Positions 1 to 64,000 of a stretch of 64,000 bases of DNA are shown here, piece by piece. The notes beneath the pieces were generated by a model. The model had not been told where the DNA came from, did no database searches, and saw only the letters and a list, made by a program, of their open reading frames with translations. The position numbers and the translations under genes were made by a program. Source of the stretch: Granulosicoccus sp. Its GTDB lineage: Bacteria; Pseudomonadota; Gammaproteobacteria; Granulosicoccales; Granulosicoccaceae. Numbering within the stretch: the stretch's first letter is position 1; each line of letters starts with the position of its first letter. The stretch spans positions 14,084 to 78,083 of the forward strand of contig JAHDGK010000001.1 of the NCBI GenBank assembly GCA_020627685.1. Direction: 5' to 3'.

Positions 1-2101
<2,101 letters not shown>

Positions 2102-2102
<1 letters not shown>

Positions 2103-2128
2103 GGTCGACACAGACCGGTTAGCGACCC
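2102..2128. terminator. Weak convergent hairpin between gyrB and the LytTR regulator
   Basis: GGGTCG and CGACCC are separated by 15 bases, and the element overlaps the stop codons of two convergent genes. There is no clear T-run, so termination is only possible, not shown. Confidence 0.3.
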
Positions 2129-2940
2129 TGAAACAGATGCCGGTATAGGCGGCTCACGATGGGTCGCCGCTCTGAGTTATTGAGTTCCAACCGGACCTTG
2201 CCATCCGGATCCTTGGTGGCAGCCTCCACCCACTTAAGGTTCACTATCGATTTGCGGTGAATTTGAGTAAATGTTGCGTCATCCAACTGGGGCAGAAGTG
2301 CTCGCAATGATTCGCGAATAACAACGGACCTGTTGGCTGTGTGCACTTCAATGTATTTATCCGATGCTTCAAACAGGATCACGTCTTCCACTGGAATTAG
2401 GTAGACCTGATCGCCGACAGTGGCCCGGATGGTTTGAATCTTCTCACCCGGTTCTTCAGATGTTGTGGTCAATAATTTGACGATCTTATCGTTTATGGCC
2501 TCCGGTGCCTGAGCGAGTACGCGAGAGCCCATCTGAAGTTTTAGACGCTCAACGGTGTCTACCATTCTTTTGGCAGTGACCGGTTTAACCACGTAGTCCA
2601 CAGCTGCCAGTTCAAATGCTTCAATGGCGTGTTCTGTAAAGGCGGTGACAAACACGAAAAGAGGCAAGGGGTAATACTCAGGGTCAGACACCTCTGGCCA
2701 ATCTTCAACGATGGTCTGAACCACTTCTAAGCCGTTGGCACCGGGCATCTGTATATCAAGAAACGCGATATCAATTTTCCGGGTTTGTATCTCGCGTATA
2801 GCCTGAGTACCGGACTGACTACGGCTGACCACATCAACCTCTGGCCACAAGCTTTTAAGCTCATCTTCTAATGCTTCTAGCAACAGAGGCTCGTCGTCTG
2901 CCAGTAGGACAGACGGTGAAAGCGGTGAAATATCAGTCAT
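2119..2940 (-). CDS. LytTR-family response regulator (AlgR-like)
   Basis: This is a 273-residue two-component transcription regulator. Residues about 9-130 form a receiver with the acidic pair in LLADDEP, phospho-acceptor D62 in FLDIQMPGANG and a conserved lysine in DYVVKPVTAKR. Residues about 168-270 form a LytTR DNA-binding domain (VYLIPVEDVILFEASDKYIEV, ending FTQIHRKSIVNLKWV). Proteins of this type bind short direct repeats upstream of target promoters. Its start codon overlaps the end of the adjacent histidine kinase gene by 8 bases, so the pair is translationally coupled and almost certainly cognate. It resembles Pseudomonas AlgR, but the neighbourhood differs because there is no hemC beside it, so the symbol is not assigned. 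Confidence 0.9.
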   Translation of the reverse strand: MTDISPLSPSVLLADDEPLLLEALEDELKSLWPEVDVVSRSQSGTQAIREIQTRKIDIAFLDIQMPGANGLEVVQTIVEDWPEVSDPEYYPLPLFVFVTAFTEHAIEAFELAAVDYVVKPVTAKRMVDTVERLKLQMGSRVLAQAPEAINDKIVKLLTTTSEEPGEKIQTIRATVGDQVYLIPVEDVILFEASDKYIEVHTANRSVVIRESLRALLPQLDDATFTQIHRKSIVNLKWVEAATKDPDGKVRLELNNSERRPIVSRLYRHLFQGR

Positions 2941-4003
2941 GGCTCACCGGTACGTTAATAGTGACCAATGTGCCGCCATTATCACCGCTCAACGGGGATT
3001 CGAAGGTGATGGATGCTCCGGTTCGGTAGGTTTCATTTAACCTTTCACGAACGCTTTTCAATCCGAATCCGCCGCCGTCGTCAGAGCTTTTCATGGGAAC
3101 ACCCGTATTTTTCACACTCAGCAACAGCTCTTTGTCTAACAAAACAGCATTAACGTCTAAGTGAGCGATGCCGTCATAGGGCTCAATACCATGTTTGATT
3201 GCGTTCTCAACCAGAGGCTGTAACAACAGAGACGGTAGTTTGAAATCGCCGACTGAAGGTGGCATGTGCAGATGATAATTCAGTCTTTCACCAAACCGAA
3301 TTTTCATCAATGCCAGGTAGTTCTCTAATATTTTGAACTCGTCTTCGACCGTACCTTCAGCATTCCTAGAGCCATCCAGTGTCGCTCTTAGAAATTCTAT
3401 AAGTTGATCTAGAAGGTGTTGCGCATCGGTAGGATTTTTGGTGATTAACACGCGTAGATTAGCCAGCGTGTTGAACAACATGTGCGGTTCTATCTGCGCT
3501 TTGAGCATCGATAGCTGCGCTTCGCTGGCTTGCAGTTGTAGTCGAGCGATATTTTCACGGGTGCTGTAATACCAGGTTGAGCCCACCGCCATAATCACAG
3601 AGAGCATCAGGGAGCCTAGAAATACAGATTCTGTGGGAATAACGCTAACAGGGTGTCCGAGTATCCAGCCGGCTAAGGAACGACCCAATACATAGCCTGT
3701 TAAAACAATAGCCATAAACGCTGTTGCGCGAATGGGCAAAGCGATGGGTGGCCGTCGGGATAAGAAGTAGGACCAACTCAGCATCATGATGCATAAGGTT
3801 TGTCCAATACACTGTGAGTAGGTCCAAACCGTCCAGTATGATTCTCGGTTAAGTTCGCTGATCATCAGCCACAGAAATAGCGCGAGCAACGAGCAGATGA
3901 AAATATTAATCACGACAACCATCACGGGGTGCAGTGAGGATATTCGCGACTTGGGCGTATTGCCTGTCATTCTTCGACTAAGCCGCTTTAACAAATTTTC
4001 CAT
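2933..4003 (-). CDS. LytS/AlgZ-type sensor histidine kinase
   Basis: This is a membrane sensor kinase of the His_kinase (PF06580) type. From MENLLKRL it has about four hydrophobic segments, a linker, then the phospho-acceptor region LKAQIEPHMLFNTLANLR, the N-box LLLQPLVENAIKHGI and the G-box GGGFGLKSVRERL. The ORF track extends to 4072, but that start lies deep inside the upstream gene. The ATG at 4003 (26-base overlap with the oxygenase gene) or at 3970 (no overlap, MTGNTPKSR) is more plausible, and I use 4003. No periplasmic sensing domain is evident, so the signal is probably read within or near the membrane. It sits downstream of the carotenoid oxygenase and overlaps the LytTR regulator, its likely partner. 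Confidence 0.88.
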   Translation of the reverse strand: MENLLKRLSRRMTGNTPKSRISSLHPVMVVVINIFICSLLALFLWLMISELNRESYWTVWTYSQCIGQTLCIMMLSWSYFLSRRPPIALPIRATAFMAIVLTGYVLGRSLAGWILGHPVSVIPTESVFLGSLMLSVIMAVGSTWYYSTRENIARLQLQASEAQLSMLKAQIEPHMLFNTLANLRVLITKNPTDAQHLLDQLIEFLRATLDGSRNAEGTVEDEFKILENYLALMKIRFGERLNYHLHMPPSVGDFKLPSLLLQPLVENAIKHGIEPYDGIAHLDVNAVLLDKELLLSVKNTGVPMKSSDDGGGFGLKSVRERLNETYRTGASITFESPLSGDNGGTLVTINVPVSHD

Positions 4004-5507
4004 GAAAGCCCAGTGGCAAGTGATAGGGGAGGTTACACGTTGATATCGGTCCGTCTTGTACAGCTTCCGCATTGAACACAGACAGTGTTGTTTTCGAATT
4101 TTCCCAATCGAAAGCGGTGCCTACCAGCCATCCGCTTCCTTCCTTAGCGCCTGTTTTGGGTACGAAAACGTGCTCTTCGGCGATGAAGTTGTTCCCATAG
4201 GTCCAATTGGCGACTGAATCCTGTTTGCGATCGAATCTGGATATTTGGTTAAAACCGAAAACAGCATCGGGTAAATCTTGAGTTCTCGTTAACATCGATA
4301 AGGACTGGGTTCTGTAGCCGGCAAATCGCGGGTCAAAGCTTGGGAATTCGGCTCGCGAGAACGGTAAGGTTTCGGAACGGGCAGTTTTTGTGTCCAAATC
4401 AAGAATAATTTCCTGCGCCTTCGCCAGATCACGACTCTCAATTTCAGCTCGCGTGGGCAGCTTGCCAGCAACTGCATTTTTAACCGACGTGTTGAATTCC
4501 TTCCAGGGTTCTGAAGTCGCCACTTCGATGCGAAGCTGTTTGCCATCCTCCCAGGCATTGCCGAAGTGGAAAGCAAAAAATGGAGGGAGCTCGAAGCGAT
4601 GCTGCACGTTGAGAGTGGCTTTGTCGACTAGCAAAATTTCCACAGATCCGTCTTCGTCCCAACCTAGCATGTCAGCGAATGAGACATCGTGCCTACCTTC
4701 GAAGGTTATGGGCATCAGTACAAAAACAATAAAGCGTTCGGTTACTGCGAAATCATGGACCATGTTCGTGTGTGTCGCGTCGATGACCTGGGTTCGATTA
4801 AGCTCACCCGTGGCGGACATGTCGTAAATCACAAGCTTCCCGGCTCCAGATAGGTAACCGAAGTTCCATAAGTGGCCGTCCGGGTCCATTCGAGGATGAG
4901 CCGAAAATGAAACACCGTCGGTCTCTGGCGAAAAAACCTTCCTGCCTAAGGTATCTAGTGTTTTTGCATCCAGACGCCAAGCGGAACCTGCCTCCCATAA
5001 CGCTAACACCTCCTCGCCCAGTGGCAGTACAGAAATGTTGGCTACATTGAGATCGTCCGGTTTCAGAACGGGTAGGGCATCGCTCAAATGTGTGCCAAAT
5101 CCATCTCTTAGAAATCGACCTGCTGATTTCTCTTCGATCAGTTTCGTCGTTTGTACCATTTTTGCCCGGTGCACTAACTCACTGCCGTGTAAATCGAACG
5201 AGTGCACCATGCCGTCTCCATCGAACCAATGATGGTACTGAGTATCGCCTCGCTGCATTTTTGCAGGACCGTTTCTAAATAAAGTACCTCTAAGGTCTGA
5301 GGGCAGCGCCCGGTCAAACTTAACCCGCGTAGGTTCGTAGGATTCAGGAATAGACAAAAAGCTGCTGCTGAATGCCAGTTCTGGAGATAAAGGAGCGTTA
5401 GTTTTGGAAAGCTTAACAAGCTCTGATGCAAATGCAGCGGTGTTGCTAGCTATTCCCGCATTCAAACCCAGTAAACCTAAGGACTTCAGTAACTGTCGTC
5501 TATTCAC
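3978..5507 (-). CDS. Exported carotenoid oxygenase family protein
   Basis: This is a 509-residue member of the carotenoid cleavage oxygenase (RPE65/NCED-type) family, non-haem iron enzymes that split a double bond in carotenoids or related compounds. The four expected iron-ligand histidine contexts are visible: FSAHPRMDPDG, TNMVHDFAVTE, FFAFHFGNAWED and PLGFHGKFV near the C-terminus. The N-terminus MNRRQLLKSLGLLGLNAG followed by a small-residue stretch ending AAFAS resembles a twin-arginine signal, which suggests export of the folded metalloenzyme. The start follows a GGGAGAC-type site. The gene lies 17 bases after the DUF2141 gene and overlaps the kinase gene, so the genes probably share a transcript. 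The substrate cannot be read from sequence, and lignostilbene-type aromatic alkenes are an alternative. Confidence 0.88.
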   Translation of the reverse strand: MNRRQLLKSLGLLGLNAGIASNTAAFASELVKLSKTNAPLSPELAFSSSFLSIPESYEPTRVKFDRALPSDLRGTLFRNGPAKMQRGDTQYHHWFDGDGMVHSFDLHGSELVHRAKMVQTTKLIEEKSAGRFLRDGFGTHLSDALPVLKPDDLNVANISVLPLGEEVLALWEAGSAWRLDAKTLDTLGRKVFSPETDGVSFSAHPRMDPDGHLWNFGYLSGAGKLVIYDMSATGELNRTQVIDATHTNMVHDFAVTERFIVFVLMPITFEGRHDVSFADMLGWDEDGSVEILLVDKATLNVQHRFELPPFFAFHFGNAWEDGKQLRIEVATSEPWKEFNTSVKNAVAGKLPTRAEIESRDLAKAQEIILDLDTKTARSETLPFSRAEFPSFDPRFAGYRTQSLSMLTRTQDLPDAVFGFNQISRFDRKQDSVANWTYGNNFIAEEHVFVPKTGAKEGSGWLVGTAFDWENSKTTLSVFNAEAVQDGPISTCNLPYHLPLGFHGKFVKAA

Positions 5508-5524
5508 AGTGAGTCTCCCGGTGA

Positions 5525-5947
5525 CTAGTTCATGGATACGGTGATTTGCGTGCCGTCCTCTGGCACTTCAAACATTACGTCTGCCCATTTAGGTGCGCCG
5601 AAAACCCGTGTGCCGTTTAGAGAGGCGCCCCAGGGTTCGTTGGGTATTCCCAAAAGATTGGTATCCAGATCTTCATTTCCGTTAGCGTCCTGGAAGAGCA
5701 TTACCGCGTATTCACCCACTGGAATATTGTCGAAGGTGACAGAGACGGATTCCTTTAGCGATGCAACGCCCATTACGTGAGACGCTTTTTTTGTAAACGT
5801 CTGCGCACTGTTGAATACAGCGATTCGAATCTCCCCGTTGTTGACTTGGATATTTTCCAAATTAAGCGTAAGGGTGGCAGCTGAGGAAATACTTGCAAAA
5901 ACCAATGTGCTGCATGTTAGTGCGGCTTTTAGTGTTAGGTGTTTCAT
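5525..5947 (-). CDS. DUF2141 domain secreted protein
   Basis: This 140-residue protein has a signal peptide (MKHLTLKAALTCSTLVFASISSAA) and a DUF2141 beta-rich domain, with GEIRIAVFNSAQTF, VTFDNIPVGEYAVMLFQDANGNEDLD and FGAPKWADVMFEV. The ORF track starts at 6103, but the ATG at 5947 is preceded by GGAGAAAGAT and begins a clear signal peptide, so I take that start. DUF2141 proteins are periplasmic or secreted, have no defined activity, and are often found near carotenoid genes. Here it is the first gene of a four-gene minus-strand unit with the carotenoid oxygenase, which fits that association. Confidence 0.85.
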   Translation of the reverse strand: MKHLTLKAALTCSTLVFASISSAATLTLNLENIQVNNGEIRIAVFNSAQTFTKKASHVMGVASLKESVSVTFDNIPVGEYAVMLFQDANGNEDLDTNLLGIPNEPWGASLNGTRVFGAPKWADVMFEVPEDGTQITVSMN

Positions 5948-6271
5948 ATCTTTCTCCGACGTTGTTTGCGTAAGGTGCATGTTCAAATTACGGCAGGCAC
6001 GGAACGAAATCTTGTTATTTGCGACGAAACGACCAGTGGGTGGCGTGAAATGCAGAATTCCGGAAACTCGCAGCAACGAGCCAGTTGTTTTTCGGCAAAT
6101 CAAACTGTGGCCCGGCGGCGAAAATCGTTTATTCCGCTAAAATGAAACGGGCTGTCGGAAAAAGAGCCAAGGCGTGCGTGAAAGTACTCCGCGATGGCGT
6201 TAAGTTCCTAATAGTGAACAGTTTTTGCAGCAACTACGTATACAGTTTGTCACACAGAGTAAGTCGAACGC
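5948..6271. other. Divergent intergenic region (DUF2141 / prlC)
   Basis: About 320 bases contain no supported gene. They must hold the promoters for the DUF2141-oxygenase-kinase-regulator unit and for prlC. I could not identify a convincing -35/-10 pair or LytTR-type direct repeats by eye. Confidence 0.5.
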
Positions 6272-8299
6272 ATGTCTGAACTACTAATTAAACGTCCTGA
6301 TTTTTCGTCCTTGCAAGTTGAGTTGATTGAAAAACAGTTGGATGCACTTTTAGCTGAATGCCAGAAAGTCGTTGATGAAGTTGCAACAGTGGACGCACCC
6401 ACGTGGGAAACGTTGATGCAGCCATTGGGAGAGGTACACAATGCGCTCAGCCTCTTTTGGTCTCCAGTCAGTCACTTAAATTCTGTGATGAACAATGATG
6501 AGCTTCGGGAAGTTAACAAGCAATGCTTACCAAAACTGAGTAGCTACTACACCGCCCTGGGTCAGAACTCTGCGTTATACAACGCCACGCTGGCATTAAA
6601 AAATTCCGAAGCTTTCGCCTCCTTGTTACCCGAACAACAAGCACAGATAGATCAAGACTTAAGAGATTTCGAATTAGGTGGGGTATCACTAGACGATACC
6701 GCTAAAACCCGCTTCGGAGAAATAGCGCTCGAGCTATCGCGTTTAAAAACTGAATTTTCTGACAATGTGCTTGACGCTACCAACGCCTGGGAAAAGTGTG
6801 TTGAAACCGAACAAGCACTGGATGGAATGCCATCGTCCGCTATTGCTGCCGCACGACAGCGAGCTGAGACAAAAGGTAAAAGCGGCTATCTGTTGAACTT
6901 GGAATTTCCAAGTTATATGGCTGTCATGATGTTCGCGAACGATCGTGCATTACGAGAGGAGATGTACACCGCGTTCGCAACTCGAGCATCAGACCAAGGT
7001 CCTTTTGCAAAGCAGTTCGATAACAGCGAAAAAATAGAACAAATCCTAACCTTGAGGGCTGAAAAAGCACAACTACTTGGGTTCGATAGCTATGCCGATC
7101 TATCGGTGGTTCCTAAGATGGTGGAATCTCCGCAGCAGGTATTGGACTTTTTGAATAATCTAGCGGATAAAGCGGTGCCTGTTGCTCGCGCTGAATTTCA
7201 AGAGCTTAAAACATTCGCACAAGAATCTTTAGGGATGGATGATGTCGCTGCCTGGGATGTCGCGTATGTCAGTGATCGTTTGAAAAAACAATTGCACGAT
7301 GTGTCAGACGAAGAACTAAAACCTTACTTTCCGGCCGATAAAGCCATACCCGGTATGTTTGCTGTGGTGGGTAAATTATTCGGCTTAAGCATTGAGCCTA
7401 TCGAAGACGTCGATGTTTACCATCCGGATGTCAGGCTATACGGTATTAAAGATTCACAGGGCAGGGCGCGAGGTGAATTTTACTTAGATAACTATGCGCG
7501 AGAAAACAAGCGCGGTGGCGCTTGGATGGATGTGTGCGCAACACGGCAACGTGTCGGCGAGAGCGTGCAACAACCCATTGCTTATTTAACGTGCAACCTG
7601 ACACCACCTGTGGGTGATGACCCTGCGCTGTTAACTCATATGGAGGTCACGACCTTGTTCCATGAGTTTGGTCATGGGCTGCATCATATGCTGACGCAAG
7701 TAGAGACGGCGGGTGTATCGGGTATTAATGGTGTTGAGTGGGATGCGGTCGAATTGCCTAGTCAGTTTTTAGAAAACTGGTGCTGGGAGCGCGAATCTAT
7801 CGATCTTATTAGCGGCCACTATCAAACCGGTGATGCGCTGCCCGATGAATTGCTGGAAAAAATGCGTAATGCCCGTAATTTTCAGTCGGCCATGCAATTG
7901 GTACGTCAGTTGGAATTTTCCTTGTTTGATATGCAACTGCACCTTGATGCGACTCCGGAAAAAGCACCGGACGTACAAGCCACACTCAATGCTATCAGGG
8001 AAAAAGTTGCCGCTGTAGATGCGCCTTCATTCAACCGATTCCAGACGAGCTTCTCGCACATATTTGCCGGTGGTTATAGCGCGGGCTATTTTAGTTATAA
8101 ATGGGCTGAAGTATTGTCTGCAGATGCATTTTCTCGTTTTGAAGAAGAGGGCATCTTTAACGAAGACGTAGGCCGTGACTTCCTTACCCAGGTGTTGGAA
8201 GTGGGTGGATCGCGAGATGCCATGAGTTCTTTCAAAGCATTTAGAGGTAGAGAGCCCAAGGTGGATGCTTTGCTTCGTCATTCCGGCTTAGCGGCATAG
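6272..8299 (+). CDS. prlC: Oligopeptidase A (M3 metallopeptidase)
   Basis: This cytoplasmic zinc endopeptidase degrades short peptides, including cleaved signal peptides. The 675-residue length matches E. coli PrlC (about 680). The zinc motif HEFGH is at residues 464-468 inside TTLFHEFGHGLHHML, and downstream GVSGINGVEWDAVELPSQF is typical of M3 family enzymes. The C-terminal SFSHIFAGGYSAGYFSYKWAEV block carries the substrate-binding tyrosine/glycine segment. It is transcribed away from the DUF2141 unit, and ubiD follows 18 bases after its stop. Confidence 0.96.
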   Translation: MSELLIKRPDFSSLQVELIEKQLDALLAECQKVVDEVATVDAPTWETLMQPLGEVHNALSLFWSPVSHLNSVMNNDELREVNKQCLPKLSSYYTALGQNSALYNATLALKNSEAFASLLPEQQAQIDQDLRDFELGGVSLDDTAKTRFGEIALELSRLKTEFSDNVLDATNAWEKCVETEQALDGMPSSAIAAARQRAETKGKSGYLLNLEFPSYMAVMMFANDRALREEMYTAFATRASDQGPFAKQFDNSEKIEQILTLRAEKAQLLGFDSYADLSVVPKMVESPQQVLDFLNNLADKAVPVARAEFQELKTFAQESLGMDDVAAWDVAYVSDRLKKQLHDVSDEELKPYFPADKAIPGMFAVVGKLFGLSIEPIEDVDVYHPDVRLYGIKDSQGRARGEFYLDNYARENKRGGAWMDVCATRQRVGESVQQPIAYLTCNLTPPVGDDPALLTHMEVTTLFHEFGHGLHHMLTQVETAGVSGINGVEWDAVELPSQFLENWCWERESIDLISGHYQTGDALPDELLEKMRNARNFQSAMQLVRQLEFSLFDMQLHLDATPEKAPDVQATLNAIREKVAAVDAPSFNRFQTSFSHIFAGGYSAGYFSYKWAEVLSADAFSRFEEEGIFNEDVGRDFLTQVLEVGGSRDAMSSFKAFRGREPKVDALLRHSGLAA

Positions 8300-8317
8300 C
8301 AGGCGATACGCTAACTT

Positions 8318-9775
8318 ATGAAATATCGTGATCTTCGAGATTTTATTGAAGGACTGGAATCAAAAGGGGAGCTGGTACGCATTAGCGAACCCGTCGATCC
8401 CAATTTAGAGATCACAGAGATTTGCGATCGCACGTTGAGAAGCGGTGGCCCGGCAATCCTTTTTGAAAACCCGATAGGTAGTGATGTCCCGTTGTTGGGT
8501 AACTTATTTGGTACGCCGGAGCGCGTAGCGTTTGGCATGGGTGAGGACTCAGTAGAAGCGTTGCGAGAAGTGGGCAAGCTACTCGCGTTTTTAAAAGAAC
8601 CCGATCCTCCAAAGGGTTTGAAAGATGCGTGGAACACCTTGCCGATATTTAAAAAGGTGCTGGATATGGCGCCAAAGACAACCCGCTCGGCGGCTTGTCA
8701 GCAAGAAGAGTGGGACACCGTTGATCTTTCTCGCCTACCTGTTCAGACATGTTGGCCTGGTGATGCAGGGCCGCTAATAACTTGGGGACTGGTGATTACG
8801 AAGGGTCCGCATAAGAAACGCCAGAACATGGGTATCTATCGCATGCAAGTGATAGGTAAGAATAAAACCATCATGCGTTGGTTAAGTCATAGAGGCGGGG
8901 CGTTGGATTTTCGTGAATGGCAACAAACGCATCCGGGCGAACCCTTTCCGGTATCGGTAGTTCTCGGTGCTGATCCGGCAACTATTTTAGGCGCAGTAAC
9001 GCCTGTGCCGGATACCTTGTCTGAGCATGCCTTTGCAGGACTACTGCGAGGGGAAAGAACCTTATTAGCAACAGCTAAGCTTTCGGACTTACAAGTACCG
9101 GCATCAGCAGAATTCGTACTTGAAGGTTTTTTGCATCCAGGAGAGATGGCGCCTGAAGGACCGTTTGGAGATCACACCGGTTATTACAACGAGGTGGATG
9201 AGTTTCCGGTGTTTACTATTGAGAAAGTGACACACCGTAAAGATCCTATCTATCATTCTACTTACACCGGTAGACCGCCTGATGAGCCGGCTATTTTGGG
9301 TGTTGCATTGAATGAAGTGTTCGTGCCCATTCTGCAAAAGCAGTTTCCTGAGATAACAGATTTCTACTTACCGCCAGAAGGCTGCTCTTATCGAATGGCC
9401 GTGGTGAGTATGAAAAAGCAGTATCCGGGTCATGCTAAGCGCGTCATGATGGGCGTGTGGTCGTTTCTGCGGCAGTTCATGTATACCAAGTTTGTCATCG
9501 TTGTTGATGACGATGTCAATGCGCGCTCCTGGGAAGATGTTATTTGGGCGATTACCACGCGCATGGACCCAAGTCGGGATACCACCCTTATAGAAAGCAC
9601 ACCTATCGATTACTTAGACTTCGCATCACCGGTGTCTGGGTTGGGTTCCAAGATGGGTATGGATGCGACGAATAAGCTTCCGGGTGAAACGAATCGTGAA
9701 TGGGGTGAGCCCATTCAAATGTCAGATTCGGTAAAGGAACGCGTCGATGAGCTCTGGCCAAAACTGGGCCTGTAA
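8318..9775 (+). CDS. ubiD: UbiD, 3-octaprenyl-4-hydroxybenzoate decarboxylase
   Basis: This prenylated-FMN-dependent decarboxylase removes the carboxylate from the polyprenyl-4-hydroxybenzoate intermediate of ubiquinone synthesis. The N-terminus [22 protein letters not shown], the [19 protein letters not shown] core, and [23 protein letters not shown] are characteristic of the family, and 485 residues is the usual size. UbiX, which makes the cofactor, is not in this window. The other ubiquinone genes ubiE, ubiJ and ubiB lie at 37-40.5 kb. The gene converges on the GGDEF/EAL gene with 3 bases between stop codons. Confidence 0.95.
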
Positions 9776-9778
9776 CTA

Positions 9779-12481
9779 TCAGGCGCAGGCTTCTTCGGCT
9801 AAGTCTATAAAGTTGGCGTAATGGCTAAGCTTTACCGGATCTATGTCGGCCAGTTGCTTGGCCATTTCACGCGCTGGTAGCGGCTTCGAAAAATAATATC
9901 CCTGGTAGCTTTCGCACCCTTGCTCTAACAACAAAGGGAATACGCCTGCATCCTCAACACCTTCAGCGATAACACGAATCCCTAAGGTGTTAGCCAATGC
10001 GATAATACTTTTAACGATCGATACTGCGTGAGGGTATCGCGCGATATCGGCGATAAACGAGCGATCAATTTTCAGATGATCGAGCGGTAGCTGGCTTAAA
10101 TACGCTAAAGAGGAATAGCCTGTACCGAAATCATCCAAGGATATTTGTACACCCAGATGTTTAAGGTGGTGAATGATATCTGTCTCAATGGTTTCAACCA
10201 TGGCAGATTCTGTAATCTCCAGCACCAAACTGTCGGGACGCATGCTGTGCCTGTTGAGAATGGCTTCTACTCTGTCGGCAAATCCTGGCATCCCTAATTG
10301 TCTGACAGACACATTTACCGACATCGTTGTCGCAGGGCTGATAAGACCTTTCTTCAGCCAGATTCTATGTTGACCACAGGCTTGGCTGATAGCCCATTCT
10401 CCGAGCTCACCAATGAGTCCCGTTTCTTCCAGGACATCGATAAAGACTGCGGGGCTGATCTGCTCGCCGTTCTCTTGTGGCCATCGTAAAAGTGCTTCAA
10501 AACCGAGTAGTCGTTGCTCTTTTATAAGCACTTGGGGTTGATAGTACAGTTCAAAATCGTGCTTATCGACAGCTCTTCGTAGGCTGGTTAACAGTGCAGA
10601 TTTATTTTTCTGGCCTTGATCTAATTTAGGCGTATAGACGACATGCCTTGATCGTCCGGAAGATTTTGCGCGATACAGTGCGACATCTGCTTGTTTGATC
10701 AGCGCGTTCGCATCCTCTTCCATGGAGGGAGTGGAACTGCTTAAGTTTGCTATACCAATACTCGCAGAGATAGTAATCTCATCCATGGTTAGCAAGAATG
10801 GATCTTTAAGTGTTGAGATGAGATTCTGCGCTACCAAGTGCGCCTCGGTGGTGTCCGTTAACGTATTTAATACAACGGCAAACTGATCACCGCTTAAACG
10901 GGAAACACTATCTTCGTCTCGCACAACTTGACGCAGTCGGCTAGCGACCTGTTGAAGTAACTCATCACCAGCGTTGTGACCCCAAGTATCGTTTACCGCT
11001 TTAAAGCCGTCTAAACCAATAAAGAGCAGGGATACAATAGAATCAGGTCTTCTCGTTTCTACACAACGATTTAAATGCCTTAGAAAACTGGACCTATTTG
11101 GTAAACTGGTCAGTTCATCTTCGTGCGCAATTTGCTTTAGACGTCTTTCGGCTAAGTGCTGATCGGTGATGTCGTTAATGACCATCAAGCAACCGGTATT
11201 GAGATCTAATTCGTCCATGAGGGTGGTTGCATTGACACTGACGTAGCGAACCTCATTGCTCGATAGGTTTAAGCGCACAATGCTGTTGTAGGTTTCGCGT
11301 TTTCTTAAGGTGTTGTGCATATCCAGAAGTGTCTGGCTTCTGTCATCTTCATGAAACGCATCTACCCAGCCACTGCCAAGCGTCTGCTCCATTGAATGCC
11401 CACAAAGGTCGCACCAAGCGGCGTTAGCATAATCACAAGTCCAGTCCCGGTTGAGCTTGAGTATGCCTACCGGTGCTAAACGCTTGAGAGTTTCGTACTG
11501 CACGACGGTGTCTTGCAGTTCGCGAATGGACTCAACACGATCCGTAACATCATGGATGACAAGCGTTGAGTAGACGTCCCTGCCGACACGCGTGTGAAAC
11601 ACAGCGATTTCCACGGGGAATTCCTGGCCACTGGCGCGGCAGGCCAAAACATCTTTAAGTCTTAGCGGTCTTGTTTCGCTACCTTGATTTGAGCTACTGA
11701 AGATATCTGCCTGATCCAGAATGTTTGTCAAAACATCTGATGGTAAAAACGTATTGAACGATGAGCCTAAAGCGACATCAGCGCTCAGACCAAAGAGTCG
11801 TTCGCTAGCTGGATTAAATGCAGTTACCGTTGCGAATTCATCCAGCGTTACGACACCGTCAAATGTAGTGTCAAGCAAAGTGGCTAGCTGTCGACTGGTT
11901 TGGCCGATATCTGCAATGACGTTGTTAATGCCTTGGTTAACGATACTGTTAAGATGAATACGAATAAACGCATCGAGCATCGACTGCAAACGATTCACCA
12001 TAACCAGATCGAACGTATGGTGAGCATTTGCAATAAACAGCAAGGATGTCACCAATGACTTTTCGCGCATGGGAAGTAGCGCAAATGAATGCACTCTGGG
12101 ATGACAGCTCGGTAGATTGGCACTCAGCATTCGTCTGGCATTGTTGCTGAAGGTCGCCTTCATGTTCTTAATAACTTCGCTCATCAGCGAGTCAGGCTGT
12201 CGGTTCAGCAACGTGTCGTACTGACGGTTGAACGTATCTTCACCGGCGTAGGACACTGCGGCATTGAGAGACAATGCACCATCCGTATCCAGTCTGAGTA
12301 CGCAACCATAGTTTGCGCCACTCACGGTTAAGGCTTCAATGATGAGCTCCTCGCTAAGCTCGCGCATAGAAAGGCCGCTGGCAACTCTGTCACCAATTCG
12401 CTCTAGGAAACGATACTGTATGTTGTCAACTGACTGACGCGCTTCCGCATCTGCGCATTGTTCAGCACTCGTCTCGTTCAC
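9779..12481 (-). CDS. GAF-PAS-PAS-GGDEF-EAL cyclic-di-GMP protein
   Basis: This 900-residue protein senses a signal and controls cyclic-di-GMP. An N-terminal GAF-like part (about 1-180) is followed by two PAS modules (about 205-320 and 330-450), a GGDEF domain (about 455-610, starting DELTSLPNR) and an EAL domain (about 630-880). The GGDEF signature is altered to LSGDQFAVVL, so cyclase activity may be reduced or lost. The EAL part keeps FEALLRWP, LEITESAM and DDFGTGYSSL, so phosphodiesterase activity is likely. No transmembrane segment is evident. It is transcribed towards ubiD and lies downstream of hemD on the same strand with a gap of about 160 bases. Confidence 0.92.
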   Translation of the reverse strand: MNETSAEQCADAEARQSVDNIQYRFLERIGDRVASGLSMRELSEELIIEALTVSGANYGCVLRLDTDGALSLNAAVSYAGEDTFNRQYDTLLNRQPDSLMSEVIKNMKATFSNNARRMLSANLPSCHPRVHSFALLPMREKSLVTSLLFIANAHHTFDLVMVNRLQSMLDAFIRIHLNSIVNQGINNVIADIGQTSRQLATLLDTTFDGVVTLDEFATVTAFNPASERLFGLSADVALGSSFNTFLPSDVLTNILDQADIFSSSNQGSETRPLRLKDVLACRASGQEFPVEIAVFHTRVGRDVYSTLVIHDVTDRVESIRELQDTVVQYETLKRLAPVGILKLNRDWTCDYANAAWCDLCGHSMEQTLGSGWVDAFHEDDRSQTLLDMHNTLRKRETYNSIVRLNLSSNEVRYVSVNATTLMDELDLNTGCLMVINDITDQHLAERRLKQIAHEDELTSLPNRSSFLRHLNRCVETRRPDSIVSLLFIGLDGFKAVNDTWGHNAGDELLQQVASRLRQVVRDEDSVSRLSGDQFAVVLNTLTDTTEAHLVAQNLISTLKDPFLLTMDEITISASIGIANLSSSTPSMEEDANALIKQADVALYRAKSSGRSRHVVYTPKLDQGQKNKSALLTSLRRAVDKHDFELYYQPQVLIKEQRLLGFEALLRWPQENGEQISPAVFIDVLEETGLIGELGEWAISQACGQHRIWLKKGLISPATTMSVNVSVRQLGMPGFADRVEAILNRHSMRPDSLVLEITESAMVETIETDIIHHLKHLGVQISLDDFGTGYSSLAYLSQLPLDHLKIDRSFIADIARYPHAVSIVKSIIALANTLGIRVIAEGVEDAGVFPLLLEQGCESYQGYYFSKPLPAREMAKQLADIDPVKLSHYANFIDLAEEACA

Positions 12482-12645
12482 CTGAATCTGTATTCCTTAA
12501 ACCCGTTGATAGTTGCCTAGGTAAACCCAACCACGGTGAATCCAGTAGATTCTCAAACAGCGGTTTGGCGACTATTGAGTGTAGTGCACAGAATTTATAG
12601 TGCCCCCGGGTTTTACACTTTGACGACAGTTTTTTAATGGTGCGT

Positions 12646-13389
12646 TTAGTGGGTTTCCAACCATTGCCTAAAAAGCTCAAGCTGACCTTCGTCACCAGCC
12701 TGGTTTGCGACAAGGGCTTGTTGAGTGAAGCCCAGCGAGTTGGCTAGGTCCTGACAGCGCTGGCTATTGACGACGAGGGGTAGATCTTTGATGAGATCCC
12801 AATGATCTTTAGCCATCGTGACAAGATTTTCTAAGGTTTCGTTACTGGTGATGCTAATGACTTGAGGGGAGGGAGTTCGGAAGGCGCTGGAAATCTCTTC
12901 CGGAGAGAGTACGGGGAGGCTACGGCCATAGACGTCAACCGTCTCTACCTCCCAACCTTTTGACGTAAGCGCAGAGGCTATAAGGTCTCGACCACCAACA
13001 CCTTTTACGATAAGGATTTTCTGCGCAGGTTTTGATGAAAGTTGATGGACGTAGGCCTCACTGTTGAAAGGAGGCTCTGGATTGAATTCAATGGTCTGTT
13101 TGAATTCGGACAAAGAGCGTGCTGTGGATGAACCAATAGCATGGACAGACTTATTCAGCCACGGTAATGGCAGTTGCTTGTGCGCGTGAATCACCGCATT
13201 TCTGCTTGTGAACAAGATAACGTCAGCGATTCTGCTTTTATGCTCCAGCTCAGTTTTGTTGTCGTTGGGTGTAATGGTGAGACAGGGTAGGTGCCTGGTG
13301 TTGAACCCTAAGCTTTCACAAGCGGCCACTAGAGATCGATGCTGGCCTTCAGGACGGGTGATCAGGATAGTGGGTGCTGGCTGCCTCAT
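12646..13389 (-). CDS. hemD: Uroporphyrinogen-III synthase
   Basis: This enzyme closes and isomerises hydroxymethylbilane to uroporphyrinogen III in haem synthesis. The 247-residue protein starts ILITRPEGQHRSLVAACESLG, the standard HemD N-terminus, and has ILIVKGVGGRDLIASALTSKGWEVETVDVYGR in the middle, followed by VISITSNETLENLV. HemD is poorly conserved, but this pattern is convincing. In many gammaproteobacteria hemC sits between argH and hemD; here hemD is directly divergent from argH and hemC is missing from the site. Confidence 0.88.
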   Translation of the reverse strand: MRQPAPTILITRPEGQHRSLVAACESLGFNTRHLPCLTITPNDNKTELEHKSRIADVILFTSRNAVIHAHKQLPLPWLNKSVHAIGSSTARSLSEFKQTIEFNPEPPFNSEAYVHQLSSKPAQKILIVKGVGGRDLIASALTSKGWEVETVDVYGRSLPVLSPEEISSAFRTPSPQVISITSNETLENLVTMAKDHWDLIKDLPLVVNSQRCQDLANSLGFTQQALVANQAGDEGQLELFRQWLETH

Positions 13390-13620
13390 AGTTAGAATGA
13401 TAGAAGGTTACGCCCTAGCTGTATTTGAGAAAATATCCGAAAACAGTTGTTGGAGCCTAAAAATTTCTGTTATTAGCGTCTGTAGGTACGGATTGGAAAT
13501 CGCGGATCAAGATATTTTCCCACCCGCAGGCTCCAAAATCCTTATTGGGAAGGGCGCTTGAATGAGTTTATGCAACAATGTTGACCTAGAGACATTGTTA
13601 GCCCCAAGTTCATACAGATA

Positions 13621-15051
13621 ATGACCCAATCAGACTCCCCATCTTCGAATGATAAAAGCGACACCAATACTTTATGGGGTGGTCGCTTTTCAGAATCTAC
13701 TGATCAATTTGTACAGGCGTTCACGGCTTCTGTCACCTTTGACAAGCGCATGTATCGTCAAGATATAGCCGGATCTCGAGCGCATGCCACCATGCTCATG
13801 AAAAGCGGTGTGCTGAGTGAAGCAGATTGCGACTCTATTCATCAAGGCTTGAACGATATAGAGAAAGCTATCGACGCTGGTGACTTCGAATGGTCAGTCG
13901 CACTGGAAGATGTGCACATGAACATTGAATCGGCACTCACACAGCGCATCGGTGATGCTGGAAAACGACTTCATACGGGGCGGTCTAGAAACGATCAGGT
14001 GGCTACCGACATCCGCCTCTATTTACGAGATGCCTCTGATGCAGCAGCTGCTGAATATCGCCGCTTGCTGGAAGGGCTACTGGTGTTGGCTGAGAAGCAC
14101 GCTGACACCATCATGCCCGGCTTTACGCATTTACAAACAGCGCAACCGGTAACTTTCGGTCACCACGTGATGGCATGGTTTGAAATGTTGTTGCGAGACT
14201 TAGATAGGCTGTCTGACACTCGCAAACGCATTAACAGCATGCCTTTAGGATCAGCCGCACTTGCTGGTACCTCGTATCCTATCCAGCGTGAGATAACACA
14301 AGAAATACTGGGGTTTCAGAGCATCTGCGAAAATTCATTGGATGCAGTGAGTGATAGGGATTTCGCTATAGAGTTTTGCTCGAATACCGCCATTTGCTTA
14401 ATGCATTTATCGCGCATAGCGGAAGAACTGGTGCTGTGGATGTCGGCGCAATTTCGCTTTATTGAATTACCCGATAGGTTCTGCACGGGATCATCAATCA
14501 TGCCGCAGAAAAAAAACCCGGATGTGCCTGAGTTGGTGCGGGGTAAAACGGGCAGGGCGAATGGCAACCTGATATCCATGCTAACGCTCATGAAAAGTCA
14601 GCCACTTGCCTACAACAAAGACAATCAGGAAGATAAAGAACCCCTGTTTGATTCAGTCGATACGCTCATGGGATGTCTAAGAGCATTCGCCGATATGCTT
14701 CCGGCAGTAGAAGTACGAAAGGAAGAGATGTTGACTGCAGCGAAATCCGGTTTCTCAACTGCTACGGATTTAGCGGATTACTTAGTGAGAAAAGGGCTAG
14801 CGTTTCGTGATGCACATGAAGTGGTAGGTGCGGCGGTTGCGCATGGTGTCGCCAATGATCTGGACCTTGCAGATATGTCTCTTGAAGTATTACAGGGTTT
14901 TAGTGAAGACATTACCGAAGATGTTTTTGATGTACTGACATTAGAAGGTTCTGTGAGTGCGCGAAATCATATTGGCGGTACAGCTCCCGCTGCCGTGAAA
15001 GAGGCAGTTAGTCGGGCTAAAGCCCGTTTGGCGGCGACGTATAACGTATAG
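13621..15051 (+). CDS. argH: Argininosuccinate lyase
   Basis: This is the last enzyme of arginine synthesis, splitting argininosuccinate into arginine and fumarate. At 476 residues it has the expected length. It shows [20 protein letters not shown] at the start, the [17 protein letters not shown] block, the [10 protein letters not shown] segment and the fumarase-superfamily signature [12 protein letters not shown]. It is divergent from hemD with about 230 bases between them. It is the last recognisable housekeeping gene before the unusual 15-24 kb cluster. Confidence 0.97.
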
Positions 15052-15074
15052 GTTTTAATTCGCCTCTTATTTGT

Positions 15075-15091
15075 AAAGAAATCCTTTCTTT
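15075..15091 (+). terminator. Short A/T-rich hairpin after argH
   Basis: AAAGAAA and TTTCTTT face each other across a 3-base loop 24 bases after the argH stop. The stem is A/T-rich and weak, so this is only a possible terminator. Confidence 0.3.
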
Positions 15092-15242
15092 AATTCATCA
15101 TTATCGACCGACTGGAGGGTATGAACTAAGTCGTAAGTTATCGAAATCGGTCCGTTCGTTTATCGCGCTCCTTGCGCGTGAGTTAAAAATGCTATTGTTT
15201 GGTGAAGTAGGTCTTCGTTTCTCTTAGATTTTAACTTTTCCC

Positions 15243-17438
15243 ATGTCAGTAGATACTATGACTCAGAGTGAAAGCACCCCGATTGAAGTGGCTATTATTG
15301 GTGGTGGATGCGCGGGTATTACAGCGGCCTACGAACTATCGAGACCGGAACACGCTGGAAAATACCACGTCACTGTCTATCAACTTGGCTGGCGTCTCGG
15401 TGGCAAAGGAGCCTCAGGGCGAGGGGCTTGCGGGCGAATAGAAGAGCATGGACTGCACCTTTGGATGGGCTTTTACGAAAACGCCTTCCAGCTGTTGCGT
15501 GAGTGTTATGCGGAATTAGATAGAGACCCGGCTACCCATAGCATTGCCACGTTCGAGGACGCCTTTACCAGAGACCCGTTCGTGGGTATCGCCGATTTAT
15601 GTTCAGATGGAAAATGGCGACCTTGGACGGCGGATTTCCCATCAGATGATGCCATACCCGGAGACCCCTTAAGCGAGCACAATCCGTTTTCGGTGTCTAG
15701 CTACCTGCAAAGATCTACGGAGTTGCTTGGCGTCATTTTCTCCTCTTTGTCGTCTCGCCAAAATCAGCCGTTTTCGCCATCATCGCACCAACCTTTTTCA
15801 GCGGAGAATGCCACGGCACCACAAGTATTGCTGGAAACGATTGGTCGACTTTTAAAAGTTGGCGGTGTTGTCTCTTTAGCCGGTTTACTCGAAGCCATTC
15901 AGTTGCTGGGTCTGGCTATTGGCCGTTTGCCGATGTTGCCTAATCAACTGGTGCAACAGTTACTGGACTTAATTCGAAAAAACGCTCATCCACTCATAGA
16001 GAAAATTATTTCCACCGACGATGATTCGCGCAGGTTGTGGGAAATGGCCGATATCATTATGGCTTGCATTCAAGGCGCTATAAGCTTTGATCTTACAACT
16101 CATCCGGATGGATTTGACGCTATAGATGACTATGATTGGCGTGAATGGCTTGTTCTGAATGGAGCATCCGAGTCATCGGTGAATTCAGCGTTTATGCGCG
16201 GCATCTACGATCTGCTTTTTGCCTATGAAGGTGGTGATACCAGCAAGCCGCAAATGTCTGCAGGACAAGCATTACGCGGTGCAGTTCGTATGTTCTTTTC
16301 ATCACGGGGATCCATTTTCTGGAAAATGACAGCCGGCATGGGAGATGTTGTTTTCGCGCCGTTTTATGAAGTATTGAAACAGAGAGGCGTGACGTTCGAG
16401 TTTTTTCACCGACTCGACAATATCGCACTGGTTGATGAATCAACGCTTAAGCCCGGTGAGACACCCTATGTAGAAGAACTGCAGTTTAGTGTGCAGGCTC
16501 TGATAAAAGATCAGCAGGCTTATGATCCTTTAGTTCAATTAAAAAACCTCCCCGTATGGCCATCTGACCCCCTATTCGATCAATTGGTCGATGGCGAGAT
16601 GCTAAAAAGCGAACACAGAGATTTTGAATCTGATTGGGACAGTCGATACATCACAAAGAAATCACTGAAGGTTCAAGAAGACTTCGATTTTGTTGTACTC
16701 GCGGTAGGCTTGGGTGCTGTACCTCATATATGCGGAGATATTATTAAGCGAGATAAACGGTGGCAAGATATGGTTAAGCATGTCGGTACCGTGTCGACCC
16801 AAGCCATGCAGTTGTGGATGAGAGAGGATATGGCATCGTTGGGTTGGGATAGTCCACCCATTAATTTATCTGGCTTCATCACACCCTTTGACACCTGGGC
16901 AGATATGACGCATCTGACACCGATGGAAGACTGGCCAGAGACTCCCGGTAGCATTGCGTATTTTTGCAGCGTACTACCTGAGCCCGATGGAACGGTTGCG
17001 CTCGATGATCCGGTTTACCCCAAGCACCGTTTCGATGAAGTCCGAGACAACTCTACTCATTTTTTGAATAACCATATTCGGGAATTCTGGCCGAAAGCGA
17101 CGAACGCTGACGGCAAATTTCGCTGGGAAATCCTAATCGATAGTGATAACCCGTTGGAGTCTGCTCCACCGACCGATGAATCGGGGTTTGACTCGCAATT
17201 TTGGAAAGCTAACGTTAATTCCTCCGATCGATACATATTGTCATTGCCCGGGACCTCTAAATATCGGATTTCCCCATTGGATATGAGTTACGACAATCTG
17301 ACGATTGCCGGGGATTGGACCGCGTGCAGCCATAACGCGGGTTGTGTAGAGGCTGCTGTAATGTCTGGAAGGCTGGCAGCACATGCTTTATCCGCCAGCC
17401 CGGCATTGGAGGATATTGTCGGATTTGACCACCCATAA
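15243..17438 (+). CDS. FAD-dependent amine-oxidase/phytoene-desaturase-like oxidoreductase
   Basis: This is a 731-residue flavoprotein. The dinucleotide-binding fold is at the N-terminus (VAIIGGGCAGITAAYELS), followed by YQLGWRLGGKGASGRG and EEHGLHLWMGFYENAF. The C-terminus carries the closing FAD motif LTIAGDWTACSHNAGCVEAAVMSGRLAA. This arrangement is shared by phytoene desaturases, hydroxysqualene-type and amine-oxidase-like enzymes, usually acting on hydrophobic isoprenoid-like substrates. It is longer than classical phytoene desaturases (about 500), with inserted segments around 150-290. The start ATG at 15243 has no good ribosome site; an ATG at 15258 (MTQSESTPIEV) is an alternative. It is the first gene of a plus-strand run including a prenyl diphosphate synthase, so an isoprenoid substrate is inferred, not shown. 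Confidence 0.82.
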   Translation: MSVDTMTQSESTPIEVAIIGGGCAGITAAYELSRPEHAGKYHVTVYQLGWRLGGKGASGRGACGRIEEHGLHLWMGFYENAFQLLRECYAELDRDPATHSIATFEDAFTRDPFVGIADLCSDGKWRPWTADFPSDDAIPGDPLSEHNPFSVSSYLQRSTELLGVIFSSLSSRQNQPFSPSSHQPFSAENATAPQVLLETIGRLLKVGGVVSLAGLLEAIQLLGLAIGRLPMLPNQLVQQLLDLIRKNAHPLIEKIISTDDDSRRLWEMADIIMACIQGAISFDLTTHPDGFDAIDDYDWREWLVLNGASESSVNSAFMRGIYDLLFAYEGGDTSKPQMSAGQALRGAVRMFFSSRGSIFWKMTAGMGDVVFAPFYEVLKQRGVTFEFFHRLDNIALVDESTLKPGETPYVEELQFSVQALIKDQQAYDPLVQLKNLPVWPSDPLFDQLVDGEMLKSEHRDFESDWDSRYITKKSLKVQEDFDFVVLAVGLGAVPHICGDIIKRDKRWQDMVKHVGTVSTQAMQLWMREDMASLGWDSPPINLSGFITPFDTWADMTHLTPMEDWPETPGSIAYFCSVLPEPDGTVALDDPVYPKHRFDEVRDNSTHFLNNHIREFWPKATNADGKFRWEILIDSDNPLESAPPTDESGFDSQFWKANVNSSDRYILSLPGTSKYRISPLDMSYDNLTIAGDWTACSHNAGCVEAAVMSGRLAAHALSASPALEDIVGFDHP

Positions 17439-17566
17439 ACTGCCTAGTAGACAATGCTTACAAAATAGCGCGAAGTCTTTGTCCAAGGGGTAACGTAAAC
17501 AAACTTATCCCTGAGACTGAAGGTATACTGGAGCGGCGAAGGCTATTTTTGATAGAGGGGTATTTT

Positions 17567-18337
17567 GTGGAAAATGGCGAAAGAATAAAAAGAGAGGCTC
17601 CAAAACGCCAGAATCCAGATCGGGGCTTTGCCAACATGTTTGGCCAGCCTGTTGGTGGTGATACGAACGGTTCGTCATCGACATCTGACAATGTATGGTC
17701 AGAGAACGTCGATCGCGGCGTGAAACTGGGATACAAGGTTATAGAAGACCAAATTCTGCAAGGGCAGCGCTTCGCGGAAAAACTAGGCACAGGTAGTTAC
17801 AGTGCGGGCGTTATGAACGGAGATGTTCAGGACTTAGCCAAGAATATCCAAAAGTATTCCGAAGACAGCATTCAGTTTTACAGCAAAATAATCGATTCAG
17901 TGACCTCTGAAATGTCCGGCATGGGGTCTAAAGACTTTATGTCAGGCAACGGCATGAACCAGGGTGTTCAGGGTCTGATGGAATCCTTCACTCGTGTTTT
18001 CTCTAACGGTTCAGTGGGTGAGACTGGTGCAAATACCTCTCGTACCCAAGATGCAAACGGTATCAATGTAGCCTGTAGTGTCTCTTCAACGCGCCCTGTA
18101 GAAATAAACGTTAACGTGCAGTCGGCTGATGGCACTCTCATCATAGACAGACTCTACGAGCACGACATCGATAAGCCGCCTATCACAGGCGTCACACTCG
18201 AACGAGATTCCAACTCCCGATTAAAACTAAATGTGGATATCTCCGATGAGCAACCGGCGGGTCACTACAGTGGTGTCATTTACGATCCTGTTGACAAGAA
18301 TCACTGTGGAACGCTCAGCATCACCATCGCCGACTAA
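17567..18337 (+). CDS. Two-part protein of unknown function (helical N-half, beta C-half)
   Basis: I do not recognise this 256-residue protein. The ORF track begins at a TTG (17549), but the GTG at 17567 is preceded by AGAGGGG with six bases between, so I prefer that start (MENGERIKREAPKRQ). The N-terminal half is polar and helical (VIEDQILQGQRFAEKL, then QDLAKNIQKYSEDSIQFYSK), reminiscent of phasin-like or other amphipathic helical proteins. A Gly/Ser/Asn-rich linker leads to a C-terminal beta-rich region (EINVNVQSADGTLIIDRLY, then QPAGHYSGVIYD) resembling a small beta-sandwich. No signal peptide is seen. It lies between the FAD enzyme and the prenyl synthase, 40 bases before the latter. Confidence 0.7.
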   Translation: MENGERIKREAPKRQNPDRGFANMFGQPVGGDTNGSSSTSDNVWSENVDRGVKLGYKVIEDQILQGQRFAEKLGTGSYSAGVMNGDVQDLAKNIQKYSEDSIQFYSKIIDSVTSEMSGMGSKDFMSGNGMNQGVQGLMESFTRVFSNGSVGETGANTSRTQDANGINVACSVSSTRPVEINVNVQSADGTLIIDRLYEHDIDKPPITGVTLERDSNSRLKLNVDISDEQPAGHYSGVIYDPVDKNHCGTLSITIAD

Positions 18338-18377
18338 CTCATTATTGTTGTCTCACAGGGATTGTTGAAATCACTTA

Positions 18378-19412
18378 ATGTATGAAGCTGCAACATCTTC
18401 GCTGATCCCTGAAATGCTCAAGGAGTATGGGGCAATAACTCAGACAGAGTTAGCGAAGTATTTGCCAGACAGAGAACCTAAGCGTTTTTTGTATGACATC
18501 TTGGCGGATTACCCGCAACGCTCTGGCAAGATGATGCGCCCCAGTCTTTGCATAGCCACAGCGCGCGCATTTGGAGCAAGTCTAGAAGACGCATTGGCAA
18601 CAGCCGTCTCCATCGAGTTATTGCACAACGCGTTACTCATTCACGACGACATTGAAGATGAAAGTGATGAGCGTCGCGGCAAACCGACCCTGCACAAAAT
18701 TCATGGAGTGCCGTTGGCCATTAATGCAGGTGACACGCTGTCGCTACTAAGCTTGCTTCCGTTGATCACTAATACAGAAACGTTGGGATCGAAACTCTCT
18801 ACACGTATTCTCGAAGAGACAATACGAATGGCTCTTGAAACTGCTGAAGGTCAGGCCATGGAGCTAGGCTGGCGGCGAGAAAACTGCGTTGATCTCAACG
18901 ACGAAGACTACCTGGTCATGGTGCTGAAAAAAACCTGCTGGCTCGCGACGATTTTTCCATTGCGAATTGGTGCGTTGATCGGCAGCCGCGATACCGCGGA
19001 TCTAGAGAGCTTGATTCGCTTTGGCTTTTTTCTGGGCGCTGCCTTTCAAATACAGGACGACCTACTTAATCTGGTTGGAGATGAGCGATACGGCAAGGAG
19101 CTTAACGGGGATATCCAGGAAGGTAAAAGAACACTTATGCTTTTACATCTGATGGAAAATGCCTCAGATGAGCAGCGCGAACTTTTGTATCAGCTCTTGG
19201 ATACGCCAAGAGAGCAACGTAGTGTGGCTCAGATTCAATGGGTGCGCAGATTGATGGATGAATACGGAAGTATCGACTACGCTAGGGAAATAGCTCATGG
19301 AATGGCTGGTGCGGCCATGCATGAATACAAAATGATATTTTCAAACCTGCCACCCTCTCGTGATAAAGATTTTATCGAAGGGCTTGTCACGTGGGTATTT
19401 GAACGAACGTGA
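18378..19412 (+). CDS. Polyprenyl diphosphate synthase family protein
   Basis: This is a 344-residue all-helical trans-prenyltransferase of the FPP/GGPP synthase family, which builds linear isoprenoid diphosphates from isopentenyl diphosphate. The first Asp-rich motif is complete (LLIHDDIEDESDERRGKPTLH). The region with conserved basic residues before it (RSGKMMRPSLCIA) is present. The second Asp-rich motif reads FQIQDDLLNLVGDERYGKE, so the usual final aspartate of DDxxD is asparagine. Chain length cannot be deduced. It could instead be a related synthase with altered acceptor use. The gene sits in the 15-24 kb cluster and is a strong reason to think the cluster handles isoprenoids. Confidence 0.9.
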   Translation: MYEAATSSLIPEMLKEYGAITQTELAKYLPDREPKRFLYDILADYPQRSGKMMRPSLCIATARAFGASLEDALATAVSIELLHNALLIHDDIEDESDERRGKPTLHKIHGVPLAINAGDTLSLLSLLPLITNTETLGSKLSTRILEETIRMALETAEGQAMELGWRRENCVDLNDEDYLVMVLKKTCWLATIFPLRIGALIGSRDTADLESLIRFGFFLGAAFQIQDDLLNLVGDERYGKELNGDIQEGKRTLMLLHLMENASDEQRELLYQLLDTPREQRSVAQIQWVRRLMDEYGSIDYAREIAHGMAGAAMHEYKMIFSNLPPSRDKDFIEGLVTWVFERT

Positions 19413-19519
19413 GTACTTACTCTTAATTACATTCAGTTCCAATTAGTGTTTCGAGTTGGCCTGAGTGATCGCTGTTAGCGGACATCTCCATCCGAGGATG
19501 TTCGTCAAGAGGAGGACAT

Positions 19520-22500
19520 ATGAGAAATCCTAAGTTTAATAATGCGCGGGGTTCCGCGAGCAGCCTTCAGTTCACGCCACCGTTTTCATTTAGTGACATG
19601 ACTGTGTCCGTCTTTCCCCTTAGGGCAGATTTGACACAGCTTCAACGCTTCATTGATGGTTATTTAAACTTGGACGCGGACAACGTTCGGTTCGAAGCGT
19701 TTCTGCCATACGTTTATCTTCAGGTGCTGGACTACGGCAAGATGTCCATTGAAGCTGCGAACATGGGCTGGGTATCACAGGTAGAGGTCGCGTTTTGCGT
19801 TCCGCTGCGTTGGATGGCAAAGAAGCAGGGCGAATGGGTATTCCACGATTGGGCTGCAAACTGTCCGTTTATTTTCGTGGACAACGAACTTTCTATGACC
19901 ACGGGCAGAGAGGTTTATGGCTGGCCTAAAGTACTCGCGCATATCGACCCCTCTGTGAGTCAGTGGGTGAGTGATCCTCATGGTTGCCAACGCGTTTTCG
20001 ATATACAACTGCCTACATCAAGTGAACATGGAAATAAGCGTAATAGCTCGACCTTCTTATCGGTTCATAAAAATCCTAGTCCGAATTTCCTGGATGTCCC
20101 TTTAAACCTGTCTGGCATGTTAGACCCGCTCACCAATATGCCTGCTATGGGACTCAACATGGCAAAGGCGGGAATGGATATGTACCGCATGTTCGGCAAC
20201 ATGGCCATAGATGGGCTCAAAAATTTCAACACATCTTCAGGGCCGATGAGCGCAGATATGCTAGGCGAGCTATCGAAGTTAGGGCTGCAATCAAACTGGT
20301 CGGATACCAAAAGCTGGTCTTCAACAGCACAGAAAATGATGGCTGCACTGTATCCGCAGATGTCGATGAACACAGTGAACTTAAAACAGTTTCGCGATGC
20401 GTCCAAGCCTTCTACTGCGTGTTACCAAGCACTCACCAACTCCAAAATGATTTTTCGCAATTTGAACGGTGGCGGTTGCCTGGGTCAGCAGAATTTGGCA
20501 TTCGGTCAGATAGATGGAGGTTATAGAATCGATATCAGCCAGTTGAGTCAGCAGCCTGTCGTGGAAGACTTAGGGCTCTTGGTTGATGAAACTCGAACGA
20601 CTGAGCATGGTGATGTGGTTTCACTCAGGCCTGTTCTTCCGTTCTGGTTAAAAGTCGATATGGATTACAGTCGAGGCCGAACGATTACTTGGAGATCCCA
20701 ATCGAGCGATTGGCTTTTCGCGGGAGACCTTAGAAAAATAATTAATGCAGGGCCTCCGAAAGAGCCTGAAACCCAAGTCGATGATGATTCAACAACAGAT
20801 GTCGTAGCAGAAGATTCACAAGACACATCGACATGTGAAGAGCCAAAGAGCAAGGCTAGAGTCAAAGCAGAACGCCCTGATTTACATTCTGGTAGCAATA
20901 GCTATAACACCGCTAGAGGTGCTGCAGTCCAGGAAATCAGCGGTCCTTTTGTATTGCCACAAACAACGGTAAGGGTTTTGCCACTGTTGGCAGATGAAGC
21001 GAAACTTAAAACGTTTGCGTGTGAGTACCTGGATGTTGAAGGGCATTCCCGGTTTGAGGCATGGGGAGCCTATGCTTACCTCGTAGCTTATAACTACACT
21101 AAACGAATATCTGAAGAACGAAGCCAGCCTCTATTTGCAAGTCGGGAAGTCAATTTCGTCGTACCTGTAAAACAGTATGAGTGGTACGACGATGATGACT
21201 ATGACTTGAATACCGCAGAGGGTAGAGCAAAAAGAGATGAGGAGAAGCTGGTTTCCACAGCATTGGTGGCACCTTTCTCTTATGTCGACGATGCCTCAGT
21301 CGCCATATCCAGCAGCGAAGTGCACGGAGTACCGACGTTGCGCTCTGACGTGGGTAGCCCACCGCATACCTGGATGAATACGGGTGGGCCTGAAGCTGGC
21401 CAACATTTATTGATCACCTCAGCCTTAGTGCTTCCGGAATTGGGTGTTGATGCAGGGGCTTCACATGAGATGCTGCTTAATGTCAGTTCAGACCCTGTGT
21501 TGCAGGCGGATGATAAAAAGGGATGGGGACATCTGGCTCGCAAATGGGGTGCAGAACGAGTCCGTGACTTAAAAAGAAAATATGAAGAGAGAGGTATTCG
21601 CTCTGAACAGATAAGTCAGAGCGATGCGTTCAGGCATGTAAGAGCACTCGCATTGGAAGTGATGACCGGCAAGCTTGCCATTAATAATGTCACGTTGAAA
21701 CAATTTCGGGATGCTTGGAAACCTGAAGAGGCGTGCTACCAGGCGCTTGTTCAAGGGCGTAAAACTATAGATCGACTTTATGAAGTTCATGAAATAGATG
21801 AGCAGCTAAATGTCTGGATTCATCGATATCCGACACAACCCATCAGTGACATCCTCGGATTAAAAGTCAAACATGTCGATCACGAGAACAACACGGAAGT
21901 GTTTGAAGCTATTAGACCGTTCTGGTTTAGAGCAGATATAACAGAGCACTTAGGTCAAACCTTGTTTGAAAGAGTGGCTGATACTTGCTGGACTGAACAA
22001 GAGACACCGGAACAGTTAACGGGTTGGTGCTCCGTGCAAAGTGCTGAAATTTCTGAGGCCGTTGCTGATGACGCCGCTCAGATCCGTTATTTTGAACAGA
22101 AAGATGGGCGCTGGTCAGAGAGTATTTGCACCATGGAAGGTGTTGCCTTACAAGAGCGTGATGCATGGATTCAGGACTTGCTTCAACGTGAGGCGAAAGG
22201 TGATATCACGAGTCTGCAGATTTGTTCGCGCAAACGAGCTCGATCTGTAATGGCTAATCCCTCAACGCTTAATCATATCGACCGGGTTCATGTCGATGAC
22301 TTAACAGGGTTCCTCGAAAGTTATCAAAAAGGGCCTGAATCACGCAAAGTTTCCGTCAGCACCTTAGGTAAGTATCTAGGACAGGTATCTCCTGCGACAA
22401 TATTGGACTCCATTTTAAGCAGGCAGTGGGGGCGACCGGAGGCAAAACGGACGGATAGTCCGAGCGCAGATTTTGTGGTTCATGTTGAATCCTTAGGCCC

Positions 22501-22996
22501 AACGGTCGACGACGATATATTCCTTCGTCATGAGCGTAATGGAGATTTTTGGCCGCTGTCATCCGATGAACGCAATGATGTTGAAAATAAGCGCAAGGGA
22601 TTGGCTTGGCAGTTATGGGACGATGTTTGGAGTCTGGTGCAACAAGGGGATAAAGAGGGCTACTCCAACGAAAAAATACCGGCTGACCCTGATACGTATA
22701 TGGAGAAAGCAAAGGAGTGCCTACCAGATTGGTTTGGCCCCGAGTTGTCAAAAAAACCTAGTGAGTGGACGAGTGAGGAATGGAAAAGTATCTCGACTGG
22801 GCTGCAGATGCTTGTCGATTGGTCTCACTATAAAGTCGATTGGAATCGAATTATTCGCAATCTAGACCGTTGGCGAGGCATTGCGTCGGATATGTCCGAG
22901 CAGCTTGGCATCAATCATAGACCTGATGCCGCCGGAGATTGGCAACCGCCAAACGTTGCTGACGTGCTTGAACAACGGCTTCGGGATATACATTGA
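19520..22996 (+). CDS. Tandem acetoacetate-decarboxylase-like protein with C-terminal extension
   Basis: This 1158-residue protein has two related halves. Copy A (about 22-405) contains VRFEAFLPYVYLQVLDYG, then GREVYGWPKVLAHI, LKQFRDASKPSTACYQAL and PFWLKVDM. Copy B (about 475-835) contains SRFEAWGAYAYLVAYNY, SSSEVHGVPTLRSD, LKQFRDAWKPEEACYQAL and PFWFRADI. The GREvyGWPK motif of copy A matches the clostridial acetoacetate decarboxylase site GRELSAYPKK, placing K137 at the Schiff-base lysine; copy B has T606 there. An acidic/polar linker (410-470) joins the copies. The last 320 residues are unassigned. A strong AAGAGGAGG site precedes the ATG. Its stop overlaps the TTG of the next gene. Function unknown: decarboxylase, hydratase/aldolase-like or cyclase-type chemistry are all possible. 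Confidence 0.8.
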   Translation: MRNPKFNNARGSASSLQFTPPFSFSDMTVSVFPLRADLTQLQRFIDGYLNLDADNVRFEAFLPYVYLQVLDYGKMSIEAANMGWVSQVEVAFCVPLRWMAKKQGEWVFHDWAANCPFIFVDNELSMTTGREVYGWPKVLAHIDPSVSQWVSDPHGCQRVFDIQLPTSSEHGNKRNSSTFLSVHKNPSPNFLDVPLNLSGMLDPLTNMPAMGLNMAKAGMDMYRMFGNMAIDGLKNFNTSSGPMSADMLGELSKLGLQSNWSDTKSWSSTAQKMMAALYPQMSMNTVNLKQFRDASKPSTACYQALTNSKMIFRNLNGGGCLGQQNLAFGQIDGGYRIDISQLSQQPVVEDLGLLVDETRTTEHGDVVSLRPVLPFWLKVDMDYSRGRTITWRSQSSDWLFAGDLRKIINAGPPKEPETQVDDDSTTDVVAEDSQDTSTCEEPKSKARVKAERPDLHSGSNSYNTARGAAVQEISGPFVLPQTTVRVLPLLADEAKLKTFACEYLDVEGHSRFEAWGAYAYLVAYNYTKRISEERSQPLFASREVNFVVPVKQYEWYDDDDYDLNTAEGRAKRDEEKLVSTALVAPFSYVDDASVAISSSEVHGVPTLRSDVGSPPHTWMNTGGPEAGQHLLITSALVLPELGVDAGASHEMLLNVSSDPVLQADDKKGWGHLARKWGAERVRDLKRKYEERGIRSEQISQSDAFRHVRALALEVMTGKLAINNVTLKQFRDAWKPEEACYQALVQGRKTIDRLYEVHEIDEQLNVWIHRYPTQPISDILGLKVKHVDHENNTEVFEAIRPFWFRADITEHLGQTLFERVADTCWTEQETPEQLTGWCSVQSAEISEAVADDAAQIRYFEQKDGRWSESICTMEGVALQERDAWIQDLLQREAKGDITSLQICSRKRARSVMANPSTLNHIDRVHVDDLTGFLESYQKGPESRKVSVSTLGKYLGQVSPATILDSILSRQWGRPEAKRTDSPSADFVVHVESLGPTVDDDIFLRHERNGDFWPLSSDERNDVENKRKGLAWQLWDDVWSLVQQGDKEGYSNEKIPADPDTYMEKAKECLPDWFGPELSKKPSEWTSEEWKSISTGLQMLVDWSHYKVDWNRIIRNLDRWRGIASDMSEQLGINHRPDAAGDWQPPNVADVLEQRLRDIH

Positions 22997-24054
22997 ACGA
23001 TTTTCTGATTTATGGGGCAACCGGTTATACCGGTAATCTGATCGCAAAACTTGCGATCGCACGAGGCATCAAACCGGTATTGGCCGGCCGTAATGCTGCG
23101 GCTCTTTCAGCTATGTCGAAGTCAATGGGATTGGAGTACCGCGTTGGTCAATTGGAACGATCGAATGAGCTAGATGATGTGTTGAAAGGGGTGGCTGTTG
23201 TTGTCAATGCAGCAGGGCCCTTTGCATCTACCGCTGAGCATTTGATATCCGCTTGCTTACGTAACAATACACATTACATCGATGTTGCCGGGGAAATTCC
23301 TGTCTTTGAATCGTTGTATCAAAAAGATGCTAACGCTAAACGTTCAAACATTATGGTTATGCCTGGAGTAGGCTTTGTCGTGTTAGCGAGTGATTGCCTG
23401 GCGGCTCACGTTGCGTCCCGCCTGCCCAAGGCACAGTATCTAAGGCTGGCGGTGTCCCGCACTACTTTATTTTCACGGGGTTCGGCCAAAACCATGATGG
23501 AGCTCTTTGACGGTGGTATAAAAATTCGTCGCAAGGGATCACTTTGTTCTGTAGGAATAGGCAGTCTAGAGCGACAGTTTGATTTTGGCCAAGGACTTAA
23601 AGACGCGGTGGTGGTGAGTTGGCCGGATGTTTTTACAGCGCATCGTTCCACGGCCATACCCAACATCGAAACCTATTTTGAGACAGGTCCGATGGAGCGG
23701 AGTTTAATACTGTATGCCAAAAGTGCCGGATGGCTTATGCAGTTACCGTTATCACGGCCTATCTTAAACGCTCAATTATCTTTCCTTCCTCAAGGCCCGA
23801 GTGAGCGTCAAAGAGCATCTGAAAGTAGGGTGATCGTGGCCGAAGTGGAGGATGCATCTGGCCGCGTTGCAAGAAGTCGTTTAACCACCAAAGAAGCTTA
23901 TTCCTTTACCGCCCAGTCGACTCTATTAGTGGTGTCAAAGATACTGTCCGGAGAGTGGTCTGCAGGCTATCAAACACCTGCACAGCTCTATGGAATAAAC
24001 GATGTCACTGCTTTAGAGGGCGTTCATCTAGAGGATTTAGCCACGCCTAGCTAA
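22993..24054 (+). CDS. Saccharopine-dehydrogenase-like NAD(P)-binding reductase
   Basis: This 353-residue protein begins FLIYGATGYTGNLIAKLAIARG, with AGRN at the end of the second strand, a Rossmann fold of the saccharopine dehydrogenase / trans-acting enoyl reductase family. VVNAAGPFASTAEHLISAC and THYIDVAGEIPVFESL are typical of that family. Relatives in mycobacteria act as stand-alone enoyl reductases in lipid assembly; others are of unknown role. The TTG start overlaps the preceding TGA as TTGA, implying coupled translation with the double ADC-like protein and a role in the same pathway (inference). It ends 15 bases from the convergent cyclase gene. Confidence 0.83.
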   Translation: MNDFLIYGATGYTGNLIAKLAIARGIKPVLAGRNAAALSAMSKSMGLEYRVGQLERSNELDDVLKGVAVVVNAAGPFASTAEHLISACLRNNTHYIDVAGEIPVFESLYQKDANAKRSNIMVMPGVGFVVLASDCLAAHVASRLPKAQYLRLAVSRTTLFSRGSAKTMMELFDGGIKIRRKGSLCSVGIGSLERQFDFGQGLKDAVVVSWPDVFTAHRSTAIPNIETYFETGPMERSLILYAKSAGWLMQLPLSRPILNAQLSFLPQGPSERQRASESRVIVAEVEDASGRVARSRLTTKEAYSFTAQSTLLVVSKILSGEWSAGYQTPAQLYGINDVTALEGVHLEDLATPS

Positions 24055-24069
24055 GGACTCACTGTTTAG

Positions 24070-27000
24070 CTAACTAAGTTCTGGTTGCACTGCCTCATCA
24101 AGCAATGATTTTGCGTCTTGTAAATCTGCAATGCTGTGGCCTTCAGTAAAGCGTCCAAAAACATCGGATAGTCTGGCAATAGCCGTATGATAATTTTCAC
24201 CATTCATCTCACGATGGAGACGGACCCGGCTCATAGCAGTGCGAAGCTCGAACATTTTTGCATTGTTCTGCCTAGCTAAGTCGAGGGATTGTTGGAAGCA
24301 CTTTTCAGCAGCTTCAGTATTGTTGTCGCTCAGGAGTAATAGCTCGCCTTTTAGGCGGTACAGCTCAGGAGCAAATAAATCGTCCAACAGCGTATTGGTT
24401 AGCTCTATTGCTTCATCAACCACTTCAAGCCCAGCGGACTGATCACCGCAAAAAAGATGAGCCTCTGCCAGTAAATGCAGATAGTAGGATACGGACAAGC
24501 GCGCACCGGTCAGCCGAAAGCCTGCAACACCTTGTTTGATCAGTTCGATACCTTCCTGATGTTGTCCGTTCTTAACTTTCGCCGAGCCCAAACCCGCCGT
24601 GGCTGTGCTGACAAAAAACGGATAGCCTTGTTCAGATGAGTGATTTCTAAATGTATCGGCACTTTTCGTTAACGCGGGTAAATCGCGTATTGCTTGCATC
24701 AATATCATGTTGAACAGCATGGAGGTTGCTACCACATAGGGTGTGCCCAGCTTTTCAATATGCGCGTTAGTTTCTTTTAGTAATGCCAGTGCCTTATCCG
24801 GATAGCCACAAACCCAGAGATTCCAATAGCCGTAAAAGTGAGGTAACAAATCGGCATCATCGCCAAACGCCTGCGCTAGTTTTTCGTGCTTCTCAACAGA
24901 AAACCGTTGTGCCGCATCATTGAGTTTGTCCCTGGCAGATAGTCTGTCTCCAGACCAAAATGCATTAATTGCCAAGGCTGAACTGGTTACGATAGGTTGC
25001 GACGGGTCAGAGGAGTAGCGGGAAAGCTGAGTAGCTAAATTCATGCTTTCGTCGCGGTTGCCGCGCAATAGGTGAAACACCCATAAGCCATACAGGGTTG
25101 GTATGAGCTGTGGTGTGTCTTCAAGCTCATTGCAAATTTGCTGTGCCCGTGCATAGTTTTCACTGATGTCGTCAGCGGCGTAACCCATCGTAGCCACCAG
25201 GCCAACACCCATTAAGAGTCTGGTATGAAGCTCGAATTGTTTGTTCTCTACCGTATCGGGTGCATCAGATAGTAATGCCAGCGCTTGCCTGCAATGGTTC
25301 ACCGATTCAATATAGGCAGATTGCTCAGCAGAGTTTTTGGCAGCCATTTGCCAGTACTTTATGGCCTCAGAAAGATTCTTTGCGCCGGTAAAATGGTGAG
25401 CCAGTAACTCAGGCTCGCTTTGGGCGGTATCTGGAAAATGTTCGTTAAGGAAGGCTGCAATTTTCCCGTGTATTGATTGGCAATTTTTTCGAAGCAGACT
25501 GTCGTATGCAGCATCCTGAACCAGTGCGTGCTTAAAGGTGTAATGAGATTCCGGCGGATGACCATGTGGGATTATTAATGCTGCATGGCACAGTTCATCC
25601 AGAGCGACCTGAAGTGCAGAACTCGTTAGTCGCGAAATGGCTGCCAGTAAGTCGTAGTGAAAAACTCTGCCGATAACTGACCCGATTTGGGCTGTCTCTT
25701 TGGCGGCAACCGTATGATTCAGTCGAGCTGCAAGAGAGTCTTTGAGCGTGTTCGGTACAGCGACGGAAGGCAGTGCACCGGAAAGAACATATCGCTCGCC
25801 AGTATCAACAAGAAACTTAGAATCGAGCATTGTCTTTGTCAATTCTTCGATAAACAGTGGTGTACCGTCAGATTTTGAAACAATGGCGTCGAGAATGGGG
25901 CGCGGTAGTTCTTTCCCAGGTGCAATCGAATGGATCAATTGCATGATGTCATCCGCATCAAGCCTTCCAAGATTGAGGCTCAAATTGGAGGCGTGATTTT
26001 GCCAAGGTGCGGTAAATTCAGGTCTGCTGGTTACAACGACCAGAATGTGGGCCTGCGGGATTTTATCGACGAGGCGTTCCAGCAATTCCAATGATGATGG
26101 ATCAATCCAATGCAAATCCTCAAACAACATCAACAACGGTTTTTCGCTCGCCACACTCAAAAAGTGATCAAGCAGCGCGCTCATTATTGTCTCTTTCAGT
26201 ATCCCAGGCGTTAGATTGAGTTTGGGCAGACGCTCATCGGAGCGTATCGATAAAAGATTTGCTAGCAGTGGCAGGGATACGGATACATCCTGGCCCAGAC
26301 TTTTTAGCATCACTTCAAGCTTGTCGAGTTTGGTATCACTATCGTCGCCTCGTTCGAACTTCGCGCTGCTTTCGATATGAGCAATAACAGGAAAAAACGC
26401 ACTGTACTGATTGAACTGAGTACAGAAAAAGCGCATGGTTGCGTGTGGCTGGTCAGCCACCTGATCACGTACAGCCTGGATAAGTCGTGATTTCCCGATT
26501 CCCGGTTCACCACTCATACTCACAATTTGCCCTTTGCCGGAACACGCTTGCTGCCAGCCTGTTTGCAGTACGCTGAGTTCTCTCTCGCGGCCAACGATCG
26601 ACGTTACTGACGCACGCCCGTGTCTAGCTTCGAACCGCCTTTCGTCAGACTGAACGCGAACTGGTTGCCACGCCCGCACAGGGTCTGTAAAGCCTTTTAA
26701 AGCATGCTCTCCGAGGTCAACACATTCGAATGTTCCTCCGGTGAGTTGTTTTGTCTGATCGCTGATAATGACGGTATTGGGTTCTGCCAAGGACTGCAGA
26801 CGGGCTGCAAGGTTTGGCGTCTCACCGTAGACAGACAACTCCATGGCGCTGCCCTCGCCGATGACTTCTCCCACGACGACAGGGCCTGTAGCAATGCCAA
26901 TTCGAACGGGTAGGGGAAGATCGAAAACTCGCACCTTTGCCAACTCATCAACGATTTCCAACCCGGCTCTTGCCGCTTGTTCGGGGGAGTTCTCGTGCGC

Positions 27001-27417
27001 AACGGGATACCCGAAATACACTAATATCCCGTCGCCGAGAAATCTGGCCGTGGTACCTGAATATTTGGCAATAGCGCTTTCGCAGGTTTCACGGAAGACC
27101 CGAATGATCTCGCTGAGATCTTCCGGATCGAATTGTTCGGACAAGGCGGTTGAACCCACCAAGTCGCAAAACATGACCGTCAACTGGCGGCGATCATGAG
27201 GTGCTTCAATCGGCTGAGGTGATGCATCTGACGATTGTTCGTTTAATGCCGCAATAGCCTTGGTGAGTTTTTTCCTGGGGCCGAGAGGAATGCCTAGCTC
27301 AATCAGGTCACGCTCTGTGAGATCTGCAAGGACATCCATATCAACCTCAAGCTCTTCAAAAGACTTGTGGTATTTGCTCAGACCGAGGTCAGATAGCCAT
27401 GACTTGATATCTGTCAT
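24070..27417 (-). CDS. SAM domain - class III nucleotide cyclase - AAA ATPase - TPR regulator
   Basis: This is a 1115-residue multidomain signalling protein. Residues 1-60 form a SAM domain (WLSDLGLSKYHKSFEE, then ERDLIELGIPLGPRKKL). Residues about 78-250 are a class III cyclase catalytic domain with both metal-binding aspartates (VMFCDLVGSTALSE and RFLGDGILVYFGYP) and the transition-state Asn/Arg pair (GETPNLAARLQ), so cyclase activity is plausible. A P-loop ATPase follows (SGEPGIGKSRLIQAV) with Walker B-like LLMLFEDLHWID, then about 450 residues of helical TPR-like repeats. There is no membrane segment. The product could be cAMP or cGMP. It faces the 15-24 kb cluster convergently and diverges from the UbiA gene. 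Confidence 0.92.
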   Translation of the reverse strand: MTDIKSWLSDLGLSKYHKSFEELEVDMDVLADLTERDLIELGIPLGPRKKLTKAIAALNEQSSDASPQPIEAPHDRRQLTVMFCDLVGSTALSEQFDPEDLSEIIRVFRETCESAIAKYSGTTARFLGDGILVYFGYPVAHENSPEQAARAGLEIVDELAKVRVFDLPLPVRIGIATGPVVVGEVIGEGSAMELSVYGETPNLAARLQSLAEPNTVIISDQTKQLTGGTFECVDLGEHALKGFTDPVRAWQPVRVQSDERRFEARHGRASVTSIVGRERELSVLQTGWQQACSGKGQIVSMSGEPGIGKSRLIQAVRDQVADQPHATMRFFCTQFNQYSAFFPVIAHIESSAKFERGDDSDTKLDKLEVMLKSLGQDVSVSLPLLANLLSIRSDERLPKLNLTPGILKETIMSALLDHFLSVASEKPLLMLFEDLHWIDPSSLELLERLVDKIPQAHILVVVTSRPEFTAPWQNHASNLSLNLGRLDADDIMQLIHSIAPGKELPRPILDAIVSKSDGTPLFIEELTKTMLDSKFLVDTGERYVLSGALPSVAVPNTLKDSLAARLNHTVAAKETAQIGSVIGRVFHYDLLAAISRLTSSALQVALDELCHAALIIPHGHPPESHYTFKHALVQDAAYDSLLRKNCQSIHGKIAAFLNEHFPDTAQSEPELLAHHFTGAKNLSEAIKYWQMAAKNSAEQSAYIESVNHCRQALALLSDAPDTVENKQFELHTRLLMGVGLVATMGYAADDISENYARAQQICNELEDTPQLIPTLYGLWVFHLLRGNRDESMNLATQLSRYSSDPSQPIVTSSALAINAFWSGDRLSARDKLNDAAQRFSVEKHEKLAQAFGDDADLLPHFYGYWNLWVCGYPDKALALLKETNAHIEKLGTPYVVATSMLFNMILMQAIRDLPALTKSADTFRNHSSEQGYPFFVSTATAGLGSAKVKNGQHQEGIELIKQGVAGFRLTGARLSVSYYLHLLAEAHLFCGDQSAGLEVVDEAIELTNTLLDDLFAPELYRLKGELLLLSDNNTEAAEKCFQQSLDLARQNNAKMFELRTAMSRVRLHREMNGENYHTAIARLSDVFGRFTEGHSIADLQDAKSLLDEAVQPELS

Positions 27418-27777
27418 TAAGTCACGAGCCCTGGGAGGATCGCCGGAAATATATTACAGGCGGCTTTCGCACGCCAACTCACTTTTCCCATGGGTAACAA
27501 CTCTTAGGTTACATCGACAACATTACAATCCTAGCGACTTTCGGGAATTTTGCCTACTAATGGTTGAAATTTAGTGAATTTGGTGCTGAGCAAGTGAATT
27601 TAAGAGGCAGTTAGTGCGCTGCTATGGAGCGCCTCATATCGACTCCTGTGCTGCCAGGTTTGCCTCCTTAGCCGAGAATCATTCTGCCCGTCCAACTCGT
27701 TCTCATGAATACAAGATTCCGGTCAAATTACCTATCGGAGTTCCAGAAACGCGTTCGAAGGAGTAGATTAGTGGCAG
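27418..27777. other. Divergent intergenic region (cyclase / UbiA)
   Basis: This 360-base region has no supported gene. It contains a pair of AGTGAATTT direct repeats (listed separately) and should carry promoters for both flanking genes. I see no tRNA or other RNA gene in it. Confidence 0.5.
27573..27601. repeat. Pair of AGTGAATTT direct repeats, 20-base spacing
   Basis: AGTGAATTT occurs at 27573-27581 and 27593-27601. The start-to-start spacing of 20 bases puts both on the same DNA face. A partly similar TTGAAATTT lies just upstream. It may be an operator for the cyclase or UbiA gene, but the sequence is A/T-rich and chance is possible. Confidence 0.35.
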
Positions 27778-28560
27778 ATGTGCCGTAACGAAGACAGTTG
27801 CTTTATGAGTAGCCTAATTCCATTTTTCCGATCGATCCGGGGATTCCAAAGTCTTGCCAGCGCTCTGATACTGTTCGTTTTCAGTGAGAACTTAGGGTAC
27901 AGCGTTGCATTCTTATTGTTACTGGCCTTCTCTTACTCCTTCAACGATATATTCGATTATGTATTGGGTAATGATATTGAGGCCCATCCAAATCGTCCGC
28001 TCCCATCAGGGGCCCTATCGCTCAAGTTCGCTGCCATCGGGTGCACAATTCTCGCGTTGCTCTTCTGTGCTCAAGTGGTGTTCATATCGTCTTTGCATGA
28101 AAAACTAATATTGATAACCGGGCTCTGTGTATCGGCTCTTTATTCGCTGTTTCTTAAACGTTGGTATCCAGGCTTCGCCATGCCGATTTGGTCAGCGATG
28201 ACCGTGGTGGTGTTTTTGAAAGCATCGGACGTAGAGACAGTTTGTTATGTTCTGTGTCTCATGTTCTTTATCGGGCGGGAGTTACTGCTTGATATACGTG
28301 ACGAAAAAACAGATCGCTTGCTGGCAAAAACCCCGAGCCTTGCGACTATCTTAGGCAGCTGGGGCAGGCCGATTGCAGTAGCAGGCATGATCATTCCCAT
28401 CCTGGCGTTGCTGTTCTTCGATCATCAGAATTACGCGATTTTGAGCATCGCCATAGCGCTGTTCGCAACCTCGCTTATCGTCACCTACCAAAGTGCTGAC
28501 AAAATGGAGCTTGTGTCTAAAGCCGGGTATCTTTTCGTGCTTTTTGCACCGAGTTTGTAG
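27778..28560 (+). CDS. UbiA-family prenyltransferase
   Basis: This is a 260-residue integral membrane protein with about eight hydrophobic segments. The first Asp-rich motif is NDIFDYVLGNDIEAHPNRPLP, and the second is LLLDIRDEKTDRLLAKTP; both are expected for intramembrane transfer of a prenyl or similar chain to an acceptor. The acceptor cannot be deduced. The protein is shorter than UbiA itself (about 290) and is closer to the general UbiA superfamily used for quinones, tocopherol-like and other products. GAAGGAG lies about 14 bases before the ATG at 27778; the ATG at 27805 (MSSLIPFF) is an alternative start. Proximity to the prenyl diphosphate synthase suggests, but does not prove, a shared pathway. 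Confidence 0.85.
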   Translation: MCRNEDSCFMSSLIPFFRSIRGFQSLASALILFVFSENLGYSVAFLLLLAFSYSFNDIFDYVLGNDIEAHPNRPLPSGALSLKFAAIGCTILALLFCAQVVFISSLHEKLILITGLCVSALYSLFLKRWYPGFAMPIWSAMTVVVFLKASDVETVCYVLCLMFFIGRELLLDIRDEKTDRLLAKTPSLATILGSWGRPIAVAGMIIPILALLFFDHQNYAILSIAIALFATSLIVTYQSADKMELVSKAGYLFVLFAPSL

Positions 28561-28606
28561 CGCCTTTTTACAGTCCGCACGGTGCTAAACCGCTTAAAAA
28601 ATAGGC

Positions 28607-29284
28607 TTACATTCCTACTAAACGTTTAAGCCAGTCTGCAATGTCTACGATCTCTTCTGAACTGACGCTATGCGGCATCGCATAGTCGTGCCATTCAAGG
28701 GCAACACCCTTGGCTTCAAGTGCTTGTCTGGACTGCTGAGCATGCTGAATCTGGATAACATCATCCATTTGACCATGCGCCATAAATACCGGAACGCCTA
28801 GATGTGCGTCGGTGATGGCCGGTAGTGCTTCATCTTGAATGGGCATATACGTGGACAAGGCCATGATGCCTGCCAATTTGTGTTTACCTGTCAGACCTGC
28901 GTACAAAGCTATAGCACCTCCTTGAGAAAATCCAGCCAGGATAATGTTGCTGGCAGGGATGCCCTGAGCAATTTCATTGTCGATGAGATCGTCAACCATC
29001 GCGGCAGATTCCCTTGTACCTTCATAGTCTTGCTCACGGCTGCCGAAGTCCAGCGAGGTAATGTCGTACCAACCCCGCATAGCCGCACCTCCGTTGATCG
29101 TTATGGGGCGAATAGGAGCGTGTGGGAACAGGAACCGGATACCTGGACGTTGCAGGAGTTTAAGCTCGGGCACAATCGGCTCGAAGTCATGACCGCTCGC
29201 GCCGAGGCCGTGAAGCCAGATTACCGTGTACTCAACCGGTTCAGCGGTAGTAATTTCGATGCAATCGAGCAGTTTTTGGGACAT
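28607..29284 (-). CDS. Phospholipase/carboxylesterase family alpha/beta hydrolase
   Basis: This 225-residue serine hydrolase resembles the EstB/YpfH carboxylesterases. It shows the oxyanion-region motif VIWLHGLGASGHDFEPIV, the nucleophile elbow GFSQGGAIALYAGL, an aspartate in VFMAHGQMDDVIQIQHA, and the histidine in YAMPHSVSSEEI. No signal peptide is present, so it is cytoplasmic. Likely substrates are short-chain esters. It is divergent from the lptM-lysA block. Confidence 0.92.
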   Translation of the reverse strand: MSQKLLDCIEITTAEPVEYTVIWLHGLGASGHDFEPIVPELKLLQRPGIRFLFPHAPIRPITINGGAAMRGWYDITSLDFGSREQDYEGTRESAAMVDDLIDNEIAQGIPASNIILAGFSQGGAIALYAGLTGKHKLAGIMALSTYMPIQDEALPAITDAHLGVPVFMAHGQMDDVIQIQHAQQSRQALEAKGVALEWHDYAMPHSVSSEEIVDIADWLKRLVGM

Positions 29285-29357
29285 GATAGGTACTGCTCAT
29301 ACATGGCTTGGGCGAGGTGCGAGTATACTCCATAGCCCCACCCACGAGACGACTGCT

Positions 29358-29600
29358 ATGACATTGAAGCTTCGAACAATGGCACTACCGTTAGGTTTGG
29401 TGCTAGCAGTGTTACTCACAGCGTGTGGAAACAAGGGTGACCTTTACCTTGTGCCTGACGAAGTGACTGAACAAGATCTCATCCGCTTAGAGCAGACATT
29501 GCAGAACAATGCTGCGGTATCGCCTGAGAATGAAAGTGATGAAGATGACTCAGACGATTCGAAAAAGGATAAGAAAGACAGCGATTCAGTAGCGCAATAA
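29358..29600 (+). CDS. lptM: Small lipoprotein LptM (YifL/LppL-like)
   Basis: This 80-residue lipoprotein has a signal sequence (MTLKLRTMALPLGLVLAVLL) ending in the lipobox LLTACGNKGDLYLVP, the hallmark of LptM, which helps mature the LptD/E lipopolysaccharide translocon. The C-terminal half is strongly acidic with some lysine (SDEDDSDDSKKDKKDSDS) and probably disordered. The ORF track starts at 29226, but the ATG at 29358 begins the signal peptide. It sits directly before lysA, as in many gammaproteobacteria. Confidence 0.88.
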   Translation: MTLKLRTMALPLGLVLAVLLTACGNKGDLYLVPDEVTEQDLIRLEQTLQNNAAVSPENESDEDDSDDSKKDKKDSDSVAQ

Positions 29601-29624
29601 CAAACATTAATAATCGATTTAACC

Positions 29625-30872
29625 ATGACAGCTTTTTATCGGGACAACGGCTCATTAATGAGCGACCAGCTTAGCCTTACCGCGCTGGCGGAAGAGTACG
29701 GCACGCCTCTGTACGTTTACAACCGGGGTGCTATTGAATCTGCATGGCAGGAATTTTCTAAAAGCTTAGCGGGCCACCCACACCTGATTTGCTATGCGGT
29801 AAAAGCCAACAGTAATCTGGCCGTACTAGATGCACTTGCCCGTTTAGGTTCCGGATTCGACATCGTCTCCGAAGGGGAATTAAAGCGTGTGCTTGCTGCC
29901 GGTGGTCGCCCGGAAAAAATAGTGTTCTCAGGCGTTGGTAAAACAGCTAGGGAAATGGAGGCAGGGTTAGACGCTGGCATTCGCTGCTTCAACGTTGAAT
30001 CACCCTCAGAGCTTGAGCGACTCGCCACAGTTGCCTCAGCGCATGGCTCCAAAGCCAATATTTCGCTGCGTATAAACCCTGATGTTGATGCTCAGACGCA
30101 CCCGTATATCTCAACTGGACTTAAAGAAAATAAGTTCGGAATCGGTATGGATGAGGCGATGACGACCTACAGGCGCGCAGCCGAGCTTGAGTCCATAGAA
30201 GTGCATGGCATCGATTGTCACATTGGTTCGCAGTTAACCAAGCTTGAGCCGTATGCTGATGCAGTGAAGCTATTGATAGAGATGGTTGATAAGTTGGCCG
30301 AAGAGGGCATTGTGCTGTCACATATCGATGTCGGTGGTGGTCAGGGTATCCAGTACAGCGAAGAGGAATCATCCCTCGATGTCGCGGCTTGGGCGACGTG
30401 TATCCGAGAGGCGATTGGTGAAAGAGATTTAGAGATCCTGGTAGAACCTGGGCGCTACATTGTCGGGCCGGCTGGCGTCTTAGTGACGCAGGTTGAGTAT
30501 TTGAAAAGCAACGAAGACCGGCACTTTGCCGTTGTTGATGCCGCCATGAATGATCTGATACGTCCGGCTTTGTACAGTGCCTGGCAGGCAATCGAACCCG
30601 TTGAAACACTCGATCGCACCACTGAAACTTACGATGTTGTCGGACCTATTTGCGAGTCGGCTGATTTTTTAGGTAAGCAGCGAGAGCTGGCCATTGCAGA
30701 GAATGATCTCCTGTGCGTGCGTTCAGCGGGCGCCTACGCCTCAGTTATGAGCTCGAACTACAATACTCGCCCGCGCGTCGCTGAGGTTATGGTGGACGGT
30801 GATAAATCACATCTGGTTTGCGCCAGAGAAAACGTCGATGAGCTATTTGCGCGGGAATCACTGCTGCCATGA
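29625..30872 (+). CDS. lysA: Diaminopimelate decarboxylase
   Basis: This PLP enzyme converts meso-diaminopimelate to lysine. The fold-type III motifs are clear: ICYAVKANSNLAVLDAL with the PLP lysine, HGIDCHIGSQL, HIDVGGGQGIQY, LVEPGRYIVGPAG and GPICESADFLGK. The N-terminus MTAFYRDNGSL resembles the Pseudomonas enzyme, supporting this start. It has 415 residues, the expected length. It overlaps dapF by the four bases ATGA. Confidence 0.96.
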   Translation: MTAFYRDNGSLMSDQLSLTALAEEYGTPLYVYNRGAIESAWQEFSKSLAGHPHLICYAVKANSNLAVLDALARLGSGFDIVSEGELKRVLAAGGRPEKIVFSGVGKTAREMEAGLDAGIRCFNVESPSELERLATVASAHGSKANISLRINPDVDAQTHPYISTGLKENKFGIGMDEAMTTYRRAAELESIEVHGIDCHIGSQLTKLEPYADAVKLLIEMVDKLAEEGIVLSHIDVGGGQGIQYSEEESSLDVAAWATCIREAIGERDLEILVEPGRYIVGPAGVLVTQVEYLKSNEDRHFAVVDAAMNDLIRPALYSAWQAIEPVETLDRTTETYDVVGPICESADFLGKQRELAIAENDLLCVRSAGAYASVMSSNYNTRPRVAEVMVDGDKSHLVCARENVDELFARESLLP

Positions 30873-31702
30873 GTGGCTTCGATTTCACCAAGATGCATGG
30901 TTTGGGTAACGATTTCATTGTCATAGACAATGTCTCGCAAAGCGTGTCCCTAACGCGTGAGCAAATTCGTTTTTTATCCGATCGCCATACGGGAGTCGGA
31001 TTCGATCAGCTATTGGTGGTAAACCCGCCATCCGTTTCCGGTGCTGAATTTGATTACCAAATTTATAATGCCGACGGTGACGAAGTTGAACACTGCGGTA
31101 ATGGTGCTCGGTGTTTTGCGCGCTTTGTGGTCGACAAAGGGTTAACCACTAGCCGATCCATAAACGTACAAACGCAGGCAGGTTTAATTACGCTTGATCT
31201 ACAAAGCAACGGTGATGTCACCGTGCGTATGGGCTTAATAGATTTCAAGCCAGAGAACATACCTTTTGTTGCCAAAGAAGAATCTTTGTACTATGCGCTT
31301 GACGTTGATGGTGAGACCTATCAAGTAGGTTCGGCGAGTATCGGTAATCCGCATGTGTTGTTGCAGGTAGATGATATCGAACAAGCAGAAGTAGAGCGTT
31401 TGGGCCCTTTAATAGAGTCCCATGAACGTTTTCCAAATCGCGTTAATGTCGGCTTCATGCAAATAATTAATCGACAACACATTCTTTTACGAGTTTTTGA
31501 ACGAGGTGTGGGTGAGACACGTGCGTGTGGTACTGGCGCCTGTGCAGCCGTTGCTATAGGCCATCATCAGGGCTTACTTGACAATACCGCCACTGTGACC
31601 TTACCCGGCGGAGATTTGAGAGTTAGTTGGCTAAATAAAAATAAGTCAATTGAAATGACGGGACCATGTTCTACAGTCTTTGAGGGACACACGAGAATGT
31701 AG
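30869..31702 (+). CDS. dapF: Diaminopimelate epimerase
   Basis: This enzyme converts LL- to meso-diaminopimelate for lysine and peptidoglycan synthesis. FTKMHGLGNDFIVID opens the protein, and the two catalytic cysteines are in CGNGARCFARFV and ETRACGTGACAAVAIG. At 277 residues it has the family length. ATGA overlap with lysA indicates coupled translation in the lysA-dapF-DUF484-xerC block. Confidence 0.97.
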   Translation: MSGFDFTKMHGLGNDFIVIDNVSQSVSLTREQIRFLSDRHTGVGFDQLLVVNPPSVSGAEFDYQIYNADGDEVEHCGNGARCFARFVVDKGLTTSRSINVQTQAGLITLDLQSNGDVTVRMGLIDFKPENIPFVAKEESLYYALDVDGETYQVGSASIGNPHVLLQVDDIEQAEVERLGPLIESHERFPNRVNVGFMQIINRQHILLRVFERGVGETRACGTGACAAVAIGHHQGLLDNTATVTLPGGDLRVSWLNKNKSIEMTGPCSTVFEGHTRM

Positions 31703-31708
31703 AGAACA

Positions 31709-32518
31709 ATGCAACCCGAACAAACTGATCTGAGCACTGTGCTCACCGATGAAGCCGTACTCAGATTCCTGACAACGAACCCAGAGTTCTTTGCCAATAA
31801 TGAAGAAGTACTGCCTCGACTACGTATACCGCATGGTTCTGGCAACGCTGTATCGTTAATAGAAAAACAAGTTTCTGTTCTTCGCAACAAATGCGGAAGC
31901 CTTGAAAACAGTTTGCGCGATTTGATTGCAGTCGCTCGAGATAACGAGAATTTGCATCAACGCCTGCATGTCCTGATTCAGGACATCATCTCGGCCCCCT
32001 CCATTGAAGAAATTGTTGCATTGACGCAAACCAGTCTGTGCGCGAACTTCAACGCTGATGAAGTTCATATGCTGCTGGTTGATGCCAAGCCGATAAAAGC
32101 TGCTGCCAGAAAGAACTCGAAGAAAGCAGAAACTGCCAAGCCTGCAAAAGCCACAGCGACTCGAGCAAGTGCTGCCCGTCGCCGAAAGCTCAACGCTATT
32201 GAAGGTTTGCAAGTCGTCTCTCACAACGACAAGCGCCTGGCCTTGTTTGAAGAACTGTTTGAAGATGGCGACACAGCCTGCGGTCTACCTAGCGCCGAAC
32301 ACCTCGAATGTTTTGTCGGTAAGGAATATTCCAATATTGCATCTGCCGCGTTAATCCCTTTGTTTCATGAGCGTCAGCTGGGCGTAGTCATGCTCACTAG
32401 CCGTGACGAATCACGATTCTCCTCTGGCAAAGGCGTGATGTTTTTGAATCAGCTTGGCGAATTGCTGGGTCGGCGACTGCACAGCTACGGTGCGTTTGTG
32501 CCGGCAGCAAAACGATGA
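31709..32518 (+). CDS. DUF484 family protein
   Basis: This 269-residue protein belongs to the DUF484 family, regularly encoded between dapF and xerC. The start is typical (VLRFLTTNPEFFANNEEVLPRLRIPHGSGNAVSLIEKQV, quoted in part), followed by a helical stretch and a GAF-like C-terminal domain (AALIPLFHERQLGVVML). A lysine/alanine-rich insert (KAAARKNSKKAETAKPAKA) at about 130-155 is unusual. The function is not established. It overlaps xerC by ATGA. Confidence 0.88.
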   Translation: MQPEQTDLSTVLTDEAVLRFLTTNPEFFANNEEVLPRLRIPHGSGNAVSLIEKQVSVLRNKCGSLENSLRDLIAVARDNENLHQRLHVLIQDIISAPSIEEIVALTQTSLCANFNADEVHMLLVDAKPIKAAARKNSKKAETAKPAKATATRASAARRRKLNAIEGLQVVSHNDKRLALFEELFEDGDTACGLPSAEHLECFVGKEYSNIASAALIPLFHERQLGVVMLTSRDESRFSSGKGVMFLNQLGELLGRRLHSYGAFVPAAKR

Positions 32519-33432
32519 GTGCCTTCGAGCCGGACATCGATTTCTACCTGGAGGACTTACGGGTAGCGCGTCGGTGTTCACCTCACACGGTCAGTAATTA
32601 CGCCCGAGATTTAAAATCTATTGCGTTATCGGCGAAGGCTCGCGGTATCGACAGCTGGAAAGCTGTAACTGGCAACGATGTTCGTGCAATCGTTGCGCAG
32701 CAGCATCGTGACGGAATAGCAGGCCGGTCATTGGCAAGACGATTATCGGCATTGCGAGGGATGTATAACTTCCTTATCGGCCTGGGCAAGTGCGACGTCA
32801 ATCCGGCGCAAGATATTCTGGCACCCAAAGATAAAAAGGCGCTGCCGGCAACGCTTGATCCGGAAGAGGTTAGCCGCCTGCTGTCGCAAAATCTGAATGA
32901 CCCGATGATTTGCCGCGATTTGGCCATGTTCGAGTTGATGTATTCCTCTGGTTTGCGTTTAGCGGAACTCGTGAGTATTGATTTGGCCGATTTAGATTTA
33001 AGTGTTGGCCAGGTGCGTGTGACCGGTAAAGGTGGCAAAGTGCGTGATTTACCCGTTGGCGCTCATGCGGTTGAGGCCATCAATAAGTGGCTAGGCTACA
33101 GACGCAGTTTGCCGGGCGCGGATGACCGAGCGGTATTTTTAAGCTCACGTGGAAAGCGCATCGCTCCTCGTACCGTTCAAATGCGACTGAAAAAGTTAGC
33201 TGAATCCCAAGGACTTGATAGAGACTGCTATCCACATATGTTGAGGCATTCCTTTGCTAGTCATTTGCTAGAGAGCAGCGGGGACCTGCGAGCTGTGCAA
33301 GAACTGCTTGGGCATGCCGATATCAGTACGACGCAAATCTACACGCATCTGGACTTCCAGCATTTGGCGCAAGTTTATGAGGAGTCACATCCTCGGGCGC
33401 GACATGATCAGGTGGGTGGTGACAGGCGCTAG
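32515..33432 (+). CDS. xerC: Tyrosine recombinase XerC
   Basis: This 305-residue site-specific recombinase resolves chromosome dimers at dif with XerD. The catalytic residues are visible: Arg in YSSGLRLAELVSIDL, Lys in VRVTGKGGKVRDLPV, the HMLRHSFASHLL box, LLGHADISTTQIYTHL with His and the nucleophile tyrosine. An N-terminal SAM-like core-binding domain occupies about 1-95. The lysA-dapF-DUF484-xerC context identifies it as XerC rather than XerD or a mobile integrase. Confidence 0.93.
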   Translation: MSAFEPDIDFYLEDLRVARRCSPHTVSNYARDLKSIALSAKARGIDSWKAVTGNDVRAIVAQQHRDGIAGRSLARRLSALRGMYNFLIGLGKCDVNPAQDILAPKDKKALPATLDPEEVSRLLSQNLNDPMICRDLAMFELMYSSGLRLAELVSIDLADLDLSVGQVRVTGKGGKVRDLPVGAHAVEAINKWLGYRRSLPGADDRAVFLSSRGKRIAPRTVQMRLKKLAESQGLDRDCYPHMLRHSFASHLLESSGDLRAVQELLGHADISTTQIYTHLDFQHLAQVYEESHPRARHDQVGGDRR

Positions 33433-33434
33433 CG

Positions 33435-35003
33435 CTAATCTTCGTTCACGTCCACCAGTGAATACTGACTGAACAGCCCGTTACTCTGCAAGCAACTGCG
33501 CAGTTGCATCTTTCGCGACCGCCCACCTTGGGATGCCGTGAGTTTGTCACCGGGTTGATAGAGGTAGGATGGTGTAAGCAAGGTTTGCAACACCGCTTTT
33601 TGCACTTTGCAGGCGATGATCAACGCGTTCTCACCAACGCCAATGTCTTTATCCAGTTCGGCGTCTTCACTCAAGTGATTGGCGAGTGTGTCCGATTGAG
33701 TGAGTGGATTTCGCTCGTCTCTTAAAACGCGAACGGGCAAGACACTCTTGGCGAGTATTTCCACGCCCATGCTGATGCCGTCGTTGCCTAATGCCTGTAC
33801 CCAGCGAATCACACCTAGAGGGGCATCCAGTTTGTTCTTTTTGGAATCGTTTTGGGATCTTAGCGGTGACTTGGGGTCGGTAATGCTGACAAGCTCTCCA
33901 ACTTGCACCAACCCCGCCCGGCATTGCGGATTCTGAATACACATGCCCTGCGCTGATCGATTTACGACCTTCCAGTTGGACGTATCTGAGCTGGATTTAT
34001 CTTCCAGTTGGTAGAGTAAGTGAGCGCATACTTCTTTGTGACCAAAAACAACCCGCTGTGTGTCGAACGTAATTTTCCGTGCACTGCGGCGTTGTCTTGA
34101 TCTGGATAAGGCGACGTGCAGCCTGGCTAATGATTGGCGTTCTAATGTGTCGCTGCCTAGTGTGGTCGTTGAATTATTGCCTAGTCGTGCAGAATGGGTA
34201 TCAATGCGATAGAGCACCGGGGCGATACTGAACCAGCGGACCATCTCTGGAGTACGGCTGACTAAGCTGTGTGCGGGTTCCGGACGTGATCCCGGCTTTA
34301 AATTAAACGCATAGTCGAAGCCTGCGAGGCTCTCAATATCCCTCTGAGTTTCGATACGGAGATCACGGATGCAGGTTTTTAAAAAATCGATAACTAATGG
34401 CAATTGCCTGACCCTTTGCTGAGGTAAGTCAGCAATCGTTAAAAGCAAAATGAAGCGATAGTGGTCTTGCAGCGAGAGTAATTCGGCGCTCTGGCTGGAC
34501 GACAACAACCCTTTTGCTTCTGCCAATACATAGAGTTGGTGGGCGTCGTTTATTAATGTATCGGGTACCGGACGATAGCCGTGCACAATAGCTTCAGCCT
34601 GACGCGCCAAAGCCTGCATGGCTCTACCGGCATCATCAGCTAAAGGGGTGCTGCTTTCGCTGAGTAATATTTTGAAAGCAAAAGCCTCTTCTCTATGAAG
34701 CGCATCGGATAAGCGTGCGTTGCGGGTAAATTCCCGTGACAAGGGCAAAGGTTGCGCGCGATGTGTTTCGCTTAAGTGGGACTGTAATTCACGGACGACG
34801 GGTACAAAGCAGCTGAGCACAGCACGGCGCTGATCGACATCATTGTGCAAGCGATTACTATGCTTCAAGCCGCGGTAAATTTCGCGGGCATCAGCGTCAG
34901 ATTCCAGAGGGTGAAGACCCTTCAGCCATTGCGTAACACCCTCCGGGTTGGTCGGAAAGCTCCCAGCATCGGCTTTGGTTCGTTGAGGAACAGTCAATTG
35001 CAT
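33435..35003 (-). CDS. PilZ-like domain protein, probable cyclic-di-GMP receptor
   Basis: This 522-residue protein has a long helical N-terminal part (about 1-330) of unknown type, followed by a probable PilZ domain. A basic stretch (SRSRQRRSARKITFD) is followed about 50 residues later by WKVVNRSAQGMCIQN, which fits the PilZ RxxxR and [D/N]xSxxG elements. Then GLVQVGELVSITDP and GVIRWVQALGNDGISMGVEIL resemble the barrel core. There is no signal peptide or membrane segment. It may report cyclic-di-GMP made or degraded by proteins such as the 9.8 kb GGDEF/EAL protein. It converges with xerC and diverges from hslV. Confidence 0.65.
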   Translation of the reverse strand: MQLTVPQRTKADAGSFPTNPEGVTQWLKGLHPLESDADAREIYRGLKHSNRLHNDVDQRRAVLSCFVPVVRELQSHLSETHRAQPLPLSREFTRNARLSDALHREEAFAFKILLSESSTPLADDAGRAMQALARQAEAIVHGYRPVPDTLINDAHQLYVLAEAKGLLSSSQSAELLSLQDHYRFILLLTIADLPQQRVRQLPLVIDFLKTCIRDLRIETQRDIESLAGFDYAFNLKPGSRPEPAHSLVSRTPEMVRWFSIAPVLYRIDTHSARLGNNSTTTLGSDTLERQSLARLHVALSRSRQRRSARKITFDTQRVVFGHKEVCAHLLYQLEDKSSSDTSNWKVVNRSAQGMCIQNPQCRAGLVQVGELVSITDPKSPLRSQNDSKKNKLDAPLGVIRWVQALGNDGISMGVEILAKSVLPVRVLRDERNPLTQSDTLANHLSEDAELDKDIGVGENALIIACKVQKAVLQTLLTPSYLYQPGDKLTASQGGRSRKMQLRSCLQSNGLFSQYSLVDVNED

Positions 35004-35101
35004 GGCGAGAGGCTAACACAGCCGGGCGAAAAGCATTGTTGGCACCGTTAGAACTTCAGCAGAGGTACACTGGTAGGTCTTACTAACTGAGGGTGGGTGA
35101 A

Positions 35102-35647
35102 TTGGAACAGTACCGTGGAACCACTATCTGCTCGGTGCGTCGTGGCAATCAAGTTGTCATCGGTGGTGACGGCCAAGTCAGCATGGGCAATGTGGTCATG
35201 AAAGGCAATGCGCGTAAGGTTCGCCGCTTGTACCGCGACAAAGTGATCGCGGGTTTTGCCGGTGGGACCGCAGATGCTTTTACCTTATTTGAGCGATTTG
35301 AAGCCAAGTTGGAGGCTCATGGAGGCCAGCTGACGCGTGCCGCAGTGGAGTTAGCCAAAGACTGGCGCACAGATCGTATGCTGCGAAGATTAGAAGCCCT
35401 ATTGGCAGTCGCTGATGAGACAGCTTCCTTGGTCATTACAGGCAACGGTGATGTCATTGAGCCGGAGGGCGGACTAATAGCGATTGGTTCCGGTGGCGAC
35501 TTTGCCAAGTCTGCAGCCAGAGCGTTGCTCGATCACACGGAATTATCGGCCGAAGAGATCGTTCGTTACAGTCTTGAAACTGCCGGGGACATCTGCATCT
35601 ATACCAATAAGAATCTGACCATCGAAACCCTGAATTTTGACGCCTGA
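35102..35647 (+). CDS. hslV: HslV peptidase subunit of ATP-dependent HslVU protease
   Basis: This is the proteasome-like threonine protease ring of HslVU (ClpQY). Conserved blocks include [37 protein letters not shown] and [17 protein letters not shown]. The ORF track starts at GTG 35093, but the TTG at 35102 has GAGGG eight bases upstream and gives MEQYRG before TTICSVRR. The catalytic threonine follows that short leader, so self-processing or trimming is needed rather than simple Met removal. hslU follows after about 50 bases. Confidence 0.95.
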
Positions 35648-35697
35648 GACAGCTTCAGACGGCTTGATAATCAAATAAGAGATAGTTGTTTAACCCT

Positions 35698-37029
35698 ATG
35701 TCAAATATGACCCCTCGTGAAATTGTCCAGGAATTGGATAAGCACATCATTGGGCAAGCCAGTGCAAAGCGTGCTGTGGCTATTGCCCTTCGTAATCGCT
35801 GGAGGCGGCAACAGCTGCCTGCCGAGCTAAAAAGCGAAATTACCCCCAAGAACATCCTCATGATCGGCCCGACCGGTGTGGGTAAAACCGAAATTGCCCG
35901 CCGATTGGCCAAGCTGGCGAATGCGCCGTTTATTAAAGTTGAGGCCACCAAATTCACTGAAGTGGGGTATGTCGGCCGCGATGTCGAATCCATTATTCGT
36001 GACTTGGCTGACGTGGCATTAAAGGAAGTCAAAGAACAGGCCATTCAAAAAATGCGCAATCGGGCGGAAGATGCTGCAGAGGAACGTGTGCTGGATGTTC
36101 TACTACCGCCTGCATCATCCGTTGGATTCAGTGTGAACGAAACACCCGAAAGCAGCACACGGCAAAAATTTCGCAAGAAGCTGCGCGAAGGTGACCTTGA
36201 TGATAAAGAAATAGAAATCGATGTCAGCATGCAGCCAGCAGGTGTAGAGATTATGGCGCCGCCAGGAATGGAAGAAATGTCGCAGCAACTGCAAGGCATG
36301 TTTCAGAACCTGGGTGGAGATCGCACAAAAAAACGCAAGATGGCGATCAAAGATGCCATGAAGCTGCTCATTGAAGAAGAAGCTGCGAAGCTGGTTAATG
36401 ATGAAGAGCTTAAAACCCAGGCCTTAGAAAACATCGAGCAAAACGGTATTGTTTTCATCGATGAGATTGATAAGGTCGCTCGCGGTGGTGAGCGCTCAGG
36501 TGGAGCTGATGTCTCCCGAGATGGCGTCCAGAGAGATCTTCTACCTTTGATAGAAGGCAGCACAGTGTCAACTAAGTTCGGCATGATTAAGACAGACCAC
36601 ATCCTGTTTATTGCCTGCGGTGCCTTTCATTTATCAAAGCCGTCAGATCTCATCCCGGAGTTGCAGGGAAGATTGCCTATTCGGGTAGAGCTTGATGCAC
36701 TGACCACCCCCGACTTCATCCGTATTCTCAGTGAGCCGGATGCCTCACTCACAGAACAGGCTGTTGCCTTGTTGGGCACAGAGAAAGTCACGCTTGATTT
36801 TACTGAAAGTGGAATTGCGCGAATTGCCGAAGTGGCCTGGCAGGTGAACGAAAGCACAGAAAACATCGGTGCAAGACGTTTACACACAGTGATGGAGCGA
36901 TTACTTGAATCCGCTTCATTCGATGCATCGGATAAAAGTGGTACAACACTGACTATTGATGCCGATTATGTCGACAACCATTTGGGCAACCTCGTGGAAG
37001 ATGTCGATTTAAGTCGCTACATTCTTTAA
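35698..37029 (+). CDS. hslU: HslU ATPase subunit of HslVU protease
   Basis: This AAA+ unfoldase feeds substrates to HslV. Starting at ATG 35698 the protein is 443 residues, identical in length to E. coli HslU, and begins [20 protein letters not shown]; the upstream TTG in the ORF track is less likely. Walker [19 protein letters not shown], Walker [14 protein letters not shown] and the C-terminal SRYIL tail that docks into HslV are all present. A helical I-domain lies at about 100-230. Confidence 0.97.
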
Positions 37030-37052
37030 AACTTGCGGACAAATCCTCAACC

Positions 37053-37403
37053 ATGCCAAGACCAACAGACATAAAGCTGCATCAAAAAAGCCGTGTACTT
37101 GAGCTGCAGTTTGACGATGGATTTGAATGCAATCTCACCTGTGAATATCTTCGGGTTAACTCGCCTTCCGCCGAGGTACAAGGCCACGGACCTGGCCAGG
37201 AAGTGCTTCAGTACGGTAAGGAGTCTGTTGGTATTACTGCCTTAGAGCCCAGCGGAAATTACGCGTTAAAAATTCATTTCGATGATGGCCACGATTCAGG
37301 GCTCTTCACCTGGGATTACCTGTATGGATTAGGTAAACACTATGAAGAGAACTGGAAGGGCTACCTGGCCAAACTTGAAGCGGCCGGGAAAAGTCGTCGT
37401 TAG
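37053..37403 (+). CDS. DUF971 protein (GBBH-like N-terminal domain)
   Basis: This 116-residue protein consists of one DUF971 / gamma-butyrobetaine hydroxylase-like N-terminal domain (LELQFDDGFECNLTCEYLRVNSPSAEVQGHG, quoted in part). It contains HFDDGHDSGLFTWDYLYGLG, the conserved block of the family. Genes of this type frequently lie between hslU and ubiE, but no enzymatic role is established. A possible metal-binding or assembly function has been suggested for relatives. Confidence 0.9.
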   Translation: MPRPTDIKLHQKSRVLELQFDDGFECNLTCEYLRVNSPSAEVQGHGPGQEVLQYGKESVGITALEPSGNYALKIHFDDGHDSGLFTWDYLYGLGKHYEENWKGYLAKLEAAGKSRR

Positions 37404-37450
37404 ATGTTCCAAGTGTGATCCAACAGTCATAATTATGAGGTAAGTGGAAC

Positions 37451-38197
37451 GTGAGCGACGATAAAACACATTTCGGGTATCAGGACGTCGACAAGGCTGC
37501 CAAAGCAGGCATGGTCGGTCAGGTCTTCGATTCGGTAGCCTCTAAATATGATGTCATGAATGATCTCATGTCATTCGGGGTTCATCGCGTCTGGAAACGT
37601 TTTACTCTGGACCAATCAGGAGTGCGTCCCGGTCAAGCTGTATTGGATCTTGCCGGCGGTACTGGTGACTTAGCTGCAAAGTTTTCTAAGCGTGTTGGCA
37701 AACACGGTTTGGTGGTTCTTGCCGATATCAACGCGTCCATGCTATTCACAGGTCGCGACAAGCTCCTTGATAATGGTGTAATCGGAAATGTTGATTACAC
37801 GCAGGCAAATGCCGAAGAACTTCCATTTGCCGATGATTCTTTCGATTGCATAACTATCGCGTTTGGTTTGCGTAATGTCACCGACAAAGACAAAGCGCTT
37901 CGTTCAATGAATCGTGTGTTAAAGCCCGGCGGACGTTTGTTAGTCTTAGAATTTTCCAAACCTGTTTTGCCTTTACTGAGCAAAGCCTACGATGCCTATT
38001 CGTTTACTGCACTGCCTATGATGGGTAAGCTCGTCGCTAACGATGCAGATAGCTATCGTTACCTTGCGGAATCCATACGCATGCACCCCGATCAATCCAC
38101 ACTGAAACAAATGATGGAAGATGCCGGGTTCGCTAAAGCCAATTACCACAATTTAACCGGTGGAATCGTGGCTTTGCATAAAGGCTATAAGGTTTAA
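37451..38197 (+). CDS. ubiE: Ubiquinone/menaquinone C-methyltransferase UbiE
   Basis: This SAM-dependent methyltransferase adds the C-methyl group in ubiquinone (and menaquinone) synthesis. It starts at GTG 37451 and has 248 residues. [21 protein letters not shown], the SAM-binding [16 protein letters not shown] and [17 protein letters not shown] are diagnostic. It is followed by ubiJ and ubiB in the standard order. Confidence 0.97.
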
Positions 38198-38256
38198 GAG
38201 CTCATGAACTTGCCTGCTGTGGCACCTGCACTAAACGATTGATATCAGACAACGCC

Positions 38257-38874
38257 ATGAGCACACTTCCATCACCCGTCAATGCAGCGATAGAACGTGC
38301 TATCGAAGCCCTATTGCAGCTAGACCCTGACACGCGTCAACGCTTATCCTCATTGGAGGGTAAGGTTATCGCTATCAACATGACTCAGCCGACGGTGAGT
38401 GTGGTGTTGTCCATTGTCGATCAACGGGTCAATGTTATTGGTCAGACAGACACACCTGCAGATACCACCTTGACAGGCACTCTCAGTGCGCTGCGTAGTC
38501 TTTCATCAGGTAACGATGCTTTATATCAAGGTGATGTGACTGTCGAGGGTGATATTGGTATCGGTCAGGAGTTAAAAGAAATTGTGGCATCACTGGATCC
38601 TGACTGGGAAGAATTTCTATCCCCTGTGTTAGGCGACACTGTGGTGCATCAGCTCTCTGTCTTTAGTCAGAGTCTTAGCTCATGGATGCAACGCACCCGT
38701 TCTGCTATGCGACAAAATACCAGTGAGTATCTACAAGAAGAAGCAGAGGTGCTAGCACCCAATAGTGAGATACAAGCATTCTGCCTTGAGGTTGATGAGG
38801 TTCGGGCTGCTGGTGATCGTCTAGAAGCGCGAGTAAGTAGACTGGAGTCGCGGCAACAGGGAGAAGGCGCTTGA
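38257..38874 (+). CDS. ubiJ: Ubiquinone biosynthesis accessory factor UbiJ
   Basis: This 205-residue protein has an SCP2-type lipid-binding domain at the N-terminus (LEGKVIAINMTQPTVSVVL, LTGTLSALRSL, DVTVEGDIGIGQEL) and a coiled-coil C-terminus. UbiJ with UbiK organises the soluble ubiquinone biosynthesis complex. The ATG at 38257 is preferred to the upstream TTG at 38239. It overlaps ubiB by TTGA. Confidence 0.9.
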   Translation: MSTLPSPVNAAIERAIEALLQLDPDTRQRLSSLEGKVIAINMTQPTVSVVLSIVDQRVNVIGQTDTPADTTLTGTLSALRSLSSGNDALYQGDVTVEGDIGIGQELKEIVASLDPDWEEFLSPVLGDTVVHQLSVFSQSLSSWMQRTRSAMRQNTSEYLQEEAEVLAPNSEIQAFCLEVDEVRAAGDRLEARVSRLESRQQGEGA

Positions 38875-40538
38875 TTGGTCGCCTCGCTCGATTTGCCAGG
38901 ATAGAACACGTCTTAGTCAAATACGGCCTAGAGCAACTGTTTTTAGAGCAAACCCGGGCTTCCGCTCTTCAGCATGTGTTTATTCTCTCTCCAACTCGTT
39001 GGATGAATCGGGAATTGCGCAGCCTTCCGCGCGGTGAGCGTTTACGCTTAGCGCTCGAAGAGCTAGGGCCAGTGTTTGTAAAACTGGGACAAGTACTGTC
39101 AACCAGACGCGACCTATTGCCGGATGATATTGGCAATGCCCTGACGCAGCTTCAAGATAACGTCAAACCGTTTTCCAGCGAAGAGGCACGTGCTGAAATA
39201 GAATCGTCGTTAGATGAATCTATTGATGTTCTTTTTAAACGCTTTGATGATACACCGATAGCATCTGCCTCTATTGCACAGGTTCATGGTGTAGAACTGC
39301 ACGACGGTACCCAAGCGATCGCAAAGGTACTACGGCCGGGAATTAAAAAAACTATCGATAGGGACATCAGCTTGATGTACCTATTGGCCGACATGGCGGC
39401 GCTGGCACTTCATGATGGAAAGCGTTTACGCCCGCGTGAAGTTGTTTCGGAGTACGAGCGAACCATCCATGATGAATTAAACCTAGTTGCAGAAGCCACA
39501 AACGCCGTGGTTTTACGAAACAACTTTAAAGATTCTAAAACCTTGTACATCCCGGAGATTTACTGGGAGTACACACGCAACACGGTCATGGTGCAGGAAA
39601 GAATTTCCGGTATTTCTATTCGTGATATTGATGCAATGGAAGCCAACGGCACTGACATGAAAAAGCTGGCAGAGCATGGGGTGGAAATTTTTTATACTCA
39701 AGTGTTCGATCATAATTTCTTTCATGCGGACATGCATCCTGGAAATATTTTTGTCTCGCGAGAGAATCCTGATCATCCGCAGTACATTGCTGTAGATTTC
39801 GGTATCGTTGGATCCTTGACCGAGGAAGATCAACGATATATTGGTGAAAATCTTTTAGCGTTTTTCCAGCGTGACTATCGACGCGTAGCACAGCTGCATA
39901 TCGATTCCGGGTGGGTGCCCAAACACACGCGTGTCAGCGAATTAGAAGCAGGTGTTCGGGCGGTGTGCGAACCTATTTTCGATAAACCCTTATCGGAAAT
40001 CTCCTTTGGAGATGTATTGCTAAATCTATTTCATATAGCCCGACGATTTGAAATGGAGGTGCAGCCACAATTAGTTTTACTGCAAAAAACCTTACTCAAT
40101 ATTGAAGGGCTGGGTAGAGAGCTTTACCCCGATCTTGACTTATGGGCTACTGGCAAACCGTTTTTAAAACGATGGGTGGTCAAGCAAAACAATCCCCAAA
40201 CCGTGATAAAACGATTTGTAGATCAAGCCCCTATGCTTCTAAAAATCATGCCTGACATGCCGATGCTGGTTCATGATTATTTGAAACTGCAAAATCAGTC
40301 GATGAGTGAAGGGCGACATTCCTTCGAGCACAATCAATATTCATCAAAAAGCAGCGCTTCAGGATCTGGAAGATCACTGCACTACAGTATTACTGGCGCC
40401 GCTCTTGTGGTGTCCTCTGCGTTGTTGGGTAGTGCTGGAATTATCAGTGGGCAAGATTCCACTTCAAGCTGGGTATGGTTAGCGGGTGTCTTCGGAGCGG
40501 CGCTGCTAATACTCGGTTTATTTAAAGCTAAGCGTTAG
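38871..40538 (+). CDS. ubiB: UbiB atypical kinase/ATPase
   Basis: This 555-residue ABC1/ADCK-family protein is needed for ubiquinone synthesis. The KxGQ motif is in GPVFVKLGQVLSTRRDLLP, the alanine-rich loop in ASASIAQVHGVELHDG, and metal-binding segments in NFFHADMHPGNIF and AVDFGIVGSL. Two C-terminal hydrophobic helices (ITGAALVVSSALLGSAGII and VWLAGVFGAALLILGLF) anchor it in the inner membrane. It starts at TTG within ubiJ's stop (TTGA). Confidence 0.95.
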   Translation: MIGRLARFARIEHVLVKYGLEQLFLEQTRASALQHVFILSPTRWMNRELRSLPRGERLRLALEELGPVFVKLGQVLSTRRDLLPDDIGNALTQLQDNVKPFSSEEARAEIESSLDESIDVLFKRFDDTPIASASIAQVHGVELHDGTQAIAKVLRPGIKKTIDRDISLMYLLADMAALALHDGKRLRPREVVSEYERTIHDELNLVAEATNAVVLRNNFKDSKTLYIPEIYWEYTRNTVMVQERISGISIRDIDAMEANGTDMKKLAEHGVEIFYTQVFDHNFFHADMHPGNIFVSRENPDHPQYIAVDFGIVGSLTEEDQRYIGENLLAFFQRDYRRVAQLHIDSGWVPKHTRVSELEAGVRAVCEPIFDKPLSEISFGDVLLNLFHIARRFEMEVQPQLVLLQKTLLNIEGLGRELYPDLDLWATGKPFLKRWVVKQNNPQTVIKRFVDQAPMLLKIMPDMPMLVHDYLKLQNQSMSEGRHSFEHNQYSSKSSASGSGRSLHYSITGAALVVSSALLGSAGIISGQDSTSSWVWLAGVFGAALLILGLFKAKR

Positions 40539-40561
40539 CCCTATATAGCTAACAGCATTTG

Positions 40562-41746
40562 TCAGCGTAGTTGACATTGGGACTCTGGTTCGTCAATGCC
40601 CAAGGTGTCGACGTAGTGTTTAGGGTGTAGGAACTTTGGCATAGGTGCAATCGCTATTACTGCATCTGGCGTTGATAACAAAATGGGTTGTCTAAGTTGA
40701 TTGTTCCAATGACGTATCGAGCCACGCGTCCCCTTGTAAAGATCCACCTGAGATGCGGGGTCTTGCAGCACTGCAAGTAAATTCAAGTCGTCCCCTTTCT
40801 GCCGACTGTTGATGCTGTTACTAATCAGTTTTATAGCACTCCATGCAGCAAACTCAGCATCGGTCATTGATATTTGAGAACTTAAAGGCTCGCCTGTTTT
40901 GAAGGTTCGATAGCGTTCATTGAGTTGTGGTGCGCCGTAACGCTCAAGCGAGAAATGCCAGCTTGCTGGGGTGAGTCCTACATCACCAACAACGGGTCTT
41001 GCGCTTCGAGTGCTGTATTGCAAATAACGTCCGTAGTCTTTTTGTGAGTCGATGACTGCAACAACATCGTATGAGATCCCGCCGGTTATAAATTCGGGTT
41101 TGTTTTCATCTCTGTCATCCGGGTGGTGTGACAATGAGAAGATGCGCTGATCGACTACCGTTGCACCGAATTTCTTTAAACTGACCAAGAGTGTTTTAGC
41201 ACGTTCAGTATCTTTCTCTGAAGGGCCTTGTATGACTAAGACTTTTCGCCAACCCCGATAGACGAGAAATTGACCTAAGGCGTCGAAATACATTTGATCG
41301 GAAGGGATAGTGTGAAACACATGCGTAAGGCATAGTGTATCTCTTAACTGCGCATCGCTATGGCGTACGTTGAATGCGATCAGTTTTAGTTTGTTGGTGA
41401 TCTGAGCAACCTGCTCCATAGTGTCCAACGGCAAATCTAAAATAAGTAAACTTGAAGGAATAAGCTCTTTAAGTTGATCATCTAAATTACGTTCCGCATC
41501 AAGCGTTAGCTGATGAATATTTGCATTAATACCTAGTGTTTTGAACAGCGTGGATGATTCATACACGGCGAGTTCGACGGCTCTAAGCACCGGACGATCT
41601 GGTTTTACAGTAATGCCTGCAAAGCTTTTTCCGGAGTTTTTTCTATCCTCCGAGCTTGACGTGATTATCGTGATATCAAAGTCGTTGGAGACTGCCGGAG
41701 CCGATAAAAAACAGCATGCCAGAAGTATCAATTTGTGAAGCTTCAA
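40562..41746 (-). CDS. Periplasmic substrate-binding protein associated with PQQ-dependent catabolism
   Basis: This 394-residue protein has a signal peptide (MKLHKLILLACCFLSAPAVS) and a type-I periplasmic binding fold (VLRAVELAVYESSTLFKTLG, GWRKVLVIQGPSEKDTERAK, YDVVAVIDSQKDYGRYL). It resembles the ABC-type substrate-binding family found beside PQQ-dependent dehydrogenases. No ABC permease or ATPase gene is present in the window. It overlaps the beta-propeller gene by ATGA and is the last gene of the four-gene minus-strand unit. Confidence 0.82.
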   Translation of the reverse strand: MKLHKLILLACCFLSAPAVSNDFDITIITSSSEDRKNSGKSFAGITVKPDRPVLRAVELAVYESSTLFKTLGINANIHQLTLDAERNLDDQLKELIPSSLLILDLPLDTMEQVAQITNKLKLIAFNVRHSDAQLRDTLCLTHVFHTIPSDQMYFDALGQFLVYRGWRKVLVIQGPSEKDTERAKTLLVSLKKFGATVVDQRIFSLSHHPDDRDENKPEFITGGISYDVVAVIDSQKDYGRYLQYSTRSARPVVGDVGLTPASWHFSLERYGAPQLNERYRTFKTGEPLSSQISMTDAEFAAWSAIKLISNSINSRQKGDDLNLLAVLQDPASQVDLYKGTRGSIRHWNNQLRQPILLSTPDAVIAIAPMPKFLHPKHYVDTLGIDEPESQCQLR

Positions 41747-42750
41747 TCGAATACCTCCACAGAGTGTGGGACGAGCCCGGTACGACTGGTTTTAAGTGGG
41801 CGCATCTTTTGAACATCAATTAAAGTGACATCATCTGAAAGCCCGTTGAGTACAAACAACTGTTTGTCGTCGGGGGTTAACGCAAGGCCCCACGGACGAC
41901 GCCCTACCAGTATGTATTTAAGTATTTCACGTTTGGCGGCGTCAATGATAACAACGTGGTTCGCAGAGCCTAAGGCTACGAACGCGGTGTCTCCGGTTTG
42001 ATTAAACAGAATATCCACCGGGGTAAGTTGTTCACTACGAAAGCCTCGAGGAGCAAAAATGATTTCATCGATCTTTTCGAAACTGTTTGTATCAAATATC
42101 TCTACGCGACTACCCATTTCGGATGACACCCACAGTTCGGTATTGCGAATGGATAAGCGCCGTGGGCGTAGGTTGGTAATAATGATGTCAATAGCTGAGT
42201 AGTCGGTTCCGTCGAAGACATGGACCAATCCTGCGTTTTCTGATGCAATGAAAATCAGATTGCCATCGTCGGTCAATGCAATGCCGTCAGGCTCCAGCCC
42301 TGTCGCTAGATAAGCCAGGATGTTGCCTGAGCGAACATCAATTACCGTGGCTTTAGAAGCGCCTTCATTAGAGACTATTAATCGTTCACTTGCGGTATGG
42401 AAAACCAAGTACATGGCGCCAGGCACATCCTGGTAAGTTCGTATAATTTGTCGTTTAGTCAGATCAAACTCAACGACCTTGGCGTCGTCTGAACAGGCGA
42501 TATACAACGAATTATTCGCCTTGTTTTGAGCCATTCCCCTTGGTCGATTGCAGATAGGAACAAGCTCTTGATTTTTCCCATTGTCGTCCATGAAAACGAG
42601 ATTGCCGGAGCGCTCGTTACTGATGGCAACGGTTGCGGAGTACGCTGGTAGACTAAAAGCCAATAACGCTATCGTATTGGCCAAGGCGTGCGATGCCACA
42701 CGTAAGATATGCTTTATACCTGACAAGCGTTTTGCACTGCCTGATTCCAT
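41743..42750 (-). CDS. YVTN-type beta-propeller protein associated with PQQ-dependent catabolism
   Basis: This 335-residue exported protein has a signal-like segment (ALANTIALLAFSLPAYSA) then repeated YVTN/lactonase-like blades: NNSLYIACSDDAKVVEFDL, ERLIVSNEGASKATVID, GNLIFIASENAGLVHVFD, and QLFVLNGLSDDVTLIDV. The family is known as a companion of PQQ-dependent alcohol catabolism, but its activity is not defined. It is translationally coupled to the downstream binding protein and lies 60 bases from the cytochrome gene. Confidence 0.85.
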   Translation of the reverse strand: MESGSAKRLSGIKHILRVASHALANTIALLAFSLPAYSATVAISNERSGNLVFMDDNGKNQELVPICNRPRGMAQNKANNSLYIACSDDAKVVEFDLTKRQIIRTYQDVPGAMYLVFHTASERLIVSNEGASKATVIDVRSGNILAYLATGLEPDGIALTDDGNLIFIASENAGLVHVFDGTDYSAIDIIITNLRPRRLSIRNTELWVSSEMGSRVEIFDTNSFEKIDEIIFAPRGFRSEQLTPVDILFNQTGDTAFVALGSANHVVIIDAAKREILKYILVGRRPWGLALTPDDKQLFVLNGLSDDVTLIDVQKMRPLKTSRTGLVPHSVEVFD

Positions 42751-42809
42751 AGACTTTTAAGCGCTATCCTTTATGGTGTTGTTTTAAGCTCGCGCCGCTA
42801 TTGTATTGG

Positions 42810-43130
42810 TCAGAGGCTTGGCTCTTTAACAGTCAATTCGAATGCAGCATACCAGGCCGCCAGATTTTTAATGTCCTCTAACGAGAGTGCCTGAGCAATG
42901 ATGCTCATGCGACGATCCTGACGCATACCTTTTTGATAATCAACCATTGCTTTTTCAAGGTAATAAGCGCCTTGTCCAGCTAGGTTTGGAGACTCGGGAT
43001 CTTTTGCAATGCCGTTTTTACCGTGGCAAACGGAGCATTGGGATGACAGTGCCTGGCCTTTCGCTAAATCGGCCGAGTGGCCATGTGCGCTCACTAGGAG
43101 TATGCCAAGACACAAGAGCAAACTTTTCAA
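42810..43130 (-). CDS. Periplasmic class I cytochrome c
   Basis: This is a small c-type cytochrome with a signal peptide (KSLLLCLGILLVSAHGHSA), one haem site CSVCHGKNG and a distal methionine in the RRMSIIAQALSLEDIK segment. The ORF track starts at a TTG at 43163. A second TTG at 43130 is preceded by GAGAAGG and begins the signal peptide, so I use 43130, giving 106 residues. It is the likely electron acceptor for the upstream quinoprotein-type dehydrogenase. Confidence 0.88.
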   Translation of the reverse strand: MKSLLLCLGILLVSAHGHSADLAKGQALSSQCSVCHGKNGIAKDPESPNLAGQGAYYLEKAMVDYQKGMRQDRRMSIIAQALSLEDIKNLAAWYAAFELTVKEPSL

Positions 43131-43151
43131 CGTGTTTTTCCTTCTCAAAAT

Positions 43152-43175
43152 GCCCCGGCCCAAAATGGCCGAGGC
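43152..43175 (-). promoter_or_regulatory. Stable hairpin between dehydrogenase and cytochrome genes
   Basis: Read on the minus strand, GCCTCGGCC and GGCCGGGGC form a 9-base stem (one G-T pair) with a 6-base loop. It lies 16 bases after the dehydrogenase stop and just before the cytochrome ribosome site. There is no T-run, so an RNA-stabilising or attenuating role is more likely than full termination. Confidence 0.5.
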
Positions 43176-43191
43176 TGTTTAACAGCTAAAC

Positions 43192-44442
43192 TTATGATCC
43201 TTCGTAAGAGATACGGTAAATCGCTCCGGCATAATCGTCTGAAATAAGGATTGATCCGTCTTTCATCTGAGTGACTGACATTGGGCGGCCATCGTATTCA
43301 CCGTTTTCATTTAGCCAACCTTCTGCGAAAGGTTCCATTGTTGCATTACCTTCAGCATCAATAGAGGTGAACATGACGCGTGCACCACACGGTGTCGTTC
43401 TATTCCAGGAACCATGTTGAGCCGAAAAGATTCCGTTTTTATATTTAGCAGGGAATTGCTTTCCGGTATAGAACGTCATGCCTAAGTCCGCACAGTGTGC
43501 TGTGGTTTCAACAATAGGATGAACGATATCGTCGGGTACTTCCTGAGTGTCATAGCCAAAGTCGGAAACTCGAACTGTGCCGCCACCGAACCAAGGGTGT
43601 CCAAAATGCTGTCCCGCGGCTGTCTGGCGATTTAACTCACCTGGAGGTATATCATCACCCATGCCGTCCACTTGATTGTCTGTCCACCATAACTCTCCGG
43701 TTACCGGATGAAAATCATGCCCGACAGAATTTCTAACGCCGTAGGTGTATACCTCCCGGTTAGATCCGTCGCGATCCATTCTGATAATTCCACCGATGCC
43801 TTGTTCAGCGTACAAATCAGCTTTTTCAGGTGGAGCAACGTTAAAGGGTTGGCCCAGTGAAATATAGAGTTTGTTGTCCGGGCCAATATCCACAACTCGC
43901 GCAGTGTGGTTATAGCTTTCCTCTTCAACGGGCACTAGCTGTCCTTTTGGAACTATGTCCACGGCAACAACATCAGGACCTTCGTAGAAGAACTCAGCGG
44001 CCGGAAACATACGTACATGGTTTCTTTCAGCAATATATAGAAAACCATCTTTGCTAAAGCGAACACCGTTCGGGACATCAAAACTCAATGATGGTGCGAA
44101 GTCTTTAACTTCATCGGCAACACCGTCGCGATCACGATCAGACACAACCCAAACCTTATCCTTTCGAGTGCCGACAAAAAGCACAGTTCCCTGCGGCGCC
44201 ATTGCCATATCTCTTGCATCGGGGACAAGCGCGTAAAGATCAATCTTGAAGCCGCTAGGCATCTTGACGTTTTGCAGAATCTTTTTAATGTTTTCGGCTT
44301 TCTGGCCACCTTGCTCAATAAAGGTGTGGTCGTCCATTGTTTTGCCAGACGTTGCAAATACACCGATGTTTGCAGTGGCCGCGGCTGATATCGCCATGCC
44401 CGCTACCAACGCGGCTATTTTCGTCAACTTCATTTTAGTCAC
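43192..44442 (-). CDS. PQQ-type soluble sugar dehydrogenase (glucose/sorbosone dehydrogenase family)
   Basis: This 416-residue periplasmic protein has a signal peptide (MKLTKIAALVAGMAISAAATA). The six-bladed propeller shows DLYALVPDARDMAMAPQG, FDVPNGVRFSKDGFLYIAER, the catalytic/base region ESYNHTARVVDIGPDNKLY, YGVRNSVGHDFHPVTGELWW, and QHGSWNRTTPCGARV. Relatives oxidise aldose sugars or sorbosone with pyrroloquinoline quinone, passing electrons to a cytochrome. It starts at GTG 44442 with GGAGGG five bases upstream. It leads the minus-strand module with cytochrome c, beta-propeller and binding protein. The PQQ synthesis genes are not seen here. Confidence 0.87.
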   Translation of the reverse strand: MTKMKLTKIAALVAGMAISAAATANIGVFATSGKTMDDHTFIEQGGQKAENIKKILQNVKMPSGFKIDLYALVPDARDMAMAPQGTVLFVGTRKDKVWVVSDRDRDGVADEVKDFAPSLSFDVPNGVRFSKDGFLYIAERNHVRMFPAAEFFYEGPDVVAVDIVPKGQLVPVEEESYNHTARVVDIGPDNKLYISLGQPFNVAPPEKADLYAEQGIGGIIRMDRDGSNREVYTYGVRNSVGHDFHPVTGELWWTDNQVDGMGDDIPPGELNRQTAAGQHFGHPWFGGGTVRVSDFGYDTQEVPDDIVHPIVETTAHCADLGMTFYTGKQFPAKYKNGIFSAQHGSWNRTTPCGARVMFTSIDAEGNATMEPFAEGWLNENGEYDGRPMSVTQMKDGSILISDDYAGAIYRISYEGS

Positions 44443-44908
44443 TGTTACCCTCCAGTTTTAATTCGTAGAGTGAGTGTTAGATATCGAAGATACCTTCACA
44501 AAGTTCTACTCCTATAAATTTCCACATTCAAGAGATTTATGGTTTGGGGGCAGGGTTGTGCTATTGCCTATGGTTTAAGCTTTGATTAAACGGCACTCGT
44601 CTTTTTCTGGTTTAAGCCTGTGCTTACTTGCGCTAACTAGTTGATTACTCTGACTACCACGGCGAGCGTCAGAGAATTGTTATTAGTGATAGGTTATGGG
44701 ATACAAGCGGTATTTGCCGTTGGGATGTAACCTGTGTATGGGTATAAAGTAGGGGAAAAGCGTTTTAAGGCAAAAACGTTTAACTTTTGTTATACCCAAA
44801 AGCGGAAGTTACGCAAGCTATAGCGCTAAATCGGGTAAACAGCTGACTTCTGGCAGTAAGTTTGCAATCACGGTTATTACCATTTCTTAGTGATAGCTGT
44901 AATTCATC
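44443..44908. other. Divergent intergenic region with long imperfect palindrome
   Basis: About 466 bases lie between the sugar dehydrogenase operon and a small plus-strand gene. No ORF is convincing. The region holds an imperfect palindrome at 44740-44797 and is A/T-rich in parts, so it likely contains promoters for both sides. Confidence 0.5.
44740..44797. repeat. Long nested inverted repeat
   Basis: The outer arms GGGTATAA (44740-44747) and TTATACCC (44790-44797) match exactly. AAAGT just inside the first arm can pair with ACTTT before the second, and the inner arms CGTTTT (44761-44766) and AAAACG (44773-44778) also match. It could form a nested stem-loop or bind a dimeric regulator. Confidence 0.45.
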
Positions 44909-45217
44909 ATGCAAACACAATCAGTTGACCCGCTTTGGGACGAAGGTATCTCATCCTACCTGTTAGGCCAGTACGAAAGCCTTCAAGCGCCCCTCACGAT
45001 GGAAAATCTTCAGGAGTTTGCTGTAGAGCAGGCCGTCCGCGTCGGTGATTTGCTGGAGACCCTGTTTATCATGGCTATCTATGGCGAATGGACATATTCC
45101 GACGCTAATGGCGAAGCTCAGGTATTAGATGAATCAGCTCTTGATGACTTTTATGCCAAAGGGCGTCTAAGCCAAGAAGATCTCGCTGCATTCAGTGGAG
45201 TTTGGGCTCCGGCTTAA
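44909..45217 (+). CDS. Small acidic protein of unknown function
   Basis: I do not recognise this 102-residue protein. It is acidic and probably helical (MENLQEFAVEQAVRVGDLLETLFIMAIYGEW), with no signal peptide or cysteine. The tail ends LSQEDLAAFSGVWAPA. It has its own upstream region with a nested inverted repeat and converges on the carbonic anhydrase gene with 10 bases between stops. Coding status rests on the clean ORF, plausible composition and lack of a better gene on the other strand. Confidence 0.65.
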   Translation: MQTQSVDPLWDEGISSYLLGQYESLQAPLTMENLQEFAVEQAVRVGDLLETLFIMAIYGEWTYSDANGEAQVLDESALDDFYAKGRLSQEDLAAFSGVWAPA

Positions 45218-45227
45218 CACCTGACCT

Positions 45228-45899
45228 TTAAGCGTGCTGGCTATCGCCGTCAGCTTCCTCAAAGAACTCGACTTTTCCTGTCTCCAGTGAATATTCTGCG
45301 CCGATTATTTGCAGTCCGTCATTGGAGACCAGATCGTTCAAAACCTCAGAGTTAGTCGTTAGCTGCGCAACGGATGCGTGCACATTGGCTCTTGTAGCCA
45401 GAGAGATGAGCTTAGACTCATCCGTTTCCTCTTCTACCAATTTCTCCACTGACGGTTGAATGCAATCCACGATGGATTGCAAATTTGGCGATAGAGCAGA
45501 CGAGGGTTGTTTAAGCTCTCCTACAGTTGCCTGTATTGCGCCACATTTCGTGTGACCCATCACCACGACTAAACGCGCGCCATGTTGCACTGCCGAAAAC
45601 TCAACGCTACCAAGCAATGAGGGTGTAACAATATTGCCTGCTACTCGAACAACAAACAGATCGCCTAAGCCCTGATCGAACACAATTTCGGCCGGTACAC
45701 GAGAGTCAGAGCACCCGAGAATAATGGCAAAGGGGTGTTGAGATTCCAGTACCTGTGCACGTCTGGACTCATTAGTCTCAGCTGATATATCTCGAACGTT
45801 AGCGACAAATCGTTGGTTGCCGGCTTTTAGTCGATTCAATGCGTCATTTGCGGTAGTCATGCATTGCATTATAAGCGATTGAATAATGTCATTGCTCAC
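45228..45899 (-). CDS. Beta-class carbonic anhydrase
   Basis: This zinc enzyme interconverts carbon dioxide and bicarbonate. The zinc-ligand motifs are LGCSDSRVPAEIVFDQG (Cys, Asp-Arg dyad) and VMGHTKCGAIQATVG (His, Cys). DLFVVRVAGNIVTPSLLGSVEF is also typical. The first ORF start is a GTG at 45899; ATGs at 45869 and 45860 (MTTANDALNRL) are equally plausible because no site is strong. It is divergent from uvrD and convergent with the small unknown gene. Confidence 0.94.
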   Translation of the reverse strand: MSNDIIQSLIMQCMTTANDALNRLKAGNQRFVANVRDISAETNESRRAQVLESQHPFAIILGCSDSRVPAEIVFDQGLGDLFVVRVAGNIVTPSLLGSVEFSAVQHGARLVVVMGHTKCGAIQATVGELKQPSSALSPNLQSIVDCIQPSVEKLVEEETDESKLISLATRANVHASVAQLTTNSEVLNDLVSNDGLQIIGAEYSLETGKVEFFEEADGDSQHA

Positions 45900-45976
45900 T
45901 CTGCAGGCTTGATATTAACTGGATAAATTTTCAGCATACGGATGCGCAAAAGGCCCTGCATTGCTACCATGGCGGG

Positions 45977-48142
45977 ATGGATGTCTCTGATCTGCTTGAC
46001 TCATTAAACGACGCGCAGCGCCAAGCTGTTAGCTCTCCGCCCGGGCATTTATTAGTGCAGGCTGGCGCTGGTAGTGGAAAAACCCGCGTACTAGTACACC
46101 GTATTGCGTGGCTGAACCGGGTTGAGGGTGTCTCGCCTTTCAGCATTATGGCGGTGACCTTTACTAACAAGGCGGCACGAGAGATGCGGCTGCGAGTCGA
46201 GCAGCTGCTGGGCATGGGAATCGGCCCCATGTGGATAGGGACTTTCCATGGAATTGCCCACCGCTTTTTACGTATGCACTGGCAAGAAGCAGGGCTACCC
46301 CAGGCCTTCCAGATACTCGACTCTGACGATCAATTGCGGTTGGTTAAGCGAACGATCCGAACATTAGAGCTTGATGAAACACATTTTCCTCCGCGTCAGG
46401 TTCAGTGGTTTATTAATGGTCACAAAGACGAGGGTCGCAGGCCTAAGCATATCGATGATGAAAACGACCCTATCACCCAGCAGTACATCCGGATTTACAC
46501 GGCCTATGAGGCTGCCTGTGACCGGGCCGGAGCTATCGATTTCGCGGAATTGTTGCTGAGATCATTAGAGACCCTGCGGGACAATGCCACGTTGCTCGCG
46601 CACTATAGAAAACGCCTGCAGCATTTATTAATCGATGAATTTCAGGATACCAATGCCATTCAGTATGCCTGGATACGGCTACTGGCCGGCGACTCAGGGC
46701 ATGTGTTTGCTGTGGGTGATGATGATCAGTCCATCTACGCCTGGCGAGGCGCTCGGGTCGAGAACATCCTTAATTTTGATAAAGACTTTCCCAGTGCTGA
46801 GCTAATTCGCCTGGAGCAAAACTATCGTTCCAGCGGCAATATCTTGAAAGCTGCGAATGCGTTAATTGATAAAAATCATGGTCGCTTGGGTAAGAACCTG
46901 TGGACCGCAGATTCTGATGGTTTCCCCATTACTCTTTACAACGCCTACAACGAAACCGATGAGGCTCGTTTTGTTGTTGAAACGATTATTGACTATGTAT
47001 CCGATGGCGGGCAACGACGCGACTGCGCAATTTTATATCGATCGAATGCGCAGTCGCGCGTTATAGAGGAATACCTGGTAGCCGCTGGTGTGTCCTATCG
47101 GGTATACGGTGGTCTGCGATTTTTTGAACGTGCTGAAATTAAAGATACGCTTGCCTACTTAAGACTTGCTACTCATACCTACGATGATGTTTCTCTTGAA
47201 CGAATCATCAATCAACCCGCTCGTGGTATCGGCGATAAAACGGTTGCCGATATTCGTACCGAGGCGCGAGGTCGTGGTATCCCTATGTGGGAAGCGGCTT
47301 GCGATTTGGTCAAAGAAAAACGTTTAAGTGGACGTGCGAATACGGCAGTCGCAAAATTTCTTGGCTTAATGGAAAGCATACAAGAAGGCTTGGTTGATCA
47401 AGCATTGCCTCAGCAGATTCAAACCGTAACAGAGCTCAGTGGTTTGGTAGATCACTTTAAGAAAGACACCAGCGACCGAGGGCAGAGTCGGGTTGAGAAC
47501 GTTGAAGAATTATCTAACGCTGCGCGTACGTTTATTCATCATGCCTCAGATGACCCGGATCTAAACCCCATTGATGAGTTTCTTGCCCATGCCGCTTTAG
47601 AAGCAGGAGAAGGGCAGGCAGATGCCGACGATAATGCTGTGCAGTTAATGACGCTGCATTCGGCTAAAGGTCTGGAATTTTCAGTGGTCTTCATGGCGGG
47701 AATGGAGCAGGGTTTATTTCCTCATCAGCGATCAGCAGAAGACCCTGTGCGTATGGAAGAAGAACGAAGGCTTTGTTACGTGGGAATCACGCGGGCAGAG
47801 AAAAAGCTGTATATGACGATGGCTGAGCAACGTCGCTTGCACGGGCGGGATCAATACAATCCTCCATCGAAATTTGTAACTGAACTTCCGCAAGAACTAC
47901 TCGAAGAGATTCGTCCGCGAATGCAGGTCAGCATGCCGGTATATCGGCCAGAGCAATCCTATGTGCAGGAAGAATACGATTCGGGATTATCGATTGGCCA
48001 GATGGTCAGGCATGGGAAATTCGGTGTAGGTATAGTGTTGGATCAAGAGGGCCGCGGTAAGCAGGCGCGTGTGCAAGTGAACTTCGAAGATGCGGGTAGT
48101 AAGTGGTTAGTGTTGGCTTACGCTAATCTTTCGCCGGCTTGA
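45977..48142 (+). CDS. uvrD: DNA helicase II UvrD
   Basis: This superfamily I 3'-5' helicase acts in nucleotide-excision and mismatch repair. The 721-residue protein opens MDVSDLLDSLNDAQRQAV, very close to E. coli UvrD, with Walker A QAGAGSGKTRVLVHRIAW, motif II LLIDEFQDTNAIQY, DDQSIYAWRGARVENIL and LMTLHSAKGLEFSVVFMAG. The C-terminal basic/Tudor-like tail (MVRHGKFGVGIVLDQEGRG) is the UvrD-type RNA polymerase-binding region. Rep and PcrA are excluded by the N-terminus and tail. Confidence 0.96.
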   Translation: MDVSDLLDSLNDAQRQAVSSPPGHLLVQAGAGSGKTRVLVHRIAWLNRVEGVSPFSIMAVTFTNKAAREMRLRVEQLLGMGIGPMWIGTFHGIAHRFLRMHWQEAGLPQAFQILDSDDQLRLVKRTIRTLELDETHFPPRQVQWFINGHKDEGRRPKHIDDENDPITQQYIRIYTAYEAACDRAGAIDFAELLLRSLETLRDNATLLAHYRKRLQHLLIDEFQDTNAIQYAWIRLLAGDSGHVFAVGDDDQSIYAWRGARVENILNFDKDFPSAELIRLEQNYRSSGNILKAANALIDKNHGRLGKNLWTADSDGFPITLYNAYNETDEARFVVETIIDYVSDGGQRRDCAILYRSNAQSRVIEEYLVAAGVSYRVYGGLRFFERAEIKDTLAYLRLATHTYDDVSLERIINQPARGIGDKTVADIRTEARGRGIPMWEAACDLVKEKRLSGRANTAVAKFLGLMESIQEGLVDQALPQQIQTVTELSGLVDHFKKDTSDRGQSRVENVEELSNAARTFIHHASDDPDLNPIDEFLAHAALEAGEGQADADDNAVQLMTLHSAKGLEFSVVFMAGMEQGLFPHQRSAEDPVRMEEERRLCYVGITRAEKKLYMTMAEQRRLHGRDQYNPPSKFVTELPQELLEEIRPRMQVSMPVYRPEQSYVQEEYDSGLSIGQMVRHGKFGVGIVLDQEGRGKQARVQVNFEDAGSKWLVLAYANLSPA

Positions 48143-48222
48143 ATTGTTTGACGGCGTAAGAACTTGTCAATGCGGTCACCGATTAATTGCGTAAAGTAGT
48201 TAACTCGCTACGCTCAAAAAAA

Positions 48223-48693
48223 TTAGATGATGCCTGCATCTAAACTTGCGGCCATTGTTAACCCAAGCTCTTCGCATTGACCAATAAAGTTTTCGTCAAA
48301 GTCCCCTTTGCACATTAATGGCGCTTGAACCAGGCGCCACTTTAAACCCGTTGTTATGCTTTCAATGGCTCGTCGTGTGCCTGTACCATCGTGTCCTGCA
48401 CGTACATAAAAGGTAAACGGCAACCCTTCCGTGTGTTCTAAGCAAGGGTAATAGCATCGGTCGAATACATCTTTAATTAAGCCTGCCATATAGCCGAGAT
48501 TTTCGGTCGTGCCGATAATTACCGCGTTAGCGTTCAGAATATCGTCGGCCTGTGTGTCCAGTGGAGGTATAAATCTGACATCGACATTGTCGATAGCGTC
48601 ATTGCTAGCACCTTTAACAACCGCATCAAGCATCCTGCTTGTGTTTTCAGAAGGTGCATGAGCAATGATGATGAGCTTCTTAGTACGTTGCAC
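48223..48693 (-). CDS. Flavodoxin-like / NAD(P)H-dependent FMN reductase family protein
   Basis: This small flavodoxin-fold protein begins KKLIIIAHAPSENTSRML, with a phosphate-binding loop after the first strand, and has ADDILNANAVIIGTTENLGYMAGLIKDVFDR, typical of the family (quoted in part). The ORF track start (GTG 48747) lacks a ribosome site. The GTG at 48693 has GAGG upstream and puts the first strand near the N-terminus, so I use it, giving 156 residues. It probably binds FMN and reduces quinones or other acceptors. It is divergent from the GMC oxidoreductase gene. Confidence 0.8.
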   Translation of the reverse strand: MQRTKKLIIIAHAPSENTSRMLDAVVKGASNDAIDNVDVRFIPPLDTQADDILNANAVIIGTTENLGYMAGLIKDVFDRCYYPCLEHTEGLPFTFYVRAGHDGTGTRRAIESITTGLKWRLVQAPLMCKGDFDENFIGQCEELGLTMAASLDAGII

Positions 48694-48891
48694 GGTTATG
48701 AATGCCTCAAAACGCGGTAAAGTTGATGGATCATAGCCTTCTGTCACTGGTGACCGACGCGTTTTACCGAGTGGTTGAAGTAAGGATAATCCCTAATTAT
48801 CTGGATAATAGCGGAAAGATAGTTTTTTGATCGGCGTAGGTAGTCAGTGCTAAGCTCTCGAACAATGCAACACTCAACCGTTCTTTGTTAA

Positions 48892-50418
48892 GTGAAATTC
48901 GATTTCATAGTCATAGGTGCAGGCTCAGCCGGATGCGCGGTGGCTGCAGGTTTAGCAAAGGCCCGTATTGGTTCAGTTTGCGTACTCGAAGCGGGTCCTA
49001 CAGATGCAGTGCCGCAGGTGAAAATTCCATTCGGTCTACTTCACACTATGGGTAGTAAACGCGACTGGAATTTTAAATCGACGTCGCAATCGAACGCGAA
49101 TAATCGAGTCTTCAACGTCAATCGCGGGTACATGGTTGGCGGTTCCAGTTCGATAAATTCAATGGTTTGGTTCAGAGGGCGGGCTGATGATTTTGATAAT
49201 TGGCAACAACCGGGTTGGCGTTGGAATGACGTTGAACGGGACTTTATCGAAATAGAAAAGCTGATTCAGCCTCAACAGATTCCAACGCCGCATCCATTGT
49301 CTGTGGCCTTTGCAAAGTCCTTTCTTGCCAACAGTGATGCACCGCCTACTCCAGATCGCGAGAGCGCGGGATTATTCGACACCAATAGTAGAAATGGGAG
49401 ACGCTGGTCTGCAGCAGACGCTTTTTTACGACCAGCAATGCGTTCACATGGACTACAGATCATAACGGGTGCCAATGTAAACCGAATCTCTTTTGAAGAG
49501 GGTCGTGCAAGGCATGTTGAATTGGTCGATGGCAGGACGTTGAGTGCTCGTTGTGGCATTGTGTTGAGCGCGGGTAGTATCGGGTCACCCTCAATACTGA
49601 TGCGTTCTGGTATCGGACCTGCTGCTCAATTGTCTGAGCTCGGTATTAGTATTAAAGTTGATTCACCGCAAGTGGGTCAGAACCTGTCGGATCATCCGGT
49701 CATTGGTGTTCATCATGAAGGGCGCAATTCAGGATATGGTCTGGTTTGGAATCAGAGTTTGCAGTGGGCGCTATCCCCATTTCAATGGCTCACCCAACGT
49801 AACGGCAGGTTAACATCGAATTTTGTCGAAGCTGGTGCGTTCTTTAGGGTGAACCCTATCACTGACGATGATGACAGGCCAGAATGCCAAGTGCACTTTA
49901 TTCCATACATGATGGGGTTTAAAGGTAAGTCTATAACCACTGGCTCAGGCTACTTTGCCGACGTCGGTGTCTGTCGACCTGTCTCCCGGGGCTCGCTGAC
50001 TTTGTCGTCATCTGACCCCCGCGTGGCACCTAACATCGACTTGGGCGTGCTTAAAGAAGAACAAGATGTTCAAATCCTGATCGGTGGTTTCCGACGTTTG
50101 CGTGAGCTGCTCGATAAAGCTCCAATGGGTGACAGCCGGGCACCCGAAGTTTATCCGGGTGCCGCAGTTAGTAGCGATGATGAGATAACAGAACATATTC
50201 GAGCTCGATCTGGGACCGCCTATCATCCTGTTGGCACACTAGCTATGGGGGAGCAAGGAACGCCTGTCACCAACACTTTGCAATTACGTGATGTTGATGG
50301 ATTGTGGGTGGCCGATGCTTCAGTAATGCCAAGTATCACATCGGCTAATACAAATGCACCTAGCATGATGATTGGCCATAGAGCCGCTAAATTAATTTTG
50401 CGAGAGGTGAAGTACTAA
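48892..50418 (+). CDS. GMC-family FAD oxidoreductase (choline-dehydrogenase-like)
   Basis: This 508-residue flavoenzyme oxidises an alcohol group. FAD-binding FDFIVIGAGSAGCAVAAGL is at the N-terminus, NRGYMVGGSSSINSMVWFRG follows, and the C-terminus contains the catalytic His/Asn region TAYHPVGTLAMG and LWVADASVMPSITSANTNAP. The start is GTG. The substrate is unknown; choline, other alcohols or polyethylene glycol are typical of relatives. No betaine aldehyde dehydrogenase is beside it, so betA is not assigned. Confidence 0.92.
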   Translation: MKFDFIVIGAGSAGCAVAAGLAKARIGSVCVLEAGPTDAVPQVKIPFGLLHTMGSKRDWNFKSTSQSNANNRVFNVNRGYMVGGSSSINSMVWFRGRADDFDNWQQPGWRWNDVERDFIEIEKLIQPQQIPTPHPLSVAFAKSFLANSDAPPTPDRESAGLFDTNSRNGRRWSAADAFLRPAMRSHGLQIITGANVNRISFEEGRARHVELVDGRTLSARCGIVLSAGSIGSPSILMRSGIGPAAQLSELGISIKVDSPQVGQNLSDHPVIGVHHEGRNSGYGLVWNQSLQWALSPFQWLTQRNGRLTSNFVEAGAFFRVNPITDDDDRPECQVHFIPYMMGFKGKSITTGSGYFADVGVCRPVSRGSLTLSSSDPRVAPNIDLGVLKEEQDVQILIGGFRRLRELLDKAPMGDSRAPEVYPGAAVSSDDEITEHIRARSGTAYHPVGTLAMGEQGTPVTNTLQLRDVDGLWVADASVMPSITSANTNAPSMMIGHRAAKLILREVKY

Positions 50419-50505
50419 AGAACTCAGGAGTGATACACGCGAACGCCTGGAAACATCGACGCTTGGCATTGGCCGTTCGAGTTTAGGTGCATCGCACAAA
50501 CAATC

Positions 50506-51420
50506 TCAAAACGAAAGTTGGTCATCCTCGTGCACCAAGATAGGAGGAGTCGCACCCTCTTGTATGATTAGCGTATAAATTTTACCCGCACTGACGTCAA
50601 GCGGCACGGCATCAAATCGACCCAGAGAGTCCACTAAACGATAGCCGCCAGGAGTTGCTAACTGGTACGTAGCCTCAGATGCGCTACTACTGTTGATGTT
50701 ATTAAATAGCACCGCAGATCCACCCGGGTTTTCACCGAATGGCAGCAACATGAATGTGGCTTCCGTGTCAGATGCGCCCAATAAATTAGCCTGTATAACT
50801 CGAACCTGCGCCACCGTGGGTGTCAAACTAATGGAGATAGAGCTGAGTTTAACGACGTCTAGTGACTCACCTGTCGTATTGCGCACGATCAATGTTGTTA
50901 GCGTCGATGCGCCTGCGTTAAGCGGCCGTATATTGGCTATGACCGTATCGTTTGTTGTATCAGTAACAACCAGATTGTTTTCACCCAGCTGAATAGCAGC
51001 TGCATCGCTCACAGACCCTGGTGGGATCGGGTTTGAAAACACATTCGATCCATTGGATTCGTTAAAGACGCTAATAGAACGATCACTGACATTTATCAAA
51101 TGTATGCCAGGCGTTGTTGAATTTGTACCTGCCTGCAAATTCTCGAACGATGAATCATCAGGTGTTTGTGTTGCTGGTGGGGTTGAGTTGCCGTCACCCG
51201 TACCCGGATTTTCTCCTGGGTCTGTCGTCGGGTCCGTTGATGGGTTCGAGTCAGGATCAGGATCCTGAGTGTTCGAATCAGGTGGGTTACTGTCTGCGCC
51301 GGTTTCTACTTGAATCGTATTGGAGCCATCACCGGTTCCGAACAGCCCACCGTCACAAGCGCTGAGCAGTACGACCAGGCTAATGAAGAGAAGACGTTTG
51401 AGATAAGTCTTAGTCTTCAT
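50506..51420 (-). CDS. DUF4397-type lipoprotein
   Basis: This 304-residue lipoprotein begins MKTKTYLKRLLFISLVVLLSACDGG with a clear lipobox. A long Asp/Pro/Ser/Thr/Gly-rich linker (NPPDSNTQDPDPDSNP onward, about 30-80) leads to a beta-rich C-terminal domain (STTPGIHLINVSDRSISVF, VAQVRVIQANLLGASDTEATFML) resembling DUF4397. It is probably attached to the outer membrane with the linker as spacer. The ATG at 51420 has GAGGGG upstream and is preferred to the ORF-track start. It overlaps the DUF6502 gene by 11 bases. Confidence 0.8.
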   Translation of the reverse strand: MKTKTYLKRLLFISLVVLLSACDGGLFGTGDGSNTIQVETGADSNPPDSNTQDPDPDSNPSTDPTTDPGENPGTGDGNSTPPATQTPDDSSFENLQAGTNSTTPGIHLINVSDRSISVFNESNGSNVFSNPIPPGSVSDAAAIQLGENNLVVTDTTNDTVIANIRPLNAGASTLTTLIVRNTTGESLDVVKLSSISISLTPTVAQVRVIQANLLGASDTEATFMLLPFGENPGGSAVLFNNINSSSASEATYQLATPGGYRLVDSLGRFDAVPLDVSAGKIYTLIIQEGATPPILVHEDDQLSF

Positions 51421-52228
51421 TCTGATTCCCCTCATTAATATCTTCTATCCAATAGACACCCAAACCAACCCGATGTTTACCTTCCCCTGTCGCAAGTGGA
51501 TTAGCCCCTTTGTCATAGGTGGACAGCGACTGATCCAATTGCTTTAGTAACTCAAGTGACTTCTCAGCGCTTAATGCTCTAAACGTGTCGCGGCCTTCAC
51601 TCGTCACATCGTCATACGCAACGCTCATTTGTAAGCGTCGTCCTGTCTGAGATGACCCTTTTAAGTTGTAATCGAGAGTGGTTAGGAGGTCGGTCGCGCT
51701 TGTGGCAAAAATATCCAGCAGGGCTGATTCACTTTGGTGAGGAATGTAGCCATTGTGTTGTAGAGATATTTTTCCACCGATATTTTTAACGGTCCCCACT
51801 CGCACTAGTTCGTCGAGCATCGCCCGGGCGGGGACATCTCCCCCGTAGCGTTTCACCAGTTGGTTGAAGCTGTCATCGGGGTCACCGTATTCCAACGCAA
51901 TAGGCTGACCTTTTGAGTTTTGAAATTCTTTGTCTTGCAGCCAACCGGTGACAACCCGAACTGCACGATTATGTTTGCTGACACCTGTGTCCACATCGGC
52001 AGGCAATTCACGTATACGTTTAACTTCTTTTCTATTGATACCGGTCACGATGGCCATACGAGACACCGTAGGTGATTTGCCATCAATCCCAAAATGAGTT
52101 TCCGCCTCATTGACGTACGCCTGCTTTGCCCAGTTGGCAAACTCAGCATGCGAAACGCCATGACGCAGCAGAAGTCTCACCAACGGCGAGAGCACTCTAG
52201 TCACAGCTTTTTGTAAGGTTTCGTGCAT
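51410..52228 (-). CDS. DUF6502 family protein
   Basis: This protein resembles the DUF6502 family. It opens MHETLQKAVTRVLSPLVRLLLRHGVSHAEFANWAKQAYVNEAE (quoted in part), with a following helix-turn-helix-like region (GKSPTVSRMAIVTGINRKEVKRI). The ORF track starts at GTG 52303, but the ATG at 52228 gives the usual family N-terminus. The function is not established; DNA binding is suggested by the helix-turn-helix-like part. The gene is upstream of and overlaps the DUF4397 lipoprotein gene, so the two are coupled. Confidence 0.78.
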   Translation of the reverse strand: MHETLQKAVTRVLSPLVRLLLRHGVSHAEFANWAKQAYVNEAETHFGIDGKSPTVSRMAIVTGINRKEVKRIRELPADVDTGVSKHNRAVRVVTGWLQDKEFQNSKGQPIALEYGDPDDSFNQLVKRYGGDVPARAMLDELVRVGTVKNIGGKISLQHNGYIPHQSESALLDIFATSATDLLTTLDYNLKGSSQTGRRLQMSVAYDDVTSEGRDTFRALSAEKSLELLKQLDQSLSTYDKGANPLATGEGKHRVGLGVYWIEDINEGNQNED

Positions 52229-52399
52229 ACTTCGTTCGCTAAGTGCCAATGCTTGCGGGGTACCCAAAGCGCCCCTGAGTATTGTATCCGTACTGCTCCA
52301 CACGTTATCGCGCGTCCATTGCGATGATCGTTGAGCGTCAAATTATGAACTAGTTGGGATATTTATCCCATGCGATTGATATCTTAACAGGAATCTACC

Positions 52400-53218
52400 G
52401 TGAGTCGAAAAAGTACCACCAGAATTGAGAAATCCGCAGCCTCAACGCACCGTGGCGGTGCAGTCAAAGGTTTCCCGAGTAGTGGTTGCTGGATTAATTT
52501 ATTTGATCCCATCGTTGGTGAGCTAGTCGGCGCGTGTGACTACGACTGCGCAATGATCGATATGGAACACAGCGCTGTATCACTCGAAGCGACCTTGACG
52601 ATGATTCGTGCTGTGCAACTTTCTGGTGCAAAAGCGTTTGTTCGTGCACCGGATAAGGACGCAGTCTGGATTGGAAGGCTGATGGACATGGGCGCAGACG
52701 GCGTCATGATTCCGATGGTTAATTCTGTTGAAGAGGCTGAAGCTTTGGCACTTGCCTCTTTTTACGCACCGAAAGGTACACGAGGTATGGCAGCAGGCAT
52801 TGTGCGGGCAACAGGCTATGGCGTGCACACCGAGCAGTATCTAAAAAATCATCGAAAGCACTTCCGACTATTGATTCAAATTGAAACTGAGCAGGCGGTA
52901 AATGTCGCTGCCGAGCTTGCCAGCATTGACGGGATTGACGGTCTGTTTATCGGTCCCTACGACTTAGCGGGGAGCCTCGGACACATGGGGGAGCCGGAAA
53001 ATAAAGTGACAAGGGCTGCCATTAGAAAAATTCAAAAGGCCGTAAAACCCAGTGGTAAACCGCTAGCGACATTGACCAATCCAGCCCGCAATGCGAGAAA
53101 GTTATATGCCGAAGGCTACGATCTTGTGTTTAGTGGATCGGACGTGGGCATGCTTAAAGCGGCCTTCCAGTCGGACGGGCTCAATAATCGTGAAATTAAT
53201 AAAAAGTTATCAAAGTGA
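52400..53218 (+). CDS. HpcH/HpaI-type aldolase (citrate lyase beta-like superfamily)
   Basis: This 272-residue TIM-barrel class II aldolase cleaves 2-keto-3-deoxy or 4-hydroxy-2-oxo acids to pyruvate and an aldehyde. SSGCWINLFDPIVGELVG, CAMIDMEHSAVSLEATL, GADGVMIPMVNSVEEAEAL, RGMAAGIVRATGYG, LLIQIETEQAVNVAAELA and DGLFIGPYDLAGSLG are standard blocks, with the metal-binding Glu and Asp present. It starts at GTG 52400 after AGGA. The TRAP transporter for a likely organic acid begins 288 bases downstream, suggesting joint use (inference). Confidence 0.9.
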   Translation: MSRKSTTRIEKSAASTHRGGAVKGFPSSGCWINLFDPIVGELVGACDYDCAMIDMEHSAVSLEATLTMIRAVQLSGAKAFVRAPDKDAVWIGRLMDMGADGVMIPMVNSVEEAEALALASFYAPKGTRGMAAGIVRATGYGVHTEQYLKNHRKHFRLLIQIETEQAVNVAAELASIDGIDGLFIGPYDLAGSLGHMGEPENKVTRAAIRKIQKAVKPSGKPLATLTNPARNARKLYAEGYDLVFSGSDVGMLKAAFQSDGLNNREINKKLSK

Positions 53219-53505
53219 TCAAACCCGCATTGGTTTGAAGCTGTCCGTTTCCAGGGCGAATTTTTCTCTCTAGCAGGCTTCCTTAAACCCTGAACTAGCG
53301 CACAGTAAATATGGCGTAGAAGGAACTATTCGAGCTTGAATGTGGACGTTAGCTTGTTGATTAGGCTACATTACCTGCATCGGGAAAAGAATAAATGCTG
53401 TTCTTAAACCGAACAAGTGTTGCCATTTGGAGAAGTCCACGACTGATTGGGCTTTCAACACGAATAAATCAGATTTCCTTTAAATTTTATAAAGAGACTT
53501 AATCT

Positions 53506-54603
53506 ATGTCACGTCGTCAATTTTTGAAAACTGGTGCAGGCGCTGCAAGCGCCGCTGCTGTAGCGGGCACCGGACTCATCACATCAGCTCCGGCCATATC
53601 TCAGGGCCGTGAGAAGCTGGTTATGGTTACTGCTTGGGGTCGCGGCCTAGCAGGTGTATTTGATGCAGCTCAGCGAGTTGCAGATTCAGTGAATGCCATG
53701 TCTGACGGCACACTGGAAATCGAAGTTAAGGCACAGGGCGAACTCGTCTCAGGCTTGCCGGCAGTATTTGACGCGGTCACCAGTGGACAGGCTGATATGT
53801 ACCACGCAGCTGACTACTACTGGGTCGGACAGCATCCTGCGTTTGCATTCTTCACAGCTGTACCTTTTGGAATGACGCCTATCGAGCTCAACAACTGGTA
53901 CTACCACATGGGTGGACATGAAATGCACCGTGAGCTGGGCGAAGAATTCGGCCTAGTCTCATTCCTCGCGGGTAATACCGGTGCTCAGGCTGGCGGTTGG
54001 TTCCGTAAAGAAATCAACAGCGCTGATGACTTCAAAGGTCTGAAGTTCAGAATGCCTGGTTTAGGTGGTAAGGCGTTGGGTCGCTTAGGTGCATCTGTTC
54101 AAACTCTCCCAGGTTCTGAGGTTTATCAAGCTCTGGCGTCTGGCGCCATTGATGGCACAGAGTGGATTGGACCATGGGCTGATGAAAAAGCAGGTTTCCA
54201 GGAAATCACTAAGATTTTCTACACCTCTGGTTTCCATGAGCCAGGTGCAGGCCTGACTTTGGCAACTAACTCTGATCGTTTCGCAAGCCTGAAGCCTCAT
54301 CACCAAAAGATGATTCAAATCGCTGCCGGTGAAGCAAACAGCTGGAACCTACATCAGTACTTAGCCAACAACTCTCAAGCGCTTGATCGTTTGGTTGCTG
54401 GTGGTGTACAGACACTTGAATTCCCTGATTCGGTTTGGGATGCGTTCGGAAGTGCTTCTCAGGAAATCATGGACGAGAACATGGAAGACGAGTTCTTCGC
54501 GAAGGTTCATGGTTCTGTAATGGAAAGCATGAAGCTGTCTTCACGTTGGGCAGGACTGTCTGACGGTGCATACACACGTCAGCGAGATCGCGTACGCGGA
54601 TAA
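53506..54603 (+). CDS. TRAP transporter substrate-binding protein (DctP family)
   Basis: This 365-residue periplasmic receptor has a twin-arginine signal (MSRRQFLKTGAGAASAAAVAG). The mature part shows the DctP core: DAVTSGQADMYHAADYYW, GLKFRMPGLGGKALGRLG, EVYQALASGAIDGTEWIG and YTSGFHEPGAGLTL. The family binds C4-dicarboxylates, sialic acid or 2-oxo acids; a Tat signal and the GTEWIGPWAD pattern suggest the mannitol/2-oxo-acid-type branch rather than the classic dicarboxylate branch (inference). The gene is followed by a strong terminator-like hairpin before dctQ. Confidence 0.92.
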   Translation: MSRRQFLKTGAGAASAAAVAGTGLITSAPAISQGREKLVMVTAWGRGLAGVFDAAQRVADSVNAMSDGTLEIEVKAQGELVSGLPAVFDAVTSGQADMYHAADYYWVGQHPAFAFFTAVPFGMTPIELNNWYYHMGGHEMHRELGEEFGLVSFLAGNTGAQAGGWFRKEINSADDFKGLKFRMPGLGGKALGRLGASVQTLPGSEVYQALASGAIDGTEWIGPWADEKAGFQEITKIFYTSGFHEPGAGLTLATNSDRFASLKPHHQKMIQIAAGEANSWNLHQYLANNSQALDRLVAGGVQTLEFPDSVWDAFGSASQEIMDENMEDEFFAKVHGSVMESMKLSSRWAGLSDGAYTRQRDRVRG

Positions 54604-54633
54604 GATGGTCGGAATTATCTGACTGTTCCTTAA

Positions 54634-54690
54634 CTGCAATACGGTAGCCGGTGTGTACGAACCGGCTGCAGTATTGCAGTTTTTTATTTT
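54634..54690 (+). terminator. Rho-independent terminator / attenuator between dctP and dctQ
   Basis: CTGCAATAC and AGCCGGT pair with ACCGGCT and GTATTGCAG across a 3-base internal mismatch, and TTTTTTATTTT follows. It is the strongest terminator in the window. It lies inside a transporter operon, so it probably lowers dctQM expression relative to dctP. Confidence 0.8.
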
Positions 54691-54721
54691 GTAGAACGGA
54701 AACGTTTCCTTGGAGGCACGC

Positions 54722-55912
54722 TTGGCGTCATTTCTATCGATACTTAAAGGCCTCGCTAACGGTCTGCTAGATCTGGTGATGCTGCCATGGACTATTTGGC
54801 AATGGGCGAATATTGAAGTCGTCAAGGAGCGCATGATTGCGCTCACGATGGCTGGAAAGTCCGTTGAGTTCTTATACATGATGCTGAGCCTTGTGCTGGT
54901 GCTGATTGTTGTTAGCCTGTTTAGTCGTCGATTTCTAAAATCAACGGTCTTATCTTTAGAAGCCTTTAATCGCAAGGTTGGTCAGTTTGCTGCTTGGTTT
55001 GTCCTGCTTCTGATGTTTCAGCAGGTATTGATCATCGTGATGGGCCAAGTGTTCAAGGGCAACGAGCTACTTTTCTCACCGTTTGGAATGGCGCTATCCA
55101 ATGCAGAGCTGCAATGGTTGTCAGGTCAGCTTAAGTTTTACAACGCCATACTCATCGCTTTCGCCTCCGCTTATACCTTTATTGAAGGCGGTCACGTACG
55201 AGTTGATCTCGTATACGGAAATCTTGGATTCCGGGCGAAACGATTTATAGATTTCCTAGGCTCCATCATTTTTATGTTGCCTACCACCATTCTGCTTTGG
55301 TGGTTTTCATGGCCATTGGCGATGAATTCTATTTTTGCTCAGCGCCCTATGAATATCTTCTCGACAAAAGCGAGTTGGCGTGGCGTTAAATTAGAGACGT
55401 CGGGTACAGCTGAATTTACCTGGGTGTGGGCTTTCAAAGTACTTATTTTGTTTTTTGCTGCACTGCTGTTTATTCAAGCTCTGGCGTTCATGTTAAGAAA
55501 CTTGTGGGCGTTATTATCCGGTGACGAGTCGATTGAATCTCATCCTCCTGATCCAAATGCGGTAGATCCAGAAGATTCTTCCGAGGCACCAGGCACTGAG
55601 CAGTCAGTCGTTCACTCTTCTCCTGATATCCAACTGGATGCGTCGAATAAATCGGACGCGGATAAAGTTGATGTCAATCTTGCTCAACAGGATTCCCCGC
55701 TTCCCGGCCATGAAATGCACAATTCGGTGATTAATGCACATGATAGGTTTTCATCAGACGCTACCGATAAATCGACGGCACTGCCGGTCCGCGAAGTGAG
55801 TGATAGACAGCGTGCTCGCGTGCAAAATACGATTACACGCCGCAGAGCGCATACCGTTTCCATTAACTCACTGATACCTGCAGGTGTCGGTGATCGCACA
55901 ACTCGAGGATAA
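54722..55912 (+). CDS. TRAP transporter small permease (DctQ family) with long cytoplasmic tail
   Basis: This membrane protein has four or more hydrophobic segments (MLSLVLVLIVVSLF; AWFVLLLMFQQVLIIVMG; FIDFLGSIIFMLPTTILLW; FKVLILFFAALLFIQALAF), matching the DctQ topology. It is about 396 residues, roughly twice the usual length. After the last helix comes an acidic, Ser/Asp/Pro-rich tail of about 140 residues (PPDPNAVDPEDSSEAPGTE onward). The TTG at 54722 has GGAGG five bases upstream and is preferred to the TTG at 54710. It partners DctM, four bases downstream. Confidence 0.87.
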   Translation: MASFLSILKGLANGLLDLVMLPWTIWQWANIEVVKERMIALTMAGKSVEFLYMMLSLVLVLIVVSLFSRRFLKSTVLSLEAFNRKVGQFAAWFVLLLMFQQVLIIVMGQVFKGNELLFSPFGMALSNAELQWLSGQLKFYNAILIAFASAYTFIEGGHVRVDLVYGNLGFRAKRFIDFLGSIIFMLPTTILLWWFSWPLAMNSIFAQRPMNIFSTKASWRGVKLETSGTAEFTWVWAFKVLILFFAALLFIQALAFMLRNLWALLSGDESIESHPPDPNAVDPEDSSEAPGTEQSVVHSSPDIQLDASNKSDADKVDVNLAQQDSPLPGHEMHNSVINAHDRFSSDATDKSTALPVREVSDRQRARVQNTITRRRAHTVSINSLIPAGVGDRTTRG

Positions 55913-55916
55913 GCGC

Positions 55917-58019
55917 ATGTTCTTCGGGCTGAATGGTATTGAAATCTCTCTGATCATCACGTTTACGTGTTTGTTCATTGGTATCTTGTCGGGTTTTCCA
56001 GTGGCTTTTGCCATTGCGGGTTCCGCGATAGTCAGTTTTGGCATTATTGCTGTCATGAGTCACGCCGGGCTTCTCTACACATTAGTAGAGCGTTCGGACG
56101 CAACTGAAATTGTCCCTGTATTGCCGCGAGGCTGGGATGGAGCGTTCCTCTCTACGCTATCAACATGGTCAGGCGGTGTTTTCTCCAGAGCCTTTGGCGG
56201 CAACGTGGAAACTCTGTTGGCTGTTCCTCTCTTCGTGTTAATGGGTATAGCGCTTGAGCGTTCCCGTATTGCTGAGGACTTGCTGACAACCATGGCAAGA
56301 ACTTTCGGTACGTTACCGGGCGGACTCGCTATATCTGTTGTTCTTGTGGGTACCTTACTCGCTGCCAGTACCGGTGTAGTGGGTGCAACCGTCGTTACTA
56401 TGGGGCTTATCGCTTTGCCCACCATGCTACGCGCCGGGTATTCCAAGTCTCTGGCAACGGGTGTCATTGCAACCTCGGGAACTCTGGGCCAGATCATTCC
56501 TCCTTCTATCGTAATAGTTTTGCTAGGCTCTATCGTCGGGGATATGTACTCCATAGGACAAGAGAACCGGGCAAAGGAGATGGGTCAGACGGTCATGGAG
56601 ATGCTGGGTGAGCCAGCGGTGCTCTCCACCGGTACATTGTTTAAGGCAGCGTTTATTCCCGGTGTTGTGCTTGCCATGCTTTACGCGTTGTATGCATTCG
56701 GTTACGCCCTGTTCCGACCGAACTCTGCACCGCCTATTAAATTAGCTGACGCTGATCCCAATAAGTTTGATGTTGCCAAGCACTATGGTCATAGAACCGG
56801 CCTCATTCTTTTTCTTGTCTTGGGACCCATCATCGCCTTAATTACCGCGTGGATCGTGCTAACGCAGTTTGGCATTGTGACTGCTCAAGAAGGGGCAGGG
56901 GATACCGGTCTACTGTCGCACGGGACTATGTTTGTTGCGACGGCCGGTTTGTTTGTCCTGATACTTTCCTTGGTGCTTCAACCGCAGTATCTGAAGTTGC
57001 CTTTATTCATTGGAATAGTAGGCGTTATTAGTTATGTGCTGGTCGATGTTCTGGTGCTGGACGTAGAGGCCTCTTCCGGTAGTCGATTTATCGCCTATGC
57101 GATTCCCGTCATTTTGCTACTGATCGGTGCGAGGACTGCTCTGGCTCGCTTGAGTGAAATTGATGTACTCAGGGTTGTAGCACCTCCTGTCATTTTGATC
57201 GTGTCAGTGCTTGGATCAATTTTAGGTGGCGTTACAAGTCCTACTCCGGCTGCGTCACTGGGTGCGGCAGGTGCCATTATGCTCGCGGCTGCCAGGCTTT
57301 CTTCAGGTGAGAGAAGTGCGACCCGCATAATTTTGTGGGCATCCTTCGCTGTCGTCATCATGTTGCTAATGCGTGGCAACTTTGACCTACGAATGACGCT
57401 TGATGAAATTAGTTTTGAAAATCAGGTGGCCGTCTGGATCACCATCGTTGCATACCATGTCGCGGTTTTTGGCTTGTTGTATAGCTGTATCGTGTTGATA
57501 CGCAAGAAAGTCATGTCGCCGGTTGTACGTGAAACAACGAAAGTGACCAGCATGGTTTTTATGATTCTTATTGCTTCGTTGTTCCTAAGCTTGTCTATTC
57601 GAGCTTACGGTGGTGAACACTACATACAAGAAGTTCTGAGAAGTATCGAAGATCCAAGAAAGCTACTACTCGTTGTGATGCTGGTGTTGTTTGTTTTAGG
57701 GTTTGTTCTCGACTTTATAGAAATTATCTTTATCGTTATTCCTATTGTCGGACCGGTCATTTATGCAGCAGATCCTGCCCTTATGCCACCAGAATGGATA
57801 ACCATTTTGATTGCTGTAAATCTGCAAACCTCATTCATAACGCCGCCATTCGGTTTTGCTTTATTTTATTTAAGAGGCGTCGCCCCGCCGAATGTAACGA
57901 CGGGTGATATCTACAGAGGCATATGGCCGTTTGTATTTATCCAGGTTGTTGGTCTTATTATCTTGTGGAATTTCCCTGTGATAACGACCTTCCTACCTGA
58001 CATACTCCCTGCTAATTAG
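55917..58019 (+). CDS. TRAP transporter large permease (DctM family)
   Basis: This is a 700-residue multi-spanning sodium-coupled permease. From MFFGLNGIEISLIITFTCLFIG it has many hydrophobic helices, with the family blocks GTLGQIIPPSIVIVLLGSI, VLFVLGFVLDFIEIIFIVIPIV and NLQTSFITPPFGFALFYLRG. It is much longer than classic DctM (about 430); extra hydrophobic segments fill about 230-530. The ATG at 55917 lies after GAGGAT and is preferred to the ORF-track GTG at 55884. Substrate is unknown, but context with the aldolase points to an organic acid. Confidence 0.92.
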   Translation: MFFGLNGIEISLIITFTCLFIGILSGFPVAFAIAGSAIVSFGIIAVMSHAGLLYTLVERSDATEIVPVLPRGWDGAFLSTLSTWSGGVFSRAFGGNVETLLAVPLFVLMGIALERSRIAEDLLTTMARTFGTLPGGLAISVVLVGTLLAASTGVVGATVVTMGLIALPTMLRAGYSKSLATGVIATSGTLGQIIPPSIVIVLLGSIVGDMYSIGQENRAKEMGQTVMEMLGEPAVLSTGTLFKAAFIPGVVLAMLYALYAFGYALFRPNSAPPIKLADADPNKFDVAKHYGHRTGLILFLVLGPIIALITAWIVLTQFGIVTAQEGAGDTGLLSHGTMFVATAGLFVLILSLVLQPQYLKLPLFIGIVGVISYVLVDVLVLDVEASSGSRFIAYAIPVILLLIGARTALARLSEIDVLRVVAPPVILIVSVLGSILGGVTSPTPAASLGAAGAIMLAAARLSSGERSATRIILWASFAVVIMLLMRGNFDLRMTLDEISFENQVAVWITIVAYHVAVFGLLYSCIVLIRKKVMSPVVRETTKVTSMVFMILIASLFLSLSIRAYGGEHYIQEVLRSIEDPRKLLLVVMLVLFVLGFVLDFIEIIFIVIPIVGPVIYAADPALMPPEWITILIAVNLQTSFITPPFGFALFYLRGVAPPNVTTGDIYRGIWPFVFIQVVGLIILWNFPVITTFLPDILPAN

Positions 58020-58030
58020 CAGCTTGAAAA

Positions 58031-58066
58031 GGGCTAAGTGAAATACCTTAGCCCGTTTTCTTTTTA
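58031..58066. terminator. Bidirectional terminator after the TRAP operon
   Basis: GGGCTAAG and CTTAGCCC form an 8-base stem with an 8-base loop, followed by GTTTTCTTTTT on the plus strand. The opposite side carries CTTTTC for the minus strand, so it can serve both converging transcripts. Confidence 0.75.
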
Positions 58067-58293
58067 AGTCTTTCATTGGCAACGCGATTGGCAACACGGC
58101 GATCCGGTTGAGGTTCGCCTGATGCGGTGAGTCTTACTTTTGAGCGTCTATCTCCGAGCAAATCTTTATAGGCGCGTCGTTCAAGGCTTGAACGATGGCG
58201 CGATAGCCGGCTAGGCGTTAGCTTGTATACATCGTTTTCACTGTGATTAATGGAATCATCGTCGCGCCTTCTATTTTCGTTATGCTCGCTCAT
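58048..58293 (-). CDS. Small basic protein of unknown function
   Basis: I do not recognise this 81-residue protein. It is very rich in arginine and other charged residues (HRSSLERRAYKDLLGDRRSK, then VANRVANERLKKK), with no hydrophobic segment. It may bind nucleic acid or be a regulatory partner. Its ATG at 58293 has AGAGA upstream. It lies 39 bases after the hybrid kinase stop on the same strand. Confidence 0.6.
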   Translation of the reverse strand: MSEHNENRRRDDDSINHSENDVYKLTPSRLSRHRSSLERRAYKDLLGDRRSKVRLTASGEPQPDRRVANRVANERLKKKTG

Positions 58294-58332
58294 GGTTGTC
58301 TCTGCAAAGTTCTTATATTTTTAATTTGTTCT

Positions 58333-60636
58333 CTACGCGGCTGCTTCAACATCATCAGAATCATTGTCACTGCTAAGTTCTGCGATTTGCTTTGACAGCC
58401 AAAAGGCAATCTTTTCTTCAAGTACATGTTCTTCAAATGGTTTGGATAAGTAGTCATCCATGCCGGCAGCAAGACACTTGTCCGCATCTCCAATCATGGC
58501 ATTGGCCGTTAAAGCGATGATTGGAAGTCTGGGTTGTGAATTTTCAATTTCGCGCTCACGGATCGCTTTCGTTGCCTCATAACCATCCAGTACAGGCATC
58601 TGGCAGTCCATAAGTATCAAGTCGAAATGCTGCTTTGCGAGTATGTCCAGGCCTTCTTGACCATTGTCTGCCACATCGGCGTTAAACCCAATTTTGGCTA
58701 ACATCCCTAGTGCGACTTCCTGATTGACAGCATTGTCTTCCACAACAAGAACGTTCAGTTGTGCATAGGCATTTAGGCGAGCGGTTTGTTGCTTGTCCTC
58801 AACTGAATGGTCTTCACTGCAGCCCGCTATTGCTTCATCAAGTATGTGGCCCAGCTCAGAACGTTTAACCGGTTTGGTGATTGATGCTGCAATACGTGGG
58901 TTTTTGTGCGGGTAGAGCTCTGCGACTTGCTCGGTTACGTATGCCATTGGCACTAACTTGATATCGTCGAACAATGGATCAGCTTCTACACATCGAGCGA
59001 ATATCTCGCCCGGCATGTCACTTAATCTGGCGCTGAATAAAATTAGATCAGGTCCGCTGCTTTCTACCATGGTTGAACGCAGTGACTCAAGAGCAGCTTT
59101 GCCCGAGTCAACAACGACGACATCTAATGAAAGTTCGGAGAGAAGATTAGAGATCAGGGTAGAGCTGGCTTTGTTACTCTCAATTAGCAATACCTTTTGT
59201 GCATTGACTGCTTGTAGCTGGGCTTTCTCAGTAAGAGTGCTGCCAGCCATCGGCAGGGTAATTTCAAACCAGAAGTCGCTGCCTTCTCCCAATACTGATT
59301 TAACGCCTATTTCACCGCCCATGCCTTCAATGAGCTTGCGGCTAATGGCTAAGCCGAGCCCGGTGCCCCCATACTTACGGGTTGTAGAGCCATCGGCTTG
59401 TGCAAAAGATTGGAAAACGGTTTCCAGAGCAGATTCTTGAATACCGACCCCGGTATCAGAAATGGTGAATAGTAGTTTAGAGCTTTCACCCTGACGGCTA
59501 ATTTCATTAACGCTGATTTTCACCTCGCCTTCGCTGGTGAACTTAACGGCATTGCCCATTAAATTGGTAATAACTTGCCTTAGCCTTGTCGGGTCGCCAG
59601 TAACGTGTTGTTGAAGGCTCCCTTGGATATCGCATAGAAGTTCCAAGTTTTTACTATTTGCTTGCTCTGTCAGTGCAAGTGCACAACCTTCAACGAGTTC
59701 CTCTAAATCGAAATCTATTGATTCGAACTCAAGCTTGCCAGCCTCTACTTTTGAGAAATCCAGAATGTCGTTAATCAGAGTTAACAAGGAACGCCCTGAG
59801 GTCGTTGCTATCTTTACTTGCTCAGATTGTTCCGGGTCAAGTTTTGTGCCTTTGAGTAGTGAGAGCATGCCCAGCACGCCGTTCATCGGTGTTCGGAGTT
59901 CGTGCGACATGTTGGCTAGGAATTCAGACTTCGCCCGGGAGGCTTCCTCTAATTCCAATTCTTTTTGTTTACGTAATTCGAGAATAGTGCCTAATTCGTT
60001 GGCAGAGTTGCCCAGGTCGGTTAACTCTCTGGCTGCAACAATATTTAAATTTCCGGCATCCTTGTTTGTCTTTAATACGAGCAGGTGATCATGAATTTTC
60101 TTGATAGGAGCAACAACGAGACCGTTGATCAAACTAACCACTATAAAGGCTTGTATAAGCGACATGGTTGCAGCGTATAGGTATATCTTTGCTGCATAGG
60201 CTCGAATCTCTTCCTGCTGCTTTTTGACGTTCCACTTCAGATCAATACGTCCGATGGATTCTCCGTCAAGCATGACATCATGTGAAAAATCGAGGCACCA
60301 TGCTTCATCGATGTTCTCGTTTTTTAGCCATTGCGTTAGCGTTATGCCACGCTTGTTGTAAATAGTTACCGCTTCTATTTCGGGTGTTTTGTCGACAACT
60401 CTGCGTATGTTGTTATCCAAGCCTCTGCGATCCTCCAATAATATTGGCTGCAAAGACAGTTGAGATAGGGTAGCTATTAGAGTTTGGGTTTCGTCATGAA
60501 TCTTCCGGCCAAAGTCTTTAGTTTCCTGGTAGCGGACAAATTCAGCTGCGCAGAGACCGACCGTAAGAATGGTGCAGCCCATGACCAGAATGATCTGTTG
60601 GCGCAATGGCCAATTCTTAAAGAATTTGGCGAACAC
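58333..60636 (-). CDS. BarA-like hybrid sensor histidine kinase with one degenerate receiver
   Basis: This 767-residue membrane kinase begins with a helix ([19 protein letters not shown]), a periplasmic region of about 120 residues, a second helix ([20 protein letters not shown]), HAMP-like segment, and the HisKA box [18 protein letters not shown]. The ATPase domain has [13 protein letters not shown] and [13 protein letters not shown]. The first receiver ([17 protein letters not shown]) lacks the phospho-acceptor aspartate ([11 protein letters not shown]), while the second ([29 protein letters not shown]) is intact. There is no Hpt domain at the C-terminus, so a separate Hpt is needed. It is divergent from another hybrid kinase. 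Confidence 0.93.
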
Positions 60637-61093
60637 GGTTACGCTATCTCTCCAAAGATCTCAACACTGCTGTTTGAAAGATACATGGGCGCTGCTCGCG
60701 TTGATGTGCGTCGTATAAATCGCATTAACTAAAAGTAAAGGTATCCAATGCCCGCTTAGTGTGAAATTCCACAAAATGCCTGAAGGACTTATCGGCATGT
60801 AGAGAATCATCCTAAGAAGGACTGGATAACCACAATCTGAAACGGCACAAGCTCACATATCTGTAGGTTATTGCTGTCTATGTGCCTTTGAATTGTGATG
60901 GAGTGAATAGATTGAAAGTAACGTGTGCACTGGATCGCAAGATTACTGTCCTGCGGCTGCCTGAATACATTGGGAGCTTGTATTAAAGAAACGGTTAAGC
61001 AGCCGCTATCACCGCTAGAGGGGGCTTTCTAGTCCTGTATCTGCCGCGCGTTGAGCGATATGGCAGTTTGAGTGTATTAGAGGTTTTAGGATA
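60637..61093. other. Divergent intergenic region between two hybrid kinases
   Basis: About 457 bases hold no convincing ORF. They must contain promoters for both kinase genes. I found no clear RNA gene, palindrome or repeat, and a TTGAGC-18-TATTAG pair before the plus-strand gene is only suggestive. Confidence 0.45.
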
Positions 61094-63787
61094 GTGGATT
61101 CAACTAAAGACCTGACAAGAATTCAGTCGACTGATTTGCCGGACAATGCTTTGAAGAAACGTAAGGTTCAGCTTGGGTTTAAGATCGGGCTTGTCTTCGC
61201 ATTGTTGCTTGCTTCATTCTTCGGATTGGCGGCGATCAAATACAATACCGCGCCATGGGATATCTATTGGTTCAGTAATCCAAGTCTGTACAACAGTCTC
61301 ACCAATTTAATGGTGGCGCTACGTATGGAGATGATGTCGCTGACCTTTGTTGCGGTTTGCTGTGTTTTCATTATTCTCGGTCGAGATTCTCTTGTACGCG
61401 ACAAAGAACCAGGTGAGCAACATCAGGATTTTTACGCAGATGGAAATTCTACTTTCCCCATCGTTAGTCAAATCGATCAGATTAAGGGCGAACTTAACAC
61501 GAGCTCAGAGAATCATTCTGAAAGTCCGGCGGCTGATAGTCGGGATAAAGCTGCTCCAGGTGAAACGGCGTCACGTAGAGATTCAATTGATCCGCAATTA
61601 AAGATTGCGACAGACCAGCTGGACCTTGTTCGTCGAGAGTTAGCGGATTGTAAAGAGCAGCTTAAACACGCAAGTATTGCGAAATCAGAATTTATGGCGA
61701 ACATGAGTCATGAATTACTGACGCCAATGAACGGCATAGTGGGCATGACTGATTTGCTTCTGGCAGGTGAATTGCCGGACAAAGAAAAGCGGTTTGTGAA
61801 TTCTATTGTTGGATCTTCAAATGCGTTGTTAGGAATTATCAACGATCTTCTGGATTTTTCCAAAATAGAGTCCGGGATGTTGAAACTTGAACACGTCCGG
61901 TTTTCAGTTCGCGATTGCGTCGAAGACGTTTGTTCATCGTTGGCAGCGTCGGCTCATAAGAAGAATATCGAACTGATGTGCTACGTGGATGAAAATGTAC
62001 CTGAAAGGATGGATGGTGATCCTAATAGGATCCGGCAAATTCTTAACAATCTAATTACCAATGCTATTGCATTTACAGATAAGGGTGAAGTTGTAGTGCG
62101 GCTGACACAATCAGACGCCGGTGAAGGACAATCCTCTTATCAATGTGATGTGCAAGATACCGGTGCTGGTATATCACCTGAAATGCAAGCTCAATTGTTT
62201 AGCGCTTTTACCCAGGAAGACACCTCAGTGACTCGTGGTCATGGCGGAATCGGTATGGGACTCGCTATCACCAAAGAGCTGGTCTCAATGATGGGTGGTG
62301 AAATCACTTTCCGCAGTCGTTTAGGTGGCGGGACACGGTTCAGTTTTACGATGGACCTAGAAAACGTTGATGCAGAAGAGGTGCCTACAGCACGTCGTAG
62401 AACCTTAGCCGGTGCACATGTACTGGTCGTTGATGATAACGATACAAACAGAACCATCCTGTTTCATCAGCTGACAAGTTGGGGGATGATTGTAGAAACT
62501 GCGGAAAGCGGGCAGGTTGCGCTTACGACTTTGCGTGAATCCTATGAGAACAATCAACGTTTTGACACGGTTGTATTGGATCTGCATATGCCGGGTATGG
62601 ATGGTCTTGAGCTTGCCAGACTTATTCAAGCAGATCCCAATCTGAAAGATATCAAAGCGTTGTTATTAACGTCTGCTTCGCTTCCACTGGAAGCTGCAGA
62701 GTTGCGTAAGCTGGGTATCTACAAATATGTCAGTAAACCCGTTAGGCAATCGGTTCTGCATGATTCGCTTGCCTCATTAATGCCCAATCAAAAGGCTATG
62801 CCTGCTGAAACACTGATCAATAATCCCAAACCTAAAAACGCCAGGGTGCTGTTGGTCGAAGACAATATGGTTAATCGAGATGTCGCTGTTGGGATGCTGG
62901 AACACTTGGGATGTCACGTTACGCTTGCCGAAGACGGTAGTGCAGCCGTTGAGATGGGTGAGTCTGAGAAATACGATATAGTCCTTATGGACTGTCAAAT
63001 GCCTTTGATGGACGGCTATGAGGCTACCCGCCTTATCAAAACCGATGGCGCACTGAATGCGCCGACACCGGTCGTTGCACTTACGGCAAATGCAACGTCT
63101 GGTGATCGCGAAAAATGTCTCTCTGCCGGCATGGATGACTATGTCAGTAAGCCCGTACGTACCCGCATGCTGTCGCATATGCTGGATAAATGGGTTGCTC
63201 ATCCTATCAATAAGCTTGATCCCAAGGTGCTGGATCAGGATCCTCCCATGCTGTTTACTGGCGTACGTGATTCTGATCTTCGATATGAAGAGGGTCTTGC
63301 AGCTGGGGCTGTCCCTATTTTACCTGAGGAACATTTGCACCCTGTGTCAGCGCAGTCGGAGATCAGTGCTCCCAAAGCACCAGTAGGACGCGTTAAGCCG
63401 ACTCAAGAAAAAGACACTGAGTCCGCACCAATCGCATCACACATCAATGTGGAGGCTATCGAGACGATCAGGGCTATGCAGCGCCCGGGTAAAGATGATC
63501 TTTTGTCTAAGGTTGTCGGTGTGTTCTTTAGCAAAACACCGGAAGTCATTGAGCAAATGCAGCTAGCCGCAAATGAAGGCGATACAGAGACTGCTTTCGC
63601 GGCAGCTCATAGCCTGAGTTCAAGCAGTGCCTACCTGGGAGCTGAGCGGATGTCCGAACTTTGTCATCAGATTCAATCGGTGGCTGAAGCGAAGGACGTA
63701 GACGATCTGAAAGAATTGGTCTCATCGTTAAAAGATGAGTATGGCAGGGTAGCCGATCAGTTGAACGAATTTGTGAAAGCGGCCTGA
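61094..63787 (+). CDS. Hybrid sensor histidine kinase with two receivers and an Hpt domain
   Basis: This 897-residue kinase has two N-terminal hydrophobic segments ([20 protein letters not shown] and [19 protein letters not shown]) with a short periplasmic loop, then a coiled coil, the HisKA box [18 protein letters not shown] and an ATPase ([15 protein letters not shown]). Two receivers follow ([14 protein letters not shown] with [13 protein letters not shown], and [14 protein letters not shown] with [14 protein letters not shown]), both with aspartate. The C-terminal Hpt has the histidine in [17 protein letters not shown]. The GTG start at 61094 follows TTAGGATA. It is a full phosphorelay in one protein. 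Confidence 0.94.
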
Positions 63788-63803
63788 GCAACATTCTCAG
63801 GCC
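63781..63803. terminator. Hairpin at the convergent end of the hybrid kinase and LOG-family genes
   Basis: GGCCTGAG and CTCAGGCC form a perfect 8-base stem with a 7-base loop, overlapping the kinase stop. The T-run is missing on both sides, so strength is uncertain. Confidence 0.5.
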
Positions 63804-63821
63804 GTACGCATCTGGAGAATT

Positions 63822-64000
63822 CTATAAATCCATGAGTAATTGCGACTCATCGATGATGCTGTCCAGGTCAACGCCTTCATAGAAATTAAAGATCGTATTG
63901 ACGACAAATTGTGGGTCGTCAGTCACGTGGAACAAATTTAAATCTTCGGCGCTGATGGTGCCGTTTACTACCAAAGATGATTTGAACCATTCGATCAAGC
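63822..64000 (-). CDS. LOG/TIGR00730 family protein, C-terminal part (cut by window edge)
   Basis: The minus-strand frame from the window end to the TAG at 63822-63824 encodes 58 residues including LIEWFKSSLVVNGTISAEDL and LFHVTDDPQFVVNTIF. This pattern matches the C-terminal end of LOG-family (lysine-decarboxylase-like, nucleotide 5'-monophosphate nucleosidase) proteins. The rest of the gene, including the catalytic GGxGT motif, is outside the window, so the assignment is tentative. Confidence 0.6.
   Translation of the reverse strand, partial: LIEWFKSSLVVNGTISAEDLNLFHVTDDPQFVVNTIFNFYEGVDLDSIIDESQLLMDL

Follow-up and report, generated by a model that had tools for sequence, protein, structure and literature searches.

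Acetoacetate decarboxylase (ADC; Pfam PF06314; PDB entries 3bh2, 3bgt and 3c8w) is the classical enzyme with which the protein reported here can be compared; its fold recurs in that protein, and its GRExxGxPK lysine motif in one half of it. R29 of the clostridial enzyme is presumably a substrate-binding residue, and the roles of R29, K116 and E76 were reportedly set out by Ho and co-workers in 2009. Other members of the superfamily are MppR (4jmc, 4jmd) and Swit_4259 (5upb), which were fold matches to our model, and the streptomycete protein 4zbo, a sequence match with an aligned lysine; we take these to be non-decarboxylating enzymes of aldolase/dehydratase chemistry, and they are single-domain chains of about 255–265 residues, unlike the protein described below. 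Other enzyme families are known in which an active and an inactive copy of a single fold are paired.

The CLA-DC protein of Lactobacillus plantarum, annotated as an acetoacetate decarboxylase, shifts a double bond of a keto fatty acid (PMC11719350), so that lipid carbonyl chemistry has a precedent under the ADC annotation. CLA-DC belongs to a redox gene set and acts on a hydrophobic chain, as proposed here, and the passage on it describes neither a tandem copy nor a prenyl synthase (PMC11719350). Two neighbours of the gene under study also approach described families. The FAD-binding profile of one is similar to that of HpnE and the phytoene desaturase superfamily, and a nucleotide cyclase resembles the kinase/cyclase fusion protein of TOMM systems (TIGR03903), scoring 534.8 bits over model positions 279–1261, but below the cut-off of 705.75, with the model before position 279 unmatched and with a SAM domain at its N-terminus.

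We examined a window of 64,000 nucleotides from the genome of a Granulosicoccus species, within which one gene encodes a protein of 1158 residues, compared with about 245 for classical ADC. It consists of two fused ADC-like copies with helical inserts, one of them without the lysine, and it lies in a gene cluster conserved across several phyla (Table 1).

Table 1. Features of the Granulosicoccus locus (positions within the window)
Feature	Position	Strand	Basis
Block missing from genus relatives between argH and lysA	15042..28607	.	alignment to relative G006
FAD-dependent oxidoreductase, amine oxidase / HpnE / phytoene desaturase superfamily	15243..17438	+	Pfam, NCBIfam, loci
U262, no known family	17549..18337	+	model, profile searches
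Polyprenyl diphosphate synthase, DDIED and DDLLN aspartate motifs	18378..19412	+	Pfam PF00348, E=8.6e-59
Tandem ADC-fold protein, 1158 aa	19520..22996	+	ORF, Pfam, self-alignment, fold
Half A, aa 1-398, ADC fold, lysine kept	19520..20713	+	Pfam match, family profile
K137 codon, equivalent of the Schiff-base lysine	19928..19930	+	column of 32 A copies; aligned with K122 of PDB 4zbo
Half B, aa 457-824, lysine replaced, ADC fold via homology to A	20888..21991	+	BLASTP, profiles
T606 codon at the lysine position	21335..21337	+	column of 30 B copies
C-terminal tail, aa 825-1158	21992..22993	+	related only to tails of Roseobacteraceae proteins; absent from short forms
NAD(P)-binding reductase-like protein, saccharopine dehydrogenase NADP domain; start overlaps tandem ADC stop	22993..24054	+	sequence, Pfam, loci
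SAM domain - class III nucleotide cyclase - AAA - TPR protein, conserved neighbour	24070..27417	-	domain and locus searches
UbiA-family prenyltransferase within block	27778..28560	+	far below every NCBIfam cut-off

Results

Two copies of the ADC fold in one protein

The open reading frame of the tandem protein begins with ATG, with AGGAGG just upstream. Its two halves are homologous, aligning with 24% identity over 403 columns (BLASTP, E=2e-24), and profile-profile alignment of the family of first copies (A) against that of second copies (B) gave E=3.5e-65, a similarity far beyond chance. An earlier note, made from the letters of the DNA, had placed an intact lysine at K137 and a threonine at T606; both numbers are right, since GREVYGWPK starts at residue 129 and SSEVHGVPT at residue 598, and the two residues occupy one column in the pairwise and in the family alignments. 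The motif order that it described was recovered as well, with KQFRDA...ACYQ running from residues 289 and 727 and with RFEA and PFW-[KR][VA]D in both halves. Its division into two halves and a tail stood, with domain limits that were slightly off: the profile gives about 1–398 and about 457–824, and the tail, which has no Pfam match on its own, is about 334 residues long and not 320.

Pfam ADC matched residues 20–144 (36.6 bits against a cut-off of 29.8), whereas half B alone and the tail alone had no Pfam match; the tandem proteins matched none of the NCBIfam models. A PDB search with the single sequence returned only insignificant aldo/keto reductase matches. When the query was a profile combining the A copies with single-copy relatives, the PDB search returned ADC-family entries, the best being 4zbo (E=0.0011), and K137 was aligned with the lysine of its FPK motif (K122 by count). 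At the sequence level the likeness to classical ADC is confined to 24 columns around the lysine motif, with a match probability of 88% for A and 18% for B; half B is placed in the ADC fold because it is homologous to half A. An AlphaFold2 model of the whole protein, prepared from 29 tandem relatives, had a mean pLDDT of 72.5 and a pTM of 0.72, with low confidence in the linker between the halves (residues 410–458). Where the earlier note had allowed for there being no ADC-fold match at all, a fold search using the whole-protein model, in which the halves were not told apart, found all 11 PDB chains with E≤0.001 to be of the ADC family, and 28 of the 29 tandem members matched Pfam ADC. The order of strands in the model is identical in A and B, and each half has a helical insert (about 197–277 and about 666–715) that precedes the strand with KQFRDA...ACYQ. 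The tandem protein is a member of the ADC superfamily at the level of the fold, with the GRExxGxPK lysine in half A.

One lysine per pair

Lysine was present at the K137/T606 column in 31 of 32 A copies and absent in 29 of 30 B copies (T in 12, S in 10, A in 6, M in 1). Each of the 30 complete tandem proteins had exactly one lysine at this column, in half A for 29 of them; the lone exception, from locus L081, had the order reversed. The arrangement of one half with and one half without lysine is a rule of the family, not a quirk of one gene. G129, R130, G134 and K137 were invariant in A copies and single-copy relatives. All 30 B copies retained G134, Q290, R292 and Q303 (numbering of A), but not K137, and the retention of these four residues indicates that half B is under constraint and not decaying.

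The tandem proteins span at least five phyla: Pseudomonadota, Myxococcota, Acidobacteriota, Gemmatimonadota and Binatota. In the tree 29 B copies formed a single clade (SH-aLRT 99) beside the A copies; there was one old duplication, before the spread over the five phyla, followed by joint inheritance, and a recent duplication within the Granulosicoccus gene is ruled out by the tree. Together with the single lysine in every complete protein, the B clade gives good support to the duplication with lysine loss in one copy that the earlier note had proposed. Sphingomonads have two separate, adjacent ADC genes, one with the lysine and the other with M or A at that position. Forcing the sphingomonad lysine-less copies to group with B was mildly rejected (AU p=0.019, with long branches and a group named after the tree had been seen), which hints that this gene pair may be a second origin of the arrangement.

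Additional ADC genes were seen at some loci. A second complete tandem ADC protein is encoded elsewhere in the cluster-bearing genome of Sulfitobacter sediminilitoris (G408, locus L115); in a Thermoanaerobaculia bin the FAD gene is preceded by two consecutive tandem ADC genes (L028, 5368–9983, + strand); and in Enhygromyxa a divergent ADC-like gene (L048, 16875–17846, - strand), scoring 19.9 bits and so below the Pfam cut-off, adjoins the tandem ADC gene.

Residues of the classical enzyme

The positions of R29 and K116 were located by alignment to the NRE and PKK motifs of classical ADCs of the class. The R29 position (residue 27 of the Granulosicoccus protein) was V in 24 and M in 5 of the 32 A copies, R29 not being kept, and the second lysine of PKK (K116 position), present in the classical relatives, was replaced by V, L, T, A or M. 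E89 was kept in 30 A copies and is probably the equivalent of E76, to which it was matched by its spacing to the following V/I-P motif. With the R29 position hydrophobic and the second lysine missing, the tandem protein is more probably a Schiff-base enzyme acting on a different substrate, and decarboxylation of acetoacetate by it seems unlikely. The caution voiced earlier, that the ADC likeness does not establish decarboxylation, was well placed and is sharpened by the lack of conservation at these two positions.

A conserved gene cluster

We scanned 85,462 species genomes with the FAD family, whose Granulosicoccus member lies three genes upstream of the tandem ADC gene, and obtained at least 542 relatives, the best 80 of which are loci L012 to L091. 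The cluster around these relatives comprises the FAD oxidoreductase, U262, a polyprenyl diphosphate synthase, an ADC (tandem or single), an NAD(P) reductase and the cyclase-AAA protein; many of the loci are from metagenome bins, and the E-values of the locus searches are relative to the candidates. Genes within 8 kb of the FAD gene were counted at the 41 loci having flanks of at least 8 kb on both sides, as raw counts that ignore the kinship of the loci. The polyprenyl synthase was found at 38, the cyclase-AAA protein at 36, ADC at 28 (with none near at the other 13), the NAD(P) reductase at 22 and U262 at 17. The loci were picked by similarity of the FAD gene, so the counts for ADC and cyclase are not circular. 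Neither this cluster nor the wide spread of the family had been remarked on in the earlier note. Relatives of the tandem protein were found neither by a whole-protein search of 56 related genomes nor in genome contigs, viral contigs and plasmids by a pattern method that needs well conserved peptides.

Fusions of ADC and FAD enzyme occur in both orders. In G083, from another family of the class, an ADC domain is fused to a FAD enzyme of the same kind; the ADC-FAD order is seen at L010 and L083, and the FAD-ADC order at L112 and L113 (Archangium and Pyxidicoccus). The two opposite orders are strong evidence that the two proteins would act in a shared step or complex. The FAD enzyme scored 60.5 of the 283 bits required for HpnE and 31.1 of the 569 required for phytoene desaturase (NCBIfam cut-offs), and the host genome, 99.5% complete, has no match to squalene/phytoene synthase (PF00494). 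Since the host lacks this synthase, neither squalene nor phytoene is a likely substrate for its FAD enzyme; the argument is limited to this host, as PF00494 is present in all 15 other cluster-bearing genomes tested. A carotenoid or hopanoid pathway was set aside as unlikely for this host, there being no PF00494 and the FAD scores lying far below the cut-offs.

Concerning the remaining neighbours, the host genome has three polyprenyl synthases, and identity of the one in the cluster with the cargo polyprenyl transferase of family 2 encapsulins (NF041169) was rejected at 177 of 450 bits, below the cut-off. The N-terminus of U262 is of low complexity and rich in arginine, and the protein has two long helices and a C-terminal beta sandwich; it gave no Pfam, NCBIfam or significant fold match and is possibly a scaffold or lipid-surface protein. 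There is no second copy of the cyclase-AAA protein in the host genome at E≤1e-30, so abundance does not explain its place beside the clusters; it may have a regulatory role and move along with metabolite clusters of different kinds. At locus L009 (7608–14820) two FAD paralogs surround a single ADC gene (GREALGFFK), and the gene for a carotenoid oxygenase (RPE65 family, E=7.9e-125) comes next; judged by its genes, this locus is apparently an apocarotenoid-like variant of the cluster.

An inserted block between argH and lysA

The distance between argH and lysA is about 1 kb, on one contig, in genus relatives (154620 to 155660 in G006), versus 14.6 kb here. The extra DNA is a precise insertion of 13.6 kb between argH and the stretch preceding lysA, its two flanks joining at 1539/1540 of L117 (reversed); it contains all six genes of the cluster together with a UbiA prenyltransferase. 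The latter is one of four UbiA-family genes in the genome, has no homolog in the other clusters and could use the product of the prenyl synthase. The simplest reading is that the block was gained in this lineage; alternatively, there may have been repeated loss in the relatives. A mobile or viral origin was considered and rejected: the window has no tRNA, and the block has no long end repeats, an even G+C content and no viral relative.

Discussion

We give about an even chance to a reading in which half A would act on the carbonyl of an isoprenoid intermediate through a Schiff base, half B would be its non-catalytic partner, and the cluster would encode a pathway that makes or modifies isoprenoid lipids; it is the neighbouring genes, by themselves, that point to an isoprenoid substrate. 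The polyprenyl diphosphate synthase would make the chain, whose redox state would be altered by the FAD oxidoreductase and the NAD(P)-dependent reductase, and K137 would serve as the Schiff-base lysine toward a carbonyl-bearing intermediate, in a reaction that is most likely C-C cleavage, dehydration or a double-bond shift next to the carbonyl, rather than decarboxylation of acetoacetate. Half B would have lost its lysine once, in the common ancestor, and would complete a pseudo-homodimer, perhaps shaping the pocket or docking the FAD enzyme, while the cyclase-AAA protein would regulate the cluster.

Half A could instead be a true beta-keto acid decarboxylase, of a prenylated or otherwise larger substrate, half B serving as a scaffold. 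In favour are the ADC fold and the retention of both the lysine motif and the probable E76 equivalent, but the substitution of R29 by V or M in nearly all A copies, the absence of the second lysine, and the lack of any beta-keto acid-forming gene among the conserved neighbours make this unlikely in our view. That half B might itself be catalytic by a route independent of lysine, the protein then being bifunctional, draws on its invariant E, G, Q, R, A, C, Y and Q (residues 600, 603, 728, 730 and 738–741) and on the frequent glutamate (19 of 30) at the E61-like position 59. The residues that B conserves are, however, mostly found in A too and lie in the same motif, which is what a structural core would show, and we know of no lysine-free activity for the ADC fold, so that we regard it as quite improbable.

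We regard as very improbable the further proposal that half A is a non-enzymatic carrier or sensor, which would hold a carbonyl terpenoid (e.g., an aldehyde) reversibly as a Schiff base and pass it on or signal to the cyclase. The large family-specific inserts and tails, the conserved cyclase-AAA neighbour, and the adjacency of ADC to the oxygenase of L009, an aldehyde maker, would suit such a role; but in A the motif positions near the lysine do not vary, as one would expect of an enzyme, and the oxygenase was found at that one locus only.

A literature search that covered few subscription journals found no description of the cluster, or of active/inactive pairing in the ADC superfamily. We tentatively suggest, at somewhat under an even chance, that the cluster represents an undescribed and widespread isoprenoid-modifying pathway, whose key enzyme would be an obligate pair of lysine-bearing and lysine-less ADC copies that arose at least twice, as the tandem fusion and as the adjacent sphingomonad genes, and whose ADC part would have undergone repeated fusion with the FAD partner, with ADC first or FAD first. 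If true, the pathway would be conserved in several phyla, and its FAD enzyme has more than 540 relatives. Because each pair carries exactly one lysine, what the lysine-less half does can be tested directly.

Follow-up and report, generated by a model that had tools for sequence, protein, structure and literature searches.

The unit under study lies on the minus strand at positions 40562-44442 of the window, the whole 64,000-nucleotide stretch of a Granulosicoccus sp. contig that was analysed (contig positions 14084-78083). Four open reading frames encode a sugar dehydrogenase (gsdh), a cytochrome c, a beta-propeller and a type-I binding protein, exactly where an earlier note, made from the sequence alone, had placed them together. 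The genes are tightly packed: two intergenic spacers (28 and 59 nt) are followed by a short overlap in which the TTG start of the binding protein gene runs into the stop of the propeller gene, and all four products have signal-peptide-like N-termini. Because the four-gene order is repeated in seven other genomes of the same order, and in a rearranged version in the Litorivicinaceae, the grouping does not reflect chance. Judged by these sequences, the unit is probably a periplasmic quinoprotein operon that oxidises sugars, in agreement with the periplasmic PQQ oxidation module with two 'PQQ catabolism' companions that the note had described.

Table 1. Features of the four-gene unit and its flanks (window coordinates).
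Feature	Position	Strand	Basis
AA12-like six-bladed PQQ-dependent sugar (aldose/pyranose) dehydrogenase gsdh, exported (predicted)	43192..44442	-	PF07995; model; PDB folds; site residues
Single-haem class I-type cytochrome c	42810..43163	-	PF00034; neighbour of gsdh in relatives
Seven-bladed YVTN-type beta-propeller, divergent PedA2 homologue (predicted)	41743..42750	-	TIGR03866; conserved positions
Type-I periplasmic binding protein, divergent PedA1 homologue (predicted)	40562..41746	-	TIGR03863; conserved positions; model
Conserved upstream site, probable promoter or regulator site	44502..44532	-	Kept upstream of gsdh in relatives
Weak terminator-like hairpin, 3' of binding protein gene	40533..40554	-	Pattern scan only

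The conserved upstream site, CTTGAA-N14-GGAGTAGAACT, lies about 60 bases before gsdh. Allowing up to 3 mismatches, it precedes gsdh in 7/8 loci where this gene is linked to the propeller and binding protein genes (hereafter, the pair), and in none of the unlinked gsdh loci. A role as a shared regulon site of the unit, ped and pqq was rejected because a search in front of the ped and pqq genes did not find it. The hairpin comes from a pattern scan in which the number of such sites was not above that in shuffles.

A predicted AA12-like dehydrogenase and its cytochrome

The gsdh product scores 55.7 bits against the GSDH family PF07995 (gathering cut-off 25), and its predicted structure (pLDDT 88.6) places fungal AA12 enzymes at Foldseek ranks 1-4 in the PDB (E 5e-20 to 4e-19). 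A PDB search gave no match with the single sequence but did so with the family profile and with the model. All 12 matched positions of the AA12 PQQ/Ca2+ site are kept (R77, H179, R237, N238, N256, D259, E269, H316, H343, W346, N347 and R386); these correspond to published sites in CcPDH and TrAA12 and are invariant, or nearly so, across 31 relatives, with the CcPDH register set by spacing, where R386=R621 is the least certain pairing. Where sGDH makes its carboxylate contacts (Lys377/Arg406/Arg408), gsdh has an AA12-type WN loop, in an sGDH alignment that covers part of the chain. Going by the model, fungal AA12 PQQ pyranose dehydrogenases, and not Acinetobacter sGDH, are the closest to this enzyme.

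The best structural matches are CcPDH (6JT5/6JWF) and TrAA12 (6H7T/6I1Q/6I1T). The protein agrees with these AA12 enzymes in the residues of its PQQ and Ca2+ sites, among them the HxxWN loop of CcPDH, and coupling to a cytochrome is a further point in common. It differs from them in being bacterial, in an identity of 17-19% over the fold, in two clade-specific cysteines (C317, C352) and in that the cytochrome, a fused cytochrome b domain in AA12 enzymes, is here a cytochrome c encoded by a separate gene. Family score, six-bladed propeller, catalytic His and Arg-Asn pair are shared with sGDH and Asd/YliI (PF07995), but the structural match to these is weaker than that to AA12 and the PQQ carboxylate contacts look AA12-like. 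A second PF07995 gene, with a full-length match of 431 bits, lies elsewhere in the genome. Literature searches found nothing on Granulosicoccus and PQQ, and no paper joining sorbosone dehydrogenase with lanthanide and cytochrome c.

The cytochrome c (PF00034, 24.9 bits, cut-off 21.3) carries one CxxCH motif. Its gene immediately follows gsdh at each of the 17 gsdh loci of the order (taken at at least 66% identity) and at 7 Litorivicinaceae loci, a neighbourhood that makes it the probable electron acceptor of the dehydrogenase. The enzyme would bind PQQ and a metal ion and, assisted by a His residue, oxidise its substrate (an aldose or another carbohydrate) by passing hydride to PQQ, with electrons moving on through the neighbouring cytochrome c to the respiratory chain.

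A divergent PedA1/PedA2-like pair and distant ABC genes

By sequence, the propeller and binding protein are divergent homologues of PedA2 and PedA1, the periplasmic components of the lanthanide-linked transporter PedA1A2BC. The binding protein scores 317.8 bits against TIGR03863 (PQQ_ABC_bind, cut-off 413.6) and keeps 48/54 family-conserved positions, defined from non-window members; the propeller, which is YncE-type, scores 240.8 bits against TIGR03866 (PQQ_ABC_repeats, cut-off 287.3) and keeps 44/65. The canonical PedA1 and PedA2 copies of the same genome reach 478.4 and 494.3 bits, respectively. For the modelled binding protein (pLDDT 86.9), the top structural matches in the PDB are AmiC and binding proteins of the Leu/aromatic-acid type.

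Within the window, the PQQ_ABC_ATP model found no matching ATPase. The canonical pedA1A2 pair lies on the same contig, ~37 kb from the unit, as does a ped cluster ~75 kb off, in which pedB (TIGR03864, 309.2 bits) and pedC (TIGR03861, 401.1 bits), both over their cut-offs, accompany a PedF cytochrome, a SoxYZ-like carrier, a relay metallohydrolase and a PQQ alcohol dehydrogenase (TIGR03075, 784 bits) with a lanthanide-type Asp-x-Asp motif at its catalytic site (DYD in GWDYDGVNEF). PedC is an ABC-2 (exporter-type) permease. The cluster also holds a PedG-like gene of its own. The genome search that the earlier note had proposed for pqqABCDE and ABC genes thus located pedB and pedC on the contig of the unit and pqqBCDE on another. 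Its statement that there is no ABC transporter stands for the locus and the window but fails for the system as a whole; a single cluster elsewhere does join ABC genes with a quinoprotein alcohol dehydrogenase, largely the arrangement that the note had set against its own reading, while the 'one regulon' it had specified finds no support.

The Pseudomonas putida KT2440 system PedA1A2BC (LutA/LutE/LutF in Methylorubrum) includes a binding protein and a YVTN propeller homologous to the window pair, and its ped cluster likewise contains pedBC, PedF, the carrier, the hydrolase and an Asp-x-Asp alcohol dehydrogenase. Adjacency to ABC genes is common to PedA1A2BC and the Litorivicinaceae orthologues of the pair. 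The window pair, in contrast, falls below both family cut-offs, has no adjoining ABC genes and comes with a six-bladed AA12-like dehydrogenase that has its own cytochrome c.

Gene neighbourhoods in relatives

Eight Granulosicoccaceae genomes carry the linked unit, with the pair adjoining gsdh-cytochrome c and the PedC gene elsewhere. In four genomes the pair and the gsdh-cytochrome c dyad are at different places, and nine dyads have no pair beside them; five of these come from genomes where no window-type pair was found. In Litorivicinaceae such as HIMB30, one cluster brings together orthologues of all four genes of the unit, ABC genes of the pedBC type and pqq genes: pedBC-like genes share a cluster with the pair at four loci, the HIMB30 PedC-like permease is over its cut-off, and the pair is followed directly by pqqBCDE, with a PqqA-like peptide between them in two cases. 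The pqq genes also adjoin the unit in G040 and lie at most 8 kb from it in G012. Large genes that adjoin gsdh in G012 and G010 were considered as TonB receptors and proved to encode a DAO/GCV_T protein and a patatin.

Outside the order, an ABC gene adjoins 17/17 PedA1 homologues. Across 48 genomes PedA1 homologues co-occur with PedC (33/4/3/8, Fisher p=1.6e-4, relatedness uncorrected), with up to three receptors per permease; for the window-type pair alone the association with PedC is not significant (12/2 against 24/10, p=0.47, relatedness uncorrected). The single broken pair is that of G035, a genome in which no PedC, PQQ alcohol dehydrogenase or gsdh was found. PQQ alcohol dehydrogenases beside PedA1A2-type pairs have the Asp-x-Asp motif in 15/16 cases. 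In-frame stops in some PQQ alcohol dehydrogenase matches apparently lie upstream of the true start.

Possible roles of the pair

We favour, with moderate confidence, a sugar-oxidising quinoprotein operon with a PedA1A2-type receptor pair that uses PedBC in trans. The propeller and binding protein would form a specialised receptor capturing a ligand needed by the quinoprotein system, and would share the genome's one PedB/PedC ABC-2 complex with the canonical pair. If the pair behaves as PedA1A2BC does, the ligand would be a lanthanide or a lanthanide chelate; otherwise it would be PQQ or a metal-PQQ species. Since ABC genes are present elsewhere on the contig and clustered with the pair in Litorivicinaceae, a transporter-linked receptor is more likely than a free sensor. 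At nanomolar La3+, growth of P. putida needs PedA1A2BC (PMC6839425). Against a receptor stand the sub-threshold family scores, the oddness of an exporter-type PedC as partner of a type-I binding protein, and the lack of an adjoining ABC gene in the window lineage.

This last point also speaks for a fairly unlikely alternative, in which the pair acts independently of any ABC complex and either senses the substrate or, as a chaperone like MxaJ/XoxJ, loads PQQ or metal into the dehydrogenase. The eight Granulosicoccaceae genomes show the same separation from PedC, a sensor (AmiC) is among the fold matches of the binding protein, the binding-protein-like XoxJ/MxaJ act as maturation factors (PMC12997753), and pair-linked dehydrogenases have common changes (D78, C317, C352) beside the PQQ-site residues. 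MxaJ/XoxJ/PedG also resemble the window unit in setting a binding-protein fold, with a proposed non-transport role, beside a quinoprotein and cytochrome c, but they are SBP_bac_3 proteins, whereas the window binding protein belongs to another family. The unit lacks a histidine kinase or regulator, PedA1-family genes co-occur with PedC, and the dyads without an adjacent pair argue against a general maturation need. The earlier suggestion of a sensor or chaperone and not a transporter part is now less likely, given the orthologous pairs beside ABC genes at four Litorivicinaceae loci.

Somewhat less probable again is that the pair and the ABC complex handle PQQ itself, by export after synthesis or by capture and delivery, and not a metal. 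The position of the pair directly before pqqBCDE in Litorivicinaceae, the exporter type of PedC and the lack of a detected eight-bladed PQQ enzyme in HIMB30 and M30B64 would fit, as would salvage, likely common because in 13/48 genomes of the order homologues of PQQ alcohol dehydrogenase are encoded while pqqC was not detected. Yet loss of pedA1A2BC in P. putida spares growth via the PQQ-needing Ca2+ quinoprotein PedE (PMC6839425), and another ABC protein has been proposed as PQQ exporter in Methylorubrum (PMC7391723). A 556-aa ABC protein behind pqqE in some Litorivicinaceae was rejected as a PQQ exporter, having a soluble ABC-F domain layout and no membrane domain.

It is decidedly improbable that the AA12-like dehydrogenase is itself lanthanide-dependent, with its metal supplied by the pair and PedBC. 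The AA12 enzymes characterised so far use Ca2+ (PMC6881789, PMC6881810), and the metal loop is the same in unlinked relatives without an adjoining pair, with no extra acidic residue and no difference found between pair-linked and unlinked dehydrogenases. In its favour are the complete PedA1A2BC-type set that adjoins the dehydrogenase where no eight-bladed lanthanide enzyme was detected in the genome, and the Asp-x-Asp enzymes adjoining other such pairs. Least probable is an unrelated hitch-hiker kept nearby by chance or transfer, which would suit the four genomes with separate locations and the grouping of pair-linked dehydrogenases from two families into a single clade, a possible sign of horizontal transfer, but not the co-location seen in two families whose gene orders differ or the co-occurrence of 12/2 against 5/29 (p=6e-6, relatedness uncorrected).

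Implications

PedA1A2BC/Lut systems are regarded as lanthanide importers for lanthanide alcohol dehydrogenases. No eight-bladed PQQ dehydrogenase was detected in HIMB30 or M30B64, both of which carry the cluster of unit, ABC and pqq genes, and a lanthanide role there therefore lacks its usual customer. In HIMB30, a cultured ocean bacterium, the four-part homologues accompany a six-bladed sugar quinoprotein only, which separates the transporter from the lanthanide enzyme. This leaves two options: systems of the PedA1A2BC type have no fixed link to lanthanide alcohol dehydrogenases, or lanthanides are used by a six-bladed AA12-like quinoprotein. We consider it quite improbable that the Litorivicinaceae quinoprotein is a lanthanide enzyme; to our knowledge, all lanthanide enzymes so far are eight-bladed alcohol dehydrogenases, and this one would be the first of another kind. 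In a softer version, PedA1A2BC-type systems would serve quinoproteins generally, with a ligand that is not, or not only, a lanthanide. The HIMB30 case makes the ligand of these systems testable, and AA12-type PQQ sugar oxidation would extend to widespread marine bacteria.

A four-gene unit with an AA12-like dehydrogenase

The four proteins of the unit were assigned using Pfam and NCBIfam profiles, two of them by best matches that score under the curated cut-offs. All of the members named in the earlier note (a PQQ-type sugar dehydrogenase, a cytochrome c, a propeller and a binding protein) were recovered as ORFs with matching families, closely packed and each starting with an export signal, in a source assembly of 4.93 Mb that is 99.5% complete. 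Just upstream, on the other strand, lies a short ORF, and a GMC oxidoreductase and a carbonic anhydrase found nearby show no sign of membership in the unit.

Features of the unit, its surroundings and related loci (plain coordinates, window; C105, contig of the window, which spans C105:14084-78083; L017, L241 and L247, compared loci)
Feature	Position	Strand	Remarks
gsdh (dehydrogenase)	43192-44442	minus	1st in transcription order; PF07995 (Pfam/NCBIfam)
cytochrome c gene	42810-43163	minus	2nd; cytochrome c family match
propeller gene	41743-42750	minus	3rd; YncE/YVTN propeller, best match TIGR03866 below curated cut-off
binding protein gene	40562-41746	minus	4th; Peripla_BP-like, best match TIGR03863 below curated cut-off
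102-aa ORF	44909-45217	plus	no Pfam match
carbonic anhydrase	45228-45899	minus	beta-class
GMC oxidoreductase	48892-50418	plus	
pedC + pedB	C105:127869-129388		
canonical pedA1A2 run	L017:9190-17062 (C105:about 87190-95060)		
PqqA-like peptide	L241:7363-7473		
PqqA-like peptide	L247:7302-7391		

The model of the gsdh product (pLDDT 88.6) finds its best structural matches in the fungal AA12 PQQ pyranose dehydrogenases, whose structures are known from published work. The product was aligned to the fungal enzyme TrAA12, with the register of a second, CcPDH, taken from alignment and spacing. The catalytic His179 and quinone-side Arg237-Asn238, the metal-side Asn256/Asp259/Glu269 and the carboxylate contacts Arg77, His316, His343, Trp346-Asn347 and Arg386 are all kept, and the listed AA12 PQQ/metal-site residues are retained in 30-31 of 31 family-alignment sequences. 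Because the model is AA12-like and all mapped PQQ/metal-site residues are kept, the product is best assigned as a putative PQQ enzyme with a predicted action on sugars.

Transporter and cofactor genes elsewhere in the genome

The supposed absence of an ABC transporter does not hold for the organism as a whole: a genome search for the pqq and ABC genes located pqqBCDE on contig C95, and pedC (ABC-2 permease) and pedB (ATPase) on the contig of the unit itself. Behind the latter two stand pedF and genes for a PedG-like binding protein, a SoxYZ-like carrier and relay metallohydrolase 1, and the cluster further holds a response regulator, a kinase and a PQQ alcohol dehydrogenase with an Asp-Tyr-Asp motif. 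By the lanthanide rule of the XoxF/PedH literature, the catalytic Asp has a second Asp two positions further on. The same contig also carries a canonical pair, pedA1A2 (TIGR03863, 478 bits; TIGR03866, 494 bits), within the gene run of a tungsten-type aldehyde:ferredoxin oxidoreductase set. Compared with the Pseudomonas putida ped cluster (PMC12997753, PMC6839425), the source genome has the same parts, but pedA1A2 is relocated away.

The run around pedA1A2 encodes a ferredoxin, the tungsten-type enzyme, an FAD oxidoreductase and MoaD-like and MoaA proteins, and the association recurs in several genomes of the order (L052, L072, L078, L085). Loci L065, L066, L253, L254 and L265 encode PQQ dehydrogenases of a subfamily that scores just under the TIGR03075 cut-off and has the Asp-Leu-Asp motif HDVWDLD; at all but the last of these loci, the enzyme's neighbours are a PedA1A2-type pair and a cytochrome with two haems; loci of this arrangement belong to Granulosicoccaceae, Limibaculum and Marinobacter. 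PQQ alcohol dehydrogenase homologues are present, with pqqC not detected, in 13 of 48 order genomes, some near complete (G045, G033, G022), and gene content suggests that these 13 probably rely on external PQQ.

Two dyads and their distribution

The order-level survey covered 48 genomes, with counts uncorrected for kinship; since the compared genomes are mostly metagenome assemblies, absences are weak except in near-complete genomes. Of the 48, 14 encode a binding protein of the window type (57-75% identity), and eight of these, the source genome counted, keep the four-gene order intact. Loci L059-L062 carry the window-type pair without gsdh, and L063 ends at a contig edge. The dehydrogenase gene (66-90%) is found in 17 of 48 genomes, with the cytochrome gene directly next in all 17. 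The unit is two dyads, gsdh-cytochrome c and propeller-binding protein, because the pair occurs without gsdh while gsdh always has a cytochrome gene behind it. In the wider class, gsdh homologues at 37-47% nearly all stand without pair or cytochrome, and the nearest (55-57%) has the cytochrome and no adjacent pair.

A scan of 84,980 genomes, queried with the window-type binding protein, recovered it in Granulosicoccaceae and Litorivicinaceae (56-67% identity), followed by remoter PedA1 proteins. In Litorivicinaceae, among them HIMB30, M30B64, AH-657-M20 and AG-915-K04, the window-type pair adjoins gsdh (80-87%) and the cytochrome gene, which run divergently from it. By curated family scores pqqBCDE lie behind the pair in HIMB30, an isolate of 2.17 Mb (estimated complete size 2.26 Mb); six further loci show the same gene-length run with a PqqE-like protein at its end. 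In four of the Litorivicinaceae loci the cluster includes pedBC-like genes. PqqA-like peptides ending in ...CGCEINMYAPAEGDRPLF were noted at L241 and L247, in the stretch that separates the binding protein gene from pqqB. In the tree, gsdh sequences linked to a pair group together across both families in a single clade (SH-aLRT 100), with unlinked gsdh outside; the linked ones share C317, C352 and D78, which adjoin PQQ-site residues. No eight-bladed PQQ dehydrogenase (TIGR03075) scored above BamB-like levels in 7 of 9 Litorivicinaceae-type genomes with the unit; AH-657-M20 has an Asp-Leu-Asp type enzyme, and G418 a partial TIGR03075 match inside a 782-aa frame.

A putative receptor pair

Of the residues that other family members conserve, 48 of 54 are retained in the binding protein and 44 of 65 in the propeller. 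The binding protein sits on a long tree branch, and its predicted fold resembles Leu- and aromatic-acid-type ABC receptors. Elsewhere in the class, PedA1-type proteins have a pedB- or pedC-like neighbour in 17/17 loci. Among the surveyed genomes PedA1-type and PedC genes co-occur (counts uncorrected for kinship), and as many as three receptors accompany one PedC permease. The only broken window-type binding protein gene, interrupted by two stops (L064), belongs to G035 (93% complete), in which PedC, PQQ alcohol dehydrogenase and gsdh were looked for and not found. Given this co-occurrence, the several receptors per permease and the broken copy in a genome where no PedC was found, we prefer a reading in which the pair would be a receptor sharing PedBC in trans. 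Its ligand may be a lanthanide, by analogy with PedA1A2BC, the genetics of which are known from P. putida (PMC6839425), or PQQ, as gene order suggests.
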